From a virus, in the IMG/VR virus record IMGVR_UViG_3300021957_000026, positions 1 to 64,000 of that record: DNA of 64,000 nt; one strand, written 5' to 3'. The translations under genes were made by a program, and so were the position numbers. Below are positions 1 to 64,000 of the stretch, piece by piece (positions within the stretch are counted from its first letter, which is position 1; the number at the start of each line of letters is the position of its first letter). The notes under the pieces are model-generated. The model was not told where the DNA came from. It searched no databases and was given only the letters and a program-made list of their open reading frames with translations.

Positions 1-932
1 CCGACAATACTTGAATAAGAGGAGTTTTGAATCGAATTACCAGTTCCAGCCCCTAAGAAATTATAATCAGCAGTGTAACTTGCTTGACTACCAGATATCT
101 GGTTATCAGATCCCGCTACAATAACATTGTAGTCTCCAAAGATACTATTGCCACTACCAAGTATAGCAGCAGAATATAGTGAGTTGACTTCATTCTCTCC
201 AATAATAAGTGATTCAGCATCAATATAAAGCTTCCTATCTGAACCGTCAAGATCCCCTGTGATAAGTATATCTTGTCCACCAGCATTTATTTTATACCCA
301 GAATCAAAAGTTTTAATTCCACTTATAGTCTGAGAACCTGTTATGCTTACACTAGTATTTAATTTAGTGTGGTCAGCATCTGTAAACACATTTGAATCCG
401 TGGCGGATTCTACAAGAGTCCTAATCTCTGCTGCCGTTTGATCAGCCGTAGCTGCAGTCTCGATACCGTCTAATTTAGATCCGTCTGCTGATACGTCTCG
501 ACCATCAATATTACCAACATTAGTAATGGAGTTAGTCCCCATGTTAAGATCTCCAGTCTTAAGCTCGACTCCACCATCAATAATAAGAGACTCAGAATCA
601 ATAAATAACTTCTTATTACCACCTACTAAATCTCCTGTAATATTGATTACGTCGGAATTTGCAGATATTTGGATGCCAGAAAGAAATGTTTTTAATCCTG
701 TTATCGTTTCAGCGCCTGTTATATTTACATATAAAGCCTGATTATCGGTATTTATTAAATTACTATATTCAGCAAGACTTAAGTGATAATACTGCCCTCC
801 AGCACCTCCTTGTATACCTACTAAACTATTGTGTTGGGTATTCCCTAAATCCAACTGTACGGCGTCTGTAGAACTAGATACGACTTTTAGTTCTACATTC
901 TCTTTTTCTGTAACTGTTACATTAACGCTCAT
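1..932 (-). CDS. Tail fibre protein, N-terminal part (runs off window)
   Basis: The reading frame is open from ATG at 932 to the left edge, so the C-terminus is missing (about 310 residues visible). The N-terminus contains a GGAGGQYYHLS segment of the kind common at fibre attachment regions. A later stretch (GRDVSADGSKLDGIE, then ATADQTAAEI) is a motif seen repeatedly in tail fibres of marine tailed phages. Two diverged copies of a ~60-residue block (ITG-x-x-TI-x-G-x-KTF ... ITGDL ... LxIDxESLII) form an internal repeat. Further on, residues of the type GSGNS, GSDNQISGS and GAGNSI suggest a beta-helical, trimeric-adhesin-like shaft. The start overlaps the stop of the upstream structural gene by ATGA, so it belongs to the leftward virion operon. 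Receptor binding is inferred from family resemblance. Confidence 0.8.
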   Translation of the reverse strand, partial: MSVNVTVTEKENVELKVVSSSTDAVQLDLGNTQHNSLVGIQGGAGGQYYHLSLAEYSNLINTDNQALYVNITGAETITGLKTFLSGIQISANSDVINITGDLVGGNKKLFIDSESLIIDGGVELKTGDLNMGTNSITNVGNIDGRDVSADGSKLDGIETAATADQTAAEIRTLVESATDSNVFTDADHTKLNTSVSITGSQTISGIKTFDSGYKINAGGQDILITGDLDGSDRKLYIDAESLIIGENEVNSLYSAAILGSGNSIFGDYNVIVAGSDNQISGSQASYTADYNFLGAGTGNSIQNSSYSSIV

Positions 933-1276
933 GGAAGAGGAGTAGCTGTTCCACTAATAGTGGCCGTACCATACAACAATCTATCAACACAATTATCTGA
1001 TTTTACTAAAAAAATATCATAAGAGCTATACGCAGGTTCTATAGCTTGGGTATCTGCACTACTCAAAGACATAGAAGCGCCCCCATTTGAAAGGTCAGTC
1101 TCGGTATATGTAAAGGTAGCTTGGACATGATGATCATAATCCCTATAAACAACTCCAGTTAGATAAACAGCATCGGTTGACAAGTCATAAGGAGAGCCAT
1201 CGTCATCTGTTAATGTAACAGGGATACTAAAGCATGTTCCTTGCTCAATAGTTATATTGTATTTTTGCCCAGCCAT
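929..1276 (-). CDS. Small virion structural protein (probable distal tail/fibre-associated)
   Basis: This 115-residue protein has no signal peptide or membrane segment and reads as all-beta. It opens with a conserved-looking phrase (NITIEQGTCFSIPVTL, then DDDGSPYDLS) and later has AIEPAYSSYDIFLV and LLYGTATISG. This pattern (a variable extension, then a YD-[IV] strand, then a gene-end G-x-[AV]-x-[IV]) is typical of small beta-sandwich proteins coded beside tail fibres in many phages. The exact function is unknown. It sits between a holin-like gene and the fibre gene, overlapping the latter by 4 bases. The start ATG at 1276 is preceded by GTGTAA nine bases upstream and no Shine-Dalgarno sequence. 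Confidence 0.65.
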   Translation of the reverse strand: MAGQKYNITIEQGTCFSIPVTLTDDDGSPYDLSTDAVYLTGVVYRDYDHHVQATFTYTETDLSNGGASMSLSSADTQAIEPAYSSYDIFLVKSDNCVDRLLYGTATISGTATPLP

Positions 1277-1285
1277 TACTAAATC

Positions 1286-1597
1286 TTACACAATATTCTG
1301 TTCTCTGAGCTTTTTATTTTCACTCCGAAGATATTTAATTTCTATTTTTAATTCCGTAACTTGTACGGTAAGCTCTTGGATCTGATCCCTCATAGCTTTT
1401 TTCTGGTCAGAAGCATCCATTAAAAGAGTCTCTAAACGATCTACTCTTGTAATTAGATTGTCTCTCAAAATAGCTTCTGTTTCATAGTCTATTTTAGCTA
1501 AAGTTTTATTTAGAATTAACTTTTTCTCCAAAAACTTCCATATTCCTCCTCCTAGAACAGCAGATATCAAAGCTGTTAAGATAGTTGGTTCGTCCAT
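1286..1597 (-). CDS. Holin-like / membrane-anchored coiled-coil protein
   Basis: The protein has 103 residues. A short hydrophobic N-terminal segment (about residues 6-22, ILTALISAVLGGGIWKFL) is followed by a charged stretch and then a long heptad-like coiled coil from about residue 45 to the end (DRLETLL, IQELTVQVTELKIEIKYL). One N-terminal membrane anchor followed by a coiled coil fits either a small class III-type holin or an inner-membrane spanin-like protein. It lies among tail genes rather than beside a recognisable endolysin. The stop codon TAA is part of a GTGTAA motif that precedes the next gene. The start ATG at 1597 is divergent from the gene at 1661. Function is inferred only from topology. 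Confidence 0.5.
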   Translation of the reverse strand: MDEPTILTALISAVLGGGIWKFLEKKLILNKTLAKIDYETEAILRDNLITRVDRLETLLMDASDQKKAMRDQIQELTVQVTELKIEIKYLRSENKKLREQNIV

Positions 1598-1627
1598 AAA
1601 TATTAGTTACACAACTTTTTAATTTTG

Positions 1628-1655
1628 TGTGTAAACAATATTGACTAATTATAAG
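1628..1655 (+). promoter_or_regulatory. Candidate promoter of the 1661-3754 unit
   Basis: A TATAAG box lies at 1650-1655, five bases before the ATG at 1661. A TGTGTA sequence lies 16 bases further upstream at 1628-1633, and a TTGACT lies at 1641-1646 (too close to pair with this -10). The only non-coding DNA between the two divergent genes is 1598-1660, so both transcription starts must lie here. If the -10 is real, the transcript would start at or next to the ATG (leaderless). Confidence 0.4.
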
Positions 1656-1660
1656 TTTGT

Positions 1661-2731
1661 ATGGAGAGACGCAAACACGACACGAGTATCGAAAAAGCCG
1701 AAGCTTTCACAAGAAAGTTTTGTAATCCAGAAGATAGCGCAACTATCTCTGAGATAGACGTACACGCTAGAGAAGTAGCTTGGGCTTTGTTAAAAAGAAT
1801 TAAACATTTAGAGCAACAATCTTGTGTTTGTGAAGAGTGTGGTAACGAAGTAGAAGACCAACCTTTAGAAGAAGAGACCACAGAAGAAGAGGTAACAGTT
1901 GAAAAAAAACAAGCGCAAGAAGTCAAAGCTGAAACAGGTGAGACTTCTACTATGGATAAGCTAACAGAAATAGCTGAAAAAAATAAAGATATTTTAGATA
2001 AAGCTGCAAAAGGCACCGCTGCTGCAGCCGCTGCTGGAGCAACAACCCAAACAGCAAGTGCCGCTACTGGTTTAAGTGCTTTTGTACAAGAGACAGTTCA
2101 AAAAGTAGGAACGATTGGGGTCGCTGGAACTATGTCCATAGGTAGTGGAGCTTACTTCCAAGCTAAGACAACAAAAGAAAAAGGTACTGAGATAGCTGTT
2201 GTGGCAGAACAAGAGCATAAAGTATTTTCTAATTTAAATGATTTTACTGAAACAACAATTGGGTTCCAACCTTTCGGAGGTGTTACCGAGGCAATTGTAG
2301 AATATGCCGAAAAAGGTTATGGAGATGTCATTGGTACATCTGAAGAAGGTTACGAAGGAGGAGAAGGAGAAGGTGAGGAATCTAGCGGTGAAGAGGAAGA
2401 GAGTGAAGCCTCAAATGAAGAAACCTCTAACGAGGGCAAAGGAAATGAAGGCGAGCCTACCGAAGAAAAGAATAAAGAAGGTGAAGAAGAAGCTGTTAAA
2501 GAAGAAGAATCTGTAGAAACCGAAGAGAAAACTGAAGAAGAAACCGAAGGGGAAGAATCAGAAGAGGAGTCTAACGAAAACGAAGAGGAAAACGAAGAGA
2601 AAAACGAAGAGGAAGAAGAAGAGTCCGAAGAGGGCGAAAAGAAGAAAACAGATCTTGAGGACTCAGAAGAAACAATAGAACTAGAAGAAGATGATCAGGT
2701 CACTCAAGTACCTGATGTTATAACCAGATAA
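1661..2731 (+). CDS. Highly acidic protein with Ala/Gly-rich hydrophobic centre
   Basis: I do not recognise this 356-residue protein. The N-terminal ~50 residues look helical and end in a cysteine cluster (C55, C57, C60). Residues ~115-165 are Ala/Gly-rich and weakly hydrophobic (AKGTAAAAAAGATT, then a second segment around TIGVAGTMSIGSGAYF), like a glycine-zipper or hairpin membrane insertion. From about residue 225 to 350 roughly half of the residues are glutamate. It is the first gene of a + strand three-gene unit, five bases before the next gene. The strand opposes both flanking phage blocks. The acidic tail could mimic nucleic acid or bind a basic partner such as the Lys-rich tail of the next protein. 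That is speculation. Confidence 0.7.
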   Translation: MERRKHDTSIEKAEAFTRKFCNPEDSATISEIDVHAREVAWALLKRIKHLEQQSCVCEECGNEVEDQPLEEETTEEEVTVEKKQAQEVKAETGETSTMDKLTEIAEKNKDILDKAAKGTAAAAAAGATTQTASAATGLSAFVQETVQKVGTIGVAGTMSIGSGAYFQAKTTKEKGTEIAVVAEQEHKVFSNLNDFTETTIGFQPFGGVTEAIVEYAEKGYGDVIGTSEEGYEGGEGEGEESSGEEEESEASNEETSNEGKGNEGEPTEEKNKEGEEEAVKEEESVETEEKTEEETEGEESEEESNENEEENEEKNEEEEEESEEGEKKKTDLEDSEETIELEEDDQVTQVPDVITR

Positions 2732-2735
2732 TACT

Positions 2736-2927
2736 ATGGGAGATTTATTCGATAAAATACTAGCCCCTTACATGGGGTCTATGCCTGAATTTATTATTTC
2801 GATATTAGGCTTATTAGGGACTCTTTCTTACATAGTCCCCGAAGATAGTAAATTGGGCAGGTTATTGGGTAAGTTAACGGGTAATCTAATTAAACTTAAG
2901 AATTTTATACTAAAAAAGAAGAAATGA
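2736..2927 (+). CDS. Small membrane protein with basic C-terminus
   Basis: This 63-residue protein has one clear transmembrane helix (about residues 17-34, PEFIISILGLLGTLSYIV). The C-terminal half is strongly basic (KLGRLLGKL, then KLKNFILKKKK). The layout resembles small holins or membrane regulators, but no family is recognised. It starts five bases after the acidic protein and its stop overlaps the next start by ATGA, so the three genes are very likely co-translated. The opposite charges of this tail and the upstream acidic tail suggest that the two could interact (inference). Confidence 0.55.
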   Translation: MGDLFDKILAPYMGSMPEFIISILGLLGTLSYIVPEDSKLGRLLGKLTGNLIKLKNFILKKKK

Positions 2928-3754
2928 AGCGCACACTCATAACTTTACTCTCAATTATTTCTGTAGCTAAATCTGCTGTTATTACTTCTGTAGAAGGGAA
3001 TATATTCCTGATAAACCCTACAGAAAACCCTAATATTAACCCTTTAGTCAATATTCAAAGACCGATTGAAATCAGCAATGAGGAAATTGTAGATATAGCC
3101 GAAAGTAAAGATAAAAAATTAGACATGGTTATTACTTGGGACGCAGATGAAGAACAGATTTATGATTTTTATGACGCCCCAAATTGGAATTTTTCACAAT
3201 CAGATTCTCAGGAATTAAATAGAGATTTTCCCATCTCTAATATATTGACTATAACAGACGCCCTAATACTTGAAGATAGCCCCTCTTATTCAAACATTGA
3301 AATTAATGATGGGTTTTCAGTGACATTAATATCTACGGATTTTACCTTCCAAAACAACAATGGCTTCACAGGAGTTGAAGATGATGAAAATGTGTATTCA
3401 GTTTTAAATATAACTGAAGGTTCAAGTATGGATGCTATGTTTTCTGCAATTGGTCTAAAGATAAATGTAGATTCAACTAGTAGTTTAACATTACGAGGAG
3501 CTGGGGACTCAATCAATAGTCAGATAGAAAGATCTATCGTTAATTTATCTCCAAACGCGCAGCTCACTCTAGATTCAATAGAGGAGTTTTCAGAACAGGG
3601 TGATGATATTTATTTGAATGGTGTATCGTTCTCCCAAAACCCATCTATTTTAAAGTTCAGTGGTACAACGGGTACTGCGATCCCAGAGGTGAATTTTATT
3701 CTTTTTAGCGCCATACCTATAATACTACTTCTTAATAAAAAAAGACGCTCATAA
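2924..3754 (+). CDS. Secreted protein with PEP-CTERM-like sorting tail
   Basis: The 276-residue protein has an N-terminal Sec signal peptide (MKRTLITLLSIISVAKSA). A Ser/Asn/Thr-rich beta-type body contains stretches such as LTITDALIL, FSVTLIS and NIT, reminiscent of beta-solenoid surface proteins. The C-terminus has the tripartite PEP-CTERM layout: IPEV at 253-256 (PEP-like), a hydrophobic helix of about 15 residues, then a basic cluster KKRRS. PEP-CTERM tails are processed by exosortases in Gram-negative bacteria, notably many Verrucomicrobiota. PEV instead of PEP is a deviation, so the assignment is not certain. It closes the + strand unit and is followed at once by a strong terminator. Export and anchoring to the host surface are inferred. 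Confidence 0.6.
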   Translation: MKRTLITLLSIISVAKSAVITSVEGNIFLINPTENPNINPLVNIQRPIEISNEEIVDIAESKDKKLDMVITWDADEEQIYDFYDAPNWNFSQSDSQELNRDFPISNILTITDALILEDSPSYSNIEINDGFSVTLISTDFTFQNNNGFTGVEDDENVYSVLNITEGSSMDAMFSAIGLKINVDSTSSLTLRGAGDSINSQIERSIVNLSPNAQLTLDSIEEFSEQGDDIYLNGVSFSQNPSILKFSGTTGTAIPEVNFILFSAIPIILLLNKKRRS

Positions 3755-3760
3755 ATAACC

Positions 3761-3793
3761 AAAAACGGCATCCGTAAGGGATGCCGTTTTTTA
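3761..3793. terminator. Strong bidirectional intrinsic terminator
   Basis: A 12-bp stem (AAAACGGCATCC / GGATGCCGTTTT) with a GTAA loop has an A-run on the left and a T-run on the right, so it works on both strands. It lies 7 bases after the end of the + strand unit and 2 bases from the stop of the convergent spanin-like gene. Confidence 0.85.
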
Positions 3794-3794
3794 T

Positions 3795-4043
3795 TTAATC
3801 GAAAAGCTCTCTTTCTAACTTCCTGTATCGAGCGTCAGAATGCCAGACTTCATCACTCTGAGGGGTGTACGTCCCCTCCTGAGTCTGAACTGGAATCCCC
3901 GCCTTGAGCTTTAAGGAAGACGGCTGATATATGTTTAAAGTCGTCGTTTTCGGACTTGAGCCGCCGCCGCAGGAGGTCAGCCCGATCAGAGGAGTTACTA
4001 TCACCAGCAGCCCGTAATTCTTCAATTTCATTAATAAGTTCAT
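3795..4043 (-). CDS. Lipoprotein, probable outer-membrane spanin (Rz1-like)
   Basis: This 82-residue protein has a lipoprotein signal peptide with the lipobox LTSC followed by a GGGSS linker (lipidated Cys near residue 25). After the linker it has a motif seen in phage o-spanin-like proteins: LKLKAGIPVQT, TYTPQSDEVWHSDARYRKLE. Most of the gene lies inside the 3853-4149 gene in another frame, the classic Rz/Rz1 nesting. o-Spanins link to an inner-membrane partner and fuse the membranes in the last step of Gram-negative lysis. It ends beside the bidirectional terminator, so it is the last gene of the leftward operon. The homology is from memory of motif style, not a search. Confidence 0.6.
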   Translation of the reverse strand: MNLLMKLKNYGLLVIVTPLIGLTSCGGGSSPKTTTLNIYQPSSLKLKAGIPVQTQEGTYTPQSDEVWHSDARYRKLERELFD

Positions 4044-4149
4044 TTTTTATCTTTCTATGGTTGTTTTTAATTTCAAAAAAAGCCAATTTATTCCTTAATT
4101 CAAGGTACAATTTAAGACTTTGAGCCAGAGTTTTAATCAAGGACATCAT
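3853..4149 (-). CDS. Probable inner-membrane spanin partner (Rz-like), overlapping the lipoprotein gene
   Basis: I start this gene at the ATG at 4149 (MMSLIKTL), just after the hldD stop, rather than at the upstream in-frame start at 4197 that lies inside hldD. The ~98-residue product has an N-terminal amphipathic/hydrophobic helix and then a charged helical region (KIKNELINEIEELRAA, RADLLRRRLKSE) that could form a coiled coil. The C-terminus is Ser/Gly/Asp-rich. The lipoprotein gene starts inside it in a different frame, as in Rz/Rz1 pairs. The N-terminal helix is less hydrophobic than a standard i-spanin anchor, so the role is uncertain. Confidence 0.5.
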   Translation of the reverse strand: MMSLIKTLAQSLKLYLELRNKLAFFEIKNNHRKIKNELINEIEELRAAGDSNSSDRADLLRRRLKSENDDFKHISAVFLKAQGGDSSSDSGGDVHPSE

Positions 4150-4156
4150 ACTTCTT

Positions 4157-4960
4157 TTATATACACTCCAAAACTTGTTTCCACTCCATTTCTCCAATTA
4201 CAGAAGTCAGTTTAGTAATGTCTGCCTTAGTAAACTTTTGGTACTGTCCTTTTAAGTTCGAAGGTAGAGCAATCTGCTTGACTTTTGCGCCAGAGTTCTC
4301 AGCCATCTTGTCAGCAATGTCTTTAAATGAAACAGAATTACCAGTCCCGACATTATAAATACCAGAGTCATCATGATGAAGCATACGATAATGCACCTCA
4401 CAAACGTCTTCGACGTTAACAAAATCTCTGCTTGCTTTGGTCCTAAAAACTTTGATCTCTCCATCTTCTTGAACTTGTTTGATAAATTTAGTTATCGGGC
4501 TTGCTTGATCACCCTTGCCTTCTTCGTGTTGACCATAGACATTAAAATATCTAAATCCTTGATACGGATGATCTTCATTTAACAACCAATTGTCAAACAT
4601 ATATTTACTATATGCATAAGGGCTTAGAGGGGTACAGAACTGGTCTTCCTCAAAGGTCTCTGCCAAACCGTAGACTGAAGCACTACTTGCATACTGAAAT
4701 TTTATTCCCATATTCGCACACATTTGATAAAGTGTGCCAGAGAATATAAAATTCTCATTTAATATTTTTTTTAGATCTTTCTCTGTTGTACTAGAATTAG
4801 CACCGAGGTGGATAACAGCATCAACCGCATGAAGATCAGGAAACTTCTTTTTAGAAGACTTAAGATCAAAACCTATAACTTCAAGACCCCTCTTTGACAA
4901 ATAAGGGCAGAGATTCTTACCAATAAAACCTTCGCTACCAGTAACAACAACCCTTTTCAT
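4157..4960 (-). CDS. hldD: ADP-L-glycero-D-manno-heptose 6-epimerase
   Basis: This 267-residue protein is an extended short-chain dehydrogenase/epimerase. It has the N-terminal NAD-binding motif TGSEGFIGKN (residues 7-16), LGANSSTTEKD, the catalytic YAYSK (Y-x-x-x-K) and FRYFNVYGQHEEGKGDQAS. The last two phrases are diagnostic of HldD (RfaD), which epimerises ADP-D-glycero-D-manno-heptose to the L form for LPS inner core. The C-terminal LKGQYQKFTKADITKL also matches HldD. It is slightly shorter than the ~310-residue cellular enzyme. It lies between a structural-type gene and the spanin-like pair. Phages use such genes to modify host LPS or supply sugars for glycosylation; which applies here is not visible. 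Confidence 0.88.
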   Translation of the reverse strand: MKRVVVTGSEGFIGKNLCPYLSKRGLEVIGFDLKSSKKKFPDLHAVDAVIHLGANSSTTEKDLKKILNENFIFSGTLYQMCANMGIKFQYASSASVYGLAETFEEDQFCTPLSPYAYSKYMFDNWLLNEDHPYQGFRYFNVYGQHEEGKGDQASPITKFIKQVQEDGEIKVFRTKASRDFVNVEDVCEVHYRMLHHDDSGIYNVGTGNSVSFKDIADKMAENSGAKVKQIALPSNLKGQYQKFTKADITKLTSVIGEMEWKQVLECI

Positions 4961-4971
4961 GTAGGATTATA

Positions 4972-5949
4972 TTAAAGATCTCCAGTATCTTCAACAACTT
5001 CTTTGATGTCATTTAAAAACGGATAAGCATTTAACAAGTCCTGATGCTGGGCAAATGATTCATCGTCCCATCCCCATTCAGAAAACTTTTCTTCATCGTC
5101 CCAAGCCAGAACATCTTCTGAAGCCATAGAACTAACAGGCTTCTTAGACCAGAACTTACAACTCCAGTACCTTGGGGTAGTTTTATCTTTAGCTGTATCA
5201 CATTTATGCCTAGCCCTAAAATTCCTTCGCCTAGCTGGGTCATCTCGCTTGATTTCCATATTAGGATCACCAAACTTTACCATAACGACATTACCTGTTT
5301 TAGGGTTTTTAACATAAACCCCAAACTTTTTCTTACCACCTTTAAGTCGAAAAGGTTTATTTAAAGTCTTTTTTTCAGCTTCAGAGTAATCAATATCTTC
5401 GATATCTTGATCCGATTCTGTTGAAGCATCAATCTTAACAAAATCCAAACGAGCTAAAGCAAAATCTAATTCATCAAAATCAACGAACCCTTTACCCTGC
5501 TCTTCTAGATAATACTCTTCAGACCCTTTTGCAACGTCTTGATCTGCAGCACGGTACGACTTCTTAACCTTGCCTCCACGAAGCATCTTTAAGAACATAT
5601 TGACCCTAGCCATCGCCCACTGACCTCTAGTCTTGTTGGGACGGTGACTAGAGCTAAAAGCACCAGAACCACGGCGATAGATCTTCTTTAATTGACCTAA
5701 AGTCGCTTTTTTGGAATACTTCTCATTATGCTCTTTTACTTTATTTTTAAGAGCCGTAACAACCTTTTCTGAAAAAGTAATTTTCTTTCCATCTTTCCCT
5801 GCGCTGCCCTTCTCATTTTTAGAAGAGCCTTTTTTACGCTCACTAGGCTTAGAAGGGGTCTGAGCGCCACCCTTAGGGCCAGAACGTTTAGCAGACTGAG
5901 ATTCAATGAAATTTTTAGCTTCTTTAGAAAAATCGTATTCCATTTGCAT
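4972..5949 (-). CDS. Conserved phage two-domain protein with FRARHxCD / YWSC motif
   Basis: Starts are possible at 5949 (MQMEYDF) or 5943 (MEYDF); the second is preferred because it lies ten bases after GTGTAA. A basic, low-complexity N-terminus (~residues 15-55) is followed by a compact domain with TLGQLKKIYRRGSGAFSSSH and RGQWAMARVNMFLKML. A second domain has the phrase VKFGDPNMEIKRDDP, then RRRNFRARHKCD and TPRYWSCKFWS. Both domains recur in uncharacterised proteins of marine T4-like and siphoviral phages, where the second is often fused to other domains. Two Cys and one His in the second domain could bind metal. Function is unknown. It is the first gene downstream of two small conserved proteins and may share a transcript with hldD. 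Confidence 0.6.
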   Translation of the reverse strand: MQMEYDFSKEAKNFIESQSAKRSGPKGGAQTPSKPSERKKGSSKNEKGSAGKDGKKITFSEKVVTALKNKVKEHNEKYSKKATLGQLKKIYRRGSGAFSSSHRPNKTRGQWAMARVNMFLKMLRGGKVKKSYRAADQDVAKGSEEYYLEEQGKGFVDFDELDFALARLDFVKIDASTESDQDIEDIDYSEAEKKTLNKPFRLKGGKKKFGVYVKNPKTGNVVMVKFGDPNMEIKRDDPARRRNFRARHKCDTAKDKTTPRYWSCKFWSKKPVSSMASEDVLAWDDEEKFSEWGWDDESFAQHQDLLNAYPFLNDIKEVVEDTGDL

Positions 5950-5953
5950 TCAA

Positions 5954-6142
5954 TTACACTTCTTTTTCAAAAACTTCTAAATATGTTTTGTTTTTTTCTT
6001 CATCTGACATAGAAGAGAATTGCTTATTCACTTCATTAGCAGTCAAAGCTGAAACAATATCTATTAATTCTGTAAAAGAGATGTTTGAAGCCATCCGATT
6101 AACCAACTCTTTTTTGAGTTCAGTCTCTTGTTCTTCAGTCAT
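5954..6142 (-). CDS. Small conserved phage protein
   Basis: This 62-residue, helical, charged protein has the phrase LVNRMASNISFTELIDIVSA and an acidic C-terminal half (MSDEEKNKTYLEVFEKEV). Short proteins with the same N-terminal phrase occur in cyanophages and related marine phages without a known role. It overlaps the preceding gene by 8 bases and its stop TAA lies inside the GTGTAA motif in front of the next gene. Confidence 0.55.
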   Translation of the reverse strand: MTEEQETELKKELVNRMASNISFTELIDIVSALTANEVNKQFSSMSDEEKNKTYLEVFEKEV

Positions 6143-6350
6143 CTTTTTGTTCGTAGATCCTCAAATCTGGCTGATTAGTATTAGCCTCTTTGAATTTATT
6201 CTTAAAGCAAACAATCTTAAAAGATTTGCCATTAACTTTAATGCTACCCGAATAGAAAGATTGATTAGATCCATCTACACGCCATAAAGCACCAACTTCT
6301 CTTTCTGACCAATCAGAGCTTTTTTTATTATTATCGTTATTATTTTCCAT
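6135..6350 (-). CDS. Small protein of the GALW/FKNK type (DUF736-like)
   Basis: The 71-residue product has the pattern EVGALWRVDGSNQSFYSG, then IKVNGKSFKIVCFKNKFK and QPDLRIYEQ. This layout (GALW-K/R, a Y/F-x-G turn, an IVxFKNK strand and PDxxIY) is common in short uncharacterised phage and plasmid proteins and suggests a small beta-barrel. Its start overlaps the end of the 50-residue gene at 6340-6492 and its end overlaps the next gene by 8 bases, so it is part of a tightly packed operon. Confidence 0.55.
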   Translation of the reverse strand: MENNNDNNKKSSDWSEREVGALWRVDGSNQSFYSGSIKVNGKSFKIVCFKNKFKEANTNQPDLRIYEQKDD

Positions 6351-6492
6351 AATTAATTTCAGATTTTTTATTTTTAGGTAAAAGATTGTAACGCTTCTTT
6401 AATCTACGGTAGATTCTTTTTTGGATTGGTTCACAATTATGCAAATCTACATTGCATATCCTTCTTAGTTCTTTAGATTTTTTTCCACTCAT
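6340..6492 (-). CDS. Short basic protein (50 aa)
   Basis: The frame from ATG at 6492 to TAA at 6340 codes for 50 residues beginning MSGKKSKELRRICNVDL and ending KKSEINYGK. It is very basic, with a helical R/K-rich core (PIQKRIYRRLKKRYNLL). Short phage proteins beginning SGKK(S/A)K-x-LR occur elsewhere, again without known function. It lies immediately after a hairpin and overlaps the next gene by 11 bases, which supports its reality. Confidence 0.5.
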   Translation of the reverse strand: MSGKKSKELRRICNVDLHNCEPIQKRIYRRLKKRYNLLPKNKKSEINYGK

Positions 6493-6501
6493 ATGAAGTT
6501 A

Positions 6502-6521
6502 ACGGGGGCGCTAGCCCCCGT
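6502..6521. terminator. GC-rich hairpin between small genes
   Basis: ACGGGGGC and GCCCCCGT form an 8-bp stem with a GCTA loop, the most GC-rich stretch in this AT-rich area. No clear T-run follows on either strand, so it may be a weak terminator or an RNA-processing/stability hairpin rather than a classical intrinsic terminator. Confidence 0.5.
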
Positions 6522-6526
6522 ATTAG

Positions 6527-6736
6527 TTAAGCAAGATTCACTGACGCGACACTAGACTTAGCTAGCTTACGCGATTGGTTCCTATTTCGGTCGTACACAT
6601 GAATGTAGGAGTTAGTTTCATGCATGAACTGAGCGTTCACAACATCTCCCTGAGTTGTGTAAAGGCCAAAAAATCGACCCTTAGATTCCCGAATAGACCG
6701 CAAAGCAGACGTTTGCTTTCTTGTTAGCTTCTTCAT
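6527..6736 (-). CDS. Small conserved hypothetical protein
   Basis: This 69-residue, basic protein begins MKKLTRKQTSALRSIRESKG and continues with beta-type segments (RFFGLYTTQGDVVNAQF, YIHVYDRNRNQSRKLAKSS). The pattern resembles short phage proteins with an SH3-like fold that carry a 'YD' turn followed by a basic strand. I cannot assign a function. It follows the Clp gene by about 30 bases and is followed by the GC-rich hairpin. Confidence 0.5.
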   Translation of the reverse strand: MKKLTRKQTSALRSIRESKGRFFGLYTTQGDVVNAQFMHETNSYIHVYDRNRNQSRKLAKSSVASVNLA

Positions 6737-6767
6737 ATGCTTATGTTAGGTACATTGGGTGTATTTT

Positions 6768-9065
6768 TCAAGCTTTTTCTTTTATATCCGACAAGTTTAT
6801 CAATGATTGTCTCTCAAGCAGCTTGTCTGTAATAAATTTGTTGATTACAGACTCAATCTTTTCTTCCAAGATACTTAAAGACGATATTTTACTGCAAAAA
6901 TCTTTTATAAAATTAAATTTAAAATCTAGAGAAACACAGCTAGCAGAAAGAGAGTTCTTTATCTTATTCAATTTTTGCCACAAAACCCTCCTAATATCTT
7001 TCTCCGTCAACTTGTGAAGAAATAATTCACAATCAAAATATTGTTTTAACTCTGAGAAGACCACAGATTCAGGATCTTCCAAGTCTGAATTAAACCCCAT
7101 AGATTTCGACTCAACCAGAGAACTCGTCAAGAATATTTTGCAATTTGTAAAATCTGCTATATCGCCATTGCTCATCTGGATCTGACCTTCTTTAAATATC
7201 TGAGCGAACAAAGTCTTTGCTGATGCATGTACCTTGTGAAAATCATCTATAATAATTATACTATTAGGGTGTATATCAACCTTCTCGCACAAAGATGTAT
7301 TGTTATTCTTCTCTGAAGCTATCTTATAAGACGCCAATTCATCTGAAAAATGGACTCCGTTGTAAAACAATATATTAGCTCCACTTTTCTCTAAATCTTC
7401 TTTGAGTAAAGAGCAGAAAAAAGTCTTCCCTGTAGAAGATGCTCCACTTAGACAGTAAGTGCTTGGAGAAGAATTCTGCTTGTTGTTTAACTTAAAGTTA
7501 GAAATGAAAATCTCCTTTTCTAAATCTTTTATCATTTTCTTATGGCCAACAAAGGTCTTAGAAAGATTAGAGACGACATCTTCCAATATATTAGGTTTAC
7601 ATAAAGGATTCTCTTTCTTTGAATAAAAATCTTTTAAATGCTGAGTCGTTACTTCTGGAGCTGTATCAGACATCTTCTCAGACCAACTCTTTAACCTAGT
7701 ACTCATACAAGACATTAGATCTTGATAAACTCCTCCTGAAGAAATACTCGTTACGATTTCATCTTGGAGTTCTTTTATCTCTGGGTCTAAATCCCAATAA
7801 TTAACTTTAGATTGCGCCCCACAGTGATCTATAACATCTATAGCCTTATCTGGATAATACTTATTGGGAGTGTACTTCTCACAGTAGTCCATAACACTAT
7901 TTATAAATCCTTCTGAATATTCTACGCCATGAAAATCTTCATAATACTCTGTTATAGAAGGTAATATTTGCTTCATTTGAAACTTGGAGGGCTCCTTGAT
8001 AGTCACCCTTTCAAATCTACGGTCTAAAGCAGAATCTTTTTTAATTGTGTTTGTATATTCGTTTACAGTCGTCGCTCCAATACAACTGACTGTACCACGA
8101 GCCAATTCAGGTTTAAGGATGTTAGAAGCTTCAAGGGAATTTTCTGTAGTACCTCCCGCTCCGACTAACGTATGTATTTCATCTATAAAAATAATAATAT
8201 TATTATACTTTTTTACCTCGTTAACAAACTTCTCCAAACGCTCTTCAAATTGACCCCTATACTGAGTGCCTGCGACCATGCTAGACAAGCTCAGAGAATA
8301 AATAACTTTATTCGCTATTAACTCTGGGACTTCCCCGTTTACAATCTGAGAGGCTAAACCCTCAACAAGCGAAGTCTTACCTGTACCTGCTGGACCAACT
8401 AAAATAGCATTTGGCTTCTTCTTCCTACAGAGAATTGTAGCTATCTCAGAGATTTTATCGTCGAAATCGACTATTTTATCAAACTTTTTGTTTGCAGCTT
8501 TAATGTTTAAATTTTCAGAAAATTCAGCCAAGATCTTGTTTTCTTCAAACATATCTATTATATCATCTGGATAATCCACACTCTCTTCTTCAGCCCCTTC
8601 ATTTTCCAAGGAGAGATCAGAGTCTTTGATAAAAAGAGTAACATCTGTCACAATATCAGCCAAAATAGAATCAGACATTTCGGAGTCTAATTCTGCTATA
8701 CACTTAGGAGCAGTATCCCTGTTGAAGAAATTAAGCAGGAATATCTCTGGAGGGATATAGTCAAGATCATACACCTCGTAAGCAGTCTGCTCACAATTTT
8801 GAAAAAACTCCCTTACTTTAGGAGAATACCCCGAAGAACATTTTTTAGTCTTCTTTTTAGAATCGATAACTCTAGCAGAGTCATATCTAAGAATCTCAAT
8901 TAGACTATACTTTTCTAAAATTGAATCACAAGAAAGACTTGGGTTCGAAATAAAACTATGGAATAGAATGTCTAAGTCTAAATTATACCTATGAAGTTCC
9001 TCCGTAAGTGCTTTAGCATTCTCAATAACCCCCTTCATCCCCGCTGTAAATTTATACTCTGTCAT
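6768..9065 (-). CDS. Clp/Hsp100-type AAA+ ATPase with two ATPase domains
   Basis: The 765-residue protein has a diverged N domain (~1-180). The first AAA+ module has Walker A GPAGTGKT, Walker B IIFIDE, pore-loop-like region AGTQYRGQFEERL, sensor SCIGATTVNEY and arginine-finger segment DSALDRRFERV. These match ClpA/ClpB/ClpC D1. The second module has Walker A GASSTGKT and Walker B IIIIDDFHK. It lacks the GYVG pore loop, and the usual NRxD arginine-finger motif is replaced by sequence around QYFDCELFLHKL, so D2 is degenerate. No clear ClpP-docking IGF/IGL loop is visible. It overlaps the polymerase gene by 4 bases and may remodel replication or host protein complexes (inference). Confidence 0.85.
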   Translation of the reverse strand: MTEYKFTAGMKGVIENAKALTEELHRYNLDLDILFHSFISNPSLSCDSILEKYSLIEILRYDSARVIDSKKKTKKCSSGYSPKVREFFQNCEQTAYEVYDLDYIPPEIFLLNFFNRDTAPKCIAELDSEMSDSILADIVTDVTLFIKDSDLSLENEGAEEESVDYPDDIIDMFEENKILAEFSENLNIKAANKKFDKIVDFDDKISEIATILCRKKKPNAILVGPAGTGKTSLVEGLASQIVNGEVPELIANKVIYSLSLSSMVAGTQYRGQFEERLEKFVNEVKKYNNIIIFIDEIHTLVGAGGTTENSLEASNILKPELARGTVSCIGATTVNEYTNTIKKDSALDRRFERVTIKEPSKFQMKQILPSITEYYEDFHGVEYSEGFINSVMDYCEKYTPNKYYPDKAIDVIDHCGAQSKVNYWDLDPEIKELQDEIVTSISSGGVYQDLMSCMSTRLKSWSEKMSDTAPEVTTQHLKDFYSKKENPLCKPNILEDVVSNLSKTFVGHKKMIKDLEKEIFISNFKLNNKQNSSPSTYCLSGASSTGKTFFCSLLKEDLEKSGANILFYNGVHFSDELASYKIASEKNNNTSLCEKVDIHPNSIIIIDDFHKVHASAKTLFAQIFKEGQIQMSNGDIADFTNCKIFLTSSLVESKSMGFNSDLEDPESVVFSELKQYFDCELFLHKLTEKDIRRVLWQKLNKIKNSLSASCVSLDFKFNFIKDFCSKISSLSILEEKIESVINKFITDKLLERQSLINLSDIKEKA

Positions 9066-11623
9066 TTTCCTTTAGTATCCTTCAACTTCATTAAAACCTT
9101 TGTCTCTATAATCCTGATTGTATTCACGAAATGAGTAGAATCATTCTTAACGGCATTTAAAACTAAAATATCTTCTTTCTTTACTTTATTGTGCTCTAAA
9201 AAATTCGTAAGCTTCTCTTCCCTTCGATTGTCCATCAATAAAAACCTACAAGATGCAGTGTTATCGGAAGCTTCAATCAGCATATACTTATTCCCATTTT
9301 GAGAAGTCTTCGTGAAAAAATCTTTTACTTGGCAGACTGTTTTAAACAGAGTCTGATTAGATAATTCACCAATTTCTTTCAAAGACTGAACTTGCCCCCC
9401 CAAAGATTCGACGAAACAATCTCTTAGTTCATGAGAATAACTATAACCAAGCAAGCTGTTCTCATACCACCAGTCAGAAAATTTTTGATGTTTAATGTTC
9501 TCTTTGTACATCTCCCTGTACCTTGAGTATTTTTTCTTAAATGTCTCAAATCGACTCTGTTTCATGATGGGCCTGTTATCGTCACCCAAAGCTTGTGTCT
9601 CTACAACTTCTGAAATGGAGTTCAAGATATCAAACCCAAATCTTTCTCCCATCTTTACAAAATTTCTTTTTTCTCTATCAGTAAGCAAGTTAAATGATTG
9701 AGCTTCTAAAACTAGTCTACTTCTATCCTTATTGTCTTGGTCCATAGCCCCAGCTTGGATTAAAGCTGACAATATAGAAATATTAATTTTACATTCCTTA
9801 GCAGCTGTGAAAACCTCGTACTTATTGTTGAATTCCATGCCTCTGAAATCAACCAAGCTTTGCAGTGACTTTATGGAAATACCTTTGATGCTATTTAAGC
9901 CGTAACGAATATTCCCATCTTCGATCTTGAAGTTAATAGAAGATTTAAATAAACTAGGCGGTAAAAGCTTAACCCCAAAATCAGAAAGCTCTTCATTCAC
10001 TCCAGTAATAGTACCTAAAGGATCTGGCTCAAATTCAGAAGACTCAAGAACAGATAAGAAAAACTCTCTAGGATACTTGTATTTTAAATAAACTGTTTTC
10101 GCAGCCAAAGATGCGTAAGCAAAGCTGTGAGACTTATTAAAAGAGTAGTTCGCAGAAGCATCTAGAGCACTCCAATAAAAATCACTAATTTCAGAACTTA
10201 ACCCCAACCCCTCTGCAGCTTGATAAATCTTATCTTTCCAAGCTGGCATTTCATCAACCTTTTTCTTACCAACAATTCTACGAAGAACCTCTGCCTCCTC
10301 TAAAGTAAGCCCAAATACTTTATGAGCAATCTGCATTAATTGTTCTTGGTACAAAATAACATTCTTAGACCAAGAAAGAATCTCATCTAATTCTGGATGC
10401 AAGTTTAACTCTGTAGGCGAATACTTCTGTTGACAATAAGTATCTACAAATTGCAAAGCAGCAGGTCTACCTAAAGCCACAACATCAGAAAGCTCATCTA
10501 AATTTAATGGCTTAACTGTTTTGCATACTTGGAAGTTAGTATCCGCAGAGATTTGGAACAGGCCAACAGGATGATTAAAGTTTTGGAAGACCTCGTAAAC
10601 ATACTCGTCATTTGGATCGACATCTTCTATTGTGATTCCTATTTTTTCACAAGTTTTGTGAGCAATAGTCAAAGTACGAAGTCCCAAGATATCAAACTTA
10701 ACCATTAAGTCTGCTACATCGTTCATATCATAACCTGTAACTAAATCATCGTCTTTTGTCTTCTGAAGTGGGACCACATCTTGAATAGTTTGAGAACAGA
10801 TAGCGATACCTGAAGGATGCACTCCAGTATTCTTAATTAGATTTTCTATTTTTCTGGCGTTCTGATAAGTTACCGTGTTTTTCGAAGCCCATTGATCAAA
10901 CCTCTCGTTATCTTGCCTTGATTCCTCTAGAGAACATACCTTGCCATGTTGCTTGGGGATCATATCGCTGACTCTGTTAGCCTCGATCTCTTTAACAGCA
11001 TTGAAATATTTAGTAGCTTCCCTTATACAGAGTTTAGAAGAAAAAGTGTTAAAGGTTAAAATTTTTGCAGTCCTACCTTCATGCTTCTCTTCGATATATT
11101 CGATAACCTTTTGTCTTTTTTCGTAGCTGATATCTGTGTCAACATCTGGCAATAAACTCCCAACCAAGAACTCTTTACCTTTTAGATCCTTTACAGTCTT
11201 AGCTCGACTCTTAGATACAAATCTCTCAAAGAATAAACCATGAGGTATAGGATCAATATCTGTAACACCTAAAAGGTACAGCACAAGAGAACCTGCCGCA
11301 GATCCTCGACCAGCCCCTGTAGGGATATCGTTTTCATGGCAGTAATTTAAGATATCCCAGTTTAGTAAAATATAATCGGTAAACCCCAACTCCTCAAATG
11401 TTTCCAACTCCTGTTCCGCCCTCTCAAAGTAAACAGATTTATTAGGTTTTTTTACAAATCCTTTCTCTCGCAAAGCTCTTCTCGTAAGCTCATACATAAT
11501 CTCTTTTGTAGAGCTATCTGAATCTAAGCCTATAGAATCCAAAACTTTTTTATCAACCAGTGTCTTGGGGAGTTCTACCCCAGCTGGCTCACAATCATCG
11601 TAAGTGGTAAAATCTTCAAACAT
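9062..11623 (-). CDS. dnaE: DNA polymerase III alpha subunit, catalytic core (PHP domain encoded separately)
   Basis: This 853-residue protein begins where the linker after the PHP domain of DnaE would lie. It has GAGRGSAAGSLVLYLLGVTD (motif around 105-112), the catalytic pair in PDVDTD (D162, D164), NTGVHPSGIAI, the third catalytic aspartate in KFDILGLRTLT (D311) and YQEQLMQIAHKVFGLT. All three metal-binding aspartates are therefore present. The C-terminal ~120 residues look like the OB fold (VCQVKDFFTKTSQNGNKY). No PHP domain is present here; it is coded by 12224-12949 with an exonuclease gene between. The start ATG overlaps the exonuclease stop (TAATG), so translation is coupled. It replicates the phage genome. 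Confidence 0.92.
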   Translation of the reverse strand: MFEDFTTYDDCEPAGVELPKTLVDKKVLDSIGLDSDSSTKEIMYELTRRALREKGFVKKPNKSVYFERAEQELETFEELGFTDYILLNWDILNYCHENDIPTGAGRGSAAGSLVLYLLGVTDIDPIPHGLFFERFVSKSRAKTVKDLKGKEFLVGSLLPDVDTDISYEKRQKVIEYIEEKHEGRTAKILTFNTFSSKLCIREATKYFNAVKEIEANRVSDMIPKQHGKVCSLEESRQDNERFDQWASKNTVTYQNARKIENLIKNTGVHPSGIAICSQTIQDVVPLQKTKDDDLVTGYDMNDVADLMVKFDILGLRTLTIAHKTCEKIGITIEDVDPNDEYVYEVFQNFNHPVGLFQISADTNFQVCKTVKPLNLDELSDVVALGRPAALQFVDTYCQQKYSPTELNLHPELDEILSWSKNVILYQEQLMQIAHKVFGLTLEEAEVLRRIVGKKKVDEMPAWKDKIYQAAEGLGLSSEISDFYWSALDASANYSFNKSHSFAYASLAAKTVYLKYKYPREFFLSVLESSEFEPDPLGTITGVNEELSDFGVKLLPPSLFKSSINFKIEDGNIRYGLNSIKGISIKSLQSLVDFRGMEFNNKYEVFTAAKECKINISILSALIQAGAMDQDNKDRSRLVLEAQSFNLLTDREKRNFVKMGERFGFDILNSISEVVETQALGDDNRPIMKQSRFETFKKKYSRYREMYKENIKHQKFSDWWYENSLLGYSYSHELRDCFVESLGGQVQSLKEIGELSNQTLFKTVCQVKDFFTKTSQNGNKYMLIEASDNTASCRFLLMDNRREEKLTNFLEHNKVKKEDILVLNAVKNDSTHFVNTIRIIETKVLMKLKDTKGK

Positions 11624-12264
11624 TATAGTCCCATCGTTTTTTTAAGCTCAACAAAAACCTTGTAGCACATCTCAATATCGTACATGGCATTGTGTAATTT
11701 TTCCTCGTCGAAGTCAATCCCAAAGTATTTCAGAAGTTGATTCTGAGATACTCTAGACTTCAAGCTCCTGTCATGAATTATTTTGTATTGCCAACTAAGA
11801 AAGTTGTTTTTGGGCTTTCTTAATTCTTCTCTACATGCCTTACCTAAAGCACGAGTATCGTATATGCGATTAAGGTAAGAATAATCTGGAGTTTCCCCCA
11901 ACATTCTCTGCAATTCAGCTATCATATAAACATCAAATCCAAGTAGATTTTGCCCTATAACCTTGTATTGAGGATCGTACAAATATTTCTTAAAGTCACC
12001 CCATACTTTTCTAGGACTTTCTTTAACCTTATTATAATAATCCCAAGAAAAGCCTGTCAATTCTTCAATGTAAGGGGAAACCTCAAGGTTTTTAAAACTA
12101 ATATATCTATCATGTCTTTCTAGAACCCTGTTGCCTTCACAGACAATCCAAGCCAACTGCCAAGGTCTAGAAGAATGAAGATTTAATCCTTCTGTCTCCG
12201 TATCGAAGACAATATATTTTTGATTATACGGTAGCATCTTTATAAGACTCCCAACAGAATTCAT
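11623..12264 (-). CDS. DnaQ-like 3'-5' exonuclease (DEDDh)
   Basis: The product has 213 residues (204 if translation begins at the second ATG, 12237). Exo I is VFDTETEGLN (catalytic D and E), Exo II is GQNLLGFDVYMI, and Exo III is LHNAMYDIEMCYKVF with the H-x4-D of DEDDh nucleases. This is the proofreading family of Pol III epsilon. The gene starts within the last 41 bases of the PHP fragment and its stop overlaps the start of the polymerase core, so it is embedded in a split dnaE. The order PHP, exonuclease, polymerase resembles the domain order of PolC, although the polymerase itself is DnaE-like. It very likely proofreads for the split polymerase. Confidence 0.9.
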   Translation of the reverse strand: MNSVGSLIKMLPYNQKYIVFDTETEGLNLHSSRPWQLAWIVCEGNRVLERHDRYISFKNLEVSPYIEELTGFSWDYYNKVKESPRKVWGDFKKYLYDPQYKVIGQNLLGFDVYMIAELQRMLGETPDYSYLNRIYDTRALGKACREELRKPKNNFLSWQYKIIHDRSLKSRVSQNQLLKYFGIDFDEEKLHNAMYDIEMCYKVFVELKKTMGL

Positions 12265-12949
12265 CTGAACAGAAGTGATCTAAGTTAGGTTTGTGAAAAA
12301 CAGGCGATCTGCCACCAGAGCGATTACAAACAGCCTTGTACATTTGAAAAGCATGGAAGTCATCCTTGTTTTTGTAGAAAATACTTTTAGTCGGAATTGT
12401 CTTAATACCAGCTACACCACCATCTACAATAGTATTATCCAAATCTTCGATAGCTCTTTTTAATTGGAAATCAAACGGATGCTTGTTGTCCTCCGAGAAA
12501 TAAACATGGTCTAGATTATCTAGGTTTAAATGAGACATCCCAAAATGAAATAAATTATTATAAATATAAGAATCATAGAATGGGACTGCCACTTTAATAT
12601 CCAAGAAGTCTTCTTTAGTGTGATCCCCAAGTACCAGAGCTTTTTGAGTGCTAACATAAGCTTTCGTATAAAGATCTCTGATCTTCTTCATCCCCTTGTT
12701 ATTCTTCGCAAAGAAGATTAACTTACTAGGAACTTCGTCTGACTCGTCATTGATGACAGGAAGCCTAATGCCAAATATTAACTTAATACTTCTATCTCGA
12801 AAAGCCTCGTTAAACTTCCTAAAACCGTAGAAAGTGTCCTCGACCAAGACGACTTCTTTTAACGAATTTATCTCAGCGATATTTATAATATTGTCCAGCG
12901 TTAGGATAGACCTCCCTACGCTAAACTGGCTCTTAAACAGTGGGATCAC
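12224..12949 (-). CDS. DNA polymerase III alpha, separate PHP-domain fragment
   Basis: This 241-residue protein aligns by eye with the N-terminal PHP domain of DnaE: NIINIAEINSLKEVVLVEDT, then FRDRSIKLIFGIRLPV, later IKTIPTKSIFYKNKDDFHAF and a tail, FCSDEFCWESYKD, equal to the end of PHP. The usual first-strand HxHS metal-binding motif is replaced by FKSQFSVG, so catalytic PHP activity is probably lost and a structural role is likely. The start is GTG at 12949, nine bases after the upstream stop; no upstream ATG exists in frame. The missing C-terminal continuation begins in the gene at 11623. It presumably assembles with the core in trans. Confidence 0.8.
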   Translation of the reverse strand: MIPLFKSQFSVGRSILTLDNIINIAEINSLKEVVLVEDTFYGFRKFNEAFRDRSIKLIFGIRLPVINDESDEVPSKLIFFAKNNKGMKKIRDLYTKAYVSTQKALVLGDHTKEDFLDIKVAVPFYDSYIYNNLFHFGMSHLNLDNLDHVYFSEDNKHPFDFQLKRAIEDLDNTIVDGGVAGIKTIPTKSIFYKNKDDFHAFQMYKAVCNRSGGRSPVFHKPNLDHFCSDEFCWESYKDATV

Positions 12950-12958
12950 GCAATGATC

Positions 12959-14005
12959 TTAGAGAAGATCTTGATCCTTGTCAAATGAAAACGAAGGGCA
13001 TCCAGAATATTGCCTTTGCTCAACCTTAAATCCCTTCCCCTCTTCTTTCAAGACTTCTAGATCGCGCTTTGTATAAGAAGACTTTACATAATTGCCTTCT
13101 TTATCTACTAGCATAAAGTACTCAAAAGGAAACTTAAAAGGACAATGCCACATGAGATCCCCATTCTTTTTCAACTGCCCCACTCTGTCTGCTCTCCCGC
13201 AGACTATCTTGCCAGCAAAGCCATCTTCTTTTTTAGGATAACCCTTATCCCAAGCCAACCCACTTTTAGCTGTATGTTCGCTAAAGTTGTTTATAACTTG
13301 CTGGATCTCTGTTAAGAAATACTCAAACCCCTCTAGGTCAACATCGTCTAAACGCTCCATCTCCAAAAGACCCTCCCCCTTTAGGTCAAACTTCAAAAAC
13401 AAAAATTCCATCTGGCGCTTTAAATATTCTGGATAGAGATACTTTATCGCGAGACAGTACATAAAGTCTTGCATATTATCTGTATACTCCTTCCCCTCGA
13501 AGATACTCTTGGAGGTTTTAAAGTCACGGATAACAGCAGTCTTCTTTTTCTTAAAGAGAAAGAGCTTATCGATGAATCCTAATATTCGATAATTCTTACC
13601 TTCTTCATTTACAGAGATATCAAAGTCCTTCTCAGAAATACCTTCCGTAGGCTTGCCATTTTCATCTCCAAAAAAATCAAAATTTAAACCCTCAACTGTC
13701 ATCTTGTTGATCAAGTCCATATTTTCGAAATCCGAAATCTCGTACTTACTTGCGTACGCTTCCACCATTCTCTTAATCGGAGGGCTAACATTAATGTCCT
13801 GAGCTTTAATGATAGCCTTGTAGTGTTTCCTGTGCCTTGGATTCCCTAAGTTCTCGAAAATCGCATGACAGATTGTCCCTCTAAGAGAACCGTGATTGGA
13901 CTTGTCAGGTAACCTTAAATGATACTTAGCCCAGTATTGCCAAGTACAAGTTTGTAGTGTCTTTATCCTAGACGCTGATAATGGCTTATTGACTGTCTCA
14001 GGCAT
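12959..14005 (-). CDS. PD-(D/E)XK exonuclease, RecB/Cas4-like
   Basis: I start at the ATG at 14005 (MPETVNKPLSASRIK), which overlaps the primase stop by 8 bases; an in-frame upstream start lies inside the primase. The 348-residue product has the N-terminal LSASRIKTLQTCTWQYWAKY and GSLRGTICHAIFE (motif Q/H region). A nuclease core follows with LGFIDKLFLF, then VIRDFKTSK (the D-x-K of the PD-(D/E)XK motif) and MQDFMYCLAIKYLYP. C-terminal cysteines near GKIVCG and WHCPF, with the early Cys, could form the iron-sulphur cluster seen in AddB/Cas4-type nucleases, but spacing is atypical. It sits in the replication operon and probably processes DNA ends for recombination. Confidence 0.8.
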   Translation of the reverse strand: MPETVNKPLSASRIKTLQTCTWQYWAKYHLRLPDKSNHGSLRGTICHAIFENLGNPRHRKHYKAIIKAQDINVSPPIKRMVEAYASKYEISDFENMDLINKMTVEGLNFDFFGDENGKPTEGISEKDFDISVNEEGKNYRILGFIDKLFLFKKKKTAVIRDFKTSKSIFEGKEYTDNMQDFMYCLAIKYLYPEYLKRQMEFLFLKFDLKGEGLLEMERLDDVDLEGFEYFLTEIQQVINNFSEHTAKSGLAWDKGYPKKEDGFAGKIVCGRADRVGQLKKNGDLMWHCPFKFPFEYFMLVDKEGNYVKSSYTKRDLEVLKEEGKGFKVEQRQYSGCPSFSFDKDQDLL

Positions 14006-15041
14006 AGTGAAATTTAAACTTCTTTTCAAACTTCTTGAGATTAGCAGCAAAAGATTTATTGACTCCTTTTGTATTCATCTCTTTAGCGAAATCCAAAACA
14101 CGGGACATGGAGTCCTCATGAGACATATTGTAGCTAAAATCAACATATTTTTCTATATTTAATTTACTCATTTCCCCAAAATCATTTTCTGGAGGCGGGG
14201 AAAAATAAATATTCTCAAAATCAATTATATCAATTAATTTAAATATAGATTTAATAGCTCCTTGAAAGCCCCTGTTTGAATCTGATTCGAAATCATTATT
14301 AAAGGCTAAATAGATTTTGTTTATTGGTAGGGAGTTTAGCTTTGAGATAAACTTCGGAGAGATGTTCAACCCAAAAGAAACGAGTACATTTTTCACACCC
14401 GCTTCGTACAATGAGATACAGTCACCGATAGATTCCACTATGTGAACAGAACCAGAATCTATGATAGCATCTTGTATATCCTGTATAGAGAAAAATGGAT
14501 AAAACCAATTAGAACACTTGCCCATATGCAGCCATTTAGGTCTTTTGTCGTCCGTAACTTTCCTTCCAGAAAATCCATGTATGCGACCGTCCTGTCTCAA
14601 TATGGGGAAGATTACCCTCTGGTACATTTTCCCAGACATAGCCAACCCACAGCGAAACTTCTTTAATGTCGATTCTGAGATCCCTCTATCAAGGTAGAAA
14701 TCATAATGAGGTAGCAATCTATTTAAAGACGATGTTGGATATGTTTTTTCTTCAGTCAAAAGATTTTTTTTAGGGATTCTGTGATTAATTGTTACACTAT
14801 CCTTCTTGATATAAGAAGAAATGACTCCTTTGTCATTTGTATTTAAAGTCTTTTGGATGAGAAGTTCAAAAGGAAGAAACATAGAGTCTTCCACGAAGTC
14901 CTTCCATACACCCGTATCCTTATAGATTTGAAGAGCGGTAGAATTATCCCCCGCCCTATAAACAGCGTTGGTACGCCAGTAAGACCCATGATCTTTAAGC
15001 CTATAACCTAGATCTTCAAGGATTTCTCTATAATCAATCAT
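13998..15041 (-). CDS. DNA primase (TOPRIM, DnaG-like)
   Basis: This 347-residue protein has YLDRGISESTLKKFRCGL, IFPILRQDGRIHGFSGR and the TOPRIM motifs VESIGDCISLYEAGVKNVL (catalytic Glu) and YLAFNNDFESDSNRG (D-x-D-like pair, here with N-D). The zinc-binding domain typical of DnaG is short: an N-terminal region with GVWKDF resembles its C-terminal part, but no clear CHC2 cysteines are visible. The helicase-binding C-terminal domain is short. It overlaps dnaB upstream by 8 bases and the nuclease gene downstream. It would synthesise primers for lagging-strand replication. One acidic TOPRIM position reads N rather than D, which is common in phage primases. Confidence 0.85.
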   Translation of the reverse strand: MIDYREILEDLGYRLKDHGSYWRTNAVYRAGDNSTALQIYKDTGVWKDFVEDSMFLPFELLIQKTLNTNDKGVISSYIKKDSVTINHRIPKKNLLTEEKTYPTSSLNRLLPHYDFYLDRGISESTLKKFRCGLAMSGKMYQRVIFPILRQDGRIHGFSGRKVTDDKRPKWLHMGKCSNWFYPFFSIQDIQDAIIDSGSVHIVESIGDCISLYEAGVKNVLVSFGLNISPKFISKLNSLPINKIYLAFNNDFESDSNRGFQGAIKSIFKLIDIIDFENIYFSPPPENDFGEMSKLNIEKYVDFSYNMSHEDSMSRVLDFAKEMNTKGVNKSFAANLKKFEKKFKFHYA

Positions 15042-16578
15042 TCCTCAATAGGACTGGAATAGAATCAACTGGCCCACCTGACTCAACATTAACATCAATA
15101 TTATTCATCGAATCAACCACATCCTGTAGATCACCCCTCTCTGTTATTCTAAAGTTCTGCATATGCAGGTTTATGAAATTAGACCTGTTTGTACCATCTG
15201 GCATTTGAACTGGATTTATAGCCCTCAAAGCATCCCTACCCAAATGCCTCGCCTTTAGGTTTACTAACTTATGCGTTCCGAAAGACTCTCCTTCTTCATG
15301 GATTTCTTCTGCAACTTTCTTTCTCAATAAAAACAAGTGAGAACAAAATTGAGTAATACCATCTGACAACGAAACAACACTTTCGTCATCTACTATGTTA
15401 TTAGCTTGGCGATTGTTTGTGATGCCAAGTCGATTAGATTGAACAGAAGTCAACATTGAAACACATGGCTTCCCATCAAAAGAGAGATCCCTATGGATAG
15501 TCTGCTTAAACTTATGAACCATATAGGATACCTGTTGCCAACCATCTCCTTTACCCATATTCCCAAAATCACTCTTGATATAATCAAAGCTAAATATCAA
15601 TGGGTTACCTCGACCTATCTTAGAGTAATAGAACCTTTTAAGAAGAGAGCACATTTCATCTGGGGACATCCCAGCTACATTCTCATAATAAAACTTAAGA
15701 TTTTTTATCTTACCCCAAGCAGAACGAACTTTCTTTACAACCTCTTCGGCTGACCACTCTTGATAACTAGAAGTTCTCCATTTGCCAGTCTGAAGTAACC
15801 AGACTGGAATACCAGTCATAGAAGAACACTGTCGAAAAATAAGTTCCTCCTCGCTCATTTCTCCGTTGTCAAAGTGAAGAACAGGAACGTCATACTTTGC
15901 CGAAGTCCTTGTGGAGTAGTCCATGCAAAATTGTGTTTTACCTACCCCAGAGCGAGCTACTACAACTGAAATATTACCCGCCAGTAAAAGAGATCCATAC
16001 ATTTCATTGACCCTTTGATGTGGGCCAAGCATTCCAAACTCAGTTATAGGGTTATTACCCCGCTCCTCTACCACTTCCTCCATCATTTCGAAAAGGTTTA
16101 GAGGGCCAGAGTCAGACATCTCAAAATCATTGATGCTGTCGTTGTACATCTGATCAGCCTTCTCGACTATATCAGTGTACTTCAAACTAGGGTCTGCTTT
16201 TTTAACAAAAGAAGCCACATCCTTACATGAATTATAAATCTCCCTCCTAGCAGTGAATTTCTTCAACTCTTTCACAGAAGCTAAGAACACCTCTTCAGAT
16301 ATCTTGTAGAAAGCCAAAGAATAAACATATTCAGCAACATCAATACTATCTGGGAAGCTGACTTTCAATTGGATAATTCTTTGTATTAAAATTGTATCGT
16401 CTATAGTCTCCGCATTATCCAAAGCGTTTCTAATTAGCTTAAATATAGATATATTTACTTTAGAATCTTCGCTATAAAAATCATTCTCTTTTATAAAGAC
16501 AGAGATTTCTTCCCACTTATGAGGATGCTGAAGCAAACCACTTAAAGCTTTCTTTTCTAAGTCGTACGAAAAAATCAT
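15034..16578 (-). CDS. dnaB: Replicative DNA helicase, DnaB-like
   Basis: The 514-residue protein has the DnaB N-terminal domain (EKKALSGLLQHPHKWEEI) and the RecA-like ATPase core with Walker A ARSGVGKTQF, FDNGEMSEEEL (the H1a 'sLEMs' equivalent), FSFDYIKSDF (Walker B) and later LKARHLGRDALRA near the arginine finger. Length is usual for DnaB (about 470). It is followed with an 8-base overlap by the primase and preceded by a short hypothetical gene, the usual helicase-primase pair. It would unwind the replication fork. Confidence 0.9.
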   Translation of the reverse strand: MIFSYDLEKKALSGLLQHPHKWEEISVFIKENDFYSEDSKVNISIFKLIRNALDNAETIDDTILIQRIIQLKVSFPDSIDVAEYVYSLAFYKISEEVFLASVKELKKFTARREIYNSCKDVASFVKKADPSLKYTDIVEKADQMYNDSINDFEMSDSGPLNLFEMMEEVVEERGNNPITEFGMLGPHQRVNEMYGSLLLAGNISVVVARSGVGKTQFCMDYSTRTSAKYDVPVLHFDNGEMSEEELIFRQCSSMTGIPVWLLQTGKWRTSSYQEWSAEEVVKKVRSAWGKIKNLKFYYENVAGMSPDEMCSLLKRFYYSKIGRGNPLIFSFDYIKSDFGNMGKGDGWQQVSYMVHKFKQTIHRDLSFDGKPCVSMLTSVQSNRLGITNNRQANNIVDDESVVSLSDGITQFCSHLFLLRKKVAEEIHEEGESFGTHKLVNLKARHLGRDALRAINPVQMPDGTNRSNFINLHMQNFRITERGDLQDVVDSMNNIDVNVESGGPVDSIPVLLRND

Positions 16579-16796
16579 GGCTCCAGTTCTTTTTCTACGA
16601 AAATTTCCACCAACTTAGATAACGCCATATCTACACACGAGTTCTCTGTTTTCGAAGCTACGCTTGGTTGACCCAGATCATTAACATAAAACAAGAAAAA
16701 ACCTTTATTCCCTCCGTTTGGAGAACCCGTACAATCATACATCTTTGTTAGGATTGATTGCGGTATTGCCATAACCTCATCTTTATTGTAATTCAT
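16575..16796 (-). CDS. Short hypothetical protein in replication operon
   Basis: This 73-residue protein (MNYNKDEVMAIPQSIL) has the central phrase GGNKGFFLFYVNDLGQPSV and a helical C-terminus. No known motif, signal peptide or membrane segment is seen. It overlaps both neighbours (endonuclease and DnaB) by 4 bases, which makes a real, co-translated gene likely. A helper role for the helicase is possible only from its position. Confidence 0.5.
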   Translation of the reverse strand: MNYNKDEVMAIPQSILTKMYDCTGSPNGGNKGFFLFYVNDLGQPSVASKTENSCVDMALSKLVEIFVEKELEP

Positions 16797-17200
16797 ATAA
16801 TATCTAAACCCTTAAGCAATTCCTCACTTAATTTATCTGACTCTAGTACTCTAGCAAGCTTTATATTATTGATCTCGCAAAAGTACTCCTTCTTATCATC
16901 TCTCTGAAGCTGGGCTAAAAACTTTTGCCTAGAATTAGAGTGAAAAAACTTATTAAATTTATAATGTTGATTCCCGTCTACCTCAACAGCTATCTTTCGA
17001 CTAGCATTATAGAAATCAAGAGTCATCCTCGTACCTGCTACGGGAAGCTCTTCAAATACAATATCTGCAGCCCAATGCTTGTAAAGAAGATCCTTAATTT
17101 TTTTTTGGATTTTGCTTCGGCAAGCTTTATCCCAATTTATCAAATACTTCGTAGAATTCTTTATCTTGTGCTGCCTACCTGTAGTTGTCAAAAATATCAT
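16793..17200 (-). CDS. Vsr/DUF559-like PD-(D/E)XK endonuclease
   Basis: The 135-residue protein has a compact restriction-endonuclease-like core: MTLDFYNASRKIAVEVDGNQH (acidic residue, then E-V-D-G and H), a linker with HSNSRQKF, LQRDDKKEYF and the strand IKLARV. This pattern (DFY...iaVEvDGxQH...Rdxxk..) is that of very-short-patch-repair-like and DUF559 nucleases. It lies between RecA and the replication genes. In phages such enzymes can resolve recombination intermediates or nick host DNA, and which one applies here is not visible. Confidence 0.7.
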   Translation of the reverse strand: MIFLTTTGRQHKIKNSTKYLINWDKACRSKIQKKIKDLLYKHWAADIVFEELPVAGTRMTLDFYNASRKIAVEVDGNQHYKFNKFFHSNSRQKFLAQLQRDDKKEYFCEINNIKLARVLESDKLSEELLKGLDII

Positions 17201-18306
17201 TTCAAGATCTTCTCTTGTACAAATTCTTTTAAGGCTAGTGTCATAGCAGTATCCTGTTCAAGATGTTCGTAAATCGAAGCCATGCCTTGAAATTTTGGTT
17301 TAATTTCTAAACCTTTACCCTTCAAGTATGAGACAACCTCTTCGTCTACAGAGAACCAAGCTCCTGCTTTCTCTAAAAAGCCCCACATCATAAGCATCTC
17401 TACGATCTCACGCTCAATCCATATCGACTTCCCTTTCATCCGACCATGTTTAATTGGATACTTTATGATCTGACCTGTCGTTTCGTTAGTAGACTTGCAA
17501 ATCAGAACCTTAGCCATATGACCATAGATCTTATTATCTGAAGTTATTTGCTGATTAGGCTTCTCTAAGATCTTGTCTGATTTGTTTTGTTTTTGGAACT
17601 CAAGAATCCAATCAGGATAGTGAAGAGCTGCATTGCCACCGCTGGCGGTTGTTTGATTATTTGGGTCGCCCTTAGCGTAAGGGTTTACATCAATTCTCGA
17701 CCGAACCTGAGAGATTAATATACACATATGACCAAACTTTGCCATTCCAATACTAACTCGTTTCAAAAAATCTGAAGTCATTAAAGCACCAGCAGCAACT
17801 TTTGCGGCATCGCTGGTCGTTTTATCAAGTTCAGCTTTAGGAAGCAAGCCATCCATACTGTCGATGACAATGCAAAATTTTTCTTTATCAGGATTATTCC
17901 TGAGAAGACCTCTTAAAAAATCAAAGACTACATCAAAAACATTACACTCAAAAACCAAACAAGTACCGCAAACCCACTCTTCTGGAGAGAAAACAAACTT
18001 TAACCCCGATCTCTCTTGAATATCTTTAGACAATCTACCTTCAGCTTTAATAAAAACCCCTTTTGACTTATCAATAGAGTTAACCATATTAAGCATAACA
18101 TGTAACGCTTCATTCGTTTTCCCTCCTTCATTAGCACCCACAAAACGATGGACTCCTGCGGCCAAGCCGCCTCCTAAAAAGGAGTCTAGAATCATCGACC
18201 CACTTGAGACAAGATAATCATCAGCCGTCTCTTCAAGATTGTAATGGTAGTCTTTTGTGGACTTAAAATACTGAGTTGTGAACTCTTTAGTGCTTATCTT
18301 ACTCAT
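17197..18306 (-). CDS. recA: RecA/UvsX-family recombinase
   Basis: This 369-residue protein has the N-terminal SGSMILDSFLGGGLAAGVHR, Walker A GANEGGKT, the Walker B strand FCIVIDSMDGLLPKAE, an L2-like region GDPNNQTTASGGNAALHYPD and ILISQVRSRIDVNPYA. The layout is RecA-like, but the family's KxxKN- and MAW-type sequences are diverged, as in phage UvsX proteins. It follows a zinc-ribbon protein with an 8-base overlap. It drives strand exchange and recombination-dependent replication together with the nucleases downstream. Confidence 0.88.
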   Translation of the reverse strand: MSKISTKEFTTQYFKSTKDYHYNLEETADDYLVSSGSMILDSFLGGGLAAGVHRFVGANEGGKTNEALHVMLNMVNSIDKSKGVFIKAEGRLSKDIQERSGLKFVFSPEEWVCGTCLVFECNVFDVVFDFLRGLLRNNPDKEKFCIVIDSMDGLLPKAELDKTTSDAAKVAAGALMTSDFLKRVSIGMAKFGHMCILISQVRSRIDVNPYAKGDPNNQTTASGGNAALHYPDWILEFQKQNKSDKILEKPNQQITSDNKIYGHMAKVLICKSTNETTGQIIKYPIKHGRMKGKSIWIEREIVEMLMMWGFLEKAGAWFSVDEEVVSYLKGKGLEIKPKFQGMASIYEHLEQDTAMTLALKEFVQEKILK

Positions 18307-18751
18307 CGTTTAAAAAATTTCTTAAGGTTGGTCTTTTTGGGATTTCTATATCTTCTCCTATTTTTTCTAGATGGTCAATCATTTTCTCTGTATTTTCTGG
18401 ATTGTACTCAAACTCAAGCTTTTTCTTTCGGAGATACTCCTTGCCATCCTTGCTGAAAAAATACTTTATCGACCCTTCGAATTTAAATGGAGGCTTGACT
18501 TTCCCCAAAAAATCCAAGTCATTTTCGAAGTTTTTAAAAATACTTGTGGCGACCATCATATCCAACTTCATATCTTCAGACTTCCCTCCACACAGCATCC
18601 TCTTTATGAATTCTTTTCTTTCTTTAAAAAAGGGTTTTGGAGATTTAGCCTTAGTTTTCAAGGTAAAGGTGTAATTACAGTCAGAACAAGACAATGCCCT
18701 AGCTGCTTGGAGAGAGTTGCAGTTAGGGCATTGCTTTTTACCTCGTGGCAT
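18299..18751 (-). CDS. Zinc-ribbon protein at head of replication operon
   Basis: I start at the ATG at 18751 (MPRGKKQCPNCN), because the longer frame reaches into gmd and because a promoter-like element lies just upstream. The 150-residue product has one zinc ribbon (C-P-N-C at residues 8-11, then C-S-D-C about 12 residues later) and a charged helical body (FFKERKEFIKRMLCGGKSEDM, cited in part: KEFIKRMLCGGKSE). There is no enzyme motif. As the first gene of the operon leading to recA, it could be a DNA-binding or mediator protein (inference from position). Confidence 0.65.
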   Translation of the reverse strand: MPRGKKQCPNCNSLQAARALSCSDCNYTFTLKTKAKSPKPFFKERKEFIKRMLCGGKSEDMKLDMMVATSIFKNFENDLDFLGKVKPPFKFEGSIKYFFSKDGKEYLRKKKLEFEYNPENTEKMIDHLEKIGEDIEIPKRPTLRNFLNDE

Positions 18752-18758
18752 AATGACT

Positions 18759-18786
18759 ATGCTATAGAAAAATGTAGATAAGTCAA
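18759..18786 (-). promoter_or_regulatory. Candidate sigma-70-type promoter of the replication operon
   Basis: Reading leftward, TTGACT (18781-18786) is followed by a 16-base spacer and TAGCAT (18759-18764), then AGTCATT and the ATG at 18751. The -10 lies seven bases from the start codon, so transcription would begin at or next to ATG. The element overlaps the end of gmd by a few bases. Confidence 0.5.
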
Positions 18787-19811
18787 GACAAATCATTCAT
18801 AACCATTTTCCTCACAAGTCCATTAAAATCTGTTTTTGGTTCCCACTTAAGTAACCTACGAGCATCCGAGGAATCACCCAAGAGAATTTCTACTTCAGCT
18901 GGCCTATAAAATTCTGGATTAATCCTCATTAACGTCCGACCTTCATGTACATACTTCTCATCCACGCCTTCCCCAACCCACTCGCACTTCTCTACAGCGA
19001 AGCCAGCGAAATTAAACGCTTGTTCTACGAATTCTCTAATCGTATGGGTTTCATTAGAAGAGAGGATATACTCTCTAGGCTCTTCTTGATTTAACATTAA
19101 CCAAACACCTTCTACAAAATCTTCAGCATCACTCCAATCCCTTTTTGCATCAATATTACCTAACTCTAGAGGTTTAAAATCATTTAAAATGTACTCATTT
19201 TTGATACGAGCCACATTCTTGGTGATCTTACGGGTGACAAACTCTTCTCCGCGACGAGTTCCTTCGTGGTTAAATAACCACCCTTGTATTGCGAACAAAT
19301 TATAAGAGTCTCTCCACACCTTTACCATATGCCTAGCACTAGCCTTAGACACCCCATAGGGGCTTCTTGGACGTAAAGGATGAAGCTCTGACTGAGGGAA
19401 ACATATAACGTCTCCAAACTCCTCTGAAGAGCCTGCATTGTAATATCTACATGTAGGGCAATGCTTGCGGATTGCTTCAAGCTGGTACAGCACAGCCATA
19501 GCATTTGTCTCCATATGGTTAACTGGCATCTTCCAACTTACCCCAACAAAAGAGTTAGCAGCAAAATTAATAAAATAATCGGGTTTATGCTCTGCTATAA
19601 CCAGCTCTGTATTAGCTTGATCAGCGACATCTAAGTCGATGAGTTTAAATCGAGGATTGTCTAGTAGATGAGCAATATTATCGTGGTTTTTAACACTCAA
19701 TCTGCGAACACCAGCTACAACAGTATGCTCAGTATTCTCCAAAAGATAATCCGCCATAAAGCTTCCATCTTGACCTGTCACACCAGTGATGATTACTTTT
19801 TTAATATTCAT
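18783..19811 (-). CDS. gmd: GDP-mannose 4,6-dehydratase
   Basis: This 342-residue short-chain dehydrogenase has the nucleotide-binding motif GVTGQDGSFMADYLL (residues 10-24), NFAANSFVGVSWKMP, the active-site segment SSEEFGDV and SPYGVSKASARHMV (catalytic Y-x-x-x-K). GWLFNHEGTRRGEEFVTRKI is diagnostic of Gmd. The enzyme converts GDP-mannose to GDP-4-keto-6-deoxymannose, the precursor of GDP-rhamnose, GDP-fucose and GDP-perosamine. A downstream reductase (RmlD- or FucS-like) is not visible in the window. Length is usual. It is the last gene of the sugar cassette and overlaps the HAD gene upstream by 4 bases. Confidence 0.93.
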   Translation of the reverse strand: MNIKKVIITGVTGQDGSFMADYLLENTEHTVVAGVRRLSVKNHDNIAHLLDNPRFKLIDLDVADQANTELVIAEHKPDYFINFAANSFVGVSWKMPVNHMETNAMAVLYQLEAIRKHCPTCRYYNAGSSEEFGDVICFPQSELHPLRPRSPYGVSKASARHMVKVWRDSYNLFAIQGWLFNHEGTRRGEEFVTRKITKNVARIKNEYILNDFKPLELGNIDAKRDWSDAEDFVEGVWLMLNQEEPREYILSSNETHTIREFVEQAFNFAGFAVEKCEWVGEGVDEKYVHEGRTLMRINPEFYRPAEVEILLGDSSDARRLLKWEPKTDFNGLVRKMVMNDLS

Positions 19812-20101
19812 TCAAAGAAATCTTCTGAATTTATGTTCTTATCGTCAACAAAAAGATCATAAATCGGCTTACCAAACTTTAGGTCATGGTACTTGACTTT
19901 AAATCTTTCGAATTGTTTTTTCGTCACATCAGACCAATCCTTGCCGCTTCCAGTCCCCCTAGCAGTCCAATAAATTATAGTATTACCTTCGTCATATAAT
20001 TTATTTATTTTTTCTATCCTGTCGTACATCGGTTGACTATTTTCATAGTCCATGTTCTGAGTCATAAGAATAGTTTCATCTATATCAACGTAAATAGTCA
20101 T
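19808..20101 (-). CDS. HAD-superfamily phosphatase (capsule/sugar-type)
   Basis: This small 97-residue HAD protein has motif I YVDIDETIL (D-x-D-x-T), motif II NTIIYWTARG (conserved Thr) and motif III LFVDDKNIN (Asp-Asp). There is no cap domain insert. This compact form matches capsule-biosynthesis phosphatases that sit with nucleotide-sugar genes; the substrate cannot be read from sequence. Overlaps of 4 bases on both sides place it firmly in the cassette between neuA and gmd. Confidence 0.78.
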   Translation of the reverse strand: MTIYVDIDETILMTQNMDYENSQPMYDRIEKINKLYDEGNTIIYWTARGTGSGKDWSDVTKKQFERFKVKYHDLKFGKPIYDLFVDDKNINSEDFFE

Positions 20102-20778
20102 TTATTTTTATATAAAAGTTCAGCTACTTTAAATTGCCATTCATAATCGATATCAAAGCATTCCAACTCGTCAATAGGATGAAGACTTATGCCACCTTCC
20201 TTTTGGAAATCACCCATAAACTTATTTTTAGAAATAAGGTCCATTCTTGATGCATACAAAACATGAGCTGCTTTATATGTTATATCAACAGCTTTTGTAT
20301 TCATAATTGTCTGATCAATAGGCCAAGGAGTTATCAACTTGCCTTTATCATTCCAAAAATAATCTTTTTGTTCTATAACTCCAAATAAATTTTCAGACTC
20401 TTGCCACAAAAATTTTTCAATAAAATCGTCTATAGTCTCTATACTCAACAGAGGAGAACACAAGTTTACTTTAACTACGTATTTGTACGGGAGCTTGTCA
20501 TGCCATTCGTAGATCTTCTGCAATGAATTGTCATTATTAGCAGACTCGGCACTTCTTTTAAAAATATTAACTGCATGAGAGTTTGCTATTTTAATTAACT
20601 CTTCTTCACAAACAGAAGCAAAAATATTTTCTTTAGGAATAATCCTCGACTCAGTTAATTTTTTTAACCCAATATCAAAAAGACTAGAACCTGCAAAGGG
20701 TCTTATCATTTTTCGAGGGACTCTTTCAGAATTAAGTCGAGCTTGAGCTATTATAGCTACATCTTTTATATTTTTCAT
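20098..20778 (-). CDS. neuA: CMP-nonulosonate (acylneuraminate) cytidylyltransferase
   Basis: The 226-residue protein has the N-terminal nucleotide-binding motif AIIAQARLNSERVPRKMI (the IIPARxGSKxxPxKN equivalent), VKVNLCSPLLSIETIDDFI (conserved substrate-proximal strand) and a C-terminal ELECFDIDYEWQFKVAELL, typical of NeuA/PseF. It activates a nonulosonic acid (sialic acid or an analogue) with CTP. The partner NeuB lies four genes upstream. Which nonulosonate is made cannot be told from these sequences. It overlaps its neighbours by 4 bases. Confidence 0.85.
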   Translation of the reverse strand: MKNIKDVAIIAQARLNSERVPRKMIRPFAGSSLFDIGLKKLTESRIIPKENIFASVCEEELIKIANSHAVNIFKRSAESANNDNSLQKIYEWHDKLPYKYVVKVNLCSPLLSIETIDDFIEKFLWQESENLFGVIEQKDYFWNDKGKLITPWPIDQTIMNTKAVDITYKAAHVLYASRMDLISKNKFMGDFQKEGGISLHPIDELECFDIDYEWQFKVAELLYKNK

Positions 20779-21473
20779 TTCTTTTTAAGAATTGCTAACA
20801 AGCAAGGTTTTTGACACCCATCTTCTGAAATACTCAGTACTTCAAAATATTCTTCAAATACTTCCGCTAAAGAATCTTCAGAAAAATAATGAAAATGTCC
20901 ATCCCAAATTTTATTCGGAGGATGAATTATTCTGTTAATTGGAACCTCCAAAATAAGGAGATTAGAACAAACTTTAGAACATTTTTCAACGAAAGCCCGC
21001 AGGTGTTTTATGTGTTCTAAAACATGCCAGCATGTAACGACATCATAAGTCCTATCAAAATCTAAGGAGCAAAAATCTCCTTCGTAAACTTTAAATTTAT
21101 TTTTCTTTAGGTGATTTATGCAAATAGAACTTATTTCTTGACACTCAATATCAAAACCAGAAGACCTTAATTTTAAAGCAAACGTGCCTCCTCCAGAACC
21201 TATGTCTAGGACGCTACCCTTTTTACAGAACTCTTGTAATATATCTAATCTTCCATTGCATATATTATTTCTTTTTTTATGAAAAAATTCTGTTATCTCT
21301 CCATCTAAAATCTCAGATTCAGATCTTGTCCCATGAGAATTAGTTCTATATTCACTCTTATGATATTTTAAAGTATCTCCTAAAAAATTAACGTAAATAT
21401 GTTTGCAGCTAGGGCATTTGTAAATATCCTCCCCAATAACAGAATAATTACTTCCGCAAATGCAACAATTCAT
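20775..21473 (-). CDS. SAM-dependent methyltransferase with N-terminal zinc ribbon
   Basis: This 232-residue protein starts with a zinc ribbon (CCICGS, then CPSCKH) and has a class I methyltransferase core: motif I VLDIGSGGGTFALKL, YDVVTCWHVLEHIKH and a later HFHYFSEDSL. The combination is typical of methyltransferases in sugar cassettes that act on nucleotide-linked or lipid-linked glycans. It is flanked by neuA and a pyruvyl-transferase-like gene with 4-base overlaps. The substrate is unknown. Confidence 0.82.
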   Translation of the reverse strand: MNCCICGSNYSVIGEDIYKCPSCKHIYVNFLGDTLKYHKSEYRTNSHGTRSESEILDGEITEFFHKKRNNICNGRLDILQEFCKKGSVLDIGSGGGTFALKLRSSGFDIECQEISSICINHLKKNKFKVYEGDFCSLDFDRTYDVVTCWHVLEHIKHLRAFVEKCSKVCSNLLILEVPINRIIHPPNKIWDGHFHYFSEDSLAEVFEEYFEVLSISEDGCQKPCLLAILKKK

Positions 21474-22516
21474 AATTTTGAAATACAGGTTTGAATGGCT
21501 TTTGAAAATTTTGCTTTTGATTTTTTCATGTACACTTCCCTAATTCTATTCCAATTATTTATATAATCAGCATCCGAAGTTATTTTTATATACATATTAT
21601 TTAACTTCTCTTTCAAAAAATCATCTTTAGTTTCCAACATGTAATCCTCAAATCCGTTTAAAATACAATAATCCCTGACTTTTGGCTGACTACTTAGCGA
21701 TATACAAGGTACTCCTATTGCAGTAGCCAATATTTGACCATGACCCCTCATAACAATTGCAGACTTAACCCTATTGTAAATAGAAATTGAGTCTATTACA
21801 TTATCATAATCACAAAATTTCGATATGAATTCATTATCTCTAGGGACAACATAATCAAAAATTGCAGGCATCAAATCTTTAGGGGTATGAGGTAAAACCT
21901 TTAACTTATTTTCAAGAACCCAATGAGTCAAAAAGACATCACTATTATTGGGATACCTATTTGCATTAATTATAGTGCTCGCATTTGTAGCTGGTTGGAA
22001 TACACAAGATATATCTTTATCTTTATCCTCTACAATATCAGAAATAATAAACCCAGAATCTGGCAACGATTCTATACCTAAATCAACTAAGTCTTGTACT
22101 TGCTGTGCAGACCCATCATCTCGCAAAGAAAAATACGAACTCCTTTCTATCAAGCAGCTCAACTGATCCTTAAAGTTACTATTGATTTTAGTATGACCAT
22201 CAAAAAGATTAATTCCAATAGACATGAAAAATACAGGACAATCAATTTGATCAAAAATTTTATCTGTAAATGGGAGTTTACAACCACTAAAACCTGAATC
22301 GGGTTCTAGTAACCCCCCGCCACCAACAACAATAAAATCAAAATCACATTCTTTAAAAAAAAATAATGCCTCTTCCTCTTTCTTAAATTGATTAAAATTA
22401 CAACTTAGCCAGTTTATTTCTCCCAGCTCTTCCTCAAAAGAACTCCTAACATTATGAAGGGCTATATTGTCTCCTATATTGATGTTATAAGAGCCTATAT
22501 GTAAGACGTTCTTCAT
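21470..22516 (-). CDS. Polysaccharide pyruvyl transferase-family protein
   Basis: This 348-residue protein has HIGSYNINIGDNIALHNV at the N-terminus, then DFIVVGGGGLLEPDSGF, FFMSIGINLFDG, SYFSLRDDGSAQQV and AIVMRGHGQILATAIGVPCI. This succession (GxxNxGD, GGGGL, S-x-RDxxS, RxHG) is the hallmark of the CsaB/PssM/WcaK-type pyruvyl transferase family, which adds ketal pyruvate to polysaccharides from phosphoenolpyruvate. It ends with a 4-base overlap on the methyltransferase gene. Similar proteins also occur in sialic acid loci. The acceptor is unknown. Confidence 0.78.
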   Translation of the reverse strand: MKNVLHIGSYNINIGDNIALHNVRSSFEEELGEINWLSCNFNQFKKEEEALFFFKECDFDFIVVGGGGLLEPDSGFSGCKLPFTDKIFDQIDCPVFFMSIGINLFDGHTKINSNFKDQLSCLIERSSYFSLRDDGSAQQVQDLVDLGIESLPDSGFIISDIVEDKDKDISCVFQPATNASTIINANRYPNNSDVFLTHWVLENKLKVLPHTPKDLMPAIFDYVVPRDNEFISKFCDYDNVIDSISIYNRVKSAIVMRGHGQILATAIGVPCISLSSQPKVRDYCILNGFEDYMLETKDDFLKEKLNNMYIKITSDADYINNWNRIREVYMKKSKAKFSKAIQTCISKL

Positions 22517-22522
22517 TTTAGT

Positions 22523-23230
22523 TTAAACTGGATGATAATTATTTTTATATCCCAAGTTCTTAAACACAGTGTCGGGGAATTTTTTTTGAATATATTGCCA
22601 AAAAATCTTGTATTGATTAAAATACATTTCGTTATTATACCCGCTCGGCAAAAGGTTTTTATTTTTTTCGAAGGCATGATCTCCTTTTTTTATATACTTA
22701 GGTCCATCTAAGCCTACAAATCCTATCTCAGGAGCGCCACAGAAAGCAGCCATTATTATCTGCCTCACACAAATTCCAAGCTTGCCATAGAAGTTGCTAT
22801 GAAAAACCATATAGTTTTCATAATTATTAAATTTGTAACCCTGCCATTTATGATGGATCTCAAGGCAAACTATAGGATTGTATCGCCGAGTATAATCTAG
22901 AAACTTAGAGTCCTCAATATCTAACTCACCAGCTATAGAAGTTAGATCTACTTTTGTTTTATCAAGATTGTCGTTTAAAAAGAAATGATTGCATGACCAA
23001 ATAGAATCATAGTTATGATTAGAGAAATCAAACTCTCTAGTAGATGGTCCACCTCCTACAATTAGAATCTTTTTACCCTGAAAACTATCTAGAAGTGTAT
23101 TCCGTGTACAAAAAACGTCTTCATTTACAAATGAATCTTCTAACAGATTATCTGGAAACATATGCCTAGAAATAGAAGTAGCCCAAGTAGAAAATGGGAT
23201 ACTACGTTTTTCATTTTCGAAAGGACTCAT
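22523..23230 (-). CDS. Sialyltransferase-like (GT42/DUF115-type) protein
   Basis: This 235-residue protein has KILIVGGGPSTREFDFS (residues 53-70), IWSCNHFFLND (78-87), a helix GKLGICVRQIIMAAFCGAPE and FVGLDGPKY followed by GDHAF (His 185). The same layout (GxGPSLxEIDY, xCNxFxFED, GVxxxxxAxxxG, SGxDFY, and a Y/F-A-F) is found in Campylobacter-type GT42 sialyltransferases such as CstII. It is also shared with the DUF115/Maf glycosyltransferases. Its place between neuB and the neuA/pyruvyl-transferase block favours transfer of a nonulosonic acid. It overlaps neuB by 4 bases. Family choice is inference, not proven. Confidence 0.55.
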   Translation of the reverse strand: MSPFENEKRSIPFSTWATSISRHMFPDNLLEDSFVNEDVFCTRNTLLDSFQGKKILIVGGGPSTREFDFSNHNYDSIWSCNHFFLNDNLDKTKVDLTSIAGELDIEDSKFLDYTRRYNPIVCLEIHHKWQGYKFNNYENYMVFHSNFYGKLGICVRQIIMAAFCGAPEIGFVGLDGPKYIKKGDHAFEKNKNLLPSGYNNEMYFNQYKIFWQYIQKKFPDTVFKNLGYKNNYHPV

Positions 23231-24057
23231 TTTCGAAGTTTCTTCCTAACTTCTTTCTCTGTCTCTGTAACACAGATAGAACCATCCCCATAGGATTTTT
23301 CTAACTCCCTTATTCCACTGACAAGCTTAAACAATCCTTGAGGCTCTACTGAAGCCATATGATCAGATCCCCACATAGTTCTATCTAAAGTCACATGCCT
23401 CTCAATGATTGTAGCCCCCAAATAAACAGCAGCAACAGTGGTACCAAGCCTAAACTCATGCCCACTATAACCGACTTCACAATTATATTTATTCTTTAAT
23501 GTTTTAACACAGGATAGATTTAACTCTTCTATTGGAGCGGGGTAAGAAGAATTACAATGTAGAACAGCGTAATCAGAGGCTTCACTATCAAGAATCCCAA
23601 CAGCAACATCTATTTCTTCTTCAGAACTCATTCCAGTAGAAATTATAATTTTCTTACCAGTCTTGCAAGCCTTTCTCAAAAGATCTAAATCAGTGATACT
23701 AGCAGAAGCAATTTTAATAAATGGAATGTCGTACTGATCTAGGAAATCAAGACTATCCAAGTCCCAAGGAGAAGCACTCCAAGAAATTCCCTTCTCTTTA
23801 CAGTAACGATCTATCTCATCGTACTCTTCTTTTTCAAATTCAACCTTGTATTTGTAATCAAGATAAGTCATTTCTCCCCAAGGAGTGTCCCTCATAACTG
23901 ATTTCTGATGCTCTGGTACGCAGACTTCTGGGTTACGTTTTTGGAACTTAACTGCATCACAACCAGCAGCCGCAGATATGTCTATAAGACGTTTTGCGAT
24001 ATCCAAATCTCCATTATGATTGATTCCGATTTCTGATATTATATATGTTTTTTTCAT
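23227..24057 (-). CDS. neuB: N-acetylneuraminate (nonulosonate) synthase
   Basis: The 276-residue protein has the TIM-barrel motifs ISEIGINHNGDLDIAKRLID, DAVKFQKRNPE, PFIKIASASITDLDLLR, IIISTGMSSEEEID, VLHCNSSYPAPIEELNL, VGYSGHEFRLGTTVAAVYLG and IIERHVTLDR. These match NeuB-type synthases that condense phosphoenolpyruvate with a 6-carbon amino sugar. At 276 residues it stops after the barrel and lacks the C-terminal SAF (antifreeze-like) domain that closes the active site in cellular NeuB (~345). A short SAF-less form is notable. It lies with neuA and the transferase-like genes; no neuC is visible, so the amino-sugar substrate would come from the host. Confidence 0.9.
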   Translation of the reverse strand: MKKTYIISEIGINHNGDLDIAKRLIDISAAAGCDAVKFQKRNPEVCVPEHQKSVMRDTPWGEMTYLDYKYKVEFEKEEYDEIDRYCKEKGISWSASPWDLDSLDFLDQYDIPFIKIASASITDLDLLRKACKTGKKIIISTGMSSEEEIDVAVGILDSEASDYAVLHCNSSYPAPIEELNLSCVKTLKNKYNCEVGYSGHEFRLGTTVAAVYLGATIIERHVTLDRTMWGSDHMASVEPQGLFKLVSGIRELEKSYGDGSICVTETEKEVRKKLRK

Positions 24058-24061
24058 GCGT

Positions 24062-24718
24062 TTAAAATTTGTGAATATTGCTACAGTAAATAAGATGATG
24101 TTTAATTGAAAAATATTTATAATTCTCTAATAAAATTTCTTTTAATTTTGAAAATTGATCTGTATGTCTGCCATGGACCTCCATCACTATAGTGTCTATC
24201 TTCTTAAATAAATCAAGTCTATCGCATTGGAATAAAATATCATACTCTCCGCCTTCGCAATCCAATTTAAATAGATCTATTTGACAATTAATCTCCTGTA
24301 GAATCTGATTGAATCTTTTATAAGAAAATTCTTCTTTTGTTATTGCTTTCCCATTTGCCTTCTCAAAGATATCTTTATTTAAATAATCTAAAGAGTCGTC
24401 GAAAATTACTTTATGCCCCCCTTTATTTGATTCATGAAGAAAAATTCCATGAGGATTAGAATCACCTATAACACCTTGATTCTCTAAGCAAACATTCTTA
24501 AAGTTCTTAAGCCTCTCTTGAGCCTCTTTGTAGTTTCGTCCTACAAGTTCGTAAGAGAACACTTTAGACTTGGGGTACAATTCAGAAATATATTTGCTGA
24601 ATATTCCTATGTTAGCCCCAACATCAATAATAGTACAATCCTCTTCCAAAGAAAAATTCTTTAGATTATAGCAATCCTGATGGATTATTTCTCTCTCTAA
24701 AATTTGTTCAAAATTCAT
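24062..24718 (-). CDS. FkbM-family methyltransferase
   Basis: The 218-residue protein has IIDVGANIGIFSKYISELYP (SAM-binding motif), VFSYELVGRNYKEAQERL, a central variable region, LFKLDCEGGEYDIL and TIVMEVHGRH. This set (DVGANxG ... KxDxEGxE) defines FkbM methyltransferases, which O-methylate sugars and secondary metabolites. It lies between neuB and a second transferase-like gene and overlaps that gene by 4 bases. It probably methylates the glycan made by this cassette. Confidence 0.85.
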   Translation of the reverse strand: MNFEQILEREIIHQDCYNLKNFSLEEDCTIIDVGANIGIFSKYISELYPKSKVFSYELVGRNYKEAQERLKNFKNVCLENQGVIGDSNPHGIFLHESNKGGHKVIFDDSLDYLNKDIFEKANGKAITKEEFSYKRFNQILQEINCQIDLFKLDCEGGEYDILFQCDRLDLFKKIDTIVMEVHGRHTDQFSKLKEILLENYKYFSIKHHLIYCSNIHKF

Positions 24719-25449
24719 AATACTTCTCTTTTAACTACTTCTGACAGACTACTGGTTTTAGAGATAGTTGTCAATTCTATACCATGAGTGGACAACCATT
24801 CAACAATTGAGGGGACTGCTTTAGCATTAGCCTCGATATCCCAAGGTATTTCACAGCCCTTATTATCAACTCCAGATTTATAAAAGTGAGACCCATGAGT
24901 ATCTAAATCCCAACCCAAAGTCTTTATCTTAGAAACCCCGAAATGAACAGCAAAATACAAAACAGTTTCAAGCATTATCCCAGCTCCCACATTCCTCGTA
25001 TGAGTCTTAGACAAAAGAAAGTCATCAAAGTTTCTCTTAATCGCTAAACAGTTTTCCTTCCCGACCTCTTCTATCAAGGGGACTTTAAAAAAACAATCTA
25101 TAGTTTGCTGCGTACTCCATCGAGCACCTAGGGCATAGTTACTACTGCTAATTACAATAGGTCTGTTTTGCTCATCGTATTTATATGGGACTCCTAAACT
25201 CCCCAATGGGAAGTTAGAACAATTCCAAAAATGGAAATCACAAATATCTTCCAATCCTTCTACAGCTTGTTTCACACAAAAGACCAATTTACCTTTTAAC
25301 TTATCCCTAAGTTCTGACTTTTCATAATCATTGTACGAAGGTCCAGTCAACAGAATGTAACATTCTTCGCCTTCGTAAGAGTTGATTAAGTCATCCAAAG
25401 AACATCCTTGAGATACAGAAACTTTTAAATCTTTTGTATTTTTATGCAT
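24715..25449 (-). CDS. Glycosyltransferase-like protein, DUF115/GT42 layout
   Basis: This 244-residue protein has CYILLTGPSYNDYEKSEL (residues 30-47), LVFCVKQAVEGL, FHFWNCSNF, an Ala/Gly-rich helix GAGIMLETVLYFAVHFGVS and IKTLGWDLDTHGSHFY. The order (GPS loop, 'CxK' strand, helix with GxGxxxE, GxD then HxxxFY) parallels the other transferase-like protein at 22523-23230. Identity is low, so the two are at best distant relatives. It is the first gene of the sugar cassette and lies directly behind a terminator-like hairpin. The donor and acceptor are unknown. Confidence 0.5.
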   Translation of the reverse strand: MHKNTKDLKVSVSQGCSLDDLINSYEGEECYILLTGPSYNDYEKSELRDKLKGKLVFCVKQAVEGLEDICDFHFWNCSNFPLGSLGVPYKYDEQNRPIVISSSNYALGARWSTQQTIDCFFKVPLIEEVGKENCLAIKRNFDDFLLSKTHTRNVGAGIMLETVLYFAVHFGVSKIKTLGWDLDTHGSHFYKSGVDNKGCEIPWDIEANAKAVPSIVEWLSTHGIELTTISKTSSLSEVVKREVL

Positions 25450-25482
25450 AAAAAACCCTTCTAAGCAAGGAGCCTAGAAGGG
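25450..25482 (-). terminator. Terminator-like hairpin, also covering the next gene's ribosome site
   Basis: Leftward RNA: CCCTTCTA pairs with TAGAAGGG (8 bp, 11-base loop), followed by six T and the ATG at 25449. It follows the hsp20 stop by about 20 bases. Its 3' arm contains AGAAGG, the best Shine-Dalgarno-like sequence for the gene at 24715-25449, so the hairpin could both end hsp20 transcripts and hide that site in readthrough transcripts. Confidence 0.75.
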
Positions 25483-25503
25483 AATATATAAATCACTTCC
25501 AAG

Positions 25504-25929
25504 TTACTTGACTTGGATCATTATATCTTTTTGGACTTCTTTTTCAAGAGGTATTTTTATCCTCAATAGGCCATTTTTGTATTCCGCCTCAATAGAATCT
25601 TTATCGACGCTCTGATGCAAGGTGAATTTCTTCTTTACAGGTCGTCGAGATATTTTTCTATGGTAAAATTCAGCCTCATTTTCTTTTAGCTCCGATCCTG
25701 CCTCAACCTTTAAGGTCTGGCCAGATACAGATACAGATACATCTTCTTGATCTAACCCCACTAGTGCAAACTCAAGAATAAAATTATCATCTTTATCTTG
25801 ATAAGCATCATAAGGCTCAGAGCCTGAGTACAATGGAGTATTAGCTCGGTGAGCTAACGACTGCATACGCTTGAATACATCTCCCTCAAAAGCTAAGGGA
25901 GCCAACATTTTGTTTATCATCATTGTCAT
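25504..25929 (-). CDS. Small heat-shock protein (Hsp20 / alpha-crystallin)
   Basis: I choose the ATG at 25929 (MTMMINKM), although a GTG at 25968 is also in frame. The product (~141 residues) has the alpha-crystallin domain: EPYDAYQDKDDNFILEFAL, VGLDQEDVSVSVSGQTLKV, YHRKISRRPVKKKFTLH and YKNGLLRIKIPLEKE, with the C-terminal IMIQV tail near the usual IxI/V motif. Hsp20 proteins hold unfolding proteins as ATP-independent chaperones; phage copies are known in marine T4-like phages, with a suggested role in capsid or scaffold folding. It is a single gene between nrdA and the cassette, with its own terminator. Confidence 0.88.
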   Translation of the reverse strand: MTMMINKMLAPLAFEGDVFKRMQSLAHRANTPLYSGSEPYDAYQDKDDNFILEFALVGLDQEDVSVSVSGQTLKVEAGSELKENEAEFYHRKISRRPVKKKFTLHQSVDKDSIEAEYKNGLLRIKIPLEKEVQKDIMIQVK

Positions 25930-26009
25930 ACTACTATTTTTAGTTAGTTTTTGTTTTTCTAGCCCCACTTTGGGTACTGGAAATTCTCAGACAATAGAGA
26001 TATACTAAA

Positions 26010-26111
26010 TCAATCCTCGTCGAATTGTGCTTCGTCGATACGATCTAGTATAAATGCTATTGTTTCGTCGAGTTCTACCTCGTCTGTTAAAATTGTTTGT
26101 GGTTCGGTCAT
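26010..26111 (-). CDS. Very short acidic protein (33 aa)
   Basis: A frame from ATG at 26111 to TGA at 26010 encodes 33 residues (MTEPQTILTDEVELD...) with about one third Asp/Glu and a central hydrophobic TIAFIL. The ATG is preceded by TATACAT then AGTCACT, the same arrangement as in front of the zinc-ribbon gene (TAGCAT then AGTCATT), which suggests a leaderless transcript. It is otherwise unrecognised and may be no more than a leader peptide. The rest of the 25930-26150 interval holds nothing else I can support. Confidence 0.4.
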   Translation of the reverse strand: MTEPQTILTDEVELDETIAFILDRIDEAQFDED

Positions 26112-26150
26112 AGTGACTATGTATACACATGACCTAAATAATAGGGAATT

Positions 26151-27794
26151 CTAACCTTCGCAAGATTTACATTCCATCAGAGACCTTGATAACTCTTGAC
26201 TTGGATTAGCACTCCTTTGGTAATATAAACCTTTTACTCCATTCTGCCAAGCATAAATCATAAGCTGATTAACCTCTTTCATTGGGGTCTTCGGGGCAAT
26301 CATTAAATTAAGTGACTGACCTTGGTCTAAATATTTCTGCCTTTGAGCCGCTTGTATAACGATCTCTTTTTGGGATATCTCCTCAAAAGTCTTAAAAACC
26401 TCCTTGTCTTCGTCAGACATGAATTTTAAGTGCTGTACAGAACCTCCAGTTTTTAGAATACTCAACCAAACTTCGTCATTATCTTTGCCGTATCCTGCCA
26501 ACGAATCTCTTAAGTAAGGATTTTTGTAAGTGAACTTTCCTTTAGCCAAGTTCTTCACAAAGTAATTTGAGTTTAAAGGCTCAATCGAAGGAGATACTTG
26601 ACCTAAAATGAATGAGCTACTAGTTGTAGGAGCTATAGCTAAAGTAGTTGTATTCCTGCGCCAATATTTTTTAGCATATAATGGACCGCCAAGAATCTGA
26701 AATAATTGACCTGTAGCCTTGTCACTTTTTTTTCTAATCTCTTTAAATATAGAGCTATTAGCCAATTTAGCCTCCATGCTTTCAAATCCGATTTTTTTAC
26801 TCTGCAAATAAGAATGCCAACCAAGAACTCCCATACCTAAAGCCCTATGGCGTTTAGCAAAGTTATGGGAGGATTCCATAAAAGGAAGATCCTTGGTTTT
26901 TTGAATATATTCCTCCATTACCGAATCGAGGAACATGACTAGAGTTTCAATCGCATCAGTTTTAATTATATTGTCCCACTGTACTAAATTCAAAGAGGAC
27001 AAGCAGCAAACAAAAGACTCATCTTCTGTAGAGGGTAAACTGATCTCATTACAGAGATTCGAAGCAAATATCTCCATCGCAGTTTCCTTGTAACAATCTG
27101 GAGCTTGGTTGTTAGCAGTATCTTTAAAAAACAAATAAGGGTAACCTGTTTCAAACCTTTTTTTAATGACTGAAGCCCATACCTGACGCTTTTCAGGATC
27201 TCCATCAATCATTGATTTCATCCAATCATCTCCTACAGTTACCCCGAAAGACATCTCTTGGATAGCGTTGCCCTCACTTCTTATACGAAGGAATTCTTTA
27301 ACATCAGGGTGCTCTATAGGGAGGTAAGCGGCAAAAGATCCTCTACGAACATTTCCTTGAGATACTACAGCTGCTACTTTGTCAAACAACTCCATAAAGT
27401 GAACTGCTCCAGATGACTCTCCTCCAGAATTTATTTTAGCTCCACGCCCCCTAAGATCACCAAAATAAGCAGAAGTACCAGAACCATGTTTTGTCTGCAT
27501 TCCAACTTCACTTTGTTTAGCTAAAATACCATCCATTCGATCTGGTACATAAACACCATTACAAGAAATTGGTAACCCACGTTTCCTACCAAAGTTTGAC
27601 CAAACAGGCGAAGCAAGGGAATAAAATCCCTGCTCCATATAAGAAACGAATTTCTCAGCAAAACCATCAATACCCAAGTACCCTTGGGCGGTCTTCGCTA
27701 TATCTTCTATTCTTTGCTCTGGAGTCTCCCCCTTTAAGTAACCTCTTTCAAGAAAGATTCTTGAATCCTCGTTAAGCCAATAATTTTTTGTCAT
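26151..27794 (-). CDS. nrdA: Ribonucleoside-diphosphate reductase, large subunit
   Basis: At 547 residues this is a short class I R1 protein; the N-terminal ATP-cone of cellular NrdA is missing. The catalytic core has GLPISCNGVYVPD (first redox Cys), SNLCNEISLPS (radical Cys and Glu), VCCLSSLNL (second redox Cys), NTTTLAIAPTTSSSFI and LYYQRS with the adjacent tyrosines of the radical-transfer path. The C-terminus ends ECKSCEG with the CxxC that is reduced by thioredoxin or glutaredoxin. It reduces ribonucleotides to deoxyribonucleotides for phage DNA synthesis. It directly follows nrdB with no gap and shares its promoter. Confidence 0.93.
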   Translation of the reverse strand: MTKNYWLNEDSRIFLERGYLKGETPEQRIEDIAKTAQGYLGIDGFAEKFVSYMEQGFYSLASPVWSNFGRKRGLPISCNGVYVPDRMDGILAKQSEVGMQTKHGSGTSAYFGDLRGRGAKINSGGESSGAVHFMELFDKVAAVVSQGNVRRGSFAAYLPIEHPDVKEFLRIRSEGNAIQEMSFGVTVGDDWMKSMIDGDPEKRQVWASVIKKRFETGYPYLFFKDTANNQAPDCYKETAMEIFASNLCNEISLPSTEDESFVCCLSSLNLVQWDNIIKTDAIETLVMFLDSVMEEYIQKTKDLPFMESSHNFAKRHRALGMGVLGWHSYLQSKKIGFESMEAKLANSSIFKEIRKKSDKATGQLFQILGGPLYAKKYWRRNTTTLAIAPTTSSSFILGQVSPSIEPLNSNYFVKNLAKGKFTYKNPYLRDSLAGYGKDNDEVWLSILKTGGSVQHLKFMSDEDKEVFKTFEEISQKEIVIQAAQRQKYLDQGQSLNLMIAPKTPMKEVNQLMIYAWQNGVKGLYYQRSANPSQELSRSLMECKSCEG

Positions 27795-28766
27795 TTAAAA
27801 CAAGTCGTCTGCATTGTAAGTTTGGGAATTTTTTGAGTATTCCACGGGTCTAGAGTAAAAGAAATCAGTAGCATTATTGCCTAGTAACTCCTCTTCAAAC
27901 CAGATGGTATCTTTTAGCAGGTTTTTGTCAACTTCAAATGGCTCTTTAAAGCCGATTTGTTGCATAGACTCATTTATTCTATTTTTAATGAATTCTTTTA
28001 ATACAATAGCATTCAATCCTTTTTGACGAATACCGTTAATCATCCAATCCACGATCTGACTTTCGGCCTCAAAAGCGCAAACAGCTTCTTGTGCAATTCT
28101 CTCCTCAAGCTCTTCATCAAAAAACTCTGGGTGTTCTTCACGGATAGTATTAATAAGCTTCATCCCAATAAGGGCATGAAGGTTCTCTTCATTCCTTGTG
28201 TACTTAACTTGTTGATCCGTATCTTTTAAGACATTTTTGTTTCGAGCAAACCAGTTTATTACGTAAAATTGAGAAAATAACGACACATTCTCGACAAAAA
28301 GGGTGAATAGGATTAAGGCATAAACATATTGCTTCTTATTATTCTTGTAAAATTTGTGAGTGTATTTACGCAAATAGTTTACTCGGCCCTGTATAAAATC
28401 TAATTTAAGATTTTCTTCGAAAACCTCCTCTAAACCAAGCACCTCTAGGAGCCTTTCATAAGCATTATTGTGAATGACCTCTACATTAGCCATTACAAAG
28501 CCCAAATCACTCAGAGAGGGGTGCGGCAAGTTGTCACCCAACTTGCTCCAAAACTTTTTAACAGCTACTTCTATTTGTCCAATAGCAGAAAGCGTACGAA
28601 CAATTATCTCTTTTTCCTGATCATCCAAAGACACGTTAAAATCTTGTATGTCTGAAGCAAAACTAAATTCTTTATCCGTCCAGAACCCGTTGTGCATTGC
28701 CTCAATAAAATCTCCTGCCCATGAATAATGGTCAGGCTTACGTGAAATTTGTTCTTCGAATATCAT
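27795..28766 (-). CDS. nrdB: Ribonucleoside-diphosphate reductase, small (radical) subunit
   Basis: This 323-residue R2 protein has the iron ligands in GQIEVAVKKFW (Glu, first ligand), NVEVIHNNAY (Glu, His and the radical tyrosine four residues after His), LFVENVSLFSQFY (Glu) and RNEENLHALIG (Glu, His). The radical tyrosine is retained, so this is a standard tyrosyl-radical subunit. The Q-I-E-V-A-V-K-x-F-W start is characteristic of one NrdB subgroup common in Bacteroidota and in phages. The C-terminal tail ends DDLF, the part expected to dock on NrdA. A good sigma-70-type promoter lies just upstream. Confidence 0.93.
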   Translation of the reverse strand: MIFEEQISRKPDHYSWAGDFIEAMHNGFWTDKEFSFASDIQDFNVSLDDQEKEIIVRTLSAIGQIEVAVKKFWSKLGDNLPHPSLSDLGFVMANVEVIHNNAYERLLEVLGLEEVFEENLKLDFIQGRVNYLRKYTHKFYKNNKKQYVYALILFTLFVENVSLFSQFYVINWFARNKNVLKDTDQQVKYTRNEENLHALIGMKLINTIREEHPEFFDEELEERIAQEAVCAFEAESQIVDWMINGIRQKGLNAIVLKEFIKNRINESMQQIGFKEPFEVDKNLLKDTIWFEEELLGNNATDFFYSRPVEYSKNSQTYNADDLF

Positions 28767-28785
28767 GTCTGAATAACTTACACGG

Positions 28786-28813
28786 ATGATATTGACCTTG
28801 GCGTTTTGGTCAA
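28786..28813 (-). promoter_or_regulatory. Promoter of nrdBA with overlapping inverted repeat
   Basis: Leftward reading gives TTGACC (28808-28813), a 16-base spacer and TATCAT (28786-28791), then the nrdB ATG 19 bases further. The first half of the promoter forms a dyad TTGACC-N10-GGTCAA, a candidate operator for the nrd operon. The predicted transcript would begin close to a GTGTAA sequence. Confidence 0.65.
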
Positions 28814-28843
28814 TGAATATTTCATTATTTTTTTGGCGAAGCC

Positions 28844-28880
28844 ATTTTATTAATACGAACGTAGAGAGTATTAATAAAAT
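28844..28880. repeat. Perfect 13-bp inverted repeat
   Basis: ATTTTATTAATAC (28844-28856) and GTATTAATAAAAT (28868-28880) are perfect reverse complements around an 11-base loop. There is no coding sequence here. A regulator site, an origin hairpin or a transcript hairpin are all possible. Confidence 0.75.
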
Positions 28881-28980
28881 ACGTACCCTTTACGTTAATA
28901 CGAACCCTTTAGGAGCGTACCTTTTACAAGCGGGACGGTTACGTATCCGTATTATACGAAGAATTTTTTTCCCGTCAACA
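28881..28980. repeat. Short degenerate direct repeats in the nrdB-sigma intergenic region
   Basis: Copies of CGTACCC-TTTAC-like units start at 28882 (CGTACCCTTTAC), 28901 (CGAACCCTTTAG) and 28916 (CGTACCTTTTAC), followed by TACGTATCCGTATTATACG. The interval 28814-29028 holds no gene. Spacing of 19 and 15 bases is uneven, so these are iteron-like but not regular. Confidence 0.45.
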
Positions 28981-28992
28981 AAAAAAATAAAT

Positions 28993-29020
28993 TTGACAAA
29001 ATTAAAATTTCCCATATAAA
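28993..29020 (+). promoter_or_regulatory. Promoter of the sigma-factor operon
   Basis: TTGACA (28993-28998), a 16-base spacer and TATAAA (29015-29020) are close to the sigma-70 consensus. The ATG at 29029 lies eight bases after the -10, where transcription is expected to begin, so the mRNA is probably leaderless. Confidence 0.75.
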
Positions 29021-29028
29021 GAATAGAT

Positions 29029-29622
29029 ATGACCCCAAAGGAAGATCAGGAATTGGCTCAGAAGGTCAAGGAGGATCATGATCAAGAAGCTTTAGTCGAG
29101 TTAATCGAAAGACATTCTGGTATATACGTCCATATGATTAAGTGCTATGGATCAAAAAGCCTAACACAAGATCAAATAAATAATCTGATCGATGAAAAAG
29201 ATTACAATATCTACAAGGCTGCATTGGACTTTGATCACTCAAAATCTAAGTTTTCAACGTACTTGGCTAACAAAACCAAATACGCTTGCCTCACAGAGAA
29301 GACTTTAAACAAAAAGAAGAGGAACACCATCTGCTACGAAGATATCGATTTCTGTCAAATTAGCCCAGATCTAGAACCAGATGAAGAATGCTTGTTCAAC
29401 GAAGGGTATAAACGAATGATCAATATGATTTTAAGACATTCTGATGATAGAGTGCAGACGATTTTCTATGAGAGGTATTTTTGCGGGGAAAGAGGAAAAC
29501 TAAAACCTTGGAAGAGAATAGCTGATAAAATCAATTTATCTACTCAGGGTTGCATAAATATACATAACAGAACGTTAAAAGAATTTAAGAATAAAATACA
29601 AAATGAAAAAGTTAAATTTTGA
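29029..29622 (+). CDS. RNA polymerase sigma factor, sigma-70 family (phage)
   Basis: The 197-residue protein has a compact sigma-2 region (HSGIYVHMIKCYG, then YNIYKAALDFDHSKSKFSTYLANKTKYA, the 'yDp-x-GxxFsTYa' motif quoted in part: DFDHSKSKFSTYLANKTK) and a C-terminal sigma-4-like helix-turn-helix (KPWKRIADKINLSTQGCINIHNRTLKEFK; key part WKRIADKINLSTQG). Sigma-1 and sigma-3 are absent. This size and layout fit phage or ECF-like alternative factors. It is the first gene of a + strand operon driven by a near-consensus promoter and overlaps the next gene by 20 bases. It probably directs host polymerase to a class of phage promoters. Confidence 0.8.
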   Translation: MTPKEDQELAQKVKEDHDQEALVELIERHSGIYVHMIKCYGSKSLTQDQINNLIDEKDYNIYKAALDFDHSKSKFSTYLANKTKYACLTEKTLNKKKRNTICYEDIDFCQISPDLEPDEECLFNEGYKRMINMILRHSDDRVQTIFYERYFCGERGKLKPWKRIADKINLSTQGCINIHNRTLKEFKNKIQNEKVKF

Positions 29623-30697
29623 AGCTCCTATAAACTCCCTAAGCCTTGGAAATGTCTCTATAAATTTCCTAAGAGCAATCTACGAGAAAAAAGAAGATAT
29701 TGATCTCACAATGTTTCCAGTAGGGGAAAGAGCTGAATTTACAGCCTACGATAAGATTGACTCTAATTTCAAAAATTGGATCACGAATAGTGCATTCAAC
29801 AGGTTAAAAAAATACTCATCCGATTCACCAACTTTAAAAGTATGGCACATAAATGGGTCTGAAAAGCAGATAGGTCGAAATCAATACCTTTATACATTCT
29901 ATGAAGTAGACTCTCCGACAGAAGAAGAGATCAATATCGTAAAAGCTCAAAAGCATGTATTTTTCTCTTGTTCAGAGGCTGCAGAAATCTTTAAGGAAAA
30001 AGGGTGCGATAATGTTTCTTATGTACCTTTAGGTTTTGATAAAGATTTTGGTAATGTAGATAAAGACTATGGTATGGAAGATACCGTACATTTTGGGTTG
30101 ATAGGTAAATTTGAGAGGAGAAAAAATACTCAGGCTCTCATTCAGTTATGGTTAAATGAGTTTGGGAACAATTCGAAATATCATCTAACCTGTCTAGTAA
30201 ATAATCCCTTCTTTAAAGATGAACACTACAAGAAAGCAATTAGTACCTGTTTAATGGGTAAAGATTGGAATAATGTTAGCTTCATCCCTCACTTAAAGAC
30301 GAATAGTGAAGTAAACGATCTAATGAACTCAGTAGACGTAAACCTTTCAGGATTGTCAAACGGTGAAGGTTGGAATTTACCAGCGTTCAATTCAGCTGCT
30401 TTAGGTAAATGGCCTATTGTTAGCAACTGTAGCTCCCATAAAGACTGGGCTACAAAAGAAAATTCTATACTTATAGAACCTTCAGGTAAACAGCCTTGTT
30501 ATGATAATCTCTTTTTTAAAGAAGGAGATTCCTTTAATCAAGGTCAATACTACAGATTAGATGGCCAAGATATAGTAGAAGCTATGAGAAAATCAATAGA
30601 TCTTGCTAAAACACCTAACAAGGAAGGCCGCAAACTTCAAAAAAAGTTTACTTATAAAAAGGCAATAGATAAAATATTTAAAATAATATTCAAATAA
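29603..30697 (+). CDS. Glycosyltransferase, GT4-like
   Basis: This 364-residue protein has two Rossmann-like halves. Key features are LKVWHINGSEKQIG, KHVFFSCSEAAEIFKEKG, VSYVPLGFD, the core FGLIGKFERRKNTQALIQLW (typical GT4 start of the second half), VNLSGLSNGEGWNLPAFNSA (E-G-x-x-x-P-x-x-E equivalent, here with A/F) and ALGKWPIVSNCS. It likely transfers a sugar from a nucleotide donor; the substrate is not readable. It overlaps the sigma gene by 20 bases and is followed by a clear terminator. Confidence 0.78.
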   Translation: MKKLNFEAPINSLSLGNVSINFLRAIYEKKEDIDLTMFPVGERAEFTAYDKIDSNFKNWITNSAFNRLKKYSSDSPTLKVWHINGSEKQIGRNQYLYTFYEVDSPTEEEINIVKAQKHVFFSCSEAAEIFKEKGCDNVSYVPLGFDKDFGNVDKDYGMEDTVHFGLIGKFERRKNTQALIQLWLNEFGNNSKYHLTCLVNNPFFKDEHYKKAISTCLMGKDWNNVSFIPHLKTNSEVNDLMNSVDVNLSGLSNGEGWNLPAFNSAALGKWPIVSNCSSHKDWATKENSILIEPSGKQPCYDNLFFKEGDSFNQGQYYRLDGQDIVEAMRKSIDLAKTPNKEGRKLQKKFTYKKAIDKIFKIIFK

Positions 30698-30701
30698 ACT
30701 G

Positions 30702-30730
30702 AAAGGGCGGTAGAAATACCGCTCTTTTTT
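30702..30730 (+). terminator. Intrinsic terminator after the sigma/glycosyltransferase operon
   Basis: An 8-bp stem GGGCGGTA / TACCGCTC (one G-U pair) with a GAAA loop is followed by six T (30725-30730). It lies four bases after the glycosyltransferase stop. Confidence 0.85.
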
Positions 30731-30737
30731 ATATACA
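30710..30737 (+). promoter_or_regulatory. Weak candidate promoter for the 30745 gene
   Basis: TATACA at 30732-30737 lies seven bases before the ATG. The -35 match (TAGAAA, 30711-30716) is poor and falls inside the preceding terminator hairpin. Because the terminator isolates the gene from upstream transcription, some promoter must be here. Confidence 0.35.
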
Positions 30738-30744
30738 ATAATAT

Positions 30745-31131
30745 ATGCCTTTATATACCTACCGTCATCCAGATACAGGGGAAGAAAAAGATATTCTCCA
30801 AATGATGAATGATGAACATATCTATATCGACGAGTTTGGTTTAGAATGGAAAAGAGTATTCACTGTACCTAACGCCTCTATAGATACTAAATTAGATGCA
30901 TTTGATAAAAATGGCTTCATCGAAAAGTCTGGAAAAATGCAAGGCACGGTAGGGGACATGCTAGATTATTCAGCAGAACTATCCCAAGAAAGAGCTGAGA
31001 GATCAGAGACTGGGGAAGATCCCATCAAAAGAAAGAATTTTGACGACTACGAGAAACGCAATGGCAAGAAACACCTGTCTGATGTTAAGAAAACAATTGA
31101 GACCTCTAAAATCAAAGTCGATTTAGATTAA
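30745..31131 (+). CDS. FmdB-like fold protein without zinc cysteines
   Basis: The 128-residue product begins MPLYTYRHPDTGEEKDILQM, then EFGLEWKRVFTVPNASIDT. This is the FmdB-type zinc-ribbon layout (MPxYxYxC-x2-CG ... C-x2-CG ... RxFTxP) with all cysteines replaced, a variant known in marine T4-like phages. The rest is charged and helical. Function is unknown. It is placed between a terminator and a convergent fibre-like gene whose stop codon overlaps its own. Confidence 0.65.
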   Translation: MPLYTYRHPDTGEEKDILQMMNDEHIYIDEFGLEWKRVFTVPNASIDTKLDAFDKNGFIEKSGKMQGTVGDMLDYSAELSQERAERSETGEDPIKRKNFDDYEKRNGKKHLSDVKKTIETSKIKVDLD

Positions 31132-32051
31132 GAATCAGCTAGCCACTGTCCTGATACTTTAAATCTAAACCCTGATACTAAAATTGTAACAGCACCTGTA
31201 TTGCCTACAGCAATCGCTTGGTTAGTGCCTCCTCCTACAGCTTGCTCTATAAAATGATCTGAGCCTCCTCCAGTAATAAAATTCCTAGAAGCAGCTAGGC
31301 TATTGTCTATCAAAAGTACATTAGAATTGAATTCAGCAGAATTATTAAAGGTTGCAGTCGCGGTGAAGGTGGCTGCATTTGTAGCAATTGTCACGCCTCC
31401 GTTAAAAGTGGTTGCACCTACAAAATTTGATGTACCACTATTTGTAAATGAAGAATTGGTTGCATAGGTGTTTACACCATGAAACTCACTACTTGAATTG
31501 AACCTTGCAGGTTGATTGTATATGGAGTTTGACGTAAATGTAGTAGGAGCTACAATCTGTACTCCACTTTGCCCTCCGATATAAACAGTTTCGTTTTGTC
31601 CCATAGTTCTAGCGAAAGTACTAGAGAATAGACCAACAGAACCTGTAATAGAATCGTCTATGACAACAGATCCACCACCTATAACAGTGTTACTTTTACT
31701 AAAATTACCTTGGTCTAAACCATTATTATTGATAACCGCATTTAAATCACCACTCACCAAATTGGGAGATCCACCCAAAACTACGTTATGATTTCCACTT
31801 ACAATGGAATCACCAGAATTAGCAAGAGCGATATTCCCAATTCCACCAGTGATATCAGTATCGGGGCCAACCACCACAACATCTATGCCTTTAGATTTAA
31901 CACCACTAGCGAAATTAATCGGGCCTCCATCTATGGTATTATTTAATTCTACAGTCACCCCTGTTGAATTATCAGTAAAAGACAAATTACCACTTTCGCT
32001 GGAAAAAGTAGGTAATTGTATCTGTTGAGGTTGAATTTTGTTAAATGACAT
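31128..32051 (-). CDS. Fibre/adhesin-like protein on the opposite strand
   Basis: I start at the ATG at 32051 (MSFNKIQPQQIQLPTF); an in-frame upstream start exists inside the divergent gene region. The 307-residue product is rich in Ser, Asn, Thr and Gly. Residues ~70-130 contain YadA-head-like units (IALANSGDSIVSGNHNVVLGG type; key parts SGNHNVVLGG, SGDLNAVINNNG, KSNTVIGGG). Residues ~180-260 contain repeated S/N-x-[FY]-x-S/T units (e.g. FNSSSEFHG, ATNSSFTNSG). It resembles the fibre at the left edge. It is alone on the minus strand within a + strand cluster, and its leftward transcript converges on the FmdB-like gene. Confidence 0.65.
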   Translation of the reverse strand: MSFNKIQPQQIQLPTFSSESGNLSFTDNSTGVTVELNNTIDGGPINFASGVKSKGIDVVVVGPDTDITGGIGNIALANSGDSIVSGNHNVVLGGSPNLVSGDLNAVINNNGLDQGNFSKSNTVIGGGSVVIDDSITGSVGLFSSTFARTMGQNETVYIGGQSGVQIVAPTTFTSNSIYNQPARFNSSSEFHGVNTYATNSSFTNSGTSNFVGATTFNGGVTIATNAATFTATATFNNSAEFNSNVLLIDNSLAASRNFITGGGSDHFIEQAVGGGTNQAIAVGNTGAVTILVSGFRFKVSGQWLADS

Positions 32052-32089
32052 TATACAATAGATTATCTTTTTAAAGTTACACAATTTCC

Positions 32090-32686
32090 ATGAAATATAC
32101 ACTGTATAAACCAAATTCCAAGAATAGTGGGTCTGCATTTAGCTTCGATCTAACAAACGATAGAAATAATAAACCAGTATTGTTTGTATCTATGATTCAA
32201 CAATATAGCTGGAATGACTCTACAAAAAATGGCTCTTTTAAAGAAAACGCCAAGAATCCAGAAAAATCAGCTACCATTATGCTAAATGAAACTGAAGCTG
32301 GTGAGTTTCTTTCCTCATTTAAGGTTCGAATTCCATATGTGGCTTTTCACAAACGTGAAGACTCTAGTACAATCATCAAGCTAAATCCTTGGGATAAAAA
32401 AAGAAAAGTCAAAGAGAAGGGTGAGGATAGCTTTTACACAACCCCAGCTTGGGGTCTAAGCGTGAGCAAAAACTCCTCTCAACTATTCCAACTCCCTATA
32501 GAAGGGGGAGAAGCAGAAGCTCTTTCCCAATTACTTAAAGCTTATATCGGAAAAGTTTTTGAGTTTAACTCAAATGCTTACAAGAGGGATGATTCAAAAA
32601 AACAATATCAATCTCCTCAATCTCAAAACAATCCTCCTAAAAAACAATACAAAGAAGAGCCAGAAGAAGACGATGTCCCATTCTAA
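32090..32686 (+). CDS. Candidate single-stranded DNA-binding protein with SSB-type acidic tip
   Basis: This 198-residue protein has a beta-rich N-terminal domain (SAFSFDLTNDRNNKPVLFVS, IMLNETEAGEFLSSF, SSTIIKLNPWDKK, TPAWGLSVSKNSSQLFQLPI), a low-complexity Gln/Asn/Pro/Lys linker (~165-185) and the C-terminal tip EPEEDDVPF. This tip matches the DDIPF tail with which bacterial SSB recruits partner proteins. The core does not look like the canonical OB-fold SSB and may be a PC4/whirly-like ssDNA-binding fold. It overlaps the next gene by 14 bases. The role in phage replication is inferred from the tail and the lack of any other SSB in the window. Confidence 0.6.
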   Translation: MKYTLYKPNSKNSGSAFSFDLTNDRNNKPVLFVSMIQQYSWNDSTKNGSFKENAKNPEKSATIMLNETEAGEFLSSFKVRIPYVAFHKREDSSTIIKLNPWDKKRKVKEKGEDSFYTTPAWGLSVSKNSSQLFQLPIEGGEAEALSQLLKAYIGKVFEFNSNAYKRDDSKKQYQSPQSQNNPPKKQYKEEPEEDDVPF

Positions 32687-34400
32687 GTTGAGGGTTTTAG
32701 TCCATTCTAATTATAGTAGAATGGTAACTGGATTTGGGAAAAATGCTAAAAATATACTTTTAGCACTGCACTCTAACCCCGATATAGAAGTCATAGAAGC
32801 TTCTAACGGGGCGCGTTTAAACTCAGATCTTCGTACACCTTGGAAAAGTTATGGAACTTATCCTGTAGATCCTCATATTTTAAACGCTATAGAAAAAGAT
32901 GCTTCTAAAAAAAGAGCAGCTCAATATGGTTATTACTGCATAGACGAAATTGTAAAAAAAACTAAGCCTGACATCTATTTAGGGATAGAAGATATTTGGG
33001 CATTTACACAATTCGAATCAAAAGAATGGTGGAATGATACTGTAAAAGTTCTATGGACAACCTTAGATAGTCTACCTATTTTAGACCAAGCCATTAAAAT
33101 GGAACCTAAGTGCGATAAGATGCTTGTTTGGGCCTCTTTTGCAGAGGAGGCTATGCATAAATTAGGTCATCCTAAAGTAGAGACTTTGCATGGAGCAGTT
33201 GACTATAGCCATTTTAAACCTTTAGAAAATAGAGATGAGTTACGAAATTTTCACGGCCTTGGTGATGATTTTGTTGTTGGTTTTGTATTTAAGAATCAAC
33301 TAAGAAAATCAGTACCAAACTTACTAGAAGGATTTAAAAGATTTAAAAAAAGCAATCCAGATGTAACTGCCAAGCTTCTTCTACATACGGATTGGGGAGA
33401 GAAAAAAATGGGTTGGGACATCCCAAGATATGTCAAAGAGAAAGGCTTTGATAAATCTGAAGTTCTAGCGACTTATGTCTGCCATAAATGCGATACCTAT
33501 TCTATAAGAGGATATGACGGGGAAGAAAAAGACTGCCCTTCGTGTGGAGGTAGAAAATGTGTTAAAACAAAAAATAGCGCCAGAGGTGTAAGAGAGCAGG
33601 AGCTTAATGAAATATACAACCTTATGGATGTATACTGCCACCCTTTTACAAGTGGAGGACAAGAACTACCAATTCAAGAAGCTAAGGCAGCAGGTCTAAT
33701 AACTTTAGTTACGGATTATTCCTGTGGTACTGATTCAGCCTACGAACATCAAGGTGGGATTCCCTTGGCTTGGAACGAGTACAGGGAACCTAGCACTCAA
33801 TTTATCAAAGCTACAACATGTCCAGATAGCATTAATGAGAATTTAACCAAAGTTCTTAAAATGCCTCAAGAGCAAAAAGAAATCTTGATTAAATCAGGTA
33901 GAAATTATGTTAAAGATAAATTCTCAGTACAGTATACTGTTTCAAAATTGATAAGCATATTGCGAGATTTAAAACGCAAGAAGAGTGGTGGGATTAAATT
34001 AAAAGAAGAGGCCCCTCTAAAAAAAGAAAAGTCCGATAAAAATAGCTTAACTAAAATTTTACAGGATGTACCTTTGGAAGATAGGATCGCAGTTGTAATG
34101 CCTGAATCAGGAGGAGATGTACTAATGATAAATTCTTTGATGGAAAATCTCAACAACCTCTATCCAAGTAAAAAAATATATATGTTTACCGATCCTAAGT
34201 TTTTTGATTTTATTAATGACAATCCGAATGTTTACAAATTACTTCCATATGACCCTAAAATAGAATCTCATTACTTCTTGGAAGGCGCTCGTAATCACAA
34301 AGGATTTTTCGACATGGCTTTTTTCCCGAATGTCATGACTCAAAAAACACACACATATATCCACAACGCTAAAGATAAAAATCAATTTAAATTGCGATGA
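32673..34400 (+). CDS. Glycosyltransferase: GT4 domain with zinc-ribbon insert plus N-half of a GT9 domain
   Basis: I start at the ATG at 32673 (MSHSKLRVLVHSNYS), inside the end of the SSB-like gene. The 575-residue protein has a GT4-like first part (FVVGFVFKNQLRKSVPNLLEG). An unusual Cys-rich insert follows at about residues 269-295 (CHKCD ... CPSCGG, a zinc ribbon), then the second half with YCHPFTSGGQELPIQEAKAAG, the E-x7-E-type donor site. From about residue 475 a second domain begins (RIAVVMPESGGDVLMINSL), the N-terminal half of a GT9 heptosyltransferase-like fold. The stop overlaps the next gene by ATGA, which carries the other GT9 half. Substrates are unknown. Confidence 0.7.
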   Translation: MSHSKLRVLVHSNYSRMVTGFGKNAKNILLALHSNPDIEVIEASNGARLNSDLRTPWKSYGTYPVDPHILNAIEKDASKKRAAQYGYYCIDEIVKKTKPDIYLGIEDIWAFTQFESKEWWNDTVKVLWTTLDSLPILDQAIKMEPKCDKMLVWASFAEEAMHKLGHPKVETLHGAVDYSHFKPLENRDELRNFHGLGDDFVVGFVFKNQLRKSVPNLLEGFKRFKKSNPDVTAKLLLHTDWGEKKMGWDIPRYVKEKGFDKSEVLATYVCHKCDTYSIRGYDGEEKDCPSCGGRKCVKTKNSARGVREQELNEIYNLMDVYCHPFTSGGQELPIQEAKAAGLITLVTDYSCGTDSAYEHQGGIPLAWNEYREPSTQFIKATTCPDSINENLTKVLKMPQEQKEILIKSGRNYVKDKFSVQYTVSKLISILRDLKRKKSGGIKLKEEAPLKKEKSDKNSLTKILQDVPLEDRIAVVMPESGGDVLMINSLMENLNNLYPSKKIYMFTDPKFFDFINDNPNVYKLLPYDPKIESHYFLEGARNHKGFFDMAFFPNVMTQKTHTYIHNAKDKNQFKLR

Positions 34401-35515
34401 GCCACTTAGCAGAAGTATACGCGAAAGATTTAGGGGTTAGAATTGGGAAGCCAGTTTTTAAAACTCATTTTTTCCCAATAACTCACACCAATTATATAAC
34501 TTTGCATACAGATAATTCTGTACAATCGAAACAATATGATTATTGGGAAGAGGTTATAACAATGATAAAAAAGGCTGCTCCTAAATTAAAAATTTTACAA
34601 ATTGGCAGTGGCAAAGAGCCAAGGGTTCAAAATACAGACGATTTCATCAAAACCAATTCTATAAAGCAGTCTGCTTACATTATCCAAAATGGTTTACTGC
34701 ATATGGGCATCGATAGTTCTCCTGTGCATATAGCGTCTTTACTTAATAAACCTATTGTAGCAATATACGCACACACTTATGCAAGAACCTGTGATCCACT
34801 ATGGGGAGACAAAGAAAACATTACTCTAATAGAATCTCATAGAGATGGAGATAAACCATCATTCTCTACAAAAGAATCGGATAAAAAAATAAACAAGATC
34901 GAGCCTGAAGAAATAGCGAACTCTGTACTAAATCAATTGGGTTTTAAAGGCGTCAATATTAAAACTTTATTCATGGGGAATCTATACAAGAAAAAAGTTA
35001 TAGATGTAGTCCCAGATCACCCATACGACTTAAAAGAAGGCGGTCTTTGTATCCGACTTGATATAGAGCATAATGAAGATAATGCCAAAGGGTTGATCGA
35101 GAACAATGTTTGTGCTATCATCTGTGGCAAACCAATAGATGAGTCCCTGCTATGTAATAAAAACATACAGCGTATAGCATACATCTCAAAATCCTTTAAT
35201 GAAGATTTTGTAAACAAATTAATTAAGTATGGCAAGAAATTCGATTTACTCTGCACTGATGAAGAGAATATAAGCGACGAAAGAGTAAAATATTTCGACC
35301 AGTCTATTGCGACATACAACACTTCAAAAATAATAGAAAAAAACAAAAAAATCATAGAACTAGAAGATTTTAGTTATTCAAGCTATAAAAAAGTGATTAA
35401 AAATAAAAAGAGCTACGCTAGTCACTACGCAGCAAACAATAACGAAGATTTAGATGATTTTTACCTTGACTTACAGAATATGTTTGTCTATCATTTAGCT
35501 CATGAGCAAGAATAA
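34397..35515 (+). CDS. GT9 (heptosyltransferase-like) C-terminal half plus unknown domain
   Basis: This 372-residue protein starts with a region that continues the GT9 fold of the preceding gene: LKILQIGSGKEPRVQNTDDF, AYIIQNGLLHMGIDSSPVHI, ASLLNKPIVAIYAHTYARTC and LWGDKENI. In GT9 enzymes these correspond to the ADP-heptose-binding half (the 'GxxDSGxxHxAxA' region, here GIDSSPVHIAS). The last ~170 residues (LIENNVCAIICGKPID, IQRIAYISKSFNEDFV) are a separate unrecognised domain. The gene begins with an ATGA overlap, so the two halves are probably made in equal amounts and assemble. It overlaps the next gene by 14 bases. Confidence 0.65.
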   Translation: MSHLAEVYAKDLGVRIGKPVFKTHFFPITHTNYITLHTDNSVQSKQYDYWEEVITMIKKAAPKLKILQIGSGKEPRVQNTDDFIKTNSIKQSAYIIQNGLLHMGIDSSPVHIASLLNKPIVAIYAHTYARTCDPLWGDKENITLIESHRDGDKPSFSTKESDKKINKIEPEEIANSVLNQLGFKGVNIKTLFMGNLYKKKVIDVVPDHPYDLKEGGLCIRLDIEHNEDNAKGLIENNVCAIICGKPIDESLLCNKNIQRIAYISKSFNEDFVNKLIKYGKKFDLLCTDEENISDERVKYFDQSIATYNTSKIIEKNKKIIELEDFSYSSYKKVIKNKKSYASHYAANNNEDLDDFYLDLQNMFVYHLAHEQE

Positions 35516-36272
35516 TATTTACGGCCCAGACCTGTATAAGAGAAATCAACATGGTCTTCTTGAAAATGCTTCATATGTATTTAATGAAGATGGGTCTGTA
35601 GATTGGAGATCCATGATCAAAGACGAGTACCTGTATCCAAACAAAGATTGGTTTGAGTACAGAAAGAAGCCCGTTCCAGAATCAATAGAAGGTCTAAAAG
35701 ACAATCAGCTCTTGATTATGTTAGGAGGGATTAAATCTTTAGCAAAGCTAAGAGGGTTCAAGTCTGTAAAATTTAATACTGAAAATGTATCGAATGGATA
35801 CGTCAAAGCAAGTTGTACCATAGAGTGGCTATCTAATTACGAGAGTGATAATACTTCTATCACATATGAAGACTCAGCAAATGCCACATTAGACAATACA
35901 AGCTCTTTCGCTTCCAAATTCTTGGAGACTATAGCCTGTAACAGGGCTTTTGTAAGGTGTGTGAGAAATTTCTTAAATGTACATATTGTAGGAGCGGACG
36001 AAATCGACAAGTCAAAAGGGGCAAATAATGCTAAATCTTTTGAGTATGACTCTGCTGAATCTACAAATGTGGCTTTAACGCCATCAGCTATGCTTGAGAA
36101 GGCCGCAAGAGAGAAAACTGGGTCAGACTCCTTTGATAACTTTAAGACGGTCCTACGCGACTTCTGGAAGCAAGAACAGTATAGAAACGAAGAGATAAAG
36201 AACTGGGATTCTTTCTCCGATATTCCTGCAAAAGAATGTCGAAAGCTCTTGGTTCTTGTTAAAAAATTATAA
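35502..36272 (+). CDS. Conserved phage protein, possibly a ssDNA-annealing type
   Basis: The 256-residue protein begins NNIYGPDLYKRNQHGLLEN with WRSMIKDEYLYPNKDWFEYR, a conserved-looking opening that I recall from marine phage proteins of unknown function. The central region has the order beta (KSVKFNTENV), beta (YVKASCTIEWLSNY), beta (SITYEDSANATLDN) and a helix ending TIACNRAFVRCVRNFLNVHI. That order and the Ala/Arg-rich helix loosely resemble Rad52/Erf-type annealing proteins. The C-terminal third is helical. It follows the glycosyltransferases with a 14-base overlap. Function is not proven. Confidence 0.45.
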   Translation: MSKNNIYGPDLYKRNQHGLLENASYVFNEDGSVDWRSMIKDEYLYPNKDWFEYRKKPVPESIEGLKDNQLLIMLGGIKSLAKLRGFKSVKFNTENVSNGYVKASCTIEWLSNYESDNTSITYEDSANATLDNTSSFASKFLETIACNRAFVRCVRNFLNVHIVGADEIDKSKGANNAKSFEYDSAESTNVALTPSAMLEKAAREKTGSDSFDNFKTVLRDFWKQEQYRNEEIKNWDSFSDIPAKECRKLLVLVKKL

Positions 36273-38612
36273 TCCAAGGAAATTCTTCTGGGCTGCAGAG
36301 AATCTGCTTGAAATAGAACTGGTTCTATAAGAACGCATCGAATCTCCCACCACTATAGTGTCATCTATAGGCAATAGCTTCTGTGTAGATTCTTTTATTG
36401 TTGTCGTTAAAGACCCTCCACTCAAAGAGTAAGATAAACCAGACATTACTATAGAGAACTGAGTAGGTACAAATAAACCAACTATAGTCCTAGACGATGA
36501 TTGCAAAAATGTTTTGGATCTACCGCCATAATTGAAATTCTTAAGAGCATTAATTTCCACGCCCTTCCCCTTTTTTACATCGAAAGAAACTGGCGTTTTC
36601 ATATTACCAGAAGCTCCATTCAATAGAAGAGAAGTTTGTACATAATTCTTTTTATCGAATAGATCTGTGATTTGAGAAGTTTGTTCGTCCTCTTCGGCAT
36701 CTGCGTCATCTAACTCTTGTTCAGCCTTTCTGTTTCCAAGAATTTCATTAACAGGAAGTTTCGTTCTAGTATAAGGGCATCTTAGACTTTCAAGTAAATC
36801 ATCTTTAGATCTTCTTTTGCCAAATAGAGTTTTCGATTTAGCAATACTCTTTGGAATTTTTGTGTCAAAAAGTTCAGCTAATATCGCATAGTAAGGCAAT
36901 CCAGTAGTGTGAGTATAAGAAGAAATATTCTCATTTGTAAAATCAATGTAATCATCCTTATCATCTCCTTGGACAACATTATTATTGGCAACAGCTTTTT
37001 GCCCTATAAACACATATCCACCTGAACCTTTTACTCCTTCAGTAGCCTCGATAATATTATCAAGAGTGAAATTATCAGTTTTTACCCCATTGGCTCTCAG
37101 TAAAGAAACAACTTTTTTTAATCCTTCAATTTTGTTAACTTTTATGTCAGTTTCGTAAGGCCCAGAAATAGAAAGGTCATTAGAAGAAAATTGCATCCTT
37201 TCGGCTTTTCTTTTACTAAATTGATTAGATATGTAAATAGAATTATTTAAGTAAAAAAATGCATCCTTAATTACTTGATAAGCCTTAGAGTTACTCGGCT
37301 TTAAATTATCAGAAGACCCAGCCCCAGCAGAACGAGTATCGATATATTTACATTTTTTTAGTTGTAATGGTCCTTTGTATGCGGCTGCAGCGGAATCGGC
37401 TAGTTTCTTATTGCCAGAAGCAAATGTCTCAAGCCAATCTTTGACTGTTTTATTGGATAATTGAAACGCAGGATCGTAAAACTTCCCAAAATCTGGGGGT
37501 TTATTTTCAGTAGCTAATTTATAACTTATAGCGTCAAAAACAAGAGGCGTTAATGCCCCAGAACATTCAGCCCCATAAAAAACTTTATAAGTTTCTTTGG
37601 GAATCGATAGGTTTCCTATTTTCCCTAATATGTCTACAGGTTTAAATCTAGCTATTCGTTGTTTTGAACTTTCATCAGGAGTACTCTTAATAGGAGCTGT
37701 ATTAGTCATGTACGAATTAGCGATAACTGGAGCTAAAGCATTTTCTGTAAAAGAACAACTTTTTAAATTTCCCCCAGTTAAAGTTAAAGGGTTTGTGATT
37801 TGATAAGTCACTGCAATAGCAGAAGATATAAATACAACAGTAGAATTTAAAGGATTCACGTACCAGTATAATCCTAAAGAACTAGCAATAGATGACAATA
37901 CAGAATCTACAGTCCCTGAATTTTCAAAAAGAACATCGTCTCTACTTGGTAGCCCTATAACTGGAATACCAGCCATCCCCAGAGCAGTAATCAATTCTCT
38001 TAACTTATAACCATATTTAATTTCTGATTTAGAGAGATCTGGATTATTGGAATATGAAGATACCTCTCCAGATGCACTATTGTAAGATAAATTTGTGTCA
38101 AGAACTCCACCTTGATAAATTAAAGAAATTTTATCTCCAGTGATTTCATCTGTGTCTGAAATTTCGTTGTAAATATTGCCTATTATTAAGCCTCCCCCAA
38201 CTTTTCTTGGAAACTGTTTCCCAAACGAAGGCACGGGGGAGTTCGGACATTCAGAGTAGTCATAAACAACTCCATCAAAAGAACCTGCTCCTTTAGGAGA
38301 AGTATCTTTTCCTCTAACAGCTATAAAATGAGATTTTAATTTTAACGAAGTTATATCGCTAAACCTTCTTGAAATCGTAGTTTTAGTTCCATCTTTACTG
38401 GTTGTTTTTTCAGTACTTTGGAACTGGCTGAATAATTTGTTTATTCTTGGATCTGAAAAGTCAACACGAGAACCAATTTCTCCAATTACAGTACCGAGGG
38501 ATTCTCCACCTACCTCAATATCTTTTGCGTTGATTACACTTGTAGTACTAGCAGTATGCCCACTACCATTACTAAAATTCATATTTACAGAAATTAAAGA
38601 TTCTTTATTCAT
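36267..38612 (-). CDS. Large distal tail/baseplate-type structural protein
   Basis: This 781-residue protein lacks signal peptide or membrane segments. It is beta-rich with phrases such as MNFSNGSGHTASTTSV, VINAKDIEVGGES, NPLTLTGGNLKSCSFTENAL, FVPTQFSIVMSGLSYSLSGG and GSLTTTIKES. The last two are of the type seen near the end of tail hub or lysozyme-free baseplate proteins. The coding pattern fits a distal tail structural component. No enzymatic motif is visible. It overlaps its upstream neighbour by ATGA and ends the leftward virion operon; its 3' end meets the convergent gene at 36272 by a 6-base overlap. Confidence 0.6.
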   Translation of the reverse strand: MNKESLISVNMNFSNGSGHTASTTSVINAKDIEVGGESLGTVIGEIGSRVDFSDPRINKLFSQFQSTEKTTSKDGTKTTISRRFSDITSLKLKSHFIAVRGKDTSPKGAGSFDGVVYDYSECPNSPVPSFGKQFPRKVGGGLIIGNIYNEISDTDEITGDKISLIYQGGVLDTNLSYNSASGEVSSYSNNPDLSKSEIKYGYKLRELITALGMAGIPVIGLPSRDDVLFENSGTVDSVLSSIASSLGLYWYVNPLNSTVVFISSAIAVTYQITNPLTLTGGNLKSCSFTENALAPVIANSYMTNTAPIKSTPDESSKQRIARFKPVDILGKIGNLSIPKETYKVFYGAECSGALTPLVFDAISYKLATENKPPDFGKFYDPAFQLSNKTVKDWLETFASGNKKLADSAAAAYKGPLQLKKCKYIDTRSAGAGSSDNLKPSNSKAYQVIKDAFFYLNNSIYISNQFSKRKAERMQFSSNDLSISGPYETDIKVNKIEGLKKVVSLLRANGVKTDNFTLDNIIEATEGVKGSGGYVFIGQKAVANNNVVQGDDKDDYIDFTNENISSYTHTTGLPYYAILAELFDTKIPKSIAKSKTLFGKRRSKDDLLESLRCPYTRTKLPVNEILGNRKAEQELDDADAEEDEQTSQITDLFDKKNYVQTSLLLNGASGNMKTPVSFDVKKGKGVEINALKNFNYGGRSKTFLQSSSRTIVGLFVPTQFSIVMSGLSYSLSGGSLTTTIKESTQKLLPIDDTIVVGDSMRSYRTSSISSRFSAAQKNFLGL

Positions 38613-39373
38613 AGATTATAAGTGTCTTCTTGTTGGTTTATGATAGGAGTAAAAGAACTAATCCCAGACTGTATGAATCCGCTAATACCACTATAAGTCT
38701 CTACAAAATTAGAAGGAGAAGCTTCTAAGCCATTAATGTAATAACTTACTTGACCTTCTACGAAACCAGTACCGCAGATATCAGGGTCTCCAGAAAAAGT
38801 CTCTTGTACGTTAGCTTGTTTTGGTATTGCGAAATACCTTCCCGTAGTCTGATATTCAGAGGGAGCAAAGCCATATTGAAATTTTTGACCATTGAAAAAT
38901 ACATTGTAATTGTTAAATAACTCCTCTCTGTCTGAAGCATTAGAATAAATAGAATTAACCTTTGAGGTTAGAGCGTCTTCAGCTAGTTGATAACCTTGTT
39001 GATTTCCTTTGTCGTAAGCTACTCCAGTAGCTCCACTCCTAGAATCATAAATTACGATGTCAGAGCTTGATATAGTGAATCCTTGATCAAACCTAAATGT
39101 ACTTGAATAAGTATCGTCGTCAGGAGTGACATAATAATCTCCTGTATTTATATTAATGTAAGTCCTATTTAAACCAGAAACTATTATTGGGGATTCTTCA
39201 AAAAGAGTTTGGGAATTTAAAGACAATGTCGAAGAATGAGCGCCTGTGACCATAAATGGATTGTAAATAAACCCATCTCCAACAAAAGTTCCTGTATCAT
39301 TCCTTAAAGAAATAAACTCTCGACTTCCAGTTATTGATTCAGCCCCCGTATATAAAATATAATTATAGTTCAT
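38609..39373 (-). CDS. Tail-associated structural protein
   Basis: This 254-residue protein is beta-rich, with phrases SRNDTGTFVGDGFIYNPFMV (key parts GTFVGDGF, IYNPFMV), TYSSTFRFDQGF, LFNNYNVFFNGQKFQYGFAP and a C-terminus EASPSNFVETYSGISGFIQ. It has no known domain. Its start overlaps the stop of the LamG-like gene upstream (TAATG) and it overlaps the next gene by 4 bases, which keeps it inside the tail operon. Confidence 0.55.
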   Translation of the reverse strand: MNYNYILYTGAESITGSREFISLRNDTGTFVGDGFIYNPFMVTGAHSSTLSLNSQTLFEESPIIVSGLNRTYININTGDYYVTPDDDTYSSTFRFDQGFTISSSDIVIYDSRSGATGVAYDKGNQQGYQLAEDALTSKVNSIYSNASDREELFNNYNVFFNGQKFQYGFAPSEYQTTGRYFAIPKQANVQETFSGDPDICGTGFVEGQVSYYINGLEASPSNFVETYSGISGFIQSGISSFTPIINQQEDTYNL

Positions 39374-40770
39374 TAGATTCTTTCTCCACGGTAATAAATA
39401 TAATTCTTTTTTAAATCTTCAGAGAAGCCTGTTAAATTAACTCCAGAAAATGCTTCCTGAGTAACTGTAGTATAACTTTCCGTTAAAGGAGTTTGTACAA
39501 CTCCGCTAATATCTGTCAAAGTACCCGTCAAAGGATTTTTTCCATATAAATCTATCGTTATTTCTCCCTGTCCTGTTGTTTGTTGAAGAAGGTAGGTAGC
39601 CAAGTTATCAGATATGTCTTGTAAGCCCAAAGTAGCATAAGCGTTATCTCCAGTTGGCTCGTAAAGGTATCCAGAATCAGGGTGCAAATGACCTAACTCC
39701 TCCTTATAGAAAGTCTCGTGACTACCTGCATTCAAAGTGTAATATTTATAGTATCTCTCCCCTTCTTTTCTACTTATTTGAGGCTGCTCTGAACTACTCA
39801 AGGTTACTCCAGTTATAATCTCCCTACCTGTTGCAATAGTTAATTGTCCTGTAATTTGGTAATCGTATCCAGTTATCCCAGTTTGATAAACCAAAGTCTC
39901 GCTGTACCCAGTAACTCTATTAGCAGATGATGTGGTAGCCGCTGTCTGAGAATATTGCCCTAATATTCCAGATCCAAAATAATATAAAGCATCTTCTGAT
40001 ACAGCCCCACTAAATACAGCTAACTTATTTATATGATTATTGACAAGGGTTTTGCTAACTTCGTTACTAGAGCTGTAGTAGTTTTTTGAACCTCCTATAT
40101 AGAAAAAATCTGGATCAGACAAGTAGTCTGAATCCGTCGAAACTTCTTTTGAAGTTATTTTTTTGTTAATATAATCAAAAGTACTTAAGGTTATAGAATC
40201 CCCAAAAGAAGATATACCTATTAAATTTCTTTTAGACAATTCTGAATCTAAAACAGTTATTTGATCTTGATCCTTACCGTAGCATTGTAAAAACAAATGG
40301 CCTCTTGAGGTAACTCCAACATTAAAACCCTTAGACCCTGTATAATCTATACTGTTTATTGTTTCTTCCGTCTTTTCTAAAGATCCAAAAATAACTCCAT
40401 CAGAAACTGCTCCACCAAATTCGAAATCTACAAAAACAGATAAGTCATTAAAATTCAAATCATGAGTCCTAACGGCCAAATTGCTATGACTTAAATCAAG
40501 GGTATCTGATGCGAAAACAGAGTTATCTAAAAAAGATTGTACTTCAGAGGAACTACTAAAAGTAGTAGTATGAATTAATACCCCAGAATATTTATCAGTG
40601 TCAAATGCGGGACTCTGATTAGCTATAGTACCAGACCAATTATTATTACTTGTTTGAGCAAAAGTATGAGTGTCAAAAGTATTAGACTCATTAAAATCAT
40701 AATAGACTGCTAGTCTTTTGTTGTCTGCAAAAGAATCTAACAATTGATAACTTAACCCTTGTGCGCTCAT
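39373..40770 (-). CDS. Tail protein with LamG/concanavalin-like lectin domain
   Basis: The 465-residue protein begins LLDSFADNKRLAVYYDFNES, then NFNDLSVFVDFEFGGAVSDG and GVIFGSLEKTEE, KGFNVGVTSRGHLFLQCYG, FFYIGGSKNYYSSSNE and HINKLAVFSGAVSEDALYYF. This is the jelly-roll sequence of LamG-type lectin domains (W/F-x-x-D-F, 'D-G-x-I-F', 'IGG', 'INKLxxF'). The C-terminal ~170 residues carry GYSETLVYQTGITGYDYQ-type tail repeats. It may bind a glycan on the host surface. It is coupled to both neighbours by TAATG-type overlaps. Confidence 0.65.
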   Translation of the reverse strand: MSAQGLSYQLLDSFADNKRLAVYYDFNESNTFDTHTFAQTSNNNWSGTIANQSPAFDTDKYSGVLIHTTTFSSSSEVQSFLDNSVFASDTLDLSHSNLAVRTHDLNFNDLSVFVDFEFGGAVSDGVIFGSLEKTEETINSIDYTGSKGFNVGVTSRGHLFLQCYGKDQDQITVLDSELSKRNLIGISSFGDSITLSTFDYINKKITSKEVSTDSDYLSDPDFFYIGGSKNYYSSSNEVSKTLVNNHINKLAVFSGAVSEDALYYFGSGILGQYSQTAATTSSANRVTGYSETLVYQTGITGYDYQITGQLTIATGREIITGVTLSSSEQPQISRKEGERYYKYYTLNAGSHETFYKEELGHLHPDSGYLYEPTGDNAYATLGLQDISDNLATYLLQQTTGQGEITIDLYGKNPLTGTLTDISGVVQTPLTESYTTVTQEAFSGVNLTGFSEDLKKNYIYYRGERI

Positions 40771-42374
40771 TAATAATATTTTGATAAATTATAAGATATA
40801 CTGCTTTGCTGAATATTGTGAGAATCTGAAATTTTATGCTGACCGCTACATAATCCTAATACAATGTTTTTTAGTGTAGATAATTTATTCTCTTCGTCAT
40901 TGCTTGAAGCACTAATGGAATATTCCCCCAAAGTTCTATCTGCTACGACATTAGCTTTAAATCCTCCTATTGTTTGCTGAATATCATTTTTCTGGATTGG
41001 AACCTTATCTACAATGTTGATAGACAAGTCTTTAAGAGTCCCGTTAGAATAATCTACTACATTATTATAAGTATAATTATAAGAAATTTCATTAGTATTT
41101 GGATTTTTATCTATAGAGAAGTCAACAGGCTCTACATTCAGATAAGAAGAATTTAATTCATATCCAGTCGCAACTTGAGAAAATTCATCCGCAGCTTTTT
41201 TAGCAATAGAGAATTGATCAACCAATTCAAAAGCTCCAGAAACAGCCTTAAATCTATCGTTTTCAACTCCAGCTTGGCTTATATTTTTAATAGATATAGA
41301 GGGTCCATGAAATCTTAATTCTCCCTCTACGTTTACAGATACAACGGGTGAATCTTTAGTACAGCTAATGGAAGCAGTATGAGAGTGCAGTACATTAGTA
41401 CCCGTTATTAAATCTATATTCTCTGCATTTTCAAAAGTAAAAGAAAATTCTAAATTGTTTGATCCTGTATCCAATGTATATTCATAAGAAGTCGGACCAT
41501 TAGAAACAAAAGTGTATTTCCCAGTCTCATAGTTTGATAAAGAACTAGCTATAGCATCTTCTGCTGCATTAGTAGCCATCTTAGGAGAGAAATCCCCTGT
41601 TGTTAACATTGTAGAATTTGAAATGTTTGCGTCCATCCCTCCTTGTACATTGCCTTTTACAGAAACCGAAAGTTCTGAATTTTTATCATAAGCAATATCT
41701 GTTGAAACATTTACAATTCCATTGCTAGAAAGAGGTTGGTCAGAGGCTGAATACAGGTAGACTTCCGTAACAGAGTAAGCATCAGTTTTGCGATCTACCT
41801 TTTCTTCTTTAGACTGTAAAAATCCATTAACTCCACTGTTAAAAAATCCAATATACTCAAAACCGTCCTGTAATTTTGCGTTTACAAAAGAGCGAGCATT
41901 TGTCAGAGGGTCTCCCGCATCCACCTTTAAACCTATTGCAGACACATTGTGAGTGGCTCTAATGACCTTGTTATCCAACTCAGAATAACTCCATTCATTT
42001 ACAGGTGACTCTATCTTAAAATATTCGGAAAAAGTTTCATTTTCAAATGTTTTAAAAGAAACACTGTAAGGTAAAACTGTAGATAAATCACTCTTCCCAA
42101 AATCTACTCCTTCAACCAAGCATTTGCTAAACACCCTAGTGTCTGTCCCCAAGGTTACTGTTAGATTTTGATATTCATTAAGGAAACCACTAATCATCTG
42201 CATTTTTTGCAAATGAATGCCACTTAGAGAATCACCCGTAATAGTCCCTATAGCCTCTATATTAATAGCTTTATGATCATATTTCCCTTCAAACGCTATC
42301 AGCTCGTCGCTTTCTGCTAGAGCAGGAAGAGGACTGGGGAAATTGTAAGAATCATATGTGACAGAATCAGGCAT
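40770..42374 (-). CDS. Tail structural protein (paralogue of next gene)
   Basis: The 534-residue beta-rich protein has an N-terminal region with SVSFKTFENETFSEYFK, then WSYSELDNKVIRATHNVSA, LKVDAGDPLTNARSFVNAKL, VNVSTDIAYDKNSELSVSV and a C-terminal ADRTLGEYSISASS. The neighbouring 515-residue protein has corresponding segments (YAQDAGGEFLKNAQVFLSNF and VADPNYGIYHAKEFL), so the two appear to be diverged duplicates. They follow the tape measure, where distal tail proteins are coded. No enzymatic motif is seen. Confidence 0.6.
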   Translation of the reverse strand: MPDSVTYDSYNFPSPLPALAESDELIAFEGKYDHKAINIEAIGTITGDSLSGIHLQKMQMISGFLNEYQNLTVTLGTDTRVFSKCLVEGVDFGKSDLSTVLPYSVSFKTFENETFSEYFKIESPVNEWSYSELDNKVIRATHNVSAIGLKVDAGDPLTNARSFVNAKLQDGFEYIGFFNSGVNGFLQSKEEKVDRKTDAYSVTEVYLYSASDQPLSSNGIVNVSTDIAYDKNSELSVSVKGNVQGGMDANISNSTMLTTGDFSPKMATNAAEDAIASSLSNYETGKYTFVSNGPTSYEYTLDTGSNNLEFSFTFENAENIDLITGTNVLHSHTASISCTKDSPVVSVNVEGELRFHGPSISIKNISQAGVENDRFKAVSGAFELVDQFSIAKKAADEFSQVATGYELNSSYLNVEPVDFSIDKNPNTNEISYNYTYNNVVDYSNGTLKDLSINIVDKVPIQKNDIQQTIGGFKANVVADRTLGEYSISASSNDEENKLSTLKNIVLGLCSGQHKISDSHNIQQSSISYNLSKYY

Positions 42375-42378
42375 TTAA

Positions 42379-43926
42379 TTAAGATATTACAAAGCTTATT
42401 ACACGATTTGTTGTACCATTGGACAAATCTATTGTTGTTTGATCCCCAACTAAGTAATAAGTACTCTCACTTAATTTTGCTTCCATTTCGCTAGTTTTAG
42501 TTTTTAAAAACTCTTTTGCGTGGTAAATACCATAATTAGGATCGGCTACAACAGTCGCTGTTACCGAAGCTTGGCCTAAAGTATCTAAGTCTGACACAAT
42601 CAACTTCTCTCTTAAACTGGTTAAATCCAAGATTTTTTCAGATCTTTTTATCTTATTAGTCTTAGTTAAAGTGAGCTGATATTTCAAGATGCCATCAGGC
42701 AGGCTAGAATTATTATAATCGTCATTTGTTGTAAAAACGATTTTATCTTCAACTACTCCTTCTGATTTTAAAATAGAAGAACTTCTAGAAGACTCAAATA
42801 TAACCCCTAGTGACTCTGGGAATAAACGGCTAACTTTAATTTCATTAAGAGCTTTCGAAGAATTCCACAGTTCTAAAGTTTTATTATATCTATCGAAAAT
42901 ACTTCTTCCAGAAGCTTTGTACCTTACAGAGAGGGTGTATTCAAAAAAAGCTTCCTTTTTTTGTTTAGAACAAGAAAAGGATATTTCATTATTGCCAGAC
43001 AAATTAGGATTTGTCGAAAAAGAAATTGATATAGAAGCTTTTTTAGAATCCTTAGTTATACCCTTTGATATACTATAAGGTTGACCAAACTCAGATTGCT
43101 CGCTAGATACTACGCTATCTATACAAGTCGATATTGCTGATTGGATAACATTTTGATAATTGTAATCAAGAGAGATTAGATCGATAGAGATCTCTTTAGA
43201 TAAATATCCATCATCACCTTGTGAGATTTTAGTGGTTGTTTTCTTAGATACCCTGTTGGTCTCATCTATAAAAGATGATTCAAAATCTTCGTTTAAGGTG
43301 ACCTCTAGATTTACTAAGTCAATATTTTCAGTTAATTGCCCTGCAAAACCTTTCGAGATCCTAGCGTTTTCTGATATACCATCTGTATGGAAACCTAAAG
43401 AAGGTCTACTTAGATGATAAAAATTACTTAAAAATACTTGAGCATTTTTTAAGAATTCTCCTCCAGCGTCTTGGGCGTATTTTAATGAAACACTCCTATT
43501 ATAAGAATAATCAGAGCCACTTCTGGAAAAATTATAATCTTCGCTAAATGATTCAACCAAATGAGGACTAGGCATATGTTTGGCAAAAGTTTTAGCAGAA
43601 TAACTATTTAGCATTTTTCGCTCCCTTATAGTAATAGAAGCTATTTCAGAACCAACTAAATTACTTTCTTGAAAACTTAAAGATGTAATCAAACCATTAA
43701 CAAACTCATCTCCACCTATTCGTGCGGTGATATTTTGAGTCTCATAAGCGGTTCTTATAGCAGCTCTTCCCGACAGTAAAACTCCTCCGCCAGCATCAAA
43801 TTGTACATCTGAAATATCAATTTCATATGAAGCTTCTACAATGAATCCAAATAATTCATCTGAATCCAAGTACGAGTATTCAATTTTAACACTTGAAGAT
43901 ACAACGTTGTTAACAATTAAAGACAT
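42379..43926 (-). CDS. Distal tail-type structural protein, duplicate of its neighbour
   Basis: The 515-residue protein directly follows the tape measure gene with no gap, the usual place of the Dit-like distal tail protein. It has a SIVNNVVSSSVKIEYSYLDS-like start (key part SLIVNNVVSSSVKIEYSYL), GLITSLSFQESNLVGSEIAS, the shared DAGGEFLKNAQ segment and a tail VADPNYGIYHAKEFLKTKTS. The partner at 40770-42374 shows the same order. Tail tip assembly is inferred from position only. Confidence 0.6.
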   Translation of the reverse strand: MSLIVNNVVSSSVKIEYSYLDSDELFGFIVEASYEIDISDVQFDAGGGVLLSGRAAIRTAYETQNITARIGGDEFVNGLITSLSFQESNLVGSEIASITIRERKMLNSYSAKTFAKHMPSPHLVESFSEDYNFSRSGSDYSYNRSVSLKYAQDAGGEFLKNAQVFLSNFYHLSRPSLGFHTDGISENARISKGFAGQLTENIDLVNLEVTLNEDFESSFIDETNRVSKKTTTKISQGDDGYLSKEISIDLISLDYNYQNVIQSAISTCIDSVVSSEQSEFGQPYSISKGITKDSKKASISISFSTNPNLSGNNEISFSCSKQKKEAFFEYTLSVRYKASGRSIFDRYNKTLELWNSSKALNEIKVSRLFPESLGVIFESSRSSSILKSEGVVEDKIVFTTNDDYNNSSLPDGILKYQLTLTKTNKIKRSEKILDLTSLREKLIVSDLDTLGQASVTATVVADPNYGIYHAKEFLKTKTSEMEAKLSESTYYLVGDQTTIDLSNGTTNRVISFVIS

Positions 43927-46900
43927 TTATTCTTTTGGTTTTATCGATTCAAGCTCACCCTCAAGAGTTTCAATTCTAGTTTTTAATTTATCTATAACCA
44001 CTATATTCATATCTGTAAGAATACTAATGTCTGCTGTTGCCTTTGTAACTTTTGAAGCAATGGAGGTTACTGAATTTGTAGCAGAGGCGAAAGAACTAAG
44101 GTTAGTGCTGGCAGCAGATAAATTCGTGTTAAGATTCGCAATGCTGGTGACCACACCATCAACATTAAAGTTTTCATTTAAATTTTTAAATTTCTTCCTT
44201 AAAGCTTCAAGTTCTGTTTTTAAGACTGCAGCCTCTGCGTCTAATTCTGCCGCTTTTTTGTTTTCTTCTTTGTTGAATGTACCTCTTATCTGACCTCTAA
44301 GGTTTTTGGGAACATTTTCAAATTGATTCGTCATCGTCGCATCTGCCATACTTTTTGAAGATACTCCTGAAGCTTCCAGAACAATATCTCTTACTAATTG
44401 TGCTACTCCCTTTGCATTCATTTCAGCCTCTAATTCCGCAGCCATTTGAGCCTTGCGTTGCGGATCTCTTTCTGCAGCAATTTGTTTTCCTATTCCTATA
44501 GCGTTCCCTACGTCAAATTTCCCACTAGTAAATGATGAAGCTAAACCAGAGAAAGAATTACGTACCATATCTATTCTATTCTGTTCACCTGCTATTCTTA
44601 TAGCTTCGGTACGATCTGTAATTGCATTCATTCTAACTTGCATGTTCGTTGCAGCAGCAACAATTTTAGCCTTAAATGAATCAGCGGCTTGTCGCGTCGC
44701 CTGAGCAGCTTTAATCTGCTCTTCAGATCCTACTACTAAATTAGATTCATCCAATTTAGCTTTTTGTAGCCCTGATTGAGCACTCGAAACACCAAGAATG
44801 TCTGAGTTTGTGGATAACTGTCTTTGCAAACTTGCTGCTTGTGGACCTTTCATAGAACCAAGTAAAGTAGAGCCAGCTGTATTCATTACTTGTTGATTGA
44901 AGATATCGCTTTGGAATTTAGAAATTTTTTCTCCAGCGGCAAGTTGAACACTTTTTAGTTTTTTGGTAGTTGCATCTATAGATTTCTCCAGATCTTCTAT
45001 ATTCCGCCTAATAGACATCGCTTCGCCAACCTCTTTGTAAACCTTTATCAATTGATCGCTTGCGTCATCTAGCTCTTGTATACTTTCAGAAGTATTTAAG
45101 ATTGTCTGGAGCCTTGTTATGTCTTTAGCTCTATCTCCCATCCCCGCATTTTTTTGATCTTGAGCTTCTTTGAAAGCGTCGTGGCCACTAACAAAACCAA
45201 ATTCGTTTCTAGCTGCCCTTTCTTTTGCCATACCCCCCTGTCTATTAGCTATTACCTTCTGAGTATTTTCAAGAGCTGCTTCTGCCTTCTCTGCTTCGTC
45301 TCTCTGATCAAAAACAGCCATTGCGAGGCTACCAAGAGCGCCGACGACTCCTCCTATAGCTGCTCCCAGTGGCCCAAACATCGCTCCCATAGAAGCTGTT
45401 TGCATTGCAGCAGAACCTGTGCTAGCGGCCAAAGCCCCATTTGAATTTCCTGCTTCTTTCGCACTTGCGGCAAGAGAGTCTAAACCAGCTGAAGCTCCAG
45501 ATAGAGCCATTCCTAGTCCCATCATTTTAAAACCCCCTCCCTCAGTTTGCATGAAATTTTGATTTTTAGAAACAGCAGAACCAAAGTTTTGGCCGAACTG
45601 TGAACGCTTTATGCGATGCATTCTGGAATTCACATTTGTAGTCCCTGCGGCGTACCTAGGCATATGACCTGCAGCTTTACCCTTCTGCTGAAAAGCCCTC
45701 CTTTTCTCACGTGCACTAGGTTTTATCTTGTTTCTTTTTTCAGCTGCAGTTACGGGCGCACCAAGTATTTTATATATTTTTTCAGCGGCTCCTCCAGCAA
45801 GACTAGATGAATGTTTAGCCTCTATACCTTCTGTTGAAGGGGGGATGTTAAATGGGTTCACTCCTCCCTTTAAATTTGTTAAAGAATTGCCCCTAAAATC
45901 CATAAGAGACCCTGCAGCTCTATTTTGAAAATCTTTAAAATCATCAGTCGATAATAATGCTCCGACACCACTTTCGAAAACAGAACCTATAGAAGACTTA
46001 GCAGACCCCTTGTTTAAGGTTTTTTTAATATCTTTTGCCCTGACTGGATCAGGCATCTCTCCTCCTGAGATCATCTTCGCCATAGTTATAGAGTCGTTTG
46101 TAAATAAATCTGTATATTTACGTACCAAACTATTTCTATGTTTGTTCATCCCCCCTTTTGCCTTAGAATTATTTAACCTATAGGTCGGGACGTTTACTTT
46201 TGCTACACTGTTATCTCCAGCCCCTTTCGTGGCAGAGATACCTCTAGAGGTTTGTGAAATAAAGAAATCTTGATCTGTCTTCGAGCCAGACTCCGCTACT
46301 ATCATTCCATACCTTTGATCAGCATTTAATTGTTTGATTTTACGAGGTCTACCCTTTGCATACCCTCTAGCGTACATAGGAATAACAGCAGAATCTCCGT
46401 TGCTGCCAAAGTTAGGTATTTCCTTCTCTTGGCTATTCATTATAAAACGCTGTCCACCAATCGTACCTTTTCCATAATGAGCTGATACATCAGGAGAAGC
46501 TCCTAACATCATAGCTGCAGCCTCTTCTTGCTGGAACCCCGAAGCAAACTTCTTACCCCCTTTTCCTGTAAACCCTTTGCCAGCATCATACCCAGAAACG
46601 CCTCTTCGGGCAGCTACATTAGCTATGTTTGTTAAAATTAGTTGTTGTTGAACCAATAATCGGTTCTCCGCTTTTATCGCATTGATTACGGCCTGTTCTT
46701 TTTGGGCTTGTGTCGCAGTTTTGCTATTTAATATAGTTCTTAATTTTGCATCTTTACCCAGTAGATCTACTATACCACTTTCAATGCTTTTTACTTTCTC
46801 AGCTTGAGATCCCATAGCCATAACAGACTTGAAACCTTCAGCAGCAAATTTCGTAACCATTCTAAATATATTAAAAAATGCCTTTGTTATTAAAACCAAC

Positions 46901-48129
46901 CCTGGACCTGCTATAAATTTACCTACAACTTTAAAGAAACCTGATATAAATTTCCCGCCTATTGTATCAGCTTCTAATGCACCTCCTAAAACATCAGAAG
47001 CTTTTGAGGCTACTGAGATAAGATCTTCAAGCAAAGGGCCAAATGTAATAGACCCAACTTTTTCTGCAAAGTCAGTAACAGAAACAACTAGCAAATTAAT
47101 TTGAGAAGCTAAGGACTTACTTAATTCAGCATTTCTTTCAAAAGCATCATTTCCAGCGTTTGCGGCTGCATCTGTAGCTTTGGCGAATATAGAAGTTTCA
47201 GAGGATAAATCTTTTAAAGCTGCGCTGACAACGTTGATTTGGAAAACTCCACCAGCTAGCTCTTTAATTGCGCTTGCCTTCGTAGGATCAGATATTTTCC
47301 CAAGAGCGTTAGAAAGAGCTTCTAATTTTTGCACTCCACTTTGAGAAGCATCTATTTCTACTCCAAGCTGTTGTAATTGGTCAATTGTTTTTCCTCGGCT
47401 CAATCTTGTGAAGATAGATTTAAATGCGTTACCTATAACAGCTCCTCCTCGTGCTGTTTTTTGCTCTACCGCAGTAATTAATCCGAGTAATTCATTAAAA
47501 CTAACTCCAGCATCTTCAGCAGTAGAACCCGCTCGGCTAAAGCCGTCTGCGAGGTCTTGAGCCGAAACAGCGAATCTAGTGTCAACAGCAACCAACCTAT
47601 TGGTTACGTCAACTGCGGTCAACCCAGCAGATTGAAATCCATTTATAGCAGCAGTAAGGGCTTTAACAGACTGTTCCGCACCTAAGCCAGATACCCTTGT
47701 CAAAATCATAGCAGCTTCTAATCTTTTAGAAGTCTCAGCTGCGTTTAAACCTTGACGGGCTAATTCACCTGCTCCAGCCGCAACCGTTTGAAAAGATTGC
47801 CCAGTAGCTTTAGCGGCATTAAAAACTGCATCTCTAAATGCCCCAAAGTCTTTTGCACTAGCTCCAAGAATAGCATTAATCTTAATAAGCTCGTCTTGTA
47901 CAGTTATGGTTGTACTAATAAGCTTTTTGAAAGCCGTGCCAACTCCAGCAATAACTGCAGTAGTAGCTCCGAAAGCGAACACACGCGCTGTCGAGGCATC
48001 AAGAGACTTTTGAAATTCAGAGGCTTGGCCTGTAATTCGACCCAAAGCTTGTTGTACCTGCTTCGCAGAAGCATTGATACTAGCAGGGTTTAAGTTTAGG
48101 TTAGCGTTTAATTGGATAGGAGCAGCCAT
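43927..48129 (-). CDS. Tape measure protein (TP901-type)
   Basis: At 1400 residues this is the largest gene. The N-terminal half matches TP901-type tape measures: FAFGATTAVIAGVGTAFKKL, LARQGLNAAETSKRLEAAM, TAAINGFQSAGLTAVDVTNR, FSRAGSTAEDAGVSFNELLG and AVEQKTARGGAVIGNAFKSI. A hydrophobic region follows near residues 390-450 (FKVVGKFIAGPGLVLITKAF). Later parts are low-complexity, Lys/Gly-rich, then coiled coil. The length suggests a tail of about 0.2 micrometre if the usual ~0.15 nm per residue holds. The start lies nine bases after GTGTAA, with no Shine-Dalgarno sequence. It sets tail length and helps DNA ejection. Confidence 0.9.
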   Translation of the reverse strand: MAAPIQLNANLNLNPASINASAKQVQQALGRITGQASEFQKSLDASTARVFAFGATTAVIAGVGTAFKKLISTTITVQDELIKINAILGASAKDFGAFRDAVFNAAKATGQSFQTVAAGAGELARQGLNAAETSKRLEAAMILTRVSGLGAEQSVKALTAAINGFQSAGLTAVDVTNRLVAVDTRFAVSAQDLADGFSRAGSTAEDAGVSFNELLGLITAVEQKTARGGAVIGNAFKSIFTRLSRGKTIDQLQQLGVEIDASQSGVQKLEALSNALGKISDPTKASAIKELAGGVFQINVVSAALKDLSSETSIFAKATDAAANAGNDAFERNAELSKSLASQINLLVVSVTDFAEKVGSITFGPLLEDLISVASKASDVLGGALEADTIGGKFISGFFKVVGKFIAGPGLVLITKAFFNIFRMVTKFAAEGFKSVMAMGSQAEKVKSIESGIVDLLGKDAKLRTILNSKTATQAQKEQAVINAIKAENRLLVQQQLILTNIANVAARRGVSGYDAGKGFTGKGGKKFASGFQQEEAAAMMLGASPDVSAHYGKGTIGGQRFIMNSQEKEIPNFGSNGDSAVIPMYARGYAKGRPRKIKQLNADQRYGMIVAESGSKTDQDFFISQTSRGISATKGAGDNSVAKVNVPTYRLNNSKAKGGMNKHRNSLVRKYTDLFTNDSITMAKMISGGEMPDPVRAKDIKKTLNKGSAKSSIGSVFESGVGALLSTDDFKDFQNRAAGSLMDFRGNSLTNLKGGVNPFNIPPSTEGIEAKHSSSLAGGAAEKIYKILGAPVTAAEKRNKIKPSAREKRRAFQQKGKAAGHMPRYAAGTTNVNSRMHRIKRSQFGQNFGSAVSKNQNFMQTEGGGFKMMGLGMALSGASAGLDSLAASAKEAGNSNGALAASTGSAAMQTASMGAMFGPLGAAIGGVVGALGSLAMAVFDQRDEAEKAEAALENTQKVIANRQGGMAKERAARNEFGFVSGHDAFKEAQDQKNAGMGDRAKDITRLQTILNTSESIQELDDASDQLIKVYKEVGEAMSIRRNIEDLEKSIDATTKKLKSVQLAAGEKISKFQSDIFNQQVMNTAGSTLLGSMKGPQAASLQRQLSTNSDILGVSSAQSGLQKAKLDESNLVVGSEEQIKAAQATRQAADSFKAKIVAAATNMQVRMNAITDRTEAIRIAGEQNRIDMVRNSFSGLASSFTSGKFDVGNAIGIGKQIAAERDPQRKAQMAAELEAEMNAKGVAQLVRDIVLEASGVSSKSMADATMTNQFENVPKNLRGQIRGTFNKEENKKAAELDAEAAVLKTELEALRKKFKNLNENFNVDGVVTSIANLNTNLSAASTNLSSFASATNSVTSIASKVTKATADISILTDMNIVVIDKLKTRIETLEGELESIKPKE

Positions 48130-48147
48130 TAAAACTAATTACACGAA

Positions 48148-49014
48148 TTAGCTTAAAAGGTCTTCTGCTTTAAGACTTCCTCCTCTTTTAGACATCTTAG
48201 CTTTAATGTCTTCAATACCCTCAGTTGTGTCTGGATCTGTTGTTTTTGGCTCGACATACTTTATTATTTTCAAAGGATCATCCTTTATATCGTCTGGCAT
48301 ATCGACATTTTTAAGCTTATTTAATAAAGCAGAAGCATAAGACAATAAGTGGCGTTGTAATGAGGTGATTGAAAAAGAATCCTTTTTTATTAAAGATAAT
48401 GGGTCTCTATAAGATAAAGCAAACAAATCAAAGAAGTAATTGCAGAATGCAGCTTTAATAATGTTGACATCATTTGTTAAGATTTCCAACTTGTATTTCA
48501 CATCTGCCATAGCTAGAAAGATGTCGTTTTCAGATGCCAACTGCTTAAACTCTTTATCGTAATATATTGATTCGTGGATTAATTTAGTATGCTTCTTTTG
48601 AGAGGCACAGTTTTCGGCGCTATAATTTATTATATTCCCCCTCTTTAAATTTAATTCTTGCAACTCTATCTTCTGTTTTTCAACGGATTTTAAAAAAGAT
48701 TTCTTCTGCCTCTCGTCTGAGATTTTGGATGCAGCCTTCTCCGCTTTGTTTATAATCCAAGTTAAACTAGAGATCTTATCGGAAGAAGCTTTATCCCAGA
48801 AGCCTTTTTTGATAGCGTCTTCTAAAAGTTGTTCTTCGGTTTTGAGGCCATTTAAACAAGCTTTCTCAAATTCATGTTTCTCGTACTCCTCTAAAGCTAA
48901 ATTATCCATAACCAAAAAATGCCGAAAATAAAGGCATTTGTCTTTAAGGTTCAGGATACTATATCCTCTTAAGATATCTAAGAGAACTAGATACTCAGAG
49001 TTTTCTTTTTCCAT
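48148..49014 (-). CDS. Probable tail assembly protein (chaperone position)
   Basis: This 288-residue helical protein is charged, with LLDILRGYSILNLKDKCLYF, long helices (KAEKAASKISDERQKKSFLK) and a C-terminal PETKDPDTTEG-like linker (key part VEPKTTDPDTTEGIED). Its place between the tail tube and the tape measure is where tail assembly chaperones (gpG/gpGT) are coded. I see no programmed-frameshift slippery site at the junction; the two genes here overlap by TAATG instead. Identification rests on position. Confidence 0.45.
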   Translation of the reverse strand: MEKENSEYLVLLDILRGYSILNLKDKCLYFRHFLVMDNLALEEYEKHEFEKACLNGLKTEEQLLEDAIKKGFWDKASSDKISSLTWIINKAEKAASKISDERQKKSFLKSVEKQKIELQELNLKRGNIINYSAENCASQKKHTKLIHESIYYDKEFKQLASENDIFLAMADVKYKLEILTNDVNIIKAAFCNYFFDLFALSYRDPLSLIKKDSFSITSLQRHLLSYASALLNKLKNVDMPDDIKDDPLKIIKYVEPKTTDPDTTEGIEDIKAKMSKRGGSLKAEDLLS

Positions 49015-49808
49015 TACCCATCAGGGAAGATCTCTTTCATTTTTGCATCAATGCTTTTCTGATCATCTCCCATCTTACTGTACCAAATGTTTACAACCAT
49101 AGCGAGCTTACTGAATGAAGAGTCAAATATGACCTTCTCTGTAACCAAAGATTGTTTCTGCATGTTTTCTATATCCTCACAAAGATCTAGATAACAAGCC
49201 CTCTTTGCGTCATATCCATCCCCAACAAACAAAGGGAATATCTCTTTATCTCCGTTTTCAGATTCCTGCTCGTAAAAAGAGAAGTTAAAGATAAACCACT
49301 CTAATATTCTCTGCTCTGCTTTAGCGTCAGCCGTCTGGTTAAACTGGTCCCGAAAAGAAGTCTCGAAATCTTGTACTATTTTTCTGCTTGAGATAAACAA
49401 CTCTTTAGCCTCAAGAAGTTTTTTCTGTTGATCCTCCTGTAAATCATCCTGACCTTCGTAAAATTCTATGATTTTAGCAGACTCTACATTGTCAAGTATT
49501 GCTTTGTTTGCTACCTCTTCAAGTAATTTAGAGGACTGGCCTCCAATATCACCAATTTTTTTATTGAGCATCGCCTTTGTTAGAAAGCCAGCGTTAATAA
49601 GCTCATTATATTTTTGACCATAAAAGAATTCTGCATCTTCCACATCTGCGAAAGAAGGCTTCATAAAAATGACCCTATTCTTAGACTTTGATTTAACCGT
49701 CTTTTTGCTTTCTACGGTCTCGCCTTTTTTGTTTTTACGTAAACTAGGTACGACTTTTTTGATTTCTCTTGTGACAGTAAAGGAATATAACTCTTTTAAC
49801 TCTTTCAT
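49014..49808 (-). CDS. Probable tail assembly chaperone-like protein
   Basis: The 264-residue protein begins MKELKELYSFTVTREIKKVV, then a Lys-rich loop (ETVESKKTVKSKSKNRVIF), KPSFADVEDAEFFYGQKYNE, GFLTKAMLNKKIGDIGG and a helical remainder with FEQESENGDKEIFPLFVGDGYDAK-type sequence (key part KEIFPLFVGDGYD). The 'xTKxML(n)K' segment resembles chaperones of tail tube and tape measure assembly found in marine phages. Its stop overlaps the start of the next gene. Confidence 0.45.
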   Translation of the reverse strand: MKELKELYSFTVTREIKKVVPSLRKNKKGETVESKKTVKSKSKNRVIFMKPSFADVEDAEFFYGQKYNELINAGFLTKAMLNKKIGDIGGQSSKLLEEVANKAILDNVESAKIIEFYEGQDDLQEDQQKKLLEAKELFISSRKIVQDFETSFRDQFNQTADAKAEQRILEWFIFNFSFYEQESENGDKEIFPLFVGDGYDAKRACYLDLCEDIENMQKQSLVTEKVIFDSSFSKLAMVVNIWYSKMGDDQKSIDAKMKEIFPDG

Positions 49809-49816
49809 AAATTAGT

Positions 49817-49846
49817 AAGATACTGATATATTATCAGTTTTATCTT
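49817..49846. other. Hairpin between two tail genes
   Basis: ACTGATA (49822-49828) and TATCAGT (49832-49838) pair around a 3-base loop, and AAGAT/ATCTT extend the stem with a TTT bulge. There is no run of T on the leftward strand, so it is not a clear terminator; a processing or regulatory hairpin is possible. This is the only structure I see in 49809-49867. Confidence 0.45.
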
Positions 49847-49867
49847 ATGAAATTCAATTATTATATT

Positions 49868-50266
49868 TTAATAAGTCAATTTACAAGAAGAGTCTCCTTT
49901 GTTTGTGATCTCTAGAGATGACTGTCCTATTTTTTCAAACTCAACCCTTATTGGCTTATGTGTTAAAGTTGTATAGTTGTTTTTAATCAAAGATTCATCT
50001 ATGTAGTAAGATACATGACAATCTTCATGGATGTGAGTTTCTATAGAGAAAGGTACATCGTGTCTATAGCCACCTACAAAGTCACCATCTTGATCGAAGA
50101 TATAACCACTTTGTCCAGTAAATAAAATACCAGAATACTCTAAGCCGTTAGCCGAATTGACCCCAGAACCAATTGCGACTTTAAATCCAGATTCTGTATG
50201 ATCTATATTAAACTCTAAATTAATTACAGAGTTGCTATACCCAGTGATATCTTGATAAACTAACAT
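49868..50266 (-). CDS. Small virion-type protein, unrecognised
   Basis: I start at the ATG at 50266 (MLVYQDITGYSNSV); a TTG lies further upstream in frame, but the ATG follows GTGTAA by ten bases. The 132-residue product is beta-rich (SVINLEFNIDHTESGFKVAI, YSGILFTGQSGYIFDQDGDF, IETHIHEDCHVSYYIDES). No motif is recognised. It lies just after the tail tube terminator, in the tail operon. Confidence 0.5.
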   Translation of the reverse strand: MLVYQDITGYSNSVINLEFNIDHTESGFKVAIGSGVNSANGLEYSGILFTGQSGYIFDQDGDFVGGYRHDVPFSIETHIHEDCHVSYYIDESLIKNNYTTLTHKPIRVEFEKIGQSSLEITNKGDSSCKLTY

Positions 50267-50281
50267 CAATACTATATTACA

Positions 50282-50313
50282 CAAAAAAGCCCCATCTTTC
50301 GATGAGGCTTTTT
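50282..50313 (-). terminator. Intrinsic terminator after the tail tube gene
   Basis: Leftward RNA: AAAGCCTCATC pairs with GATGGGGCTTT (11 bp with one G-U) around a GAAA loop, then TTT TG. It lies 25 bases after the tail tube stop and a GTGTAA element starts at its end, suggesting a new transcript begins right behind it. Confidence 0.8.
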
Positions 50314-50337
50314 GAAATGCAATAGTCAGATTTTCTA

Positions 50338-51591
50338 TTAAGTCTGGGATAAAGGTTGATGAGCGAAGAAGTCCCCTGCGCTAGCCCCTTTTGCAAGTAA
50401 AGTATTAACAGCTGTTCTTGTTGTACCAGCTTCACCACTCCAGAAAACACCTTCGTCGGTATTTGAGGCACCTCCGATTTGAGTACTAAATGTCAAATCT
50501 ACAGTTTCGTTATCATCTAATCCTTGAGAGAATGACTGGTTATCTAAGTAACAATCTTTAAAATCGTAGTGTTGAGCGACGACACCATTATCTTTCTTAA
50601 TCTGAATTTGAATATCGGTGGTTTTGTTGCCAGCAGTCCCTGTTAAAACATTTTCCAAGGCTCCCGCAGAGAAGTTTTTCAAAACAGCACTCATATTAAG
50701 AGTAACATTAATTGGGAATTCAAGAGGTTTTGCATATGCTCTTTCTTTTCCTAGGCATTCGATATTCCCGCGAGACAATGGAAGCTCAACAGAGCAGCTC
50801 TGTACGCAGACATCTCCAAAGTGAGTTCCTCCAACAAGATGTGCGTTATGAGAGTTCGTGTCGATCTTGGAAATATTATTATTTTTAAATGTTACATGCA
50901 CATCGTCAGGTCTTAGGACGAGTATCTCGTCATTTCCAGTAGTGGGAGCAGTGAGCGTAATCATACCTTCATCTGCTCGATTGCCATCTTCGTTAATCGC
51001 TGGATTTCTTAGTCCAACATGAGACCCAGTCCAAAAGACTATGTTTGAAGCTTCCATTTCAACATCTGCTCTTGGAATCTCTCCAACCGCAAAATTAGCT
51101 GTATAATTTGTTAAAACGCAGTTTCCGAAACCAATGACATCATGAGATGTATTTTGACCAGTAAAAATTGTTTCATTAAAAGCATCCTCGCCTTCTTTCG
51201 CGGTTAAAACATAAAGGTTCTTCTCCCTGTAATCAGGGTCTTCTGCTGTAATTCCAGAAACAATCGAACCTTGCAAGGTACTACCTGCAAGACTGCCATT
51301 GTTAGCACTATACAATCCGAGTAGGATTTCGTTTTTTCCATCTCCTAGGTAGTAACCTAAAGAGACACTTGGGGCGATATCAGACATAGTCTGAACTCCG
51401 ATACGAGACAATTGACCGAATTCGCGGATATCTTGTCTACTACCTGCCAAATCAACATCGAAAGACAATGTGTCAATTCTATTGAGTTGTTGGGGGTGTA
51501 ATTGCTCAGTGGCCGCATTACCACCGTAGATTCCAGTTGTCGAAGCATAAACTGCTTTGTTTTGAGATATAATTCTTGTTCTTGAGGCCAT
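50338..51591 (-). CDS. Major tail tube protein (probable)
   Basis: This 417-residue protein begins MASRTRIISQNKAVYASTTG with the repeated S-x-D/N type of tube proteins. It has RIDTLSFDVDLAGSRQDIRE, ADVEMEASNIVF, NVTLNMSAVLKNFSAGALEN and DNQSFSQGLDDNETVDLTFS (the last resembles the C-terminal 'xxFSxGxDDNxTVxLxFS' region of tail tubes). It is a stand-alone transcript flanked by an intrinsic terminator, as expected for an abundant virion protein. The position between connectors and the tape measure fits. No sheath gene is adjacent. Family homology is from pattern, so this is probable rather than certain. Confidence 0.7.
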   Translation of the reverse strand: MASRTRIISQNKAVYASTTGIYGGNAATEQLHPQQLNRIDTLSFDVDLAGSRQDIREFGQLSRIGVQTMSDIAPSVSLGYYLGDGKNEILLGLYSANNGSLAGSTLQGSIVSGITAEDPDYREKNLYVLTAKEGEDAFNETIFTGQNTSHDVIGFGNCVLTNYTANFAVGEIPRADVEMEASNIVFWTGSHVGLRNPAINEDGNRADEGMITLTAPTTGNDEILVLRPDDVHVTFKNNNISKIDTNSHNAHLVGGTHFGDVCVQSCSVELPLSRGNIECLGKERAYAKPLEFPINVTLNMSAVLKNFSAGALENVLTGTAGNKTTDIQIQIKKDNGVVAQHYDFKDCYLDNQSFSQGLDDNETVDLTFSTQIGGASNTDEGVFWSGEAGTTRTAVNTLLAKGASAGDFFAHQPLSQT

Positions 51592-51625
51592 ATTCTATAG
51601 AAAGGTTTCTTCTTATTACACGATT

Positions 51626-52504
51626 TTACAAACGAGGGAACCTGTAAGTAGACAAATCGAAGTCAATGAACCCAATAGAAAAGTTTCTATTTAATTCTTC
51701 ACGAATACTTTCGGAGACCACTTTTGATACAGAAACCTTATCTATATGAGAAGTCATTGGATTAGTTTGGCTAGCCTTTAAGGTATCATATTTATAAGGG
51801 AAATTTTTGATAGAATAAGAGTACCCGTACGGGAATTCTTCGTATGGAATATGAGTGATTTGCTCTCTAGCTGTGTCTCTCAATCTAGATATTACTGAAT
51901 CCAAAATATAAGAATCTTTCGTGAGAACCATAACCCTAACTCTTGTCTCTGTATTCTCTTCTCCTCCAAATGCAAATTCTTCATTAGAAGACGAAGCTAA
52001 AGAAACAAAACATGCAGGTAAGAAATAAGTAGTTTCATCTAATGGTTTCTCTTTTTTGTACAAGTAGGGGTCTGTACCCGTTCCATCCTCAATAAAATCA
52101 GAATGCATTATAAAATCAGCCTCATTATCGTGCGCGATATATGTGTTAACTTCTTTTACAGTAGATAACCCTGATATAGTCATGCCTGTACCAGAGAGCT
52201 TCGGGAAAAGAATCCTGCCGTTTTGATAATCTATATGAACCCCATCATTCCCTGCAGAGTTACCAGTGATAAAAGTATCTCCAACATAAAATCCTGAGTT
52301 AGGTGTATCTACATTAGATTCAGCGACTAATTGTCTAAATTGACCCTGATAGGCAATCATGTCAGATGGAACATTGTTAAATTCCACATATTTAAAAGAA
52401 TTTTTAACTTCTGTTAAGTAAGCTTTTGTATCATCTCGGAGTAAACGATTCTCCAACCAGAGATAAAAACTGGATAAAACATTCTGGTCAAATTGAGCTT
52501 TCAT
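51626..52504 (-). CDS. Head-tail/tail completion protein (probable)
   Basis: The 292-residue protein begins MKAQFDQNVLSSFYLWLENR and contains AYQGQFRQLVAESNVDTPNS, YQNGRILFPKLSGTGMTISG, ETRVRVMVLTKDSYILDSVI and a C-terminal FSIGFIDFDLSTYRFPRL. It overlaps the previous gene by 4 bases and is followed 34 bases later by the tail tube gene. Its position is that of tail terminator or joining proteins. No enzyme motif. Confidence 0.5.
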   Translation of the reverse strand: MKAQFDQNVLSSFYLWLENRLLRDDTKAYLTEVKNSFKYVEFNNVPSDMIAYQGQFRQLVAESNVDTPNSGFYVGDTFITGNSAGNDGVHIDYQNGRILFPKLSGTGMTISGLSTVKEVNTYIAHDNEADFIMHSDFIEDGTGTDPYLYKKEKPLDETTYFLPACFVSLASSSNEEFAFGGEENTETRVRVMVLTKDSYILDSVISRLRDTAREQITHIPYEEFPYGYSYSIKNFPYKYDTLKASQTNPMTSHIDKVSVSKVVSESIREELNRNFSIGFIDFDLSTYRFPRL

Positions 52505-53127
52505 TTGTCTAATCTTTGTAAACTCTTTTTCAGTCCATTAAATAAAGCTGAAATGTAAGGAGTCTCCTTAAATGTTACACTCTTTTTACTATTTTTAATC
52601 TGGATACCTGTACCAGAATTAGAACGACCAAATCCAGCAGAGCTATAAAGATAACTACCTAAGTTGCTTATGCCTTTCTCTATACCTTCCGCCCAACTAG
52701 AGCCAGAAGCCCAAGGTAGGGGGGTGATTGCAAAAATTTCTTCTTTTGTGGGTACAAAAACCGTAACTTTAAATCTACCACTGGAAACAGCTCTAACTTT
52801 AAATCTCATTTTCTCAGAGAGCAGTGCCTGAATCACATCGGTGGGATTTGCTCCAGAATCAAAACCTATAAAGGAAAACAGGTTACCATATCCATTTAAT
52901 GATCCACTTATGTTTGGAGCGTTGGGTCCACTCTGCAATTCGCGAGTGACCGCATGAGAGCTGAAATCTCTTACCAGTTTCTTTTGAGCCTCTTCTATCT
53001 TAGGAGCCAATTCTTTACGAAGTTCCATCGTAGTAGCCCTTGAATTTTTAAAGGTGATATCCTTGAGTAATTGAGCGCGATTAATCTCAACCACAAATTT
53101 TGTAGCAGATAAAAAGGGCTTAGGCAT
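52501..53127 (-). CDS. Head-tail connector/tail completion protein (probable)
   Basis: The 208-residue protein has a basic helical start (FVVEINRAQLLKDITFKNSR, TMELRKELAPKIEEAQKKLV), GSLNGYGNLFSFIGFDSGAN, RVKAVSSGRFKVTVF-like strands (key part GRFKVTVFVPTKEEIF) and a C-terminal KKSVTFKETPYISALFNGLK. This mix of a positively charged helix and a small beta domain is typical of HK97 gp10-like neck proteins. It overlaps both neighbours by 1-4 bases. Confidence 0.5.
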   Translation of the reverse strand: MPKPFLSATKFVVEINRAQLLKDITFKNSRATTMELRKELAPKIEEAQKKLVRDFSSHAVTRELQSGPNAPNISGSLNGYGNLFSFIGFDSGANPTDVIQALLSEKMRFKVRAVSSGRFKVTVFVPTKEEIFAITPLPWASGSSWAEGIEKGISNLGSYLYSSAGFGRSNSGTGIQIKNSKKSVTFKETPYISALFNGLKKSLQRLDK

Positions 53128-53576
53128 CAGTTCTCTCGTTTTAGATATAACATAAAGAATGTCGCCGAAAATGGACCAACACTCTTAGCGTCGGAGTCAA
53201 CCACGTACAAGATATCATCAACCTCTATCCTAGAACAAATCTTGATTTTCTCGTAAGCTTTCTCGTCAACTTTTATTCGGACTCTTCCGTCAGAAGACTT
53301 CAGGTTGAGTTGACCATTACCATCTAAAACATTTTCTCCTTGATCATTTTCATGGAAGATCCTAGCTTTAAAAGTAAATTTAGTTAAAACAGTTTTCCCG
53401 CTTACTTGAGAAGCATCCTTAGCCTTTCCGTACAAAGGATTATAACTTGCTACAGAAGGTCTGGTAGCTATTCGTTTTTCAACAAACACATAGATGTCTC
53501 TAGCAAAAGTATCGTGAACATTAGTGAAAACATTCTGCAAAGATCTTTTTTGGGCTGATGTAAGTAAAGATGCCAT
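53127..53576 (-). CDS. Head-tail connector-type protein
   Basis: This 149-residue protein begins MASLLTSAQKRSLQNVFTNV with HDTFARDIYVFVEKRIATRP, then a beta region (GKTVLTKFTFKARIFHENDQ, DGRVRIKVDEKAYEKIKICS, VDDILYVVDSDAKSVGPF). The layout resembles small head-completion proteins. The start ATG overlaps the stop of the upstream gene. No motif gives a specific role. Confidence 0.5.
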   Translation of the reverse strand: MASLLTSAQKRSLQNVFTNVHDTFARDIYVFVEKRIATRPSVASYNPLYGKAKDASQVSGKTVLTKFTFKARIFHENDQGENVLDGNGQLNLKSSDGRVRIKVDEKAYEKIKICSRIEVDDILYVVDSDAKSVGPFSATFFMLYLKREN

Positions 53577-54097
53577 TAGAATCCTCTGTAGTAACTTCTA
53601 GAGCTGTATCCATCATAAGAATCAATAGGACCAGCCCCGTCAAGACCAGCGACCTGTGAGGGATTTGACTTGTAAACATTATATTTGCCGACAAGATCAT
53701 TAAGTTTTTTCTCAGTAGATTCTTTAAGCTCGAAAAACGTTTTGGCAACTGAGTTCTTATTCTGTCTCTGAATAGTGGTATCACCTTCTTTTAAGGTTAG
53801 CCAATCATCTTCAGCATTGTAGACAAAACCTCTTAGAGCGTCTCTAGATGCTTTTTCATAATAATGGATCTCGTACATAGTAGAATAAATATTTTCTTCT
53901 ACTGGAAGTAGTCCAGAACCAACTTCTATCTCAATAGCTCCAGTGGAGTTTACATAAAACTCTTCGTTTAATAAACCATTCAGTTCTCCTATATTGGTAT
54001 CTAGCCAACCAGACACGTAAGAGACAGGAAATCTCTGTCTATCTTCAGAGAATTCATAGTTAACAATATCTGTCGCAAGTCTACCAAGATCATTCAT
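53576..54097 (-). CDS. Head-tail connector-like protein (gp6-type position)
   Basis: The 173-residue protein begins LGRLATDIVNYEFSEDRQRF, PVSYVSGWLDTNIGELNGLL and continues with helices (YEIHYYEKASRDALRGFVYN, FFELKESTEKKLNDLVGKYN) that look like connector helices, ending GAGPIDSYDGYSSRSYYRGF. In the order acidic protein, this gene, gp10-like gene, tail tube, it occupies the place of gp6-like connectors. Function is inferred from order. Confidence 0.5.
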   Translation of the reverse strand: MNDLGRLATDIVNYEFSEDRQRFPVSYVSGWLDTNIGELNGLLNEEFYVNSTGAIEIEVGSGLLPVEENIYSTMYEIHYYEKASRDALRGFVYNAEDDWLTLKEGDTTIQRQNKNSVAKTFFELKESTEKKLNDLVGKYNVYKSNPSQVAGLDGAGPIDSYDGYSSRSYYRGF

Positions 54098-54100
54098 AGA

Positions 54101-54547
54101 TTAGTCTTTGAATAACCTTACAACAGAATCATAATCTGGGGAACTTTTATCAATGATAGGTTTAGCTTGGCCTTGTACTGTAACATTATGTTTTCTCGCA
54201 TATAGATCAAAGGCGGTAGAAAGAGCTTTTTTCATTTGAGTTACATAAGGAGGGGGATTAATACCTACGTTTTGACACATATTACTAACATCAGAAACCG
54301 ACATAGAAGATAAATTCTCTCGAAAAATATCTTTATCTAATGTCTTAAATGGGTTCATCTGTTCAATTCCCAAAAGATCTTCAAGTTCTTTTACTTGTTT
54401 AATCTGTTCTTCTTTATCGTCCCGCTGCTTTCCATCAGCAACTATAAACTCCTCCATAGAAGCTTTTTGCTTTTCTGTGTCGTTCGCAGGTTCTTCTTTA
54501 GCGACAACGATTTCAACCTCTTCTGAATTATTTTCGTCAGTTTCCAT
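54101..54547 (-). CDS. Acidic protein with C-terminal SAP/Rho-N-like helices
   Basis: This 148-residue protein has an acidic, disordered-looking N-terminus (VEIVVAKEEPANDTEKQK) and a compact C-terminal helical region (NLSSMSVSDVSNMCQNVGIN, PPYVTQMKKALSTAFDLYAR) resembling a SAP/Rho-N-like helix-turn-helix with a PP-Y loop. It is preceded by a clean sigma-70-type promoter and a GTGTAA element and lies directly after the capsid terminator. Function is unknown. Confidence 0.5.
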   Translation of the reverse strand: METDENNSEEVEIVVAKEEPANDTEKQKASMEEFIVADGKQRDDKEEQIKQVKELEDLLGIEQMNPFKTLDKDIFRENLSSMSVSDVSNMCQNVGINPPPYVTQMKKALSTAFDLYARKHNVTVQGQAKPIIDKSSPDYDSVVRLFKD

Positions 54548-54552
54548 ATCTT

Positions 54553-54581
54553 ATTATGATAATATTACACTAAAAAGTCAA
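54553..54581 (-). promoter_or_regulatory. Candidate promoter for the connector/tail genes
   Basis: Leftward TTGACT (54576-54581), a 17-base spacer and CATAAT (54553-54558) are followed by AAGAT and the ATG at 54547. The spacer includes a GTGTAA element. The start codon lies only five bases behind the -10. Confidence 0.55.
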
Positions 54582-54613
54582 AAAAAAGAGCCGCCCCTTT
54601 CAGAGCGACTCTT
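54580..54613 (-). terminator. Intrinsic terminator after the major capsid gene
   Basis: Leftward RNA: AAGAGTCGC (9 bp with one G-U) pairs with GCGGCTCTT around a 10-base loop, followed by eight T. It lies 20 bases behind the capsid stop. Confidence 0.88.
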
Positions 54614-54632
54614 AAATTTGTAGTAAACTGAA

Positions 54633-55772
54633 TTATACAGAGATACCGACAAGAGCACGGTCGTCAATACAGACGCGACCCTCTTCGATTTTACCGTAGT
54701 AACCAATCTTGTTCTGACGTACAGAGAACTGATCATCAACGAGAACGCTGAGTTCACCAGTCGATCCTTCATCAAGAACAACAGGGCGAAGAAGAACATC
54801 ACGAGAACGATCAACACCAACGAGAATTTCGTCAGCAGCAGTGCTCCAAGCACCACTACTGGTACCTGCAACAGTAGCACCTTCAGAAGCAACAACAGCA
54901 CCAAAGATCTTGTTGAAACGCTGACCAATTCCCATTTCGAGAACTTCGATGATATTGATACCATAGAAGCTAGGAAGCCCAGCACCGCTGTAGAGTTGCT
55001 CACGAAGAGTCTCAGGAGCAGCAAGTCCAGAAGCAGCTCCTGTAGGAGTAGTTCCTTGAGCGCCAGCAGTGTTGATTGGATTGTAAGCCATAGCACGAAG
55101 CTTCTCAACCATTTCTGGTGAAGCGAGAAGATCGGTTACTCCAACCTTAGATCCGCCAACAGGAGTACCGCTAGCCCATGAGCTATTAATACGCTTAGAC
55201 TTAGTGATAAGCCTGTTGAAATCGTCAAGCACAAGAGCACCTGCAGATCCAGACCCAATAATGTGTCCACCAGCAGCGCCAGTCGAATTACCTTTTACGA
55301 GAGCAGTTGCCAACACATTAAATGCGGTACGCTCTTGCTTAAGCATAACTTCCTGAGCCATGCGAGTAAAGGTTTTGGAAACAACGTCAACGCGAGCCTT
55401 CTTAGCATACTTACGGTCGAAAGCAAGTGCGCTATCGAGGGTGTAAGTGCTAAACTTAAGCTCGTTGTGAGCAGGGAAGACTTGGCTATAAGGAAGACCA
55501 CCAGCAACTTGCTGAGAGTAAACGTTAATATAGTCTTCTTCCGTGATGTCGTGGAAGAGATCCAAAGGGAGGGATGGATTGTCATCAGCTTGATAAGTCA
55601 AGGTGGTGAAAAGATTCCCTACAGTAACTGCGTTATTGATAACTTCAGTGACCACTGGTCCAAGAAGTTCTGCAACAGCGGCCTGTGCTTCGAAAGCCTC
55701 TTCACGATTATTTGAACCCATAGCGCGAACTAGGGCTAACTGATCTTCAGTTCTTTTAATAGTAATTTTCAT
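54633..55772 (-). CDS. Major capsid protein
   Basis: This 379-residue protein has an HK97-type layout: helical N-arm (TEDQLALVRAMGSNNREEAF), the E-loop region (LPLDLFHDITEEDYINVYSQ), spine-helix region (KTFTRMAQEVMLKQERTAFN) and an A-domain with SGTPVGGSKVGVTDLLASPE, FYGINIIEVLEMGIGQRFNK and a C-terminal YYGKIEEGRVCIDDRALVG. It has higher GC and different codon use from its neighbours, as expected of the most abundant protein. It is flanked by the decoration-type gene and a strong terminator. HK97 fold is inferred from layout and operon order. Confidence 0.8.
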   Translation of the reverse strand: MKITIKRTEDQLALVRAMGSNNREEAFEAQAAVAELLGPVVTEVINNAVTVGNLFTTLTYQADDNPSLPLDLFHDITEEDYINVYSQQVAGGLPYSQVFPAHNELKFSTYTLDSALAFDRKYAKKARVDVVSKTFTRMAQEVMLKQERTAFNVLATALVKGNSTGAAGGHIIGSGSAGALVLDDFNRLITKSKRINSSWASGTPVGGSKVGVTDLLASPEMVEKLRAMAYNPINTAGAQGTTPTGAASGLAAPETLREQLYSGAGLPSFYGINIIEVLEMGIGQRFNKIFGAVVASEGATVAGTSSGAWSTAADEILVGVDRSRDVLLRPVVLDEGSTGELSVLVDDQFSVRQNKIGYYGKIEEGRVCIDDRALVGISV

Positions 55773-55787
55773 AATCTGTGAGTAAAT

Positions 55788-56375
55788 TTAGAAGTTAAGT
55801 TTTGCGATTGCATATCCACCAGCATGAGTATCAGCAGATCCTTCACGCTTGCCAGTAGCAAGGATAGTACCTACAACACTACCATTGCCATTAATAGCAA
55901 GAGTACCGCCAGCAGAAACCTTCAACTCAGCGAGAGGAGCAGGAACAACAGAGCCTGAGAAGGCGCTTGCCATAAGGGTGAAAATACCCTTAGTTGCGAC
56001 AGGAATAGTCTCTCCAGAGACAACGCATTGAAGCTCGTCTTTTTTCTGAGGATAGAAACGAAGCTTCTCGCCATTTTCGTCAGTCTCGCGAACATCGCGG
56101 AGAGTGATTCCAAGAGCAATATCTCCGTCTCCAGCTTTTTCAACCTTGAGGGGATTTACGATTTCAGGAGAGTAAGCATTACCTTGTACATTAAGGTAGT
56201 TGTCTCCAGCTTGCCCGTGGGCAAAATCAGCGTTAAGACCATCAGTGGTATTCTTAACCTTCACAACAGTACCAGCACCGATAGAGGTACTAGCATCTTC
56301 CAGCGCGAACATATTGACAACATCGTTGTCGCTATATTGGCGGAAGGGGAGCATATTTGTAATTTCGCTAGCCAT
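55788..56375 (-). CDS. Head decoration/stabilisation protein (probable)
   Basis: The 195-residue beta-rich protein has MLPFRQYSDNDVVNMFALED, GAGTVVKVKNTTDGLN, VEKAGDGDIALGITLRDVRE, ETIPVATKGIFTLMASAF and a C-terminal VVGTILATGKREGS. Its place between scaffold/protease and the capsid, and its length, match capsid decoration proteins (DUF2190-like). It shares the capsid's higher GC content. Function is inferred. Confidence 0.6.
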   Translation of the reverse strand: MASEITNMLPFRQYSDNDVVNMFALEDASTSIGAGTVVKVKNTTDGLNADFAHGQAGDNYLNVQGNAYSPEIVNPLKVEKAGDGDIALGITLRDVRETDENGEKLRFYPQKKDELQCVVSGETIPVATKGIFTLMASAFSGSVVPAPLAELKVSAGGTLAINGNGSVVGTILATGKREGSADTHAGGYAIAKLNF

Positions 56376-56404
56376 AATAATATAATTAAGTTAGATTTTT
56401 TTGT

Positions 56405-57907
56405 TTAGTTTGTAACTTCTACAGAGAAGTTTTCTTTTAATTTGTTGATCAAAGAAATTTGTTCTGCAGCTTCCCCATTGTTATTTGGGAGAGATGCTTC
56501 GGTGGTCTCTTCGACTTCAAGTTCTTCCTCTTCAGAGGCTTCTGAAACCTCTGGCTCTGGAGAAGTAGCCTCTTGTACCTTAGAAGCGATAGCTTCCTCG
56601 ATACGAGAATTAATCTCTTCCTCCTTGGCGGCAATAGCCTCTTTAGCCTTGTGAGCAAAGAGAACCGTGAGTTTACCCTTGAATGTCTCAAAAGCTTCGT
56701 CAGAAGCTTCTACGACCTTTAATTCCGCGACAACATACTCAAGCTCCTCTTTAGAGAAGTCATAAGTGTCATCTAGGAAAGTCATTCTGGAATTGAAAAG
56801 TTCAACAGCAGCCTGAGCTTCGACTTCCGACTTAAGAGCACTCAAGTCAGATTGAACGCTTTCAAAAGAAGCTTTCATCTCGGCAAGGTCTTGTTCGGCT
56901 TTTTCACGAGCTTCTGCTTCAAGTTGAACCTTTGATTTCCATGTCTCGGAATGCTCGGAAAGAGCATCACGCATAATCTCACCAACAGAGCTGGCTTGAT
57001 CGTCCTTCTTGACTACAGAGGCAACGTTTTCTGCTACCTTGGTCATTAACTGTTCGAATTGTTCAGTATCCATATCAAATATATCGAATTTATTGGTTTT
57101 TACATTGTTTTCCGCATTGAGGGAAATTTTTTCTGATTTTTTAATATCAGTAATTTCATTTTTATCTTCCATAAGATAAACACCTTTAACCCTAGCGGCA
57201 GGGTTATAGGTTAAAGCTGCACCTAAAGGATAGGTCTCTCCATGTATCAAACGATGTACTGGAGTCCCATTTTCATCCTTGCCTTTACCACCGAATCCTT
57301 TAACATATTGTTTAAGTTCTTCGGCGTCTTTTCCTTCGGCTACTTGGCATTCGTCTAGTCTATCAGACCCATAGACGACCTTATAATTTTTAAAAGCTAA
57401 CTCCCAACTGGTAGATACGCTTTGATATTCGGAAGATTCTTCTTCAGAAGCTTCTTCGATAGCTTTAGCAAGATCTGGGAAAATATTCCTATAGATCAAA
57501 CCTGCGGCATTAATGTAGTAAGGTTTTGTTTTATCGGCATAGGAAGTAACATCATAGTCTTTAAAATCAAACTCCTCCTCTGAGAAAGAAGCGTTTATGA
57601 TATGCCCTACAATTTTTTGTTTCTTATGCTCTATATTTATAGGCTTGTTTATAAACCTTTTGACTGCGTCAACAGCTGTAGCAGAATCAATCCCGTCGCC
57701 GTTCTTATTGAATTCATTAACAACAGCTAGATTAAAAACTACAGGGAGTACGTCTATATTATCAGACGGATCAAAATCTTCTGGAATAAGAGATTTGGCA
57801 GCTTCCGCTATAGAGCCTTCAGAGACTCCAAACTTGTCGAAGTCTTCTTTCTGCAGGGCTTTGATATTACAATCAAAGTTACTGAGAAGGTAATCTTTTA
57901 ATTCCAT
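56405..57907 (-). CDS. Prohead protease fused to scaffold
   Basis: I start at the ATG at 57907 (MELKDYLLSNF); a GTG lies five codons upstream. The 500-residue protein has an N-terminal protease-type region (residues ~65-230) with FINKPINIEHKKQKIVGHII (conserved His), SSEYQSVSTSWELAFKNYKV (conserved Ser region) and LIHGETYPLGAALTYNPAAR. From about residue 270 it is a long coiled coil (EQFEQLMTKVAENVASVV, EAREKAEQDLAEMKASFESV) and it ends in a Glu-rich tail with LPNNNGEAAEQISLINKL. One gene thus carries protease and scaffold parts, as in several large phages. It assembles the procapsid and is cleaved during maturation. Confidence 0.75.
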   Translation of the reverse strand: MELKDYLLSNFDCNIKALQKEDFDKFGVSEGSIAEAAKSLIPEDFDPSDNIDVLPVVFNLAVVNEFNKNGDGIDSATAVDAVKRFINKPINIEHKKQKIVGHIINASFSEEEFDFKDYDVTSYADKTKPYYINAAGLIYRNIFPDLAKAIEEASEEESSEYQSVSTSWELAFKNYKVVYGSDRLDECQVAEGKDAEELKQYVKGFGGKGKDENGTPVHRLIHGETYPLGAALTYNPAARVKGVYLMEDKNEITDIKKSEKISLNAENNVKTNKFDIFDMDTEQFEQLMTKVAENVASVVKKDDQASSVGEIMRDALSEHSETWKSKVQLEAEAREKAEQDLAEMKASFESVQSDLSALKSEVEAQAAVELFNSRMTFLDDTYDFSKEELEYVVAELKVVEASDEAFETFKGKLTVLFAHKAKEAIAAKEEEINSRIEEAIASKVQEATSPEPEVSEASEEEELEVEETTEASLPNNNGEAAEQISLINKLKENFSVEVTN

Positions 57908-57922
57908 ATTTATTTTATACAC

Positions 57923-59893
57923 TTAAAAATTGGTTGAGTGATATAAAATCGCAGCAGACATGTCATCAAGTTGATGTTTACACCCTAAATCAAGGATATC
58001 TTTGTCTATATGAAGATCAGAAAGATTTTCTATATTATCCACAACACTTGATAATGCTTCTTCCCATTCGTCTTCTTTTTTGGAAACTATAATTGCCTCA
58101 CAAGCTTGAGACACAAGATCTTTTCTCTGCTCATCTAGTTCATCTATACCATATTTCAAAGCAAAGTCTCTATATGCTTTAAACTCAAATTCGCTAACTT
58201 TTTGAGTAGCCTGAATAATATGTTTCTTCGAAAAGCTTGAATTAGATACCCCAATTGGTCTACCTCCAGATGGAGCTATAGGAGCAGCTTTTTCTTTTAC
58301 TTCAGGTTCAGAACCACCATCTTTTTCTTCTTGATATAAATTAACGCTATTAACAAGAGGCATATAGTAACCCTCTTCTCTTTTTTGTTTAAACTCTTCT
58401 TGAGCTTTATCCATATCTACAGATTTCGGGAAAACACCTGTATGTACAACCTTCATCCCTTGCTCTGGGGTTATAACTCCAAGCTCCATCATTCTAGTGG
58501 CAAGTTTAGTCATATCAGAATTATCTAGGGTATCTGTTTTAACTAGCTTTGCTTCAGGCCAAGATCTCATACCAATAGACTTGCAGATTCTACGGATTTC
58601 TGGCTGGAGAAATTCTTTTATAAATAAATCGCGAGATTCTTCTAAACGTTGAATAAAGATCTTCATCTTTAATTGACCGTCAGCATACTTATTGTCTCCA
58701 ATGAGTACATTCTGTAGTCCTTCTTGAATATCCCTGTTTAATACTTCGTATTTTTCAGGTCCAACTACTTTCCTTAAATCTGGGATGACAAAGTCTGCTT
58801 TAGTGGTATAATCAGAAACCAGTACTCGACCAACACTTTGATTTTTAAAGATGCTCTGCATGGCAGATAAAGCCTTATGATTAACTCCTCCTTTATCTGG
58901 CTCTGCCCCCATAGTTACCAAGAGAACAACGTTCTCAATGGAGCGAGAAATAGCTTGGTCTATTTTTTTTAATTCTAATTTTTTATTTATATCATCAAGA
59001 ACGGTAAAACCATAAGGAATCGACAAAGGCTCATAGTCTTGTTTCTTAGCGAAAACCACATGCAACAAATCAGAAGCTAACTGAATGTATAGTCTTTCAG
59101 AAGTCGAAGCTTGATTATTTTTAATCCTAATCTGAACATCCTCTGGTAGAGAATTATACATTTCTTTCTCATGATCTGTTTGAGGGTTCTTTAATCTAGA
59201 AATTTCATAAGGAGTAAGTACTTTGAAATATTGAAAGTCATTAAAGGAAATAGAACCTTTTGTAGCAACATCGGTCGGGTTTATAACCATATACTTGATG
59301 GGTATAGGAGCATTTTTTTTAGTAGCACCGTAGGTCTCTAAGATTTGACCTGAATCTTGCATTTTGAGTTTACCGTCGATTCTATATAAGAAAACATTAC
59401 CTGAGCGATAGTATTCTCTAAAATATTGAGATTTAACATCGTGGATCTTAATCCTTTTAAACCAAGCATTAATAAATTTACGAGATTTCTCGGTACCCCC
59501 TTCTAAATAAATATCAGAGTCAGCAAAGTCGGAAAGCATATCGATAGTGCTGCGGAAGGCAGGTACATTGAAATAAGCTTTTTGACACAACTGGATTGCG
59601 TCTCTAGCGTCAACAGAATCACGAGAATAATCAAAAGGAAGAAGTCCATCATCGATATTCTTAAATCGACCTTTTACAAAATTCTGTGAAACATTATTGC
59701 TTCTCGTTGCAGTTCTATTAGAAGGTTGAAGTCTAGAAGCCACACTTTCATACAGAGATTCTCCAACTAGCTCTGGATTAATATTAGGCTCGGTATTTTT
59801 TTCGAATAACTCGTCTAAGTTATTATTAGAAGCATTGCTTTTGAATTTATCCCAATACTCAGATCTCTTTGTATATTTGCGCTTTTCCTCCAT
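57923..59893 (-). CDS. Portal protein
   Basis: This 656-residue protein has GLLPFDYSRDSVDARDAIQL, AYFNVPAFRSTIDMLSDFAD (the helix that anchors a portal), SQYFREYYRSGNVFLYRIDG, VINPTDVATKGSISFNDFQY, LKKIDQAISRSIENVVLLVT-type stem helices and FIQRLEESRDLFIKEFLQPE near the crown. It lies between the terminase and the protease, the usual place. C-terminal ~120 residues (from about 535) are an extra helical part. The start ATG lies eleven bases behind GTGTAA and inside a short palindrome, with no Shine-Dalgarno sequence. Confidence 0.85.
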   Translation of the reverse strand: MEEKRKYTKRSEYWDKFKSNASNNNLDELFEKNTEPNINPELVGESLYESVASRLQPSNRTATRSNNVSQNFVKGRFKNIDDGLLPFDYSRDSVDARDAIQLCQKAYFNVPAFRSTIDMLSDFADSDIYLEGGTEKSRKFINAWFKRIKIHDVKSQYFREYYRSGNVFLYRIDGKLKMQDSGQILETYGATKKNAPIPIKYMVINPTDVATKGSISFNDFQYFKVLTPYEISRLKNPQTDHEKEMYNSLPEDVQIRIKNNQASTSERLYIQLASDLLHVVFAKKQDYEPLSIPYGFTVLDDINKKLELKKIDQAISRSIENVVLLVTMGAEPDKGGVNHKALSAMQSIFKNQSVGRVLVSDYTTKADFVIPDLRKVVGPEKYEVLNRDIQEGLQNVLIGDNKYADGQLKMKIFIQRLEESRDLFIKEFLQPEIRRICKSIGMRSWPEAKLVKTDTLDNSDMTKLATRMMELGVITPEQGMKVVHTGVFPKSVDMDKAQEEFKQKREEGYYMPLVNSVNLYQEEKDGGSEPEVKEKAAPIAPSGGRPIGVSNSSFSKKHIIQATQKVSEFEFKAYRDFALKYGIDELDEQRKDLVSQACEAIIVSKKEDEWEEALSSVVDNIENLSDLHIDKDILDLGCKHQLDDMSAAILYHSTNF

Positions 59894-59895
59894 GT

Positions 59896-59939
59896 TAACA
59901 ATTGTTACACTAAAGTTATAAAAGTTACTTTATAACTTT
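59896..59939. other. Palindrome plus AT-rich hairpin before the portal gene
   Basis: TAACAATTGTTA (59896-59907) is a perfect 12-bp palindrome next to the portal start. AAAGTTATAAA and TTTATAACTTT (59912-59922, 59929-59939) form an 11-bp AT-only stem directly behind the terminase stop. A weak terminator plus an operator-like site is possible. Confidence 0.5.
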
Positions 59940-61838
59940 TCAAATCGTAAAAGGTATAAATGTAGAAGTAGGCTTCTTCTCAGGTTTAACGTGCAAAGAA
60001 TCAAAATATACCTTAGCGAACCAATTACCTAGGATTAAAGCAGAATAAGAATCTTTACGTGCTCTATTCGGTCCTTTTTGTCTTCGGATGTTTTGGGGTA
60101 GGTTAAATGACTGTGAGCCTTGGGGGTTTGTGGTAACCTCAATGTTAGCGCATTCCGACTTTGTAAGTTCAATATTGCTTTTTTGTTGATCAAGAAGGTC
60201 AATCATTTTCGCACCTTTAGAAGTAGCTGTGATTTTATTATCCCATTTTATCTCCTCGATAGGTAAGTTCTTTTTCCTTTGCTGGTCGAAGTGCTCATCT
60301 ACTGCTCTTGAAGCGAACAGTATTCTTTTATGGTCTATGGCTGCTTGCAACATCTCATTACCATTTCTGATCCAGTTGACTGTAGGTTTTCTTAAGATGC
60401 AGTATTTTCTTTCTTTCTGATTGTATTGGTTCTTAAAACTAAGTATATCATTATGCCATTGATCAGGTTTTTCTAAGTCTACTTCTATAACACCAATATC
60501 AACCTTAGCTGTTTTAAACAATTGACTCTCATTACAAGAATTAATAAATTGAACTCCTCCGTTATAGTCACCGCATATCCCAACGATGTTAAAAGATTCT
60601 ATAAGGTACAAGAAGTACTTCATATGGTCTTTTAAGGACACTCCAGCCAAAGCGTAGCTATGGACAAGGCAAACCTTCTGTTCGTCCCTCAGAACCTTAA
60701 ATACGTGCATAGCGAAGTGGTCAGCGCTTGTGTTGCCAGCCCAGTTAGGGTCAAAAGCAAGTAAATATTCATCACTTGGATTACCTACAACTTCAACAGC
60801 AGGGAATTCTCCATCAGCAATCGTACAAGCCGCCATCTTAGATAATCGGAAGTAACCATCACTCTCATCCACAAATTGAGCACCAAACTCTCGTTTGAAC
60901 TGCATTTCGGACATAGTCTCTTTCGCTTGTTTAAGCAAGTTTTGATCATATAGCCTAGTGGGAGCACAATCATAACTCAATTGCATGATTAATCTATAAG
61001 CATCATCAGCGGATTGTTCATCATCATCATCATTTTTGTTTTGATCAAATTCTCCAAGAATAAGCCCCTCATACTTCTTGTAGAGTTTAAACATATATTC
61101 AAATTTAAAAGAGGGAGATGAAAGTATTATTAACTTGTTATTAGGCCATACGTACCTTTCTTTTTCTTGCATCTCGCCTTTTTCGATTATGCGTGTTTCT
61201 AACTTGTGAAGTTCTTCTCGCTCGATAGGATTTTCCACTACGCCAAGGAAAGGTATGATAACTTCGTTGAAAATCTTTTCGGGTATGGTTAAGAACTCAT
61301 CGAGTACAATACGATTAAATCGAAATCCACGTAACCTTTCTCCATTTGCCAAGGGTAGCGCTATAGCCCTACTGCCACCTATTTTTAAAGTCCACTGGTC
61401 AGTTCCCTTGGTTATCTTAACTCCGCATTCTTTTGCGAGCTTCGCTTCGGGCTTGGATAGTATATCCTCCATTTTTTGGAAGATTTGCTTTGATTGCCTA
61501 AAGCTACCTGCAATAACACCTATATTCGCATTAGGGTTTAGTAGACACTCAAGTAGTACATAAATAGCTGTAGAGAATGTTTTAGACATACCACGGGAGA
61601 ATACGAACATGGAATAGTCGGATACCATCATTCCCTTAATAGCCATAGCCTGAAATGGAAATAATTTTACCCCTAAAAATAGTTCAGAGGTAAATGCAAT
61701 ATTAGCCCTTAAGAACTTATATAATAAATACTTAGATTCTTCATCAGTCAAATCACCTTCAAATGATCTTAGATGAGAGTTGAACTCTTTAGCAGAGAAT
61801 TCAGTTCGATATCTCTGTTTTCCTTTGTTCCAAGCCAT
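59940..61838 (-). CDS. terL: Terminase large subunit
   Basis: The 632-residue protein has the packaging ATPase motifs: FQAMAIKGMMVSDYSMFVFS, Walker A FSRGMSKTFST, IGVIAGSFRQSKQIFQKMED and Walker B FRFNRIVLDEFLTIPEKIF with the catalytic Glu. The nuclease part follows: LLAFDPNWAGNTSADHFAM (first Asp), VGICGDYNGG (second Asp) and ARKDSYSALILGNW (third acidic). Walker A is atypical (S-R-G-M-S-K-T) as in many terminases. It overlaps the ERCC4-type nuclease gene by 38 bases. It cuts concatemers and pumps DNA into the prohead. Confidence 0.92.
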   Translation of the reverse strand: MAWNKGKQRYRTEFSAKEFNSHLRSFEGDLTDEESKYLLYKFLRANIAFTSELFLGVKLFPFQAMAIKGMMVSDYSMFVFSRGMSKTFSTAIYVLLECLLNPNANIGVIAGSFRQSKQIFQKMEDILSKPEAKLAKECGVKITKGTDQWTLKIGGSRAIALPLANGERLRGFRFNRIVLDEFLTIPEKIFNEVIIPFLGVVENPIEREELHKLETRIIEKGEMQEKERYVWPNNKLIILSSPSFKFEYMFKLYKKYEGLILGEFDQNKNDDDDEQSADDAYRLIMQLSYDCAPTRLYDQNLLKQAKETMSEMQFKREFGAQFVDESDGYFRLSKMAACTIADGEFPAVEVVGNPSDEYLLAFDPNWAGNTSADHFAMHVFKVLRDEQKVCLVHSYALAGVSLKDHMKYFLYLIESFNIVGICGDYNGGVQFINSCNESQLFKTAKVDIGVIEVDLEKPDQWHNDILSFKNQYNQKERKYCILRKPTVNWIRNGNEMLQAAIDHKRILFASRAVDEHFDQQRKKNLPIEEIKWDNKITATSKGAKMIDLLDQQKSNIELTKSECANIEVTTNPQGSQSFNLPQNIRRQKGPNRARKDSYSALILGNWFAKVYFDSLHVKPEKKPTSTFIPFTI

Positions 61839-62754
61839 AAACTTTATTCTCGATATGGTACTGTAAATCTACATTCCATAGATCCTGACCATAGTTGAGT
61901 ATTTTTGGGATTAATTTTTTAGCGCCTTTTCTATTGTAAGCGAATATACATTGAATGTTTTCGGGGTAATCTACCATAAGCCCTCTTAAGTTATGCCAGA
62001 CGTAACTTAAGTTCGATTTAAACTTTGATACTTTGTTGTCTTCTTCGATTTTTTCAATAGAAGACTCGACAACAATGAACATGTAAGAATTAAACTGGAC
62101 ACAACGATCCATTTCCCTCCTGAATCTTTTAATATCTTTCCCAAATGTTTGTCTGAAGTCATCTTGTGATTTTCTATCTATAAATGTTTTTGAATAATAT
62201 TCTCCTCCAGCGGTATAATCGCCAAAGTCTAACTTGTTTACTACGCCGTTCTTAAATGTAAAGGGAAGTTTCTCCCTTGTGTCTACGAAAATAGGTATCT
62301 CATCATGCGAGGACTCCCAGAACATCTTGGGTAGGTTCTTGCAAAAATGATTTTTTAAATTTAGTTCTTTTGTGAAATTAGAATAAGACCCCCATAACTT
62401 TCTATAAGTTTGAATGTCAGCCATATCCGATAATTGATAAAACAAATTAGGAGGAGATATCGTTATCTTCTTGTCTGTGAATTTAGATTGAGCTTTGTTT
62501 TCAACATATTCCCTACAGGTCTCCGAAGGTGTGATTTTAAGCCAATTAAGATAATTTTCCCTACAAGAGAAATCTTCTCTGAAGTATTGGTCATAATTCT
62601 TAAAAGGGAGTAAAGAACCAGTGTACAAATCCTTTTTCTGGAAATGCTTCACATAGTAGTCTCCAATAAACAAAGAGTGTGCTTTCAAGTGCATATGAAA
62701 GCTTTTTCTATTATCGAATTCTTTTCCACATTCTTTGCAAACAAAATCATTCAT
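61801..62754 (-). CDS. ERCC4-type nuclease with N-terminal C2H2 zinc finger
   Basis: This 317-residue protein begins with a C2H2-like finger, FVCKECGKEFDNRKSFHMHL then KAH (C6, C9, H20, H25). A middle part is unrecognised. The C-terminal half has the ERCC4 nuclease sequence: EIPIFVDTREKLPF (D-x-R-E), KLDFGDYTAGGEYYSK (G-D-Y-x-x) and TFIDRKSQDDFRQTFGKD (the E/D-R-K-S core), then FRREMDRCVQFNSYMFIVVE. XPF/Mus81-type ERCC4 domains cut branched DNA. It lies between the terminase and the upstream gene and overlaps both. A role in trimming branches before packaging is likely but inferred. Confidence 0.75.
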   Translation of the reverse strand: MNDFVCKECGKEFDNRKSFHMHLKAHSLFIGDYYVKHFQKKDLYTGSLLPFKNYDQYFREDFSCRENYLNWLKITPSETCREYVENKAQSKFTDKKITISPPNLFYQLSDMADIQTYRKLWGSYSNFTKELNLKNHFCKNLPKMFWESSHDEIPIFVDTREKLPFTFKNGVVNKLDFGDYTAGGEYYSKTFIDRKSQDDFRQTFGKDIKRFRREMDRCVQFNSYMFIVVESSIEKIEEDNKVSKFKSNLSYVWHNLRGLMVDYPENIQCIFAYNRKGAKKLIPKILNYGQDLWNVDLQYHIENKVYGLEQRKTEISN

Positions 62755-63812
62755 AATAACTCTTTTTTAGAGATGCCTAAAATTCTAGCCTTGTAGTCAT
62801 CCATACTTTCAAGTCTATCAGCTTCCTCTTCGATAAGTTTATTTTGAAGCTCTGCCATCATAATCATGCGATCACGCTCTTCCCTCTCTTGGAACGCTTC
62901 TACTAAAGCAAAGATAGATCCGTTTTCTTCTCCTTTGGCTTTCAGTCGTGCAGTCCTAGACCCGTTAAGGTCTTTTGTTAAAGATTCTATTCTTTTTTCG
63001 CATTGATTAAGCTCATCGCTTGTAGCCTTGATAATCTCCGTCAGACGCATTGTGATGTCTCTTTCGTTGTCTTGGTCGTCCAGTAGTGCGTTAAGCTTGT
63101 CAATGCGCTGCTGGATGTGTTTTTGGCGCACGTAGTTAGTACACACAGTTACGTACAAGTTTAATTCGTCGTTAGTTAGGTCAGGCTTATCCCAAATAGC
63201 CCTGACAAACTCACTTTCAAATAAGTCGCGATCAGCTAGAGTTGTATATTGATTTATGAAGTGATTAAACCTTGGACTACGCAAATAAATAATTAATTGC
63301 TCCATAAGCTTTTTTTGTTTTGTCTGTAGAGATAATTCCTCTAGCTTAGTAGAACAAAAATTATTCACTTTGGTAATAGCTCTACTAATAGATTTAGGGG
63401 CTACCCACTTCTCTTTTGTTATTATTTCATTTTCGTCTACTACTTCAGGTCGATATGTCTTTAAAAAGTCTACGATTAATCGATGCTTTGTACTTAGGCT
63501 AGCGACATCTCTATCCTTAAACGTTAATCGGGCAACTTCTAAGGCATTCATATCCGAATGGACATTATCACTCATAAGAAAGGACTTCTGTTCTTGAGTT
63601 AGTTCTAGGTTATCTGCTTTGGGGACTAGAGAAGTGTTATAGTCTCTATTCTGTTTAGCTAGGAAAGCCCTCACAGCTCTCCCCTGTTTAGACCTACCGT
63701 CAATATTTTCGTCATTAAATACTTTTCGGGTGATAAACATCAAGTCAGGGTTCTTTTTAAACTCTTTTAAAATCTGCTTCTCCTGTTCTTCTGATAGTTT
63801 AAAGTTGTTCAT
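62751..63812 (-). CDS. Probable terminase-associated protein (small-subunit position)
   Basis: The 353-residue helical protein begins with repeated helix-turn-helix-like blocks (SEEQEKQILKEFKKNPDLMF, ITRKVFNDENIDGRSKQGRA and then TQEQKSFLMSDNVHSDMNAL, EVARLTFKDRDVASLSTKHR). The blocks are internal repeats. The middle has FINQYTTLADRDLFESEFVR, and the C-terminal half is a long coiled coil (QRIDKLNALLDDQDNERDIT, EEADRLESMDDYKARILG). DNA-binding repeats, a coiled coil and the position before the nuclease and terL suggest a small-terminase-like role. This is inference from layout. Confidence 0.5.
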   Translation of the reverse strand: MNNFKLSEEQEKQILKEFKKNPDLMFITRKVFNDENIDGRSKQGRAVRAFLAKQNRDYNTSLVPKADNLELTQEQKSFLMSDNVHSDMNALEVARLTFKDRDVASLSTKHRLIVDFLKTYRPEVVDENEIITKEKWVAPKSISRAITKVNNFCSTKLEELSLQTKQKKLMEQLIIYLRSPRFNHFINQYTTLADRDLFESEFVRAIWDKPDLTNDELNLYVTVCTNYVRQKHIQQRIDKLNALLDDQDNERDITMRLTEIIKATSDELNQCEKRIESLTKDLNGSRTARLKAKGEENGSIFALVEAFQEREERDRMIMMAELQNKLIEEEADRLESMDDYKARILGISKKELL

Positions 63813-64000
63813 GTTAAATCGTCTTTCTTAATTACTTTTTGGGCTATCAGGTAAAATTTCTTCTTTAAGTTGTTTATTTGTTTGTATCGGGGAGTCTTCC
63901 TCTTACTCGTATCCTTCTTAAACCCAAATCTCTTTGCAACCTCTTTATCAGTAGCGTTCTCCATAAATAACATTGTATATATTATCTTATGCTTCTCACT
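63809..64000 (-). CDS. Helix-turn-helix protein, C-terminal part (runs off window)
   Basis: The frame is open from the right edge to TGA at 63809 (63 residues visible). It reads HKIIYTMLFMENATDKEVAK, RFGFKKDTSKRKTPRYKQIN, NLKKKFYLIAQKVIKKDDLT. The segment ATDKEVAKRFGF followed by basic residues looks like a helix-turn-helix, and its basic end could bind DNA. It overlaps the next gene by ATGA. The N-terminus lies beyond the window, so the family cannot be told. Confidence 0.55.
   Translation of the reverse strand, partial: SEKHKIIYTMLFMENATDKEVAKRFGFKKDTSKRKTPRYKQINNLKKKFYLIAQKVIKKDDLT

Follow-up and report, generated by a model that had tools for sequence, protein, structure and literature searches.

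Separate genes for the PHP domain, proofreading exonuclease and core of a DnaE-type DNA polymerase in a clade of uncultured phages

In one clade of phages, the PHP domain, the proofreading exonuclease and the core of a DnaE-type polymerase are kept together as separate proteins. The PHP protein corresponds to the N-terminal domain of a DnaE, detached from its chain, and the core to the remainder of that DnaE as far as the OB fold. The locus probably specifies a three-chain replicase of the Pol III type, which would have been split once from one DnaE and whose assembly we infer.

Layout of the replication locus

The window, the whole stretch of DNA analysed here (64,000 nucleotides), is a 64-kb part of a 64,073-base virus record that also codes for tail, terminase, RNR and UvsX-like genes. 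The three genes singled out in the preliminary description are complete minus-strand ORFs where it had placed them, and they belong to a minus-strand cassette that runs from helicase to ATPase (sequence was read directly at the overlaps):

15034..16578, minus strand: DnaB-like replicative helicase (PF03796, PF00772; PHROG_19)
13998..15041, minus strand: DnaG-type primase (DNAG_N, Toprim)
12959..14050, minus strand: PD-(D/E)XK nuclease (PF12705, 6e-15), a neighbour in many relatives
12224..12949, minus strand: PHP subunit, a stand-alone, catalytically degenerate PHP domain of DnaE (241 aa, GTG start)
12224..12237, minus strand: overlap of PHP stop and exonuclease start, 14 nt
11623..12237, minus strand: DEDDh 3'-5' proofreading exonuclease (204 aa, without C-terminal tail)
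11623..11623, minus strand: overlap of exonuclease stop and core start, 1 nt (TAATG)
9062..11623, minus strand: DnaE-type polymerase core with palm/thumb/fingers, HhH and OB, without PHP (ATG start, 853 aa)
6768..9065, minus strand: ClpA/B-like double AAA+ ATPase (PHROG_4871, 9e-106; PF00004, PF17871, PF07724), with an ATGA overlap with the core

The overlaps that had been noticed on both sides of the exonuclease gene thus measure 14 nt with PHP and 1 nt with the core. At the former, the exonuclease frame opens with an ATG at 12237 and contains the PHP stop TAA (12226-12224); near relatives have the same -14 spacing, and the overlap would point to coupled translation. The list of ORFs starts the exonuclease at an upstream ATG at 12264, which would give 213 aa; because four relatives (L002, L003, L005 and L015) have a stop in this frame before the second ATG, the upstream start is probably unused and the likely protein has 204 aa.

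The ClpA/B-like ATPase follows the polymerase in nearly all relatives. The window also holds an Hsp20 gene (25504-25968), and the two may possibly act as paired phage chaperones linked to the replication cassette. A sugar module of the nonulosonic-acid type, with methyltransferases, occupies 18783-24057:

18783-19811: epimerase
20098-20778: cytidylyltransferase
21470-22516: polysaccharide pyruvyl transferase
23227-24057: NeuB

The PHP subunit

By sequence, profile and predicted fold, the PHP protein is a homologue of the DnaE PHP domain. It matches Pfam PF02811 (E = 3e-8); in PHROG_405, a phage DnaE family, columns 50-292 correspond to the PHP protein and columns 331-1082 to the core; and profile–profile comparison (hhalign) of PHP from 24 relatives with 55 bacterial DnaEs gave E 7e-14. 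A single-chain AlphaFold model (mean pLDDT 78, pTM 0.80) was used for a Foldseek search, in which DnaE PHP domains took all of the top 15 places among PDB hits (2hnh, E 3e-10), ahead of any other PHP protein. The profile score and the fold search therefore bear out the homology on which the preliminary description had staked its reading. In the profile alignment, PHP residues 1-241 fall on DnaE 3-244 and core residues 1-853 on DnaE 246-1075; in the global alignment, expressed in the DnaE frame, the PHP chain ends at column 244 and the core begins at column 246. Local anchors around the junction are separated by 44 residues in the split pair versus 45 in intact DnaE, confirming that the end of the one chain and the start of the other correspond to adjacent positions in DnaE. 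Since the two chains are collinear with intact DnaE, the break lies between PHP and palm, with nothing substantial missing.

Active PHP exonucleases have nine metal ligands, HHDHEH(C/H)DH (PMC12926913). With these positions mapped via Taq and L199 alignments, eight of the nine are replaced in all 24 aligned relatives (by L/I, K, T/S/N/A, R/K, K, P, S/T and Y/F/L) and only D38 is kept; the PHP subunit does not have the ligand set of an active PHP exonuclease, and the HxH(S) motif is absent, as had been stated. K6, R62 and K76 lie at former ligand positions and K188 lies beside one, all of them invariant or nearly so; judged from the alignment, basic residues in the old metal cleft suggest a new anion or nucleic-acid contact. 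Bacterial PHP domains that have lost their metal ligands occur alongside a separate exonuclease (PMC3666897), and the combination of a lost site and a separate exonuclease found here agrees with that pattern. The inactive PHP of E. coli Pol III is still stabilising, the whole enzyme unfolding cooperatively with it, and conservation of PHP among bacterial replicases is strict (PMC3666897).

Polymerase core and exonuclease

The assignment of the polymerase to the DnaE type stands: compared with known structures, the core matches DnaE with E 1e-115 and PolC with E 1e-9. Its Pfam matches are DNA_pol3_alpha (PF07733, 8e-62), the finger domain (PF17657, 7e-33) and HHH_6 (PF14579, 1e-15), and its predicted fold retrieves 7pu7 (E 3e-39). 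An OB domain is identified by its strands in the model and by hits to OB folds, so that the tandem HhH and OB are both present. The catalytic residues D160, D162 and D311 align with Taq D463, D465 and D618 and are invariant in 23 sequences. The core ends at DnaE column 1075 of 1156, which leaves no room for a tau-binding C-terminal domain (CTD), and a pattern search of the aligned relatives revealed no conserved clamp-binding motif; both features vary among bacterial DnaEs, and membership of the DnaE type is not thereby excluded. Of the ~40 window ORFs compared with family libraries, none was recognised as a sliding clamp.

The exonuclease matches RNase_T (PF00929, E 4e-16), and all 21 members of its set match PHROG_192, 'DNA polymerase exonuclease subunit'. 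Comparison with DnaQ (8h18, E 1e-7) places it among the DnaQ/epsilon-like DEDDh enzymes, and its catalytic residues D12, E14, D102, H182 and D187 are invariant in 21 sequences; the intactness of the polymerase aspartates and exonuclease motifs, first seen in the window, thereby extends to 23 and 21 sequences, respectively. The C-terminus lies ~20 residues past the motif III His/Asp, and the protein has no epsilon-like clamp- or PHP-binding tail; it is not an epsilon of the E. coli type.

Distribution, gene order and selection

A single protein query returned 45 viral contigs at 48-80% identity, and those reaching far enough upstream show the same split. Profile searches of IMG/VR matched 558 core stretches (an upper figure, as the core pattern can also match ordinary DnaE) and 560 PHP stretches, and the best 80 of each were fetched. 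PHP and exonuclease occupy separate ORFs at 191 of the 195 fetched loci with split-clade cores, some of which come from the same contig; the remaining four either run off a contig end or are fragments. PHP shares a chain with the core, as in DnaE, in none of the 191 judgeable loci, and the clade loci fetched yielded neither a fusion of PHP, exonuclease and core nor an intermediate. In a quick tree with long outgroup branches, 68 dereplicated split cores form one clade (SH-aLRT 100) that excludes all fused bacterial and phage DnaEs; its stem is long (2.13 changes per column), so its origin among other DnaEs is unsure. Bins of the relatives name Flavobacteriaceae, Bacteriovorax, Verrucomicrobiales and others, too scattered for a host to be assigned.

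When the same order was sought in other phages, PHP, exonuclease and core were contiguous in 139 judgeable loci, the commonest arrangement; 25 have genes between PHP and exonuclease, nine have genes between exonuclease and core, and eight are dispersed. Dispersed genes occur in L042, L077, L078 and L188, and in L042, L078 and L188 PHP or exonuclease is kilobases off, with both still present in the record; in these four loci the products must act in trans, meeting as proteins. Branches close to the base of each of the two main subclades often have PHP away from the exonuclease, and the contiguous order may therefore not be ancestral, nor can it be asserted that an inserted exonuclease gene is what divided DnaE. 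Insertions cluster in the gap between PHP and exonuclease, a hot spot where the inserts usually overlap the PHP end. Named by their sequence motifs, the gap inserts are SET-domain-like, IMPDH/GuaC-like and cupin-like genes, and homing-endonuclease-like genes are also among the inserts at the loci. The gap inserts located are:

L018:4815-5348
L028:435-974
L029:4219-5172
L034:4476-5348
L036:4942-5367
L045:3478-5339

Purifying selection is strong on all three genes. In the least saturated pair (L036/L040), dN/dS is 0.06 for PHP, 0.057 for the exonuclease and 0.038 for the core; other estimable values for PHP are 0.03-0.058, with high dS, and few values are usable, as most pairs are saturated. Conservation across the clade together with dN/dS of ~0.03-0.06 upholds the view that the split is functional rather than decay.

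Some relatives have intein-like halves that interrupt the core gene between FNK and SH or, in L071, between GRG and S:

L156:8861-10110, core gene
L163:8859-9497, core gene
L165:8859-10171, core gene
L196:7650-7894, core gene
L071:6381-6775

The halves lie in separate ORFs, well apart in L156, L163 and L165 and almost adjacent in L196, and by their sequence they look like naturally split inteins. The site between FNK and SH is presumably three residues from the cyanobacterial DnaE split intein site.

A probable three-chain replicase and its alternatives

In the reading that we favour, one ancestral DnaE gene would have been divided a single time, at the clade's base, with the break between PHP and palm. 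The gene for the exonuclease would have come between the two halves, and insertions and rearrangements would have parted the genes in some members, without fusion or loss. The PHP subunit would dock non-covalently on the core, at the ordinary position of PHP in DnaE, and stabilise it; it may also help to hold the exonuclease, which would proofread in trans, while the overlapping frames may help to keep production of the parts in step. As the exonuclease is without the PHP-binding tail of epsilon, its dock must differ or be absent; with the CTD also missing and the clamp apparently absent, the E. coli model is not transferable in detail. A bolder version, which we consider doubtful, would make PHP an exchangeable subunit whose basic patch binds exonuclease and core reversibly and controls proofreading or processivity, perhaps replacing the clamp.

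Bacterial replicases keep PHP even without its nuclease, for reasons that are not settled. In a natural polymerase with PHP on a separate chain, the domain can be added, omitted or swapped, which makes the separate chain a natural test of the role of PHP in folding, DNA synthesis and proofreading. Moreover, a large uncultured phage lineage, with no close cultured relatives in INPHARED, carries its own Pol III-type replicase.

Alternatively, PHP could have taken a separate job, such as binding DNA, nucleotides or a host protein, leaving a core that works without it. The conserved basic residues at and beside the former ligand positions are a new feature that would fit such a change, as would the faster evolution of PHP relative to the core (dN) and its standing as the part most often separated from the others. 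Against this, the predicted fold is still specifically that of DnaE PHP and of no other PHP family, the protein still lines up with DnaE in length and at the junctions, PHP is retained at every locus where it is visible, and the domain is strictly conserved in bacterial replicases (PMC3666897); on balance we find a separate job unlikely.

The preliminary description also saw in the gene order a copy of the domain order of PolC, and perhaps a snapshot of how that order arises by gene insertion. On such a view the exonuclease would be entering between PHP and core as a step towards their fusion. The order does recall PolC and the frames overlap, but the PolC exonuclease is inserted inside the PHP domain (PMC3919608), whereas here it follows a complete PHP, and a copied order is not supported. 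The fused form is absent from the clade loci fetched, no intermediate was seen, several relatives have the three genes scattered or interrupted by others, and many members break the order. The N-terminal fusion of an exonuclease to PHP in some Bacteroidetes DnaE1 is a further, unrelated route (PMC3919608). A PolC in the making is thus very improbable, and we reject a relationship with PolC on the subfamily of the core, the placement of the exonuclease and the absence of fused forms.

Even less credible is that the chains are rejoined after transcription or translation (by intein, intron, ribosomal bypass or frameshift) into a normal DnaE. In favour of this, the core gene of some relatives seems to be interrupted by split inteins, and dnaE is broken internally in other phages, but no intein sequence is present at the PHP end or the core start in 23-24 aligned relatives, an entire exonuclease gene stands between PHP and core, and PHP is kilobases off in several relatives. 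A split made by an intein is rejected accordingly, the intein halves lying elsewhere, in the core genes of relatives. A gene found split on one metagenomic contig always invites suspicion. Recurrence of the same structure, with open frames, in ~190 fetched loci, together with strong purifying selection, nevertheless leads us to reject decay of the gene, a faulty assembly or a functionless remnant as having next to no probability.

Comparison with known systems

The three-gene arrangement found here matches none of the systems with which we compared it, and we found no paper on a PHP-exonuclease-core split in the open-access literature searched. Bacterial and cultured-phage DnaE relatives (~25-34% identity) are nearly all single ORFs of ~940-1430 aa, and in almost every cultured phage PHP is joined to the core. 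INPHARED holds no close cultured relative, only DnaEs at ~34% identity or less; within it the exonuclease had no match, and PHP gave two weak hits, both in Vibrio phages; one of these was read and proved to be a fused DnaE.

Two-part DnaEs are known from elsewhere. Cyanobacterial split DnaE is likewise encoded by two genes, but it is broken within the core and rejoined by protein splicing through a split intein. Cellulophaga phage phiST, Corynebacterium phage P1201 and Rossellomorea phage phiT1 also have DnaE in two ORFs, yet broken within the core (columns ~397 or 575-582) rather than at the PHP boundary. In phiST (NC_020842; L285:41632-45232) the two ORFs overlap by 8 nt, in a stretch without annotated genes, and the break falls just before the catalytic PDxDxD motif.

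PolC likewise brings together PHP, exonuclease and polymerase, but in a single chain of another polymerase subfamily, with the exonuclease within PHP. Pbunavirus (LBL3 ORF56/55) and Serratia phage Spe5P4 have the exonuclease directly upstream of dnaE and overlapping it, with PHP still fused to the core. The E. coli Pol III alpha subunit, or bacterial DnaE1, with epsilon (DnaQ) offers the same domains in the same linear order, and E. coli shares the inactive PHP and separate DEDDh exonuclease; it differs in keeping PHP in the polymerase chain, in having a CTD and clamp motif, and in the PHP-binding tail of epsilon. The E. coli exonuclease touches both PHP and thumb (PMC4703070). Finally, Microbacterium cluster EF phages (Krampusvirus), in which two alpha-subunit genes have been noted (PMC7302621, PMC13080520), have adjacent PHP and core genes, as here (Anakin gp56 and gp57, covering DnaE columns 4-274 and 300-853). 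They are distant within the family, and dispersal of the parts is not seen among them; the split between PHP and core is thus known in phages, but there without an exonuclease gene between the two.
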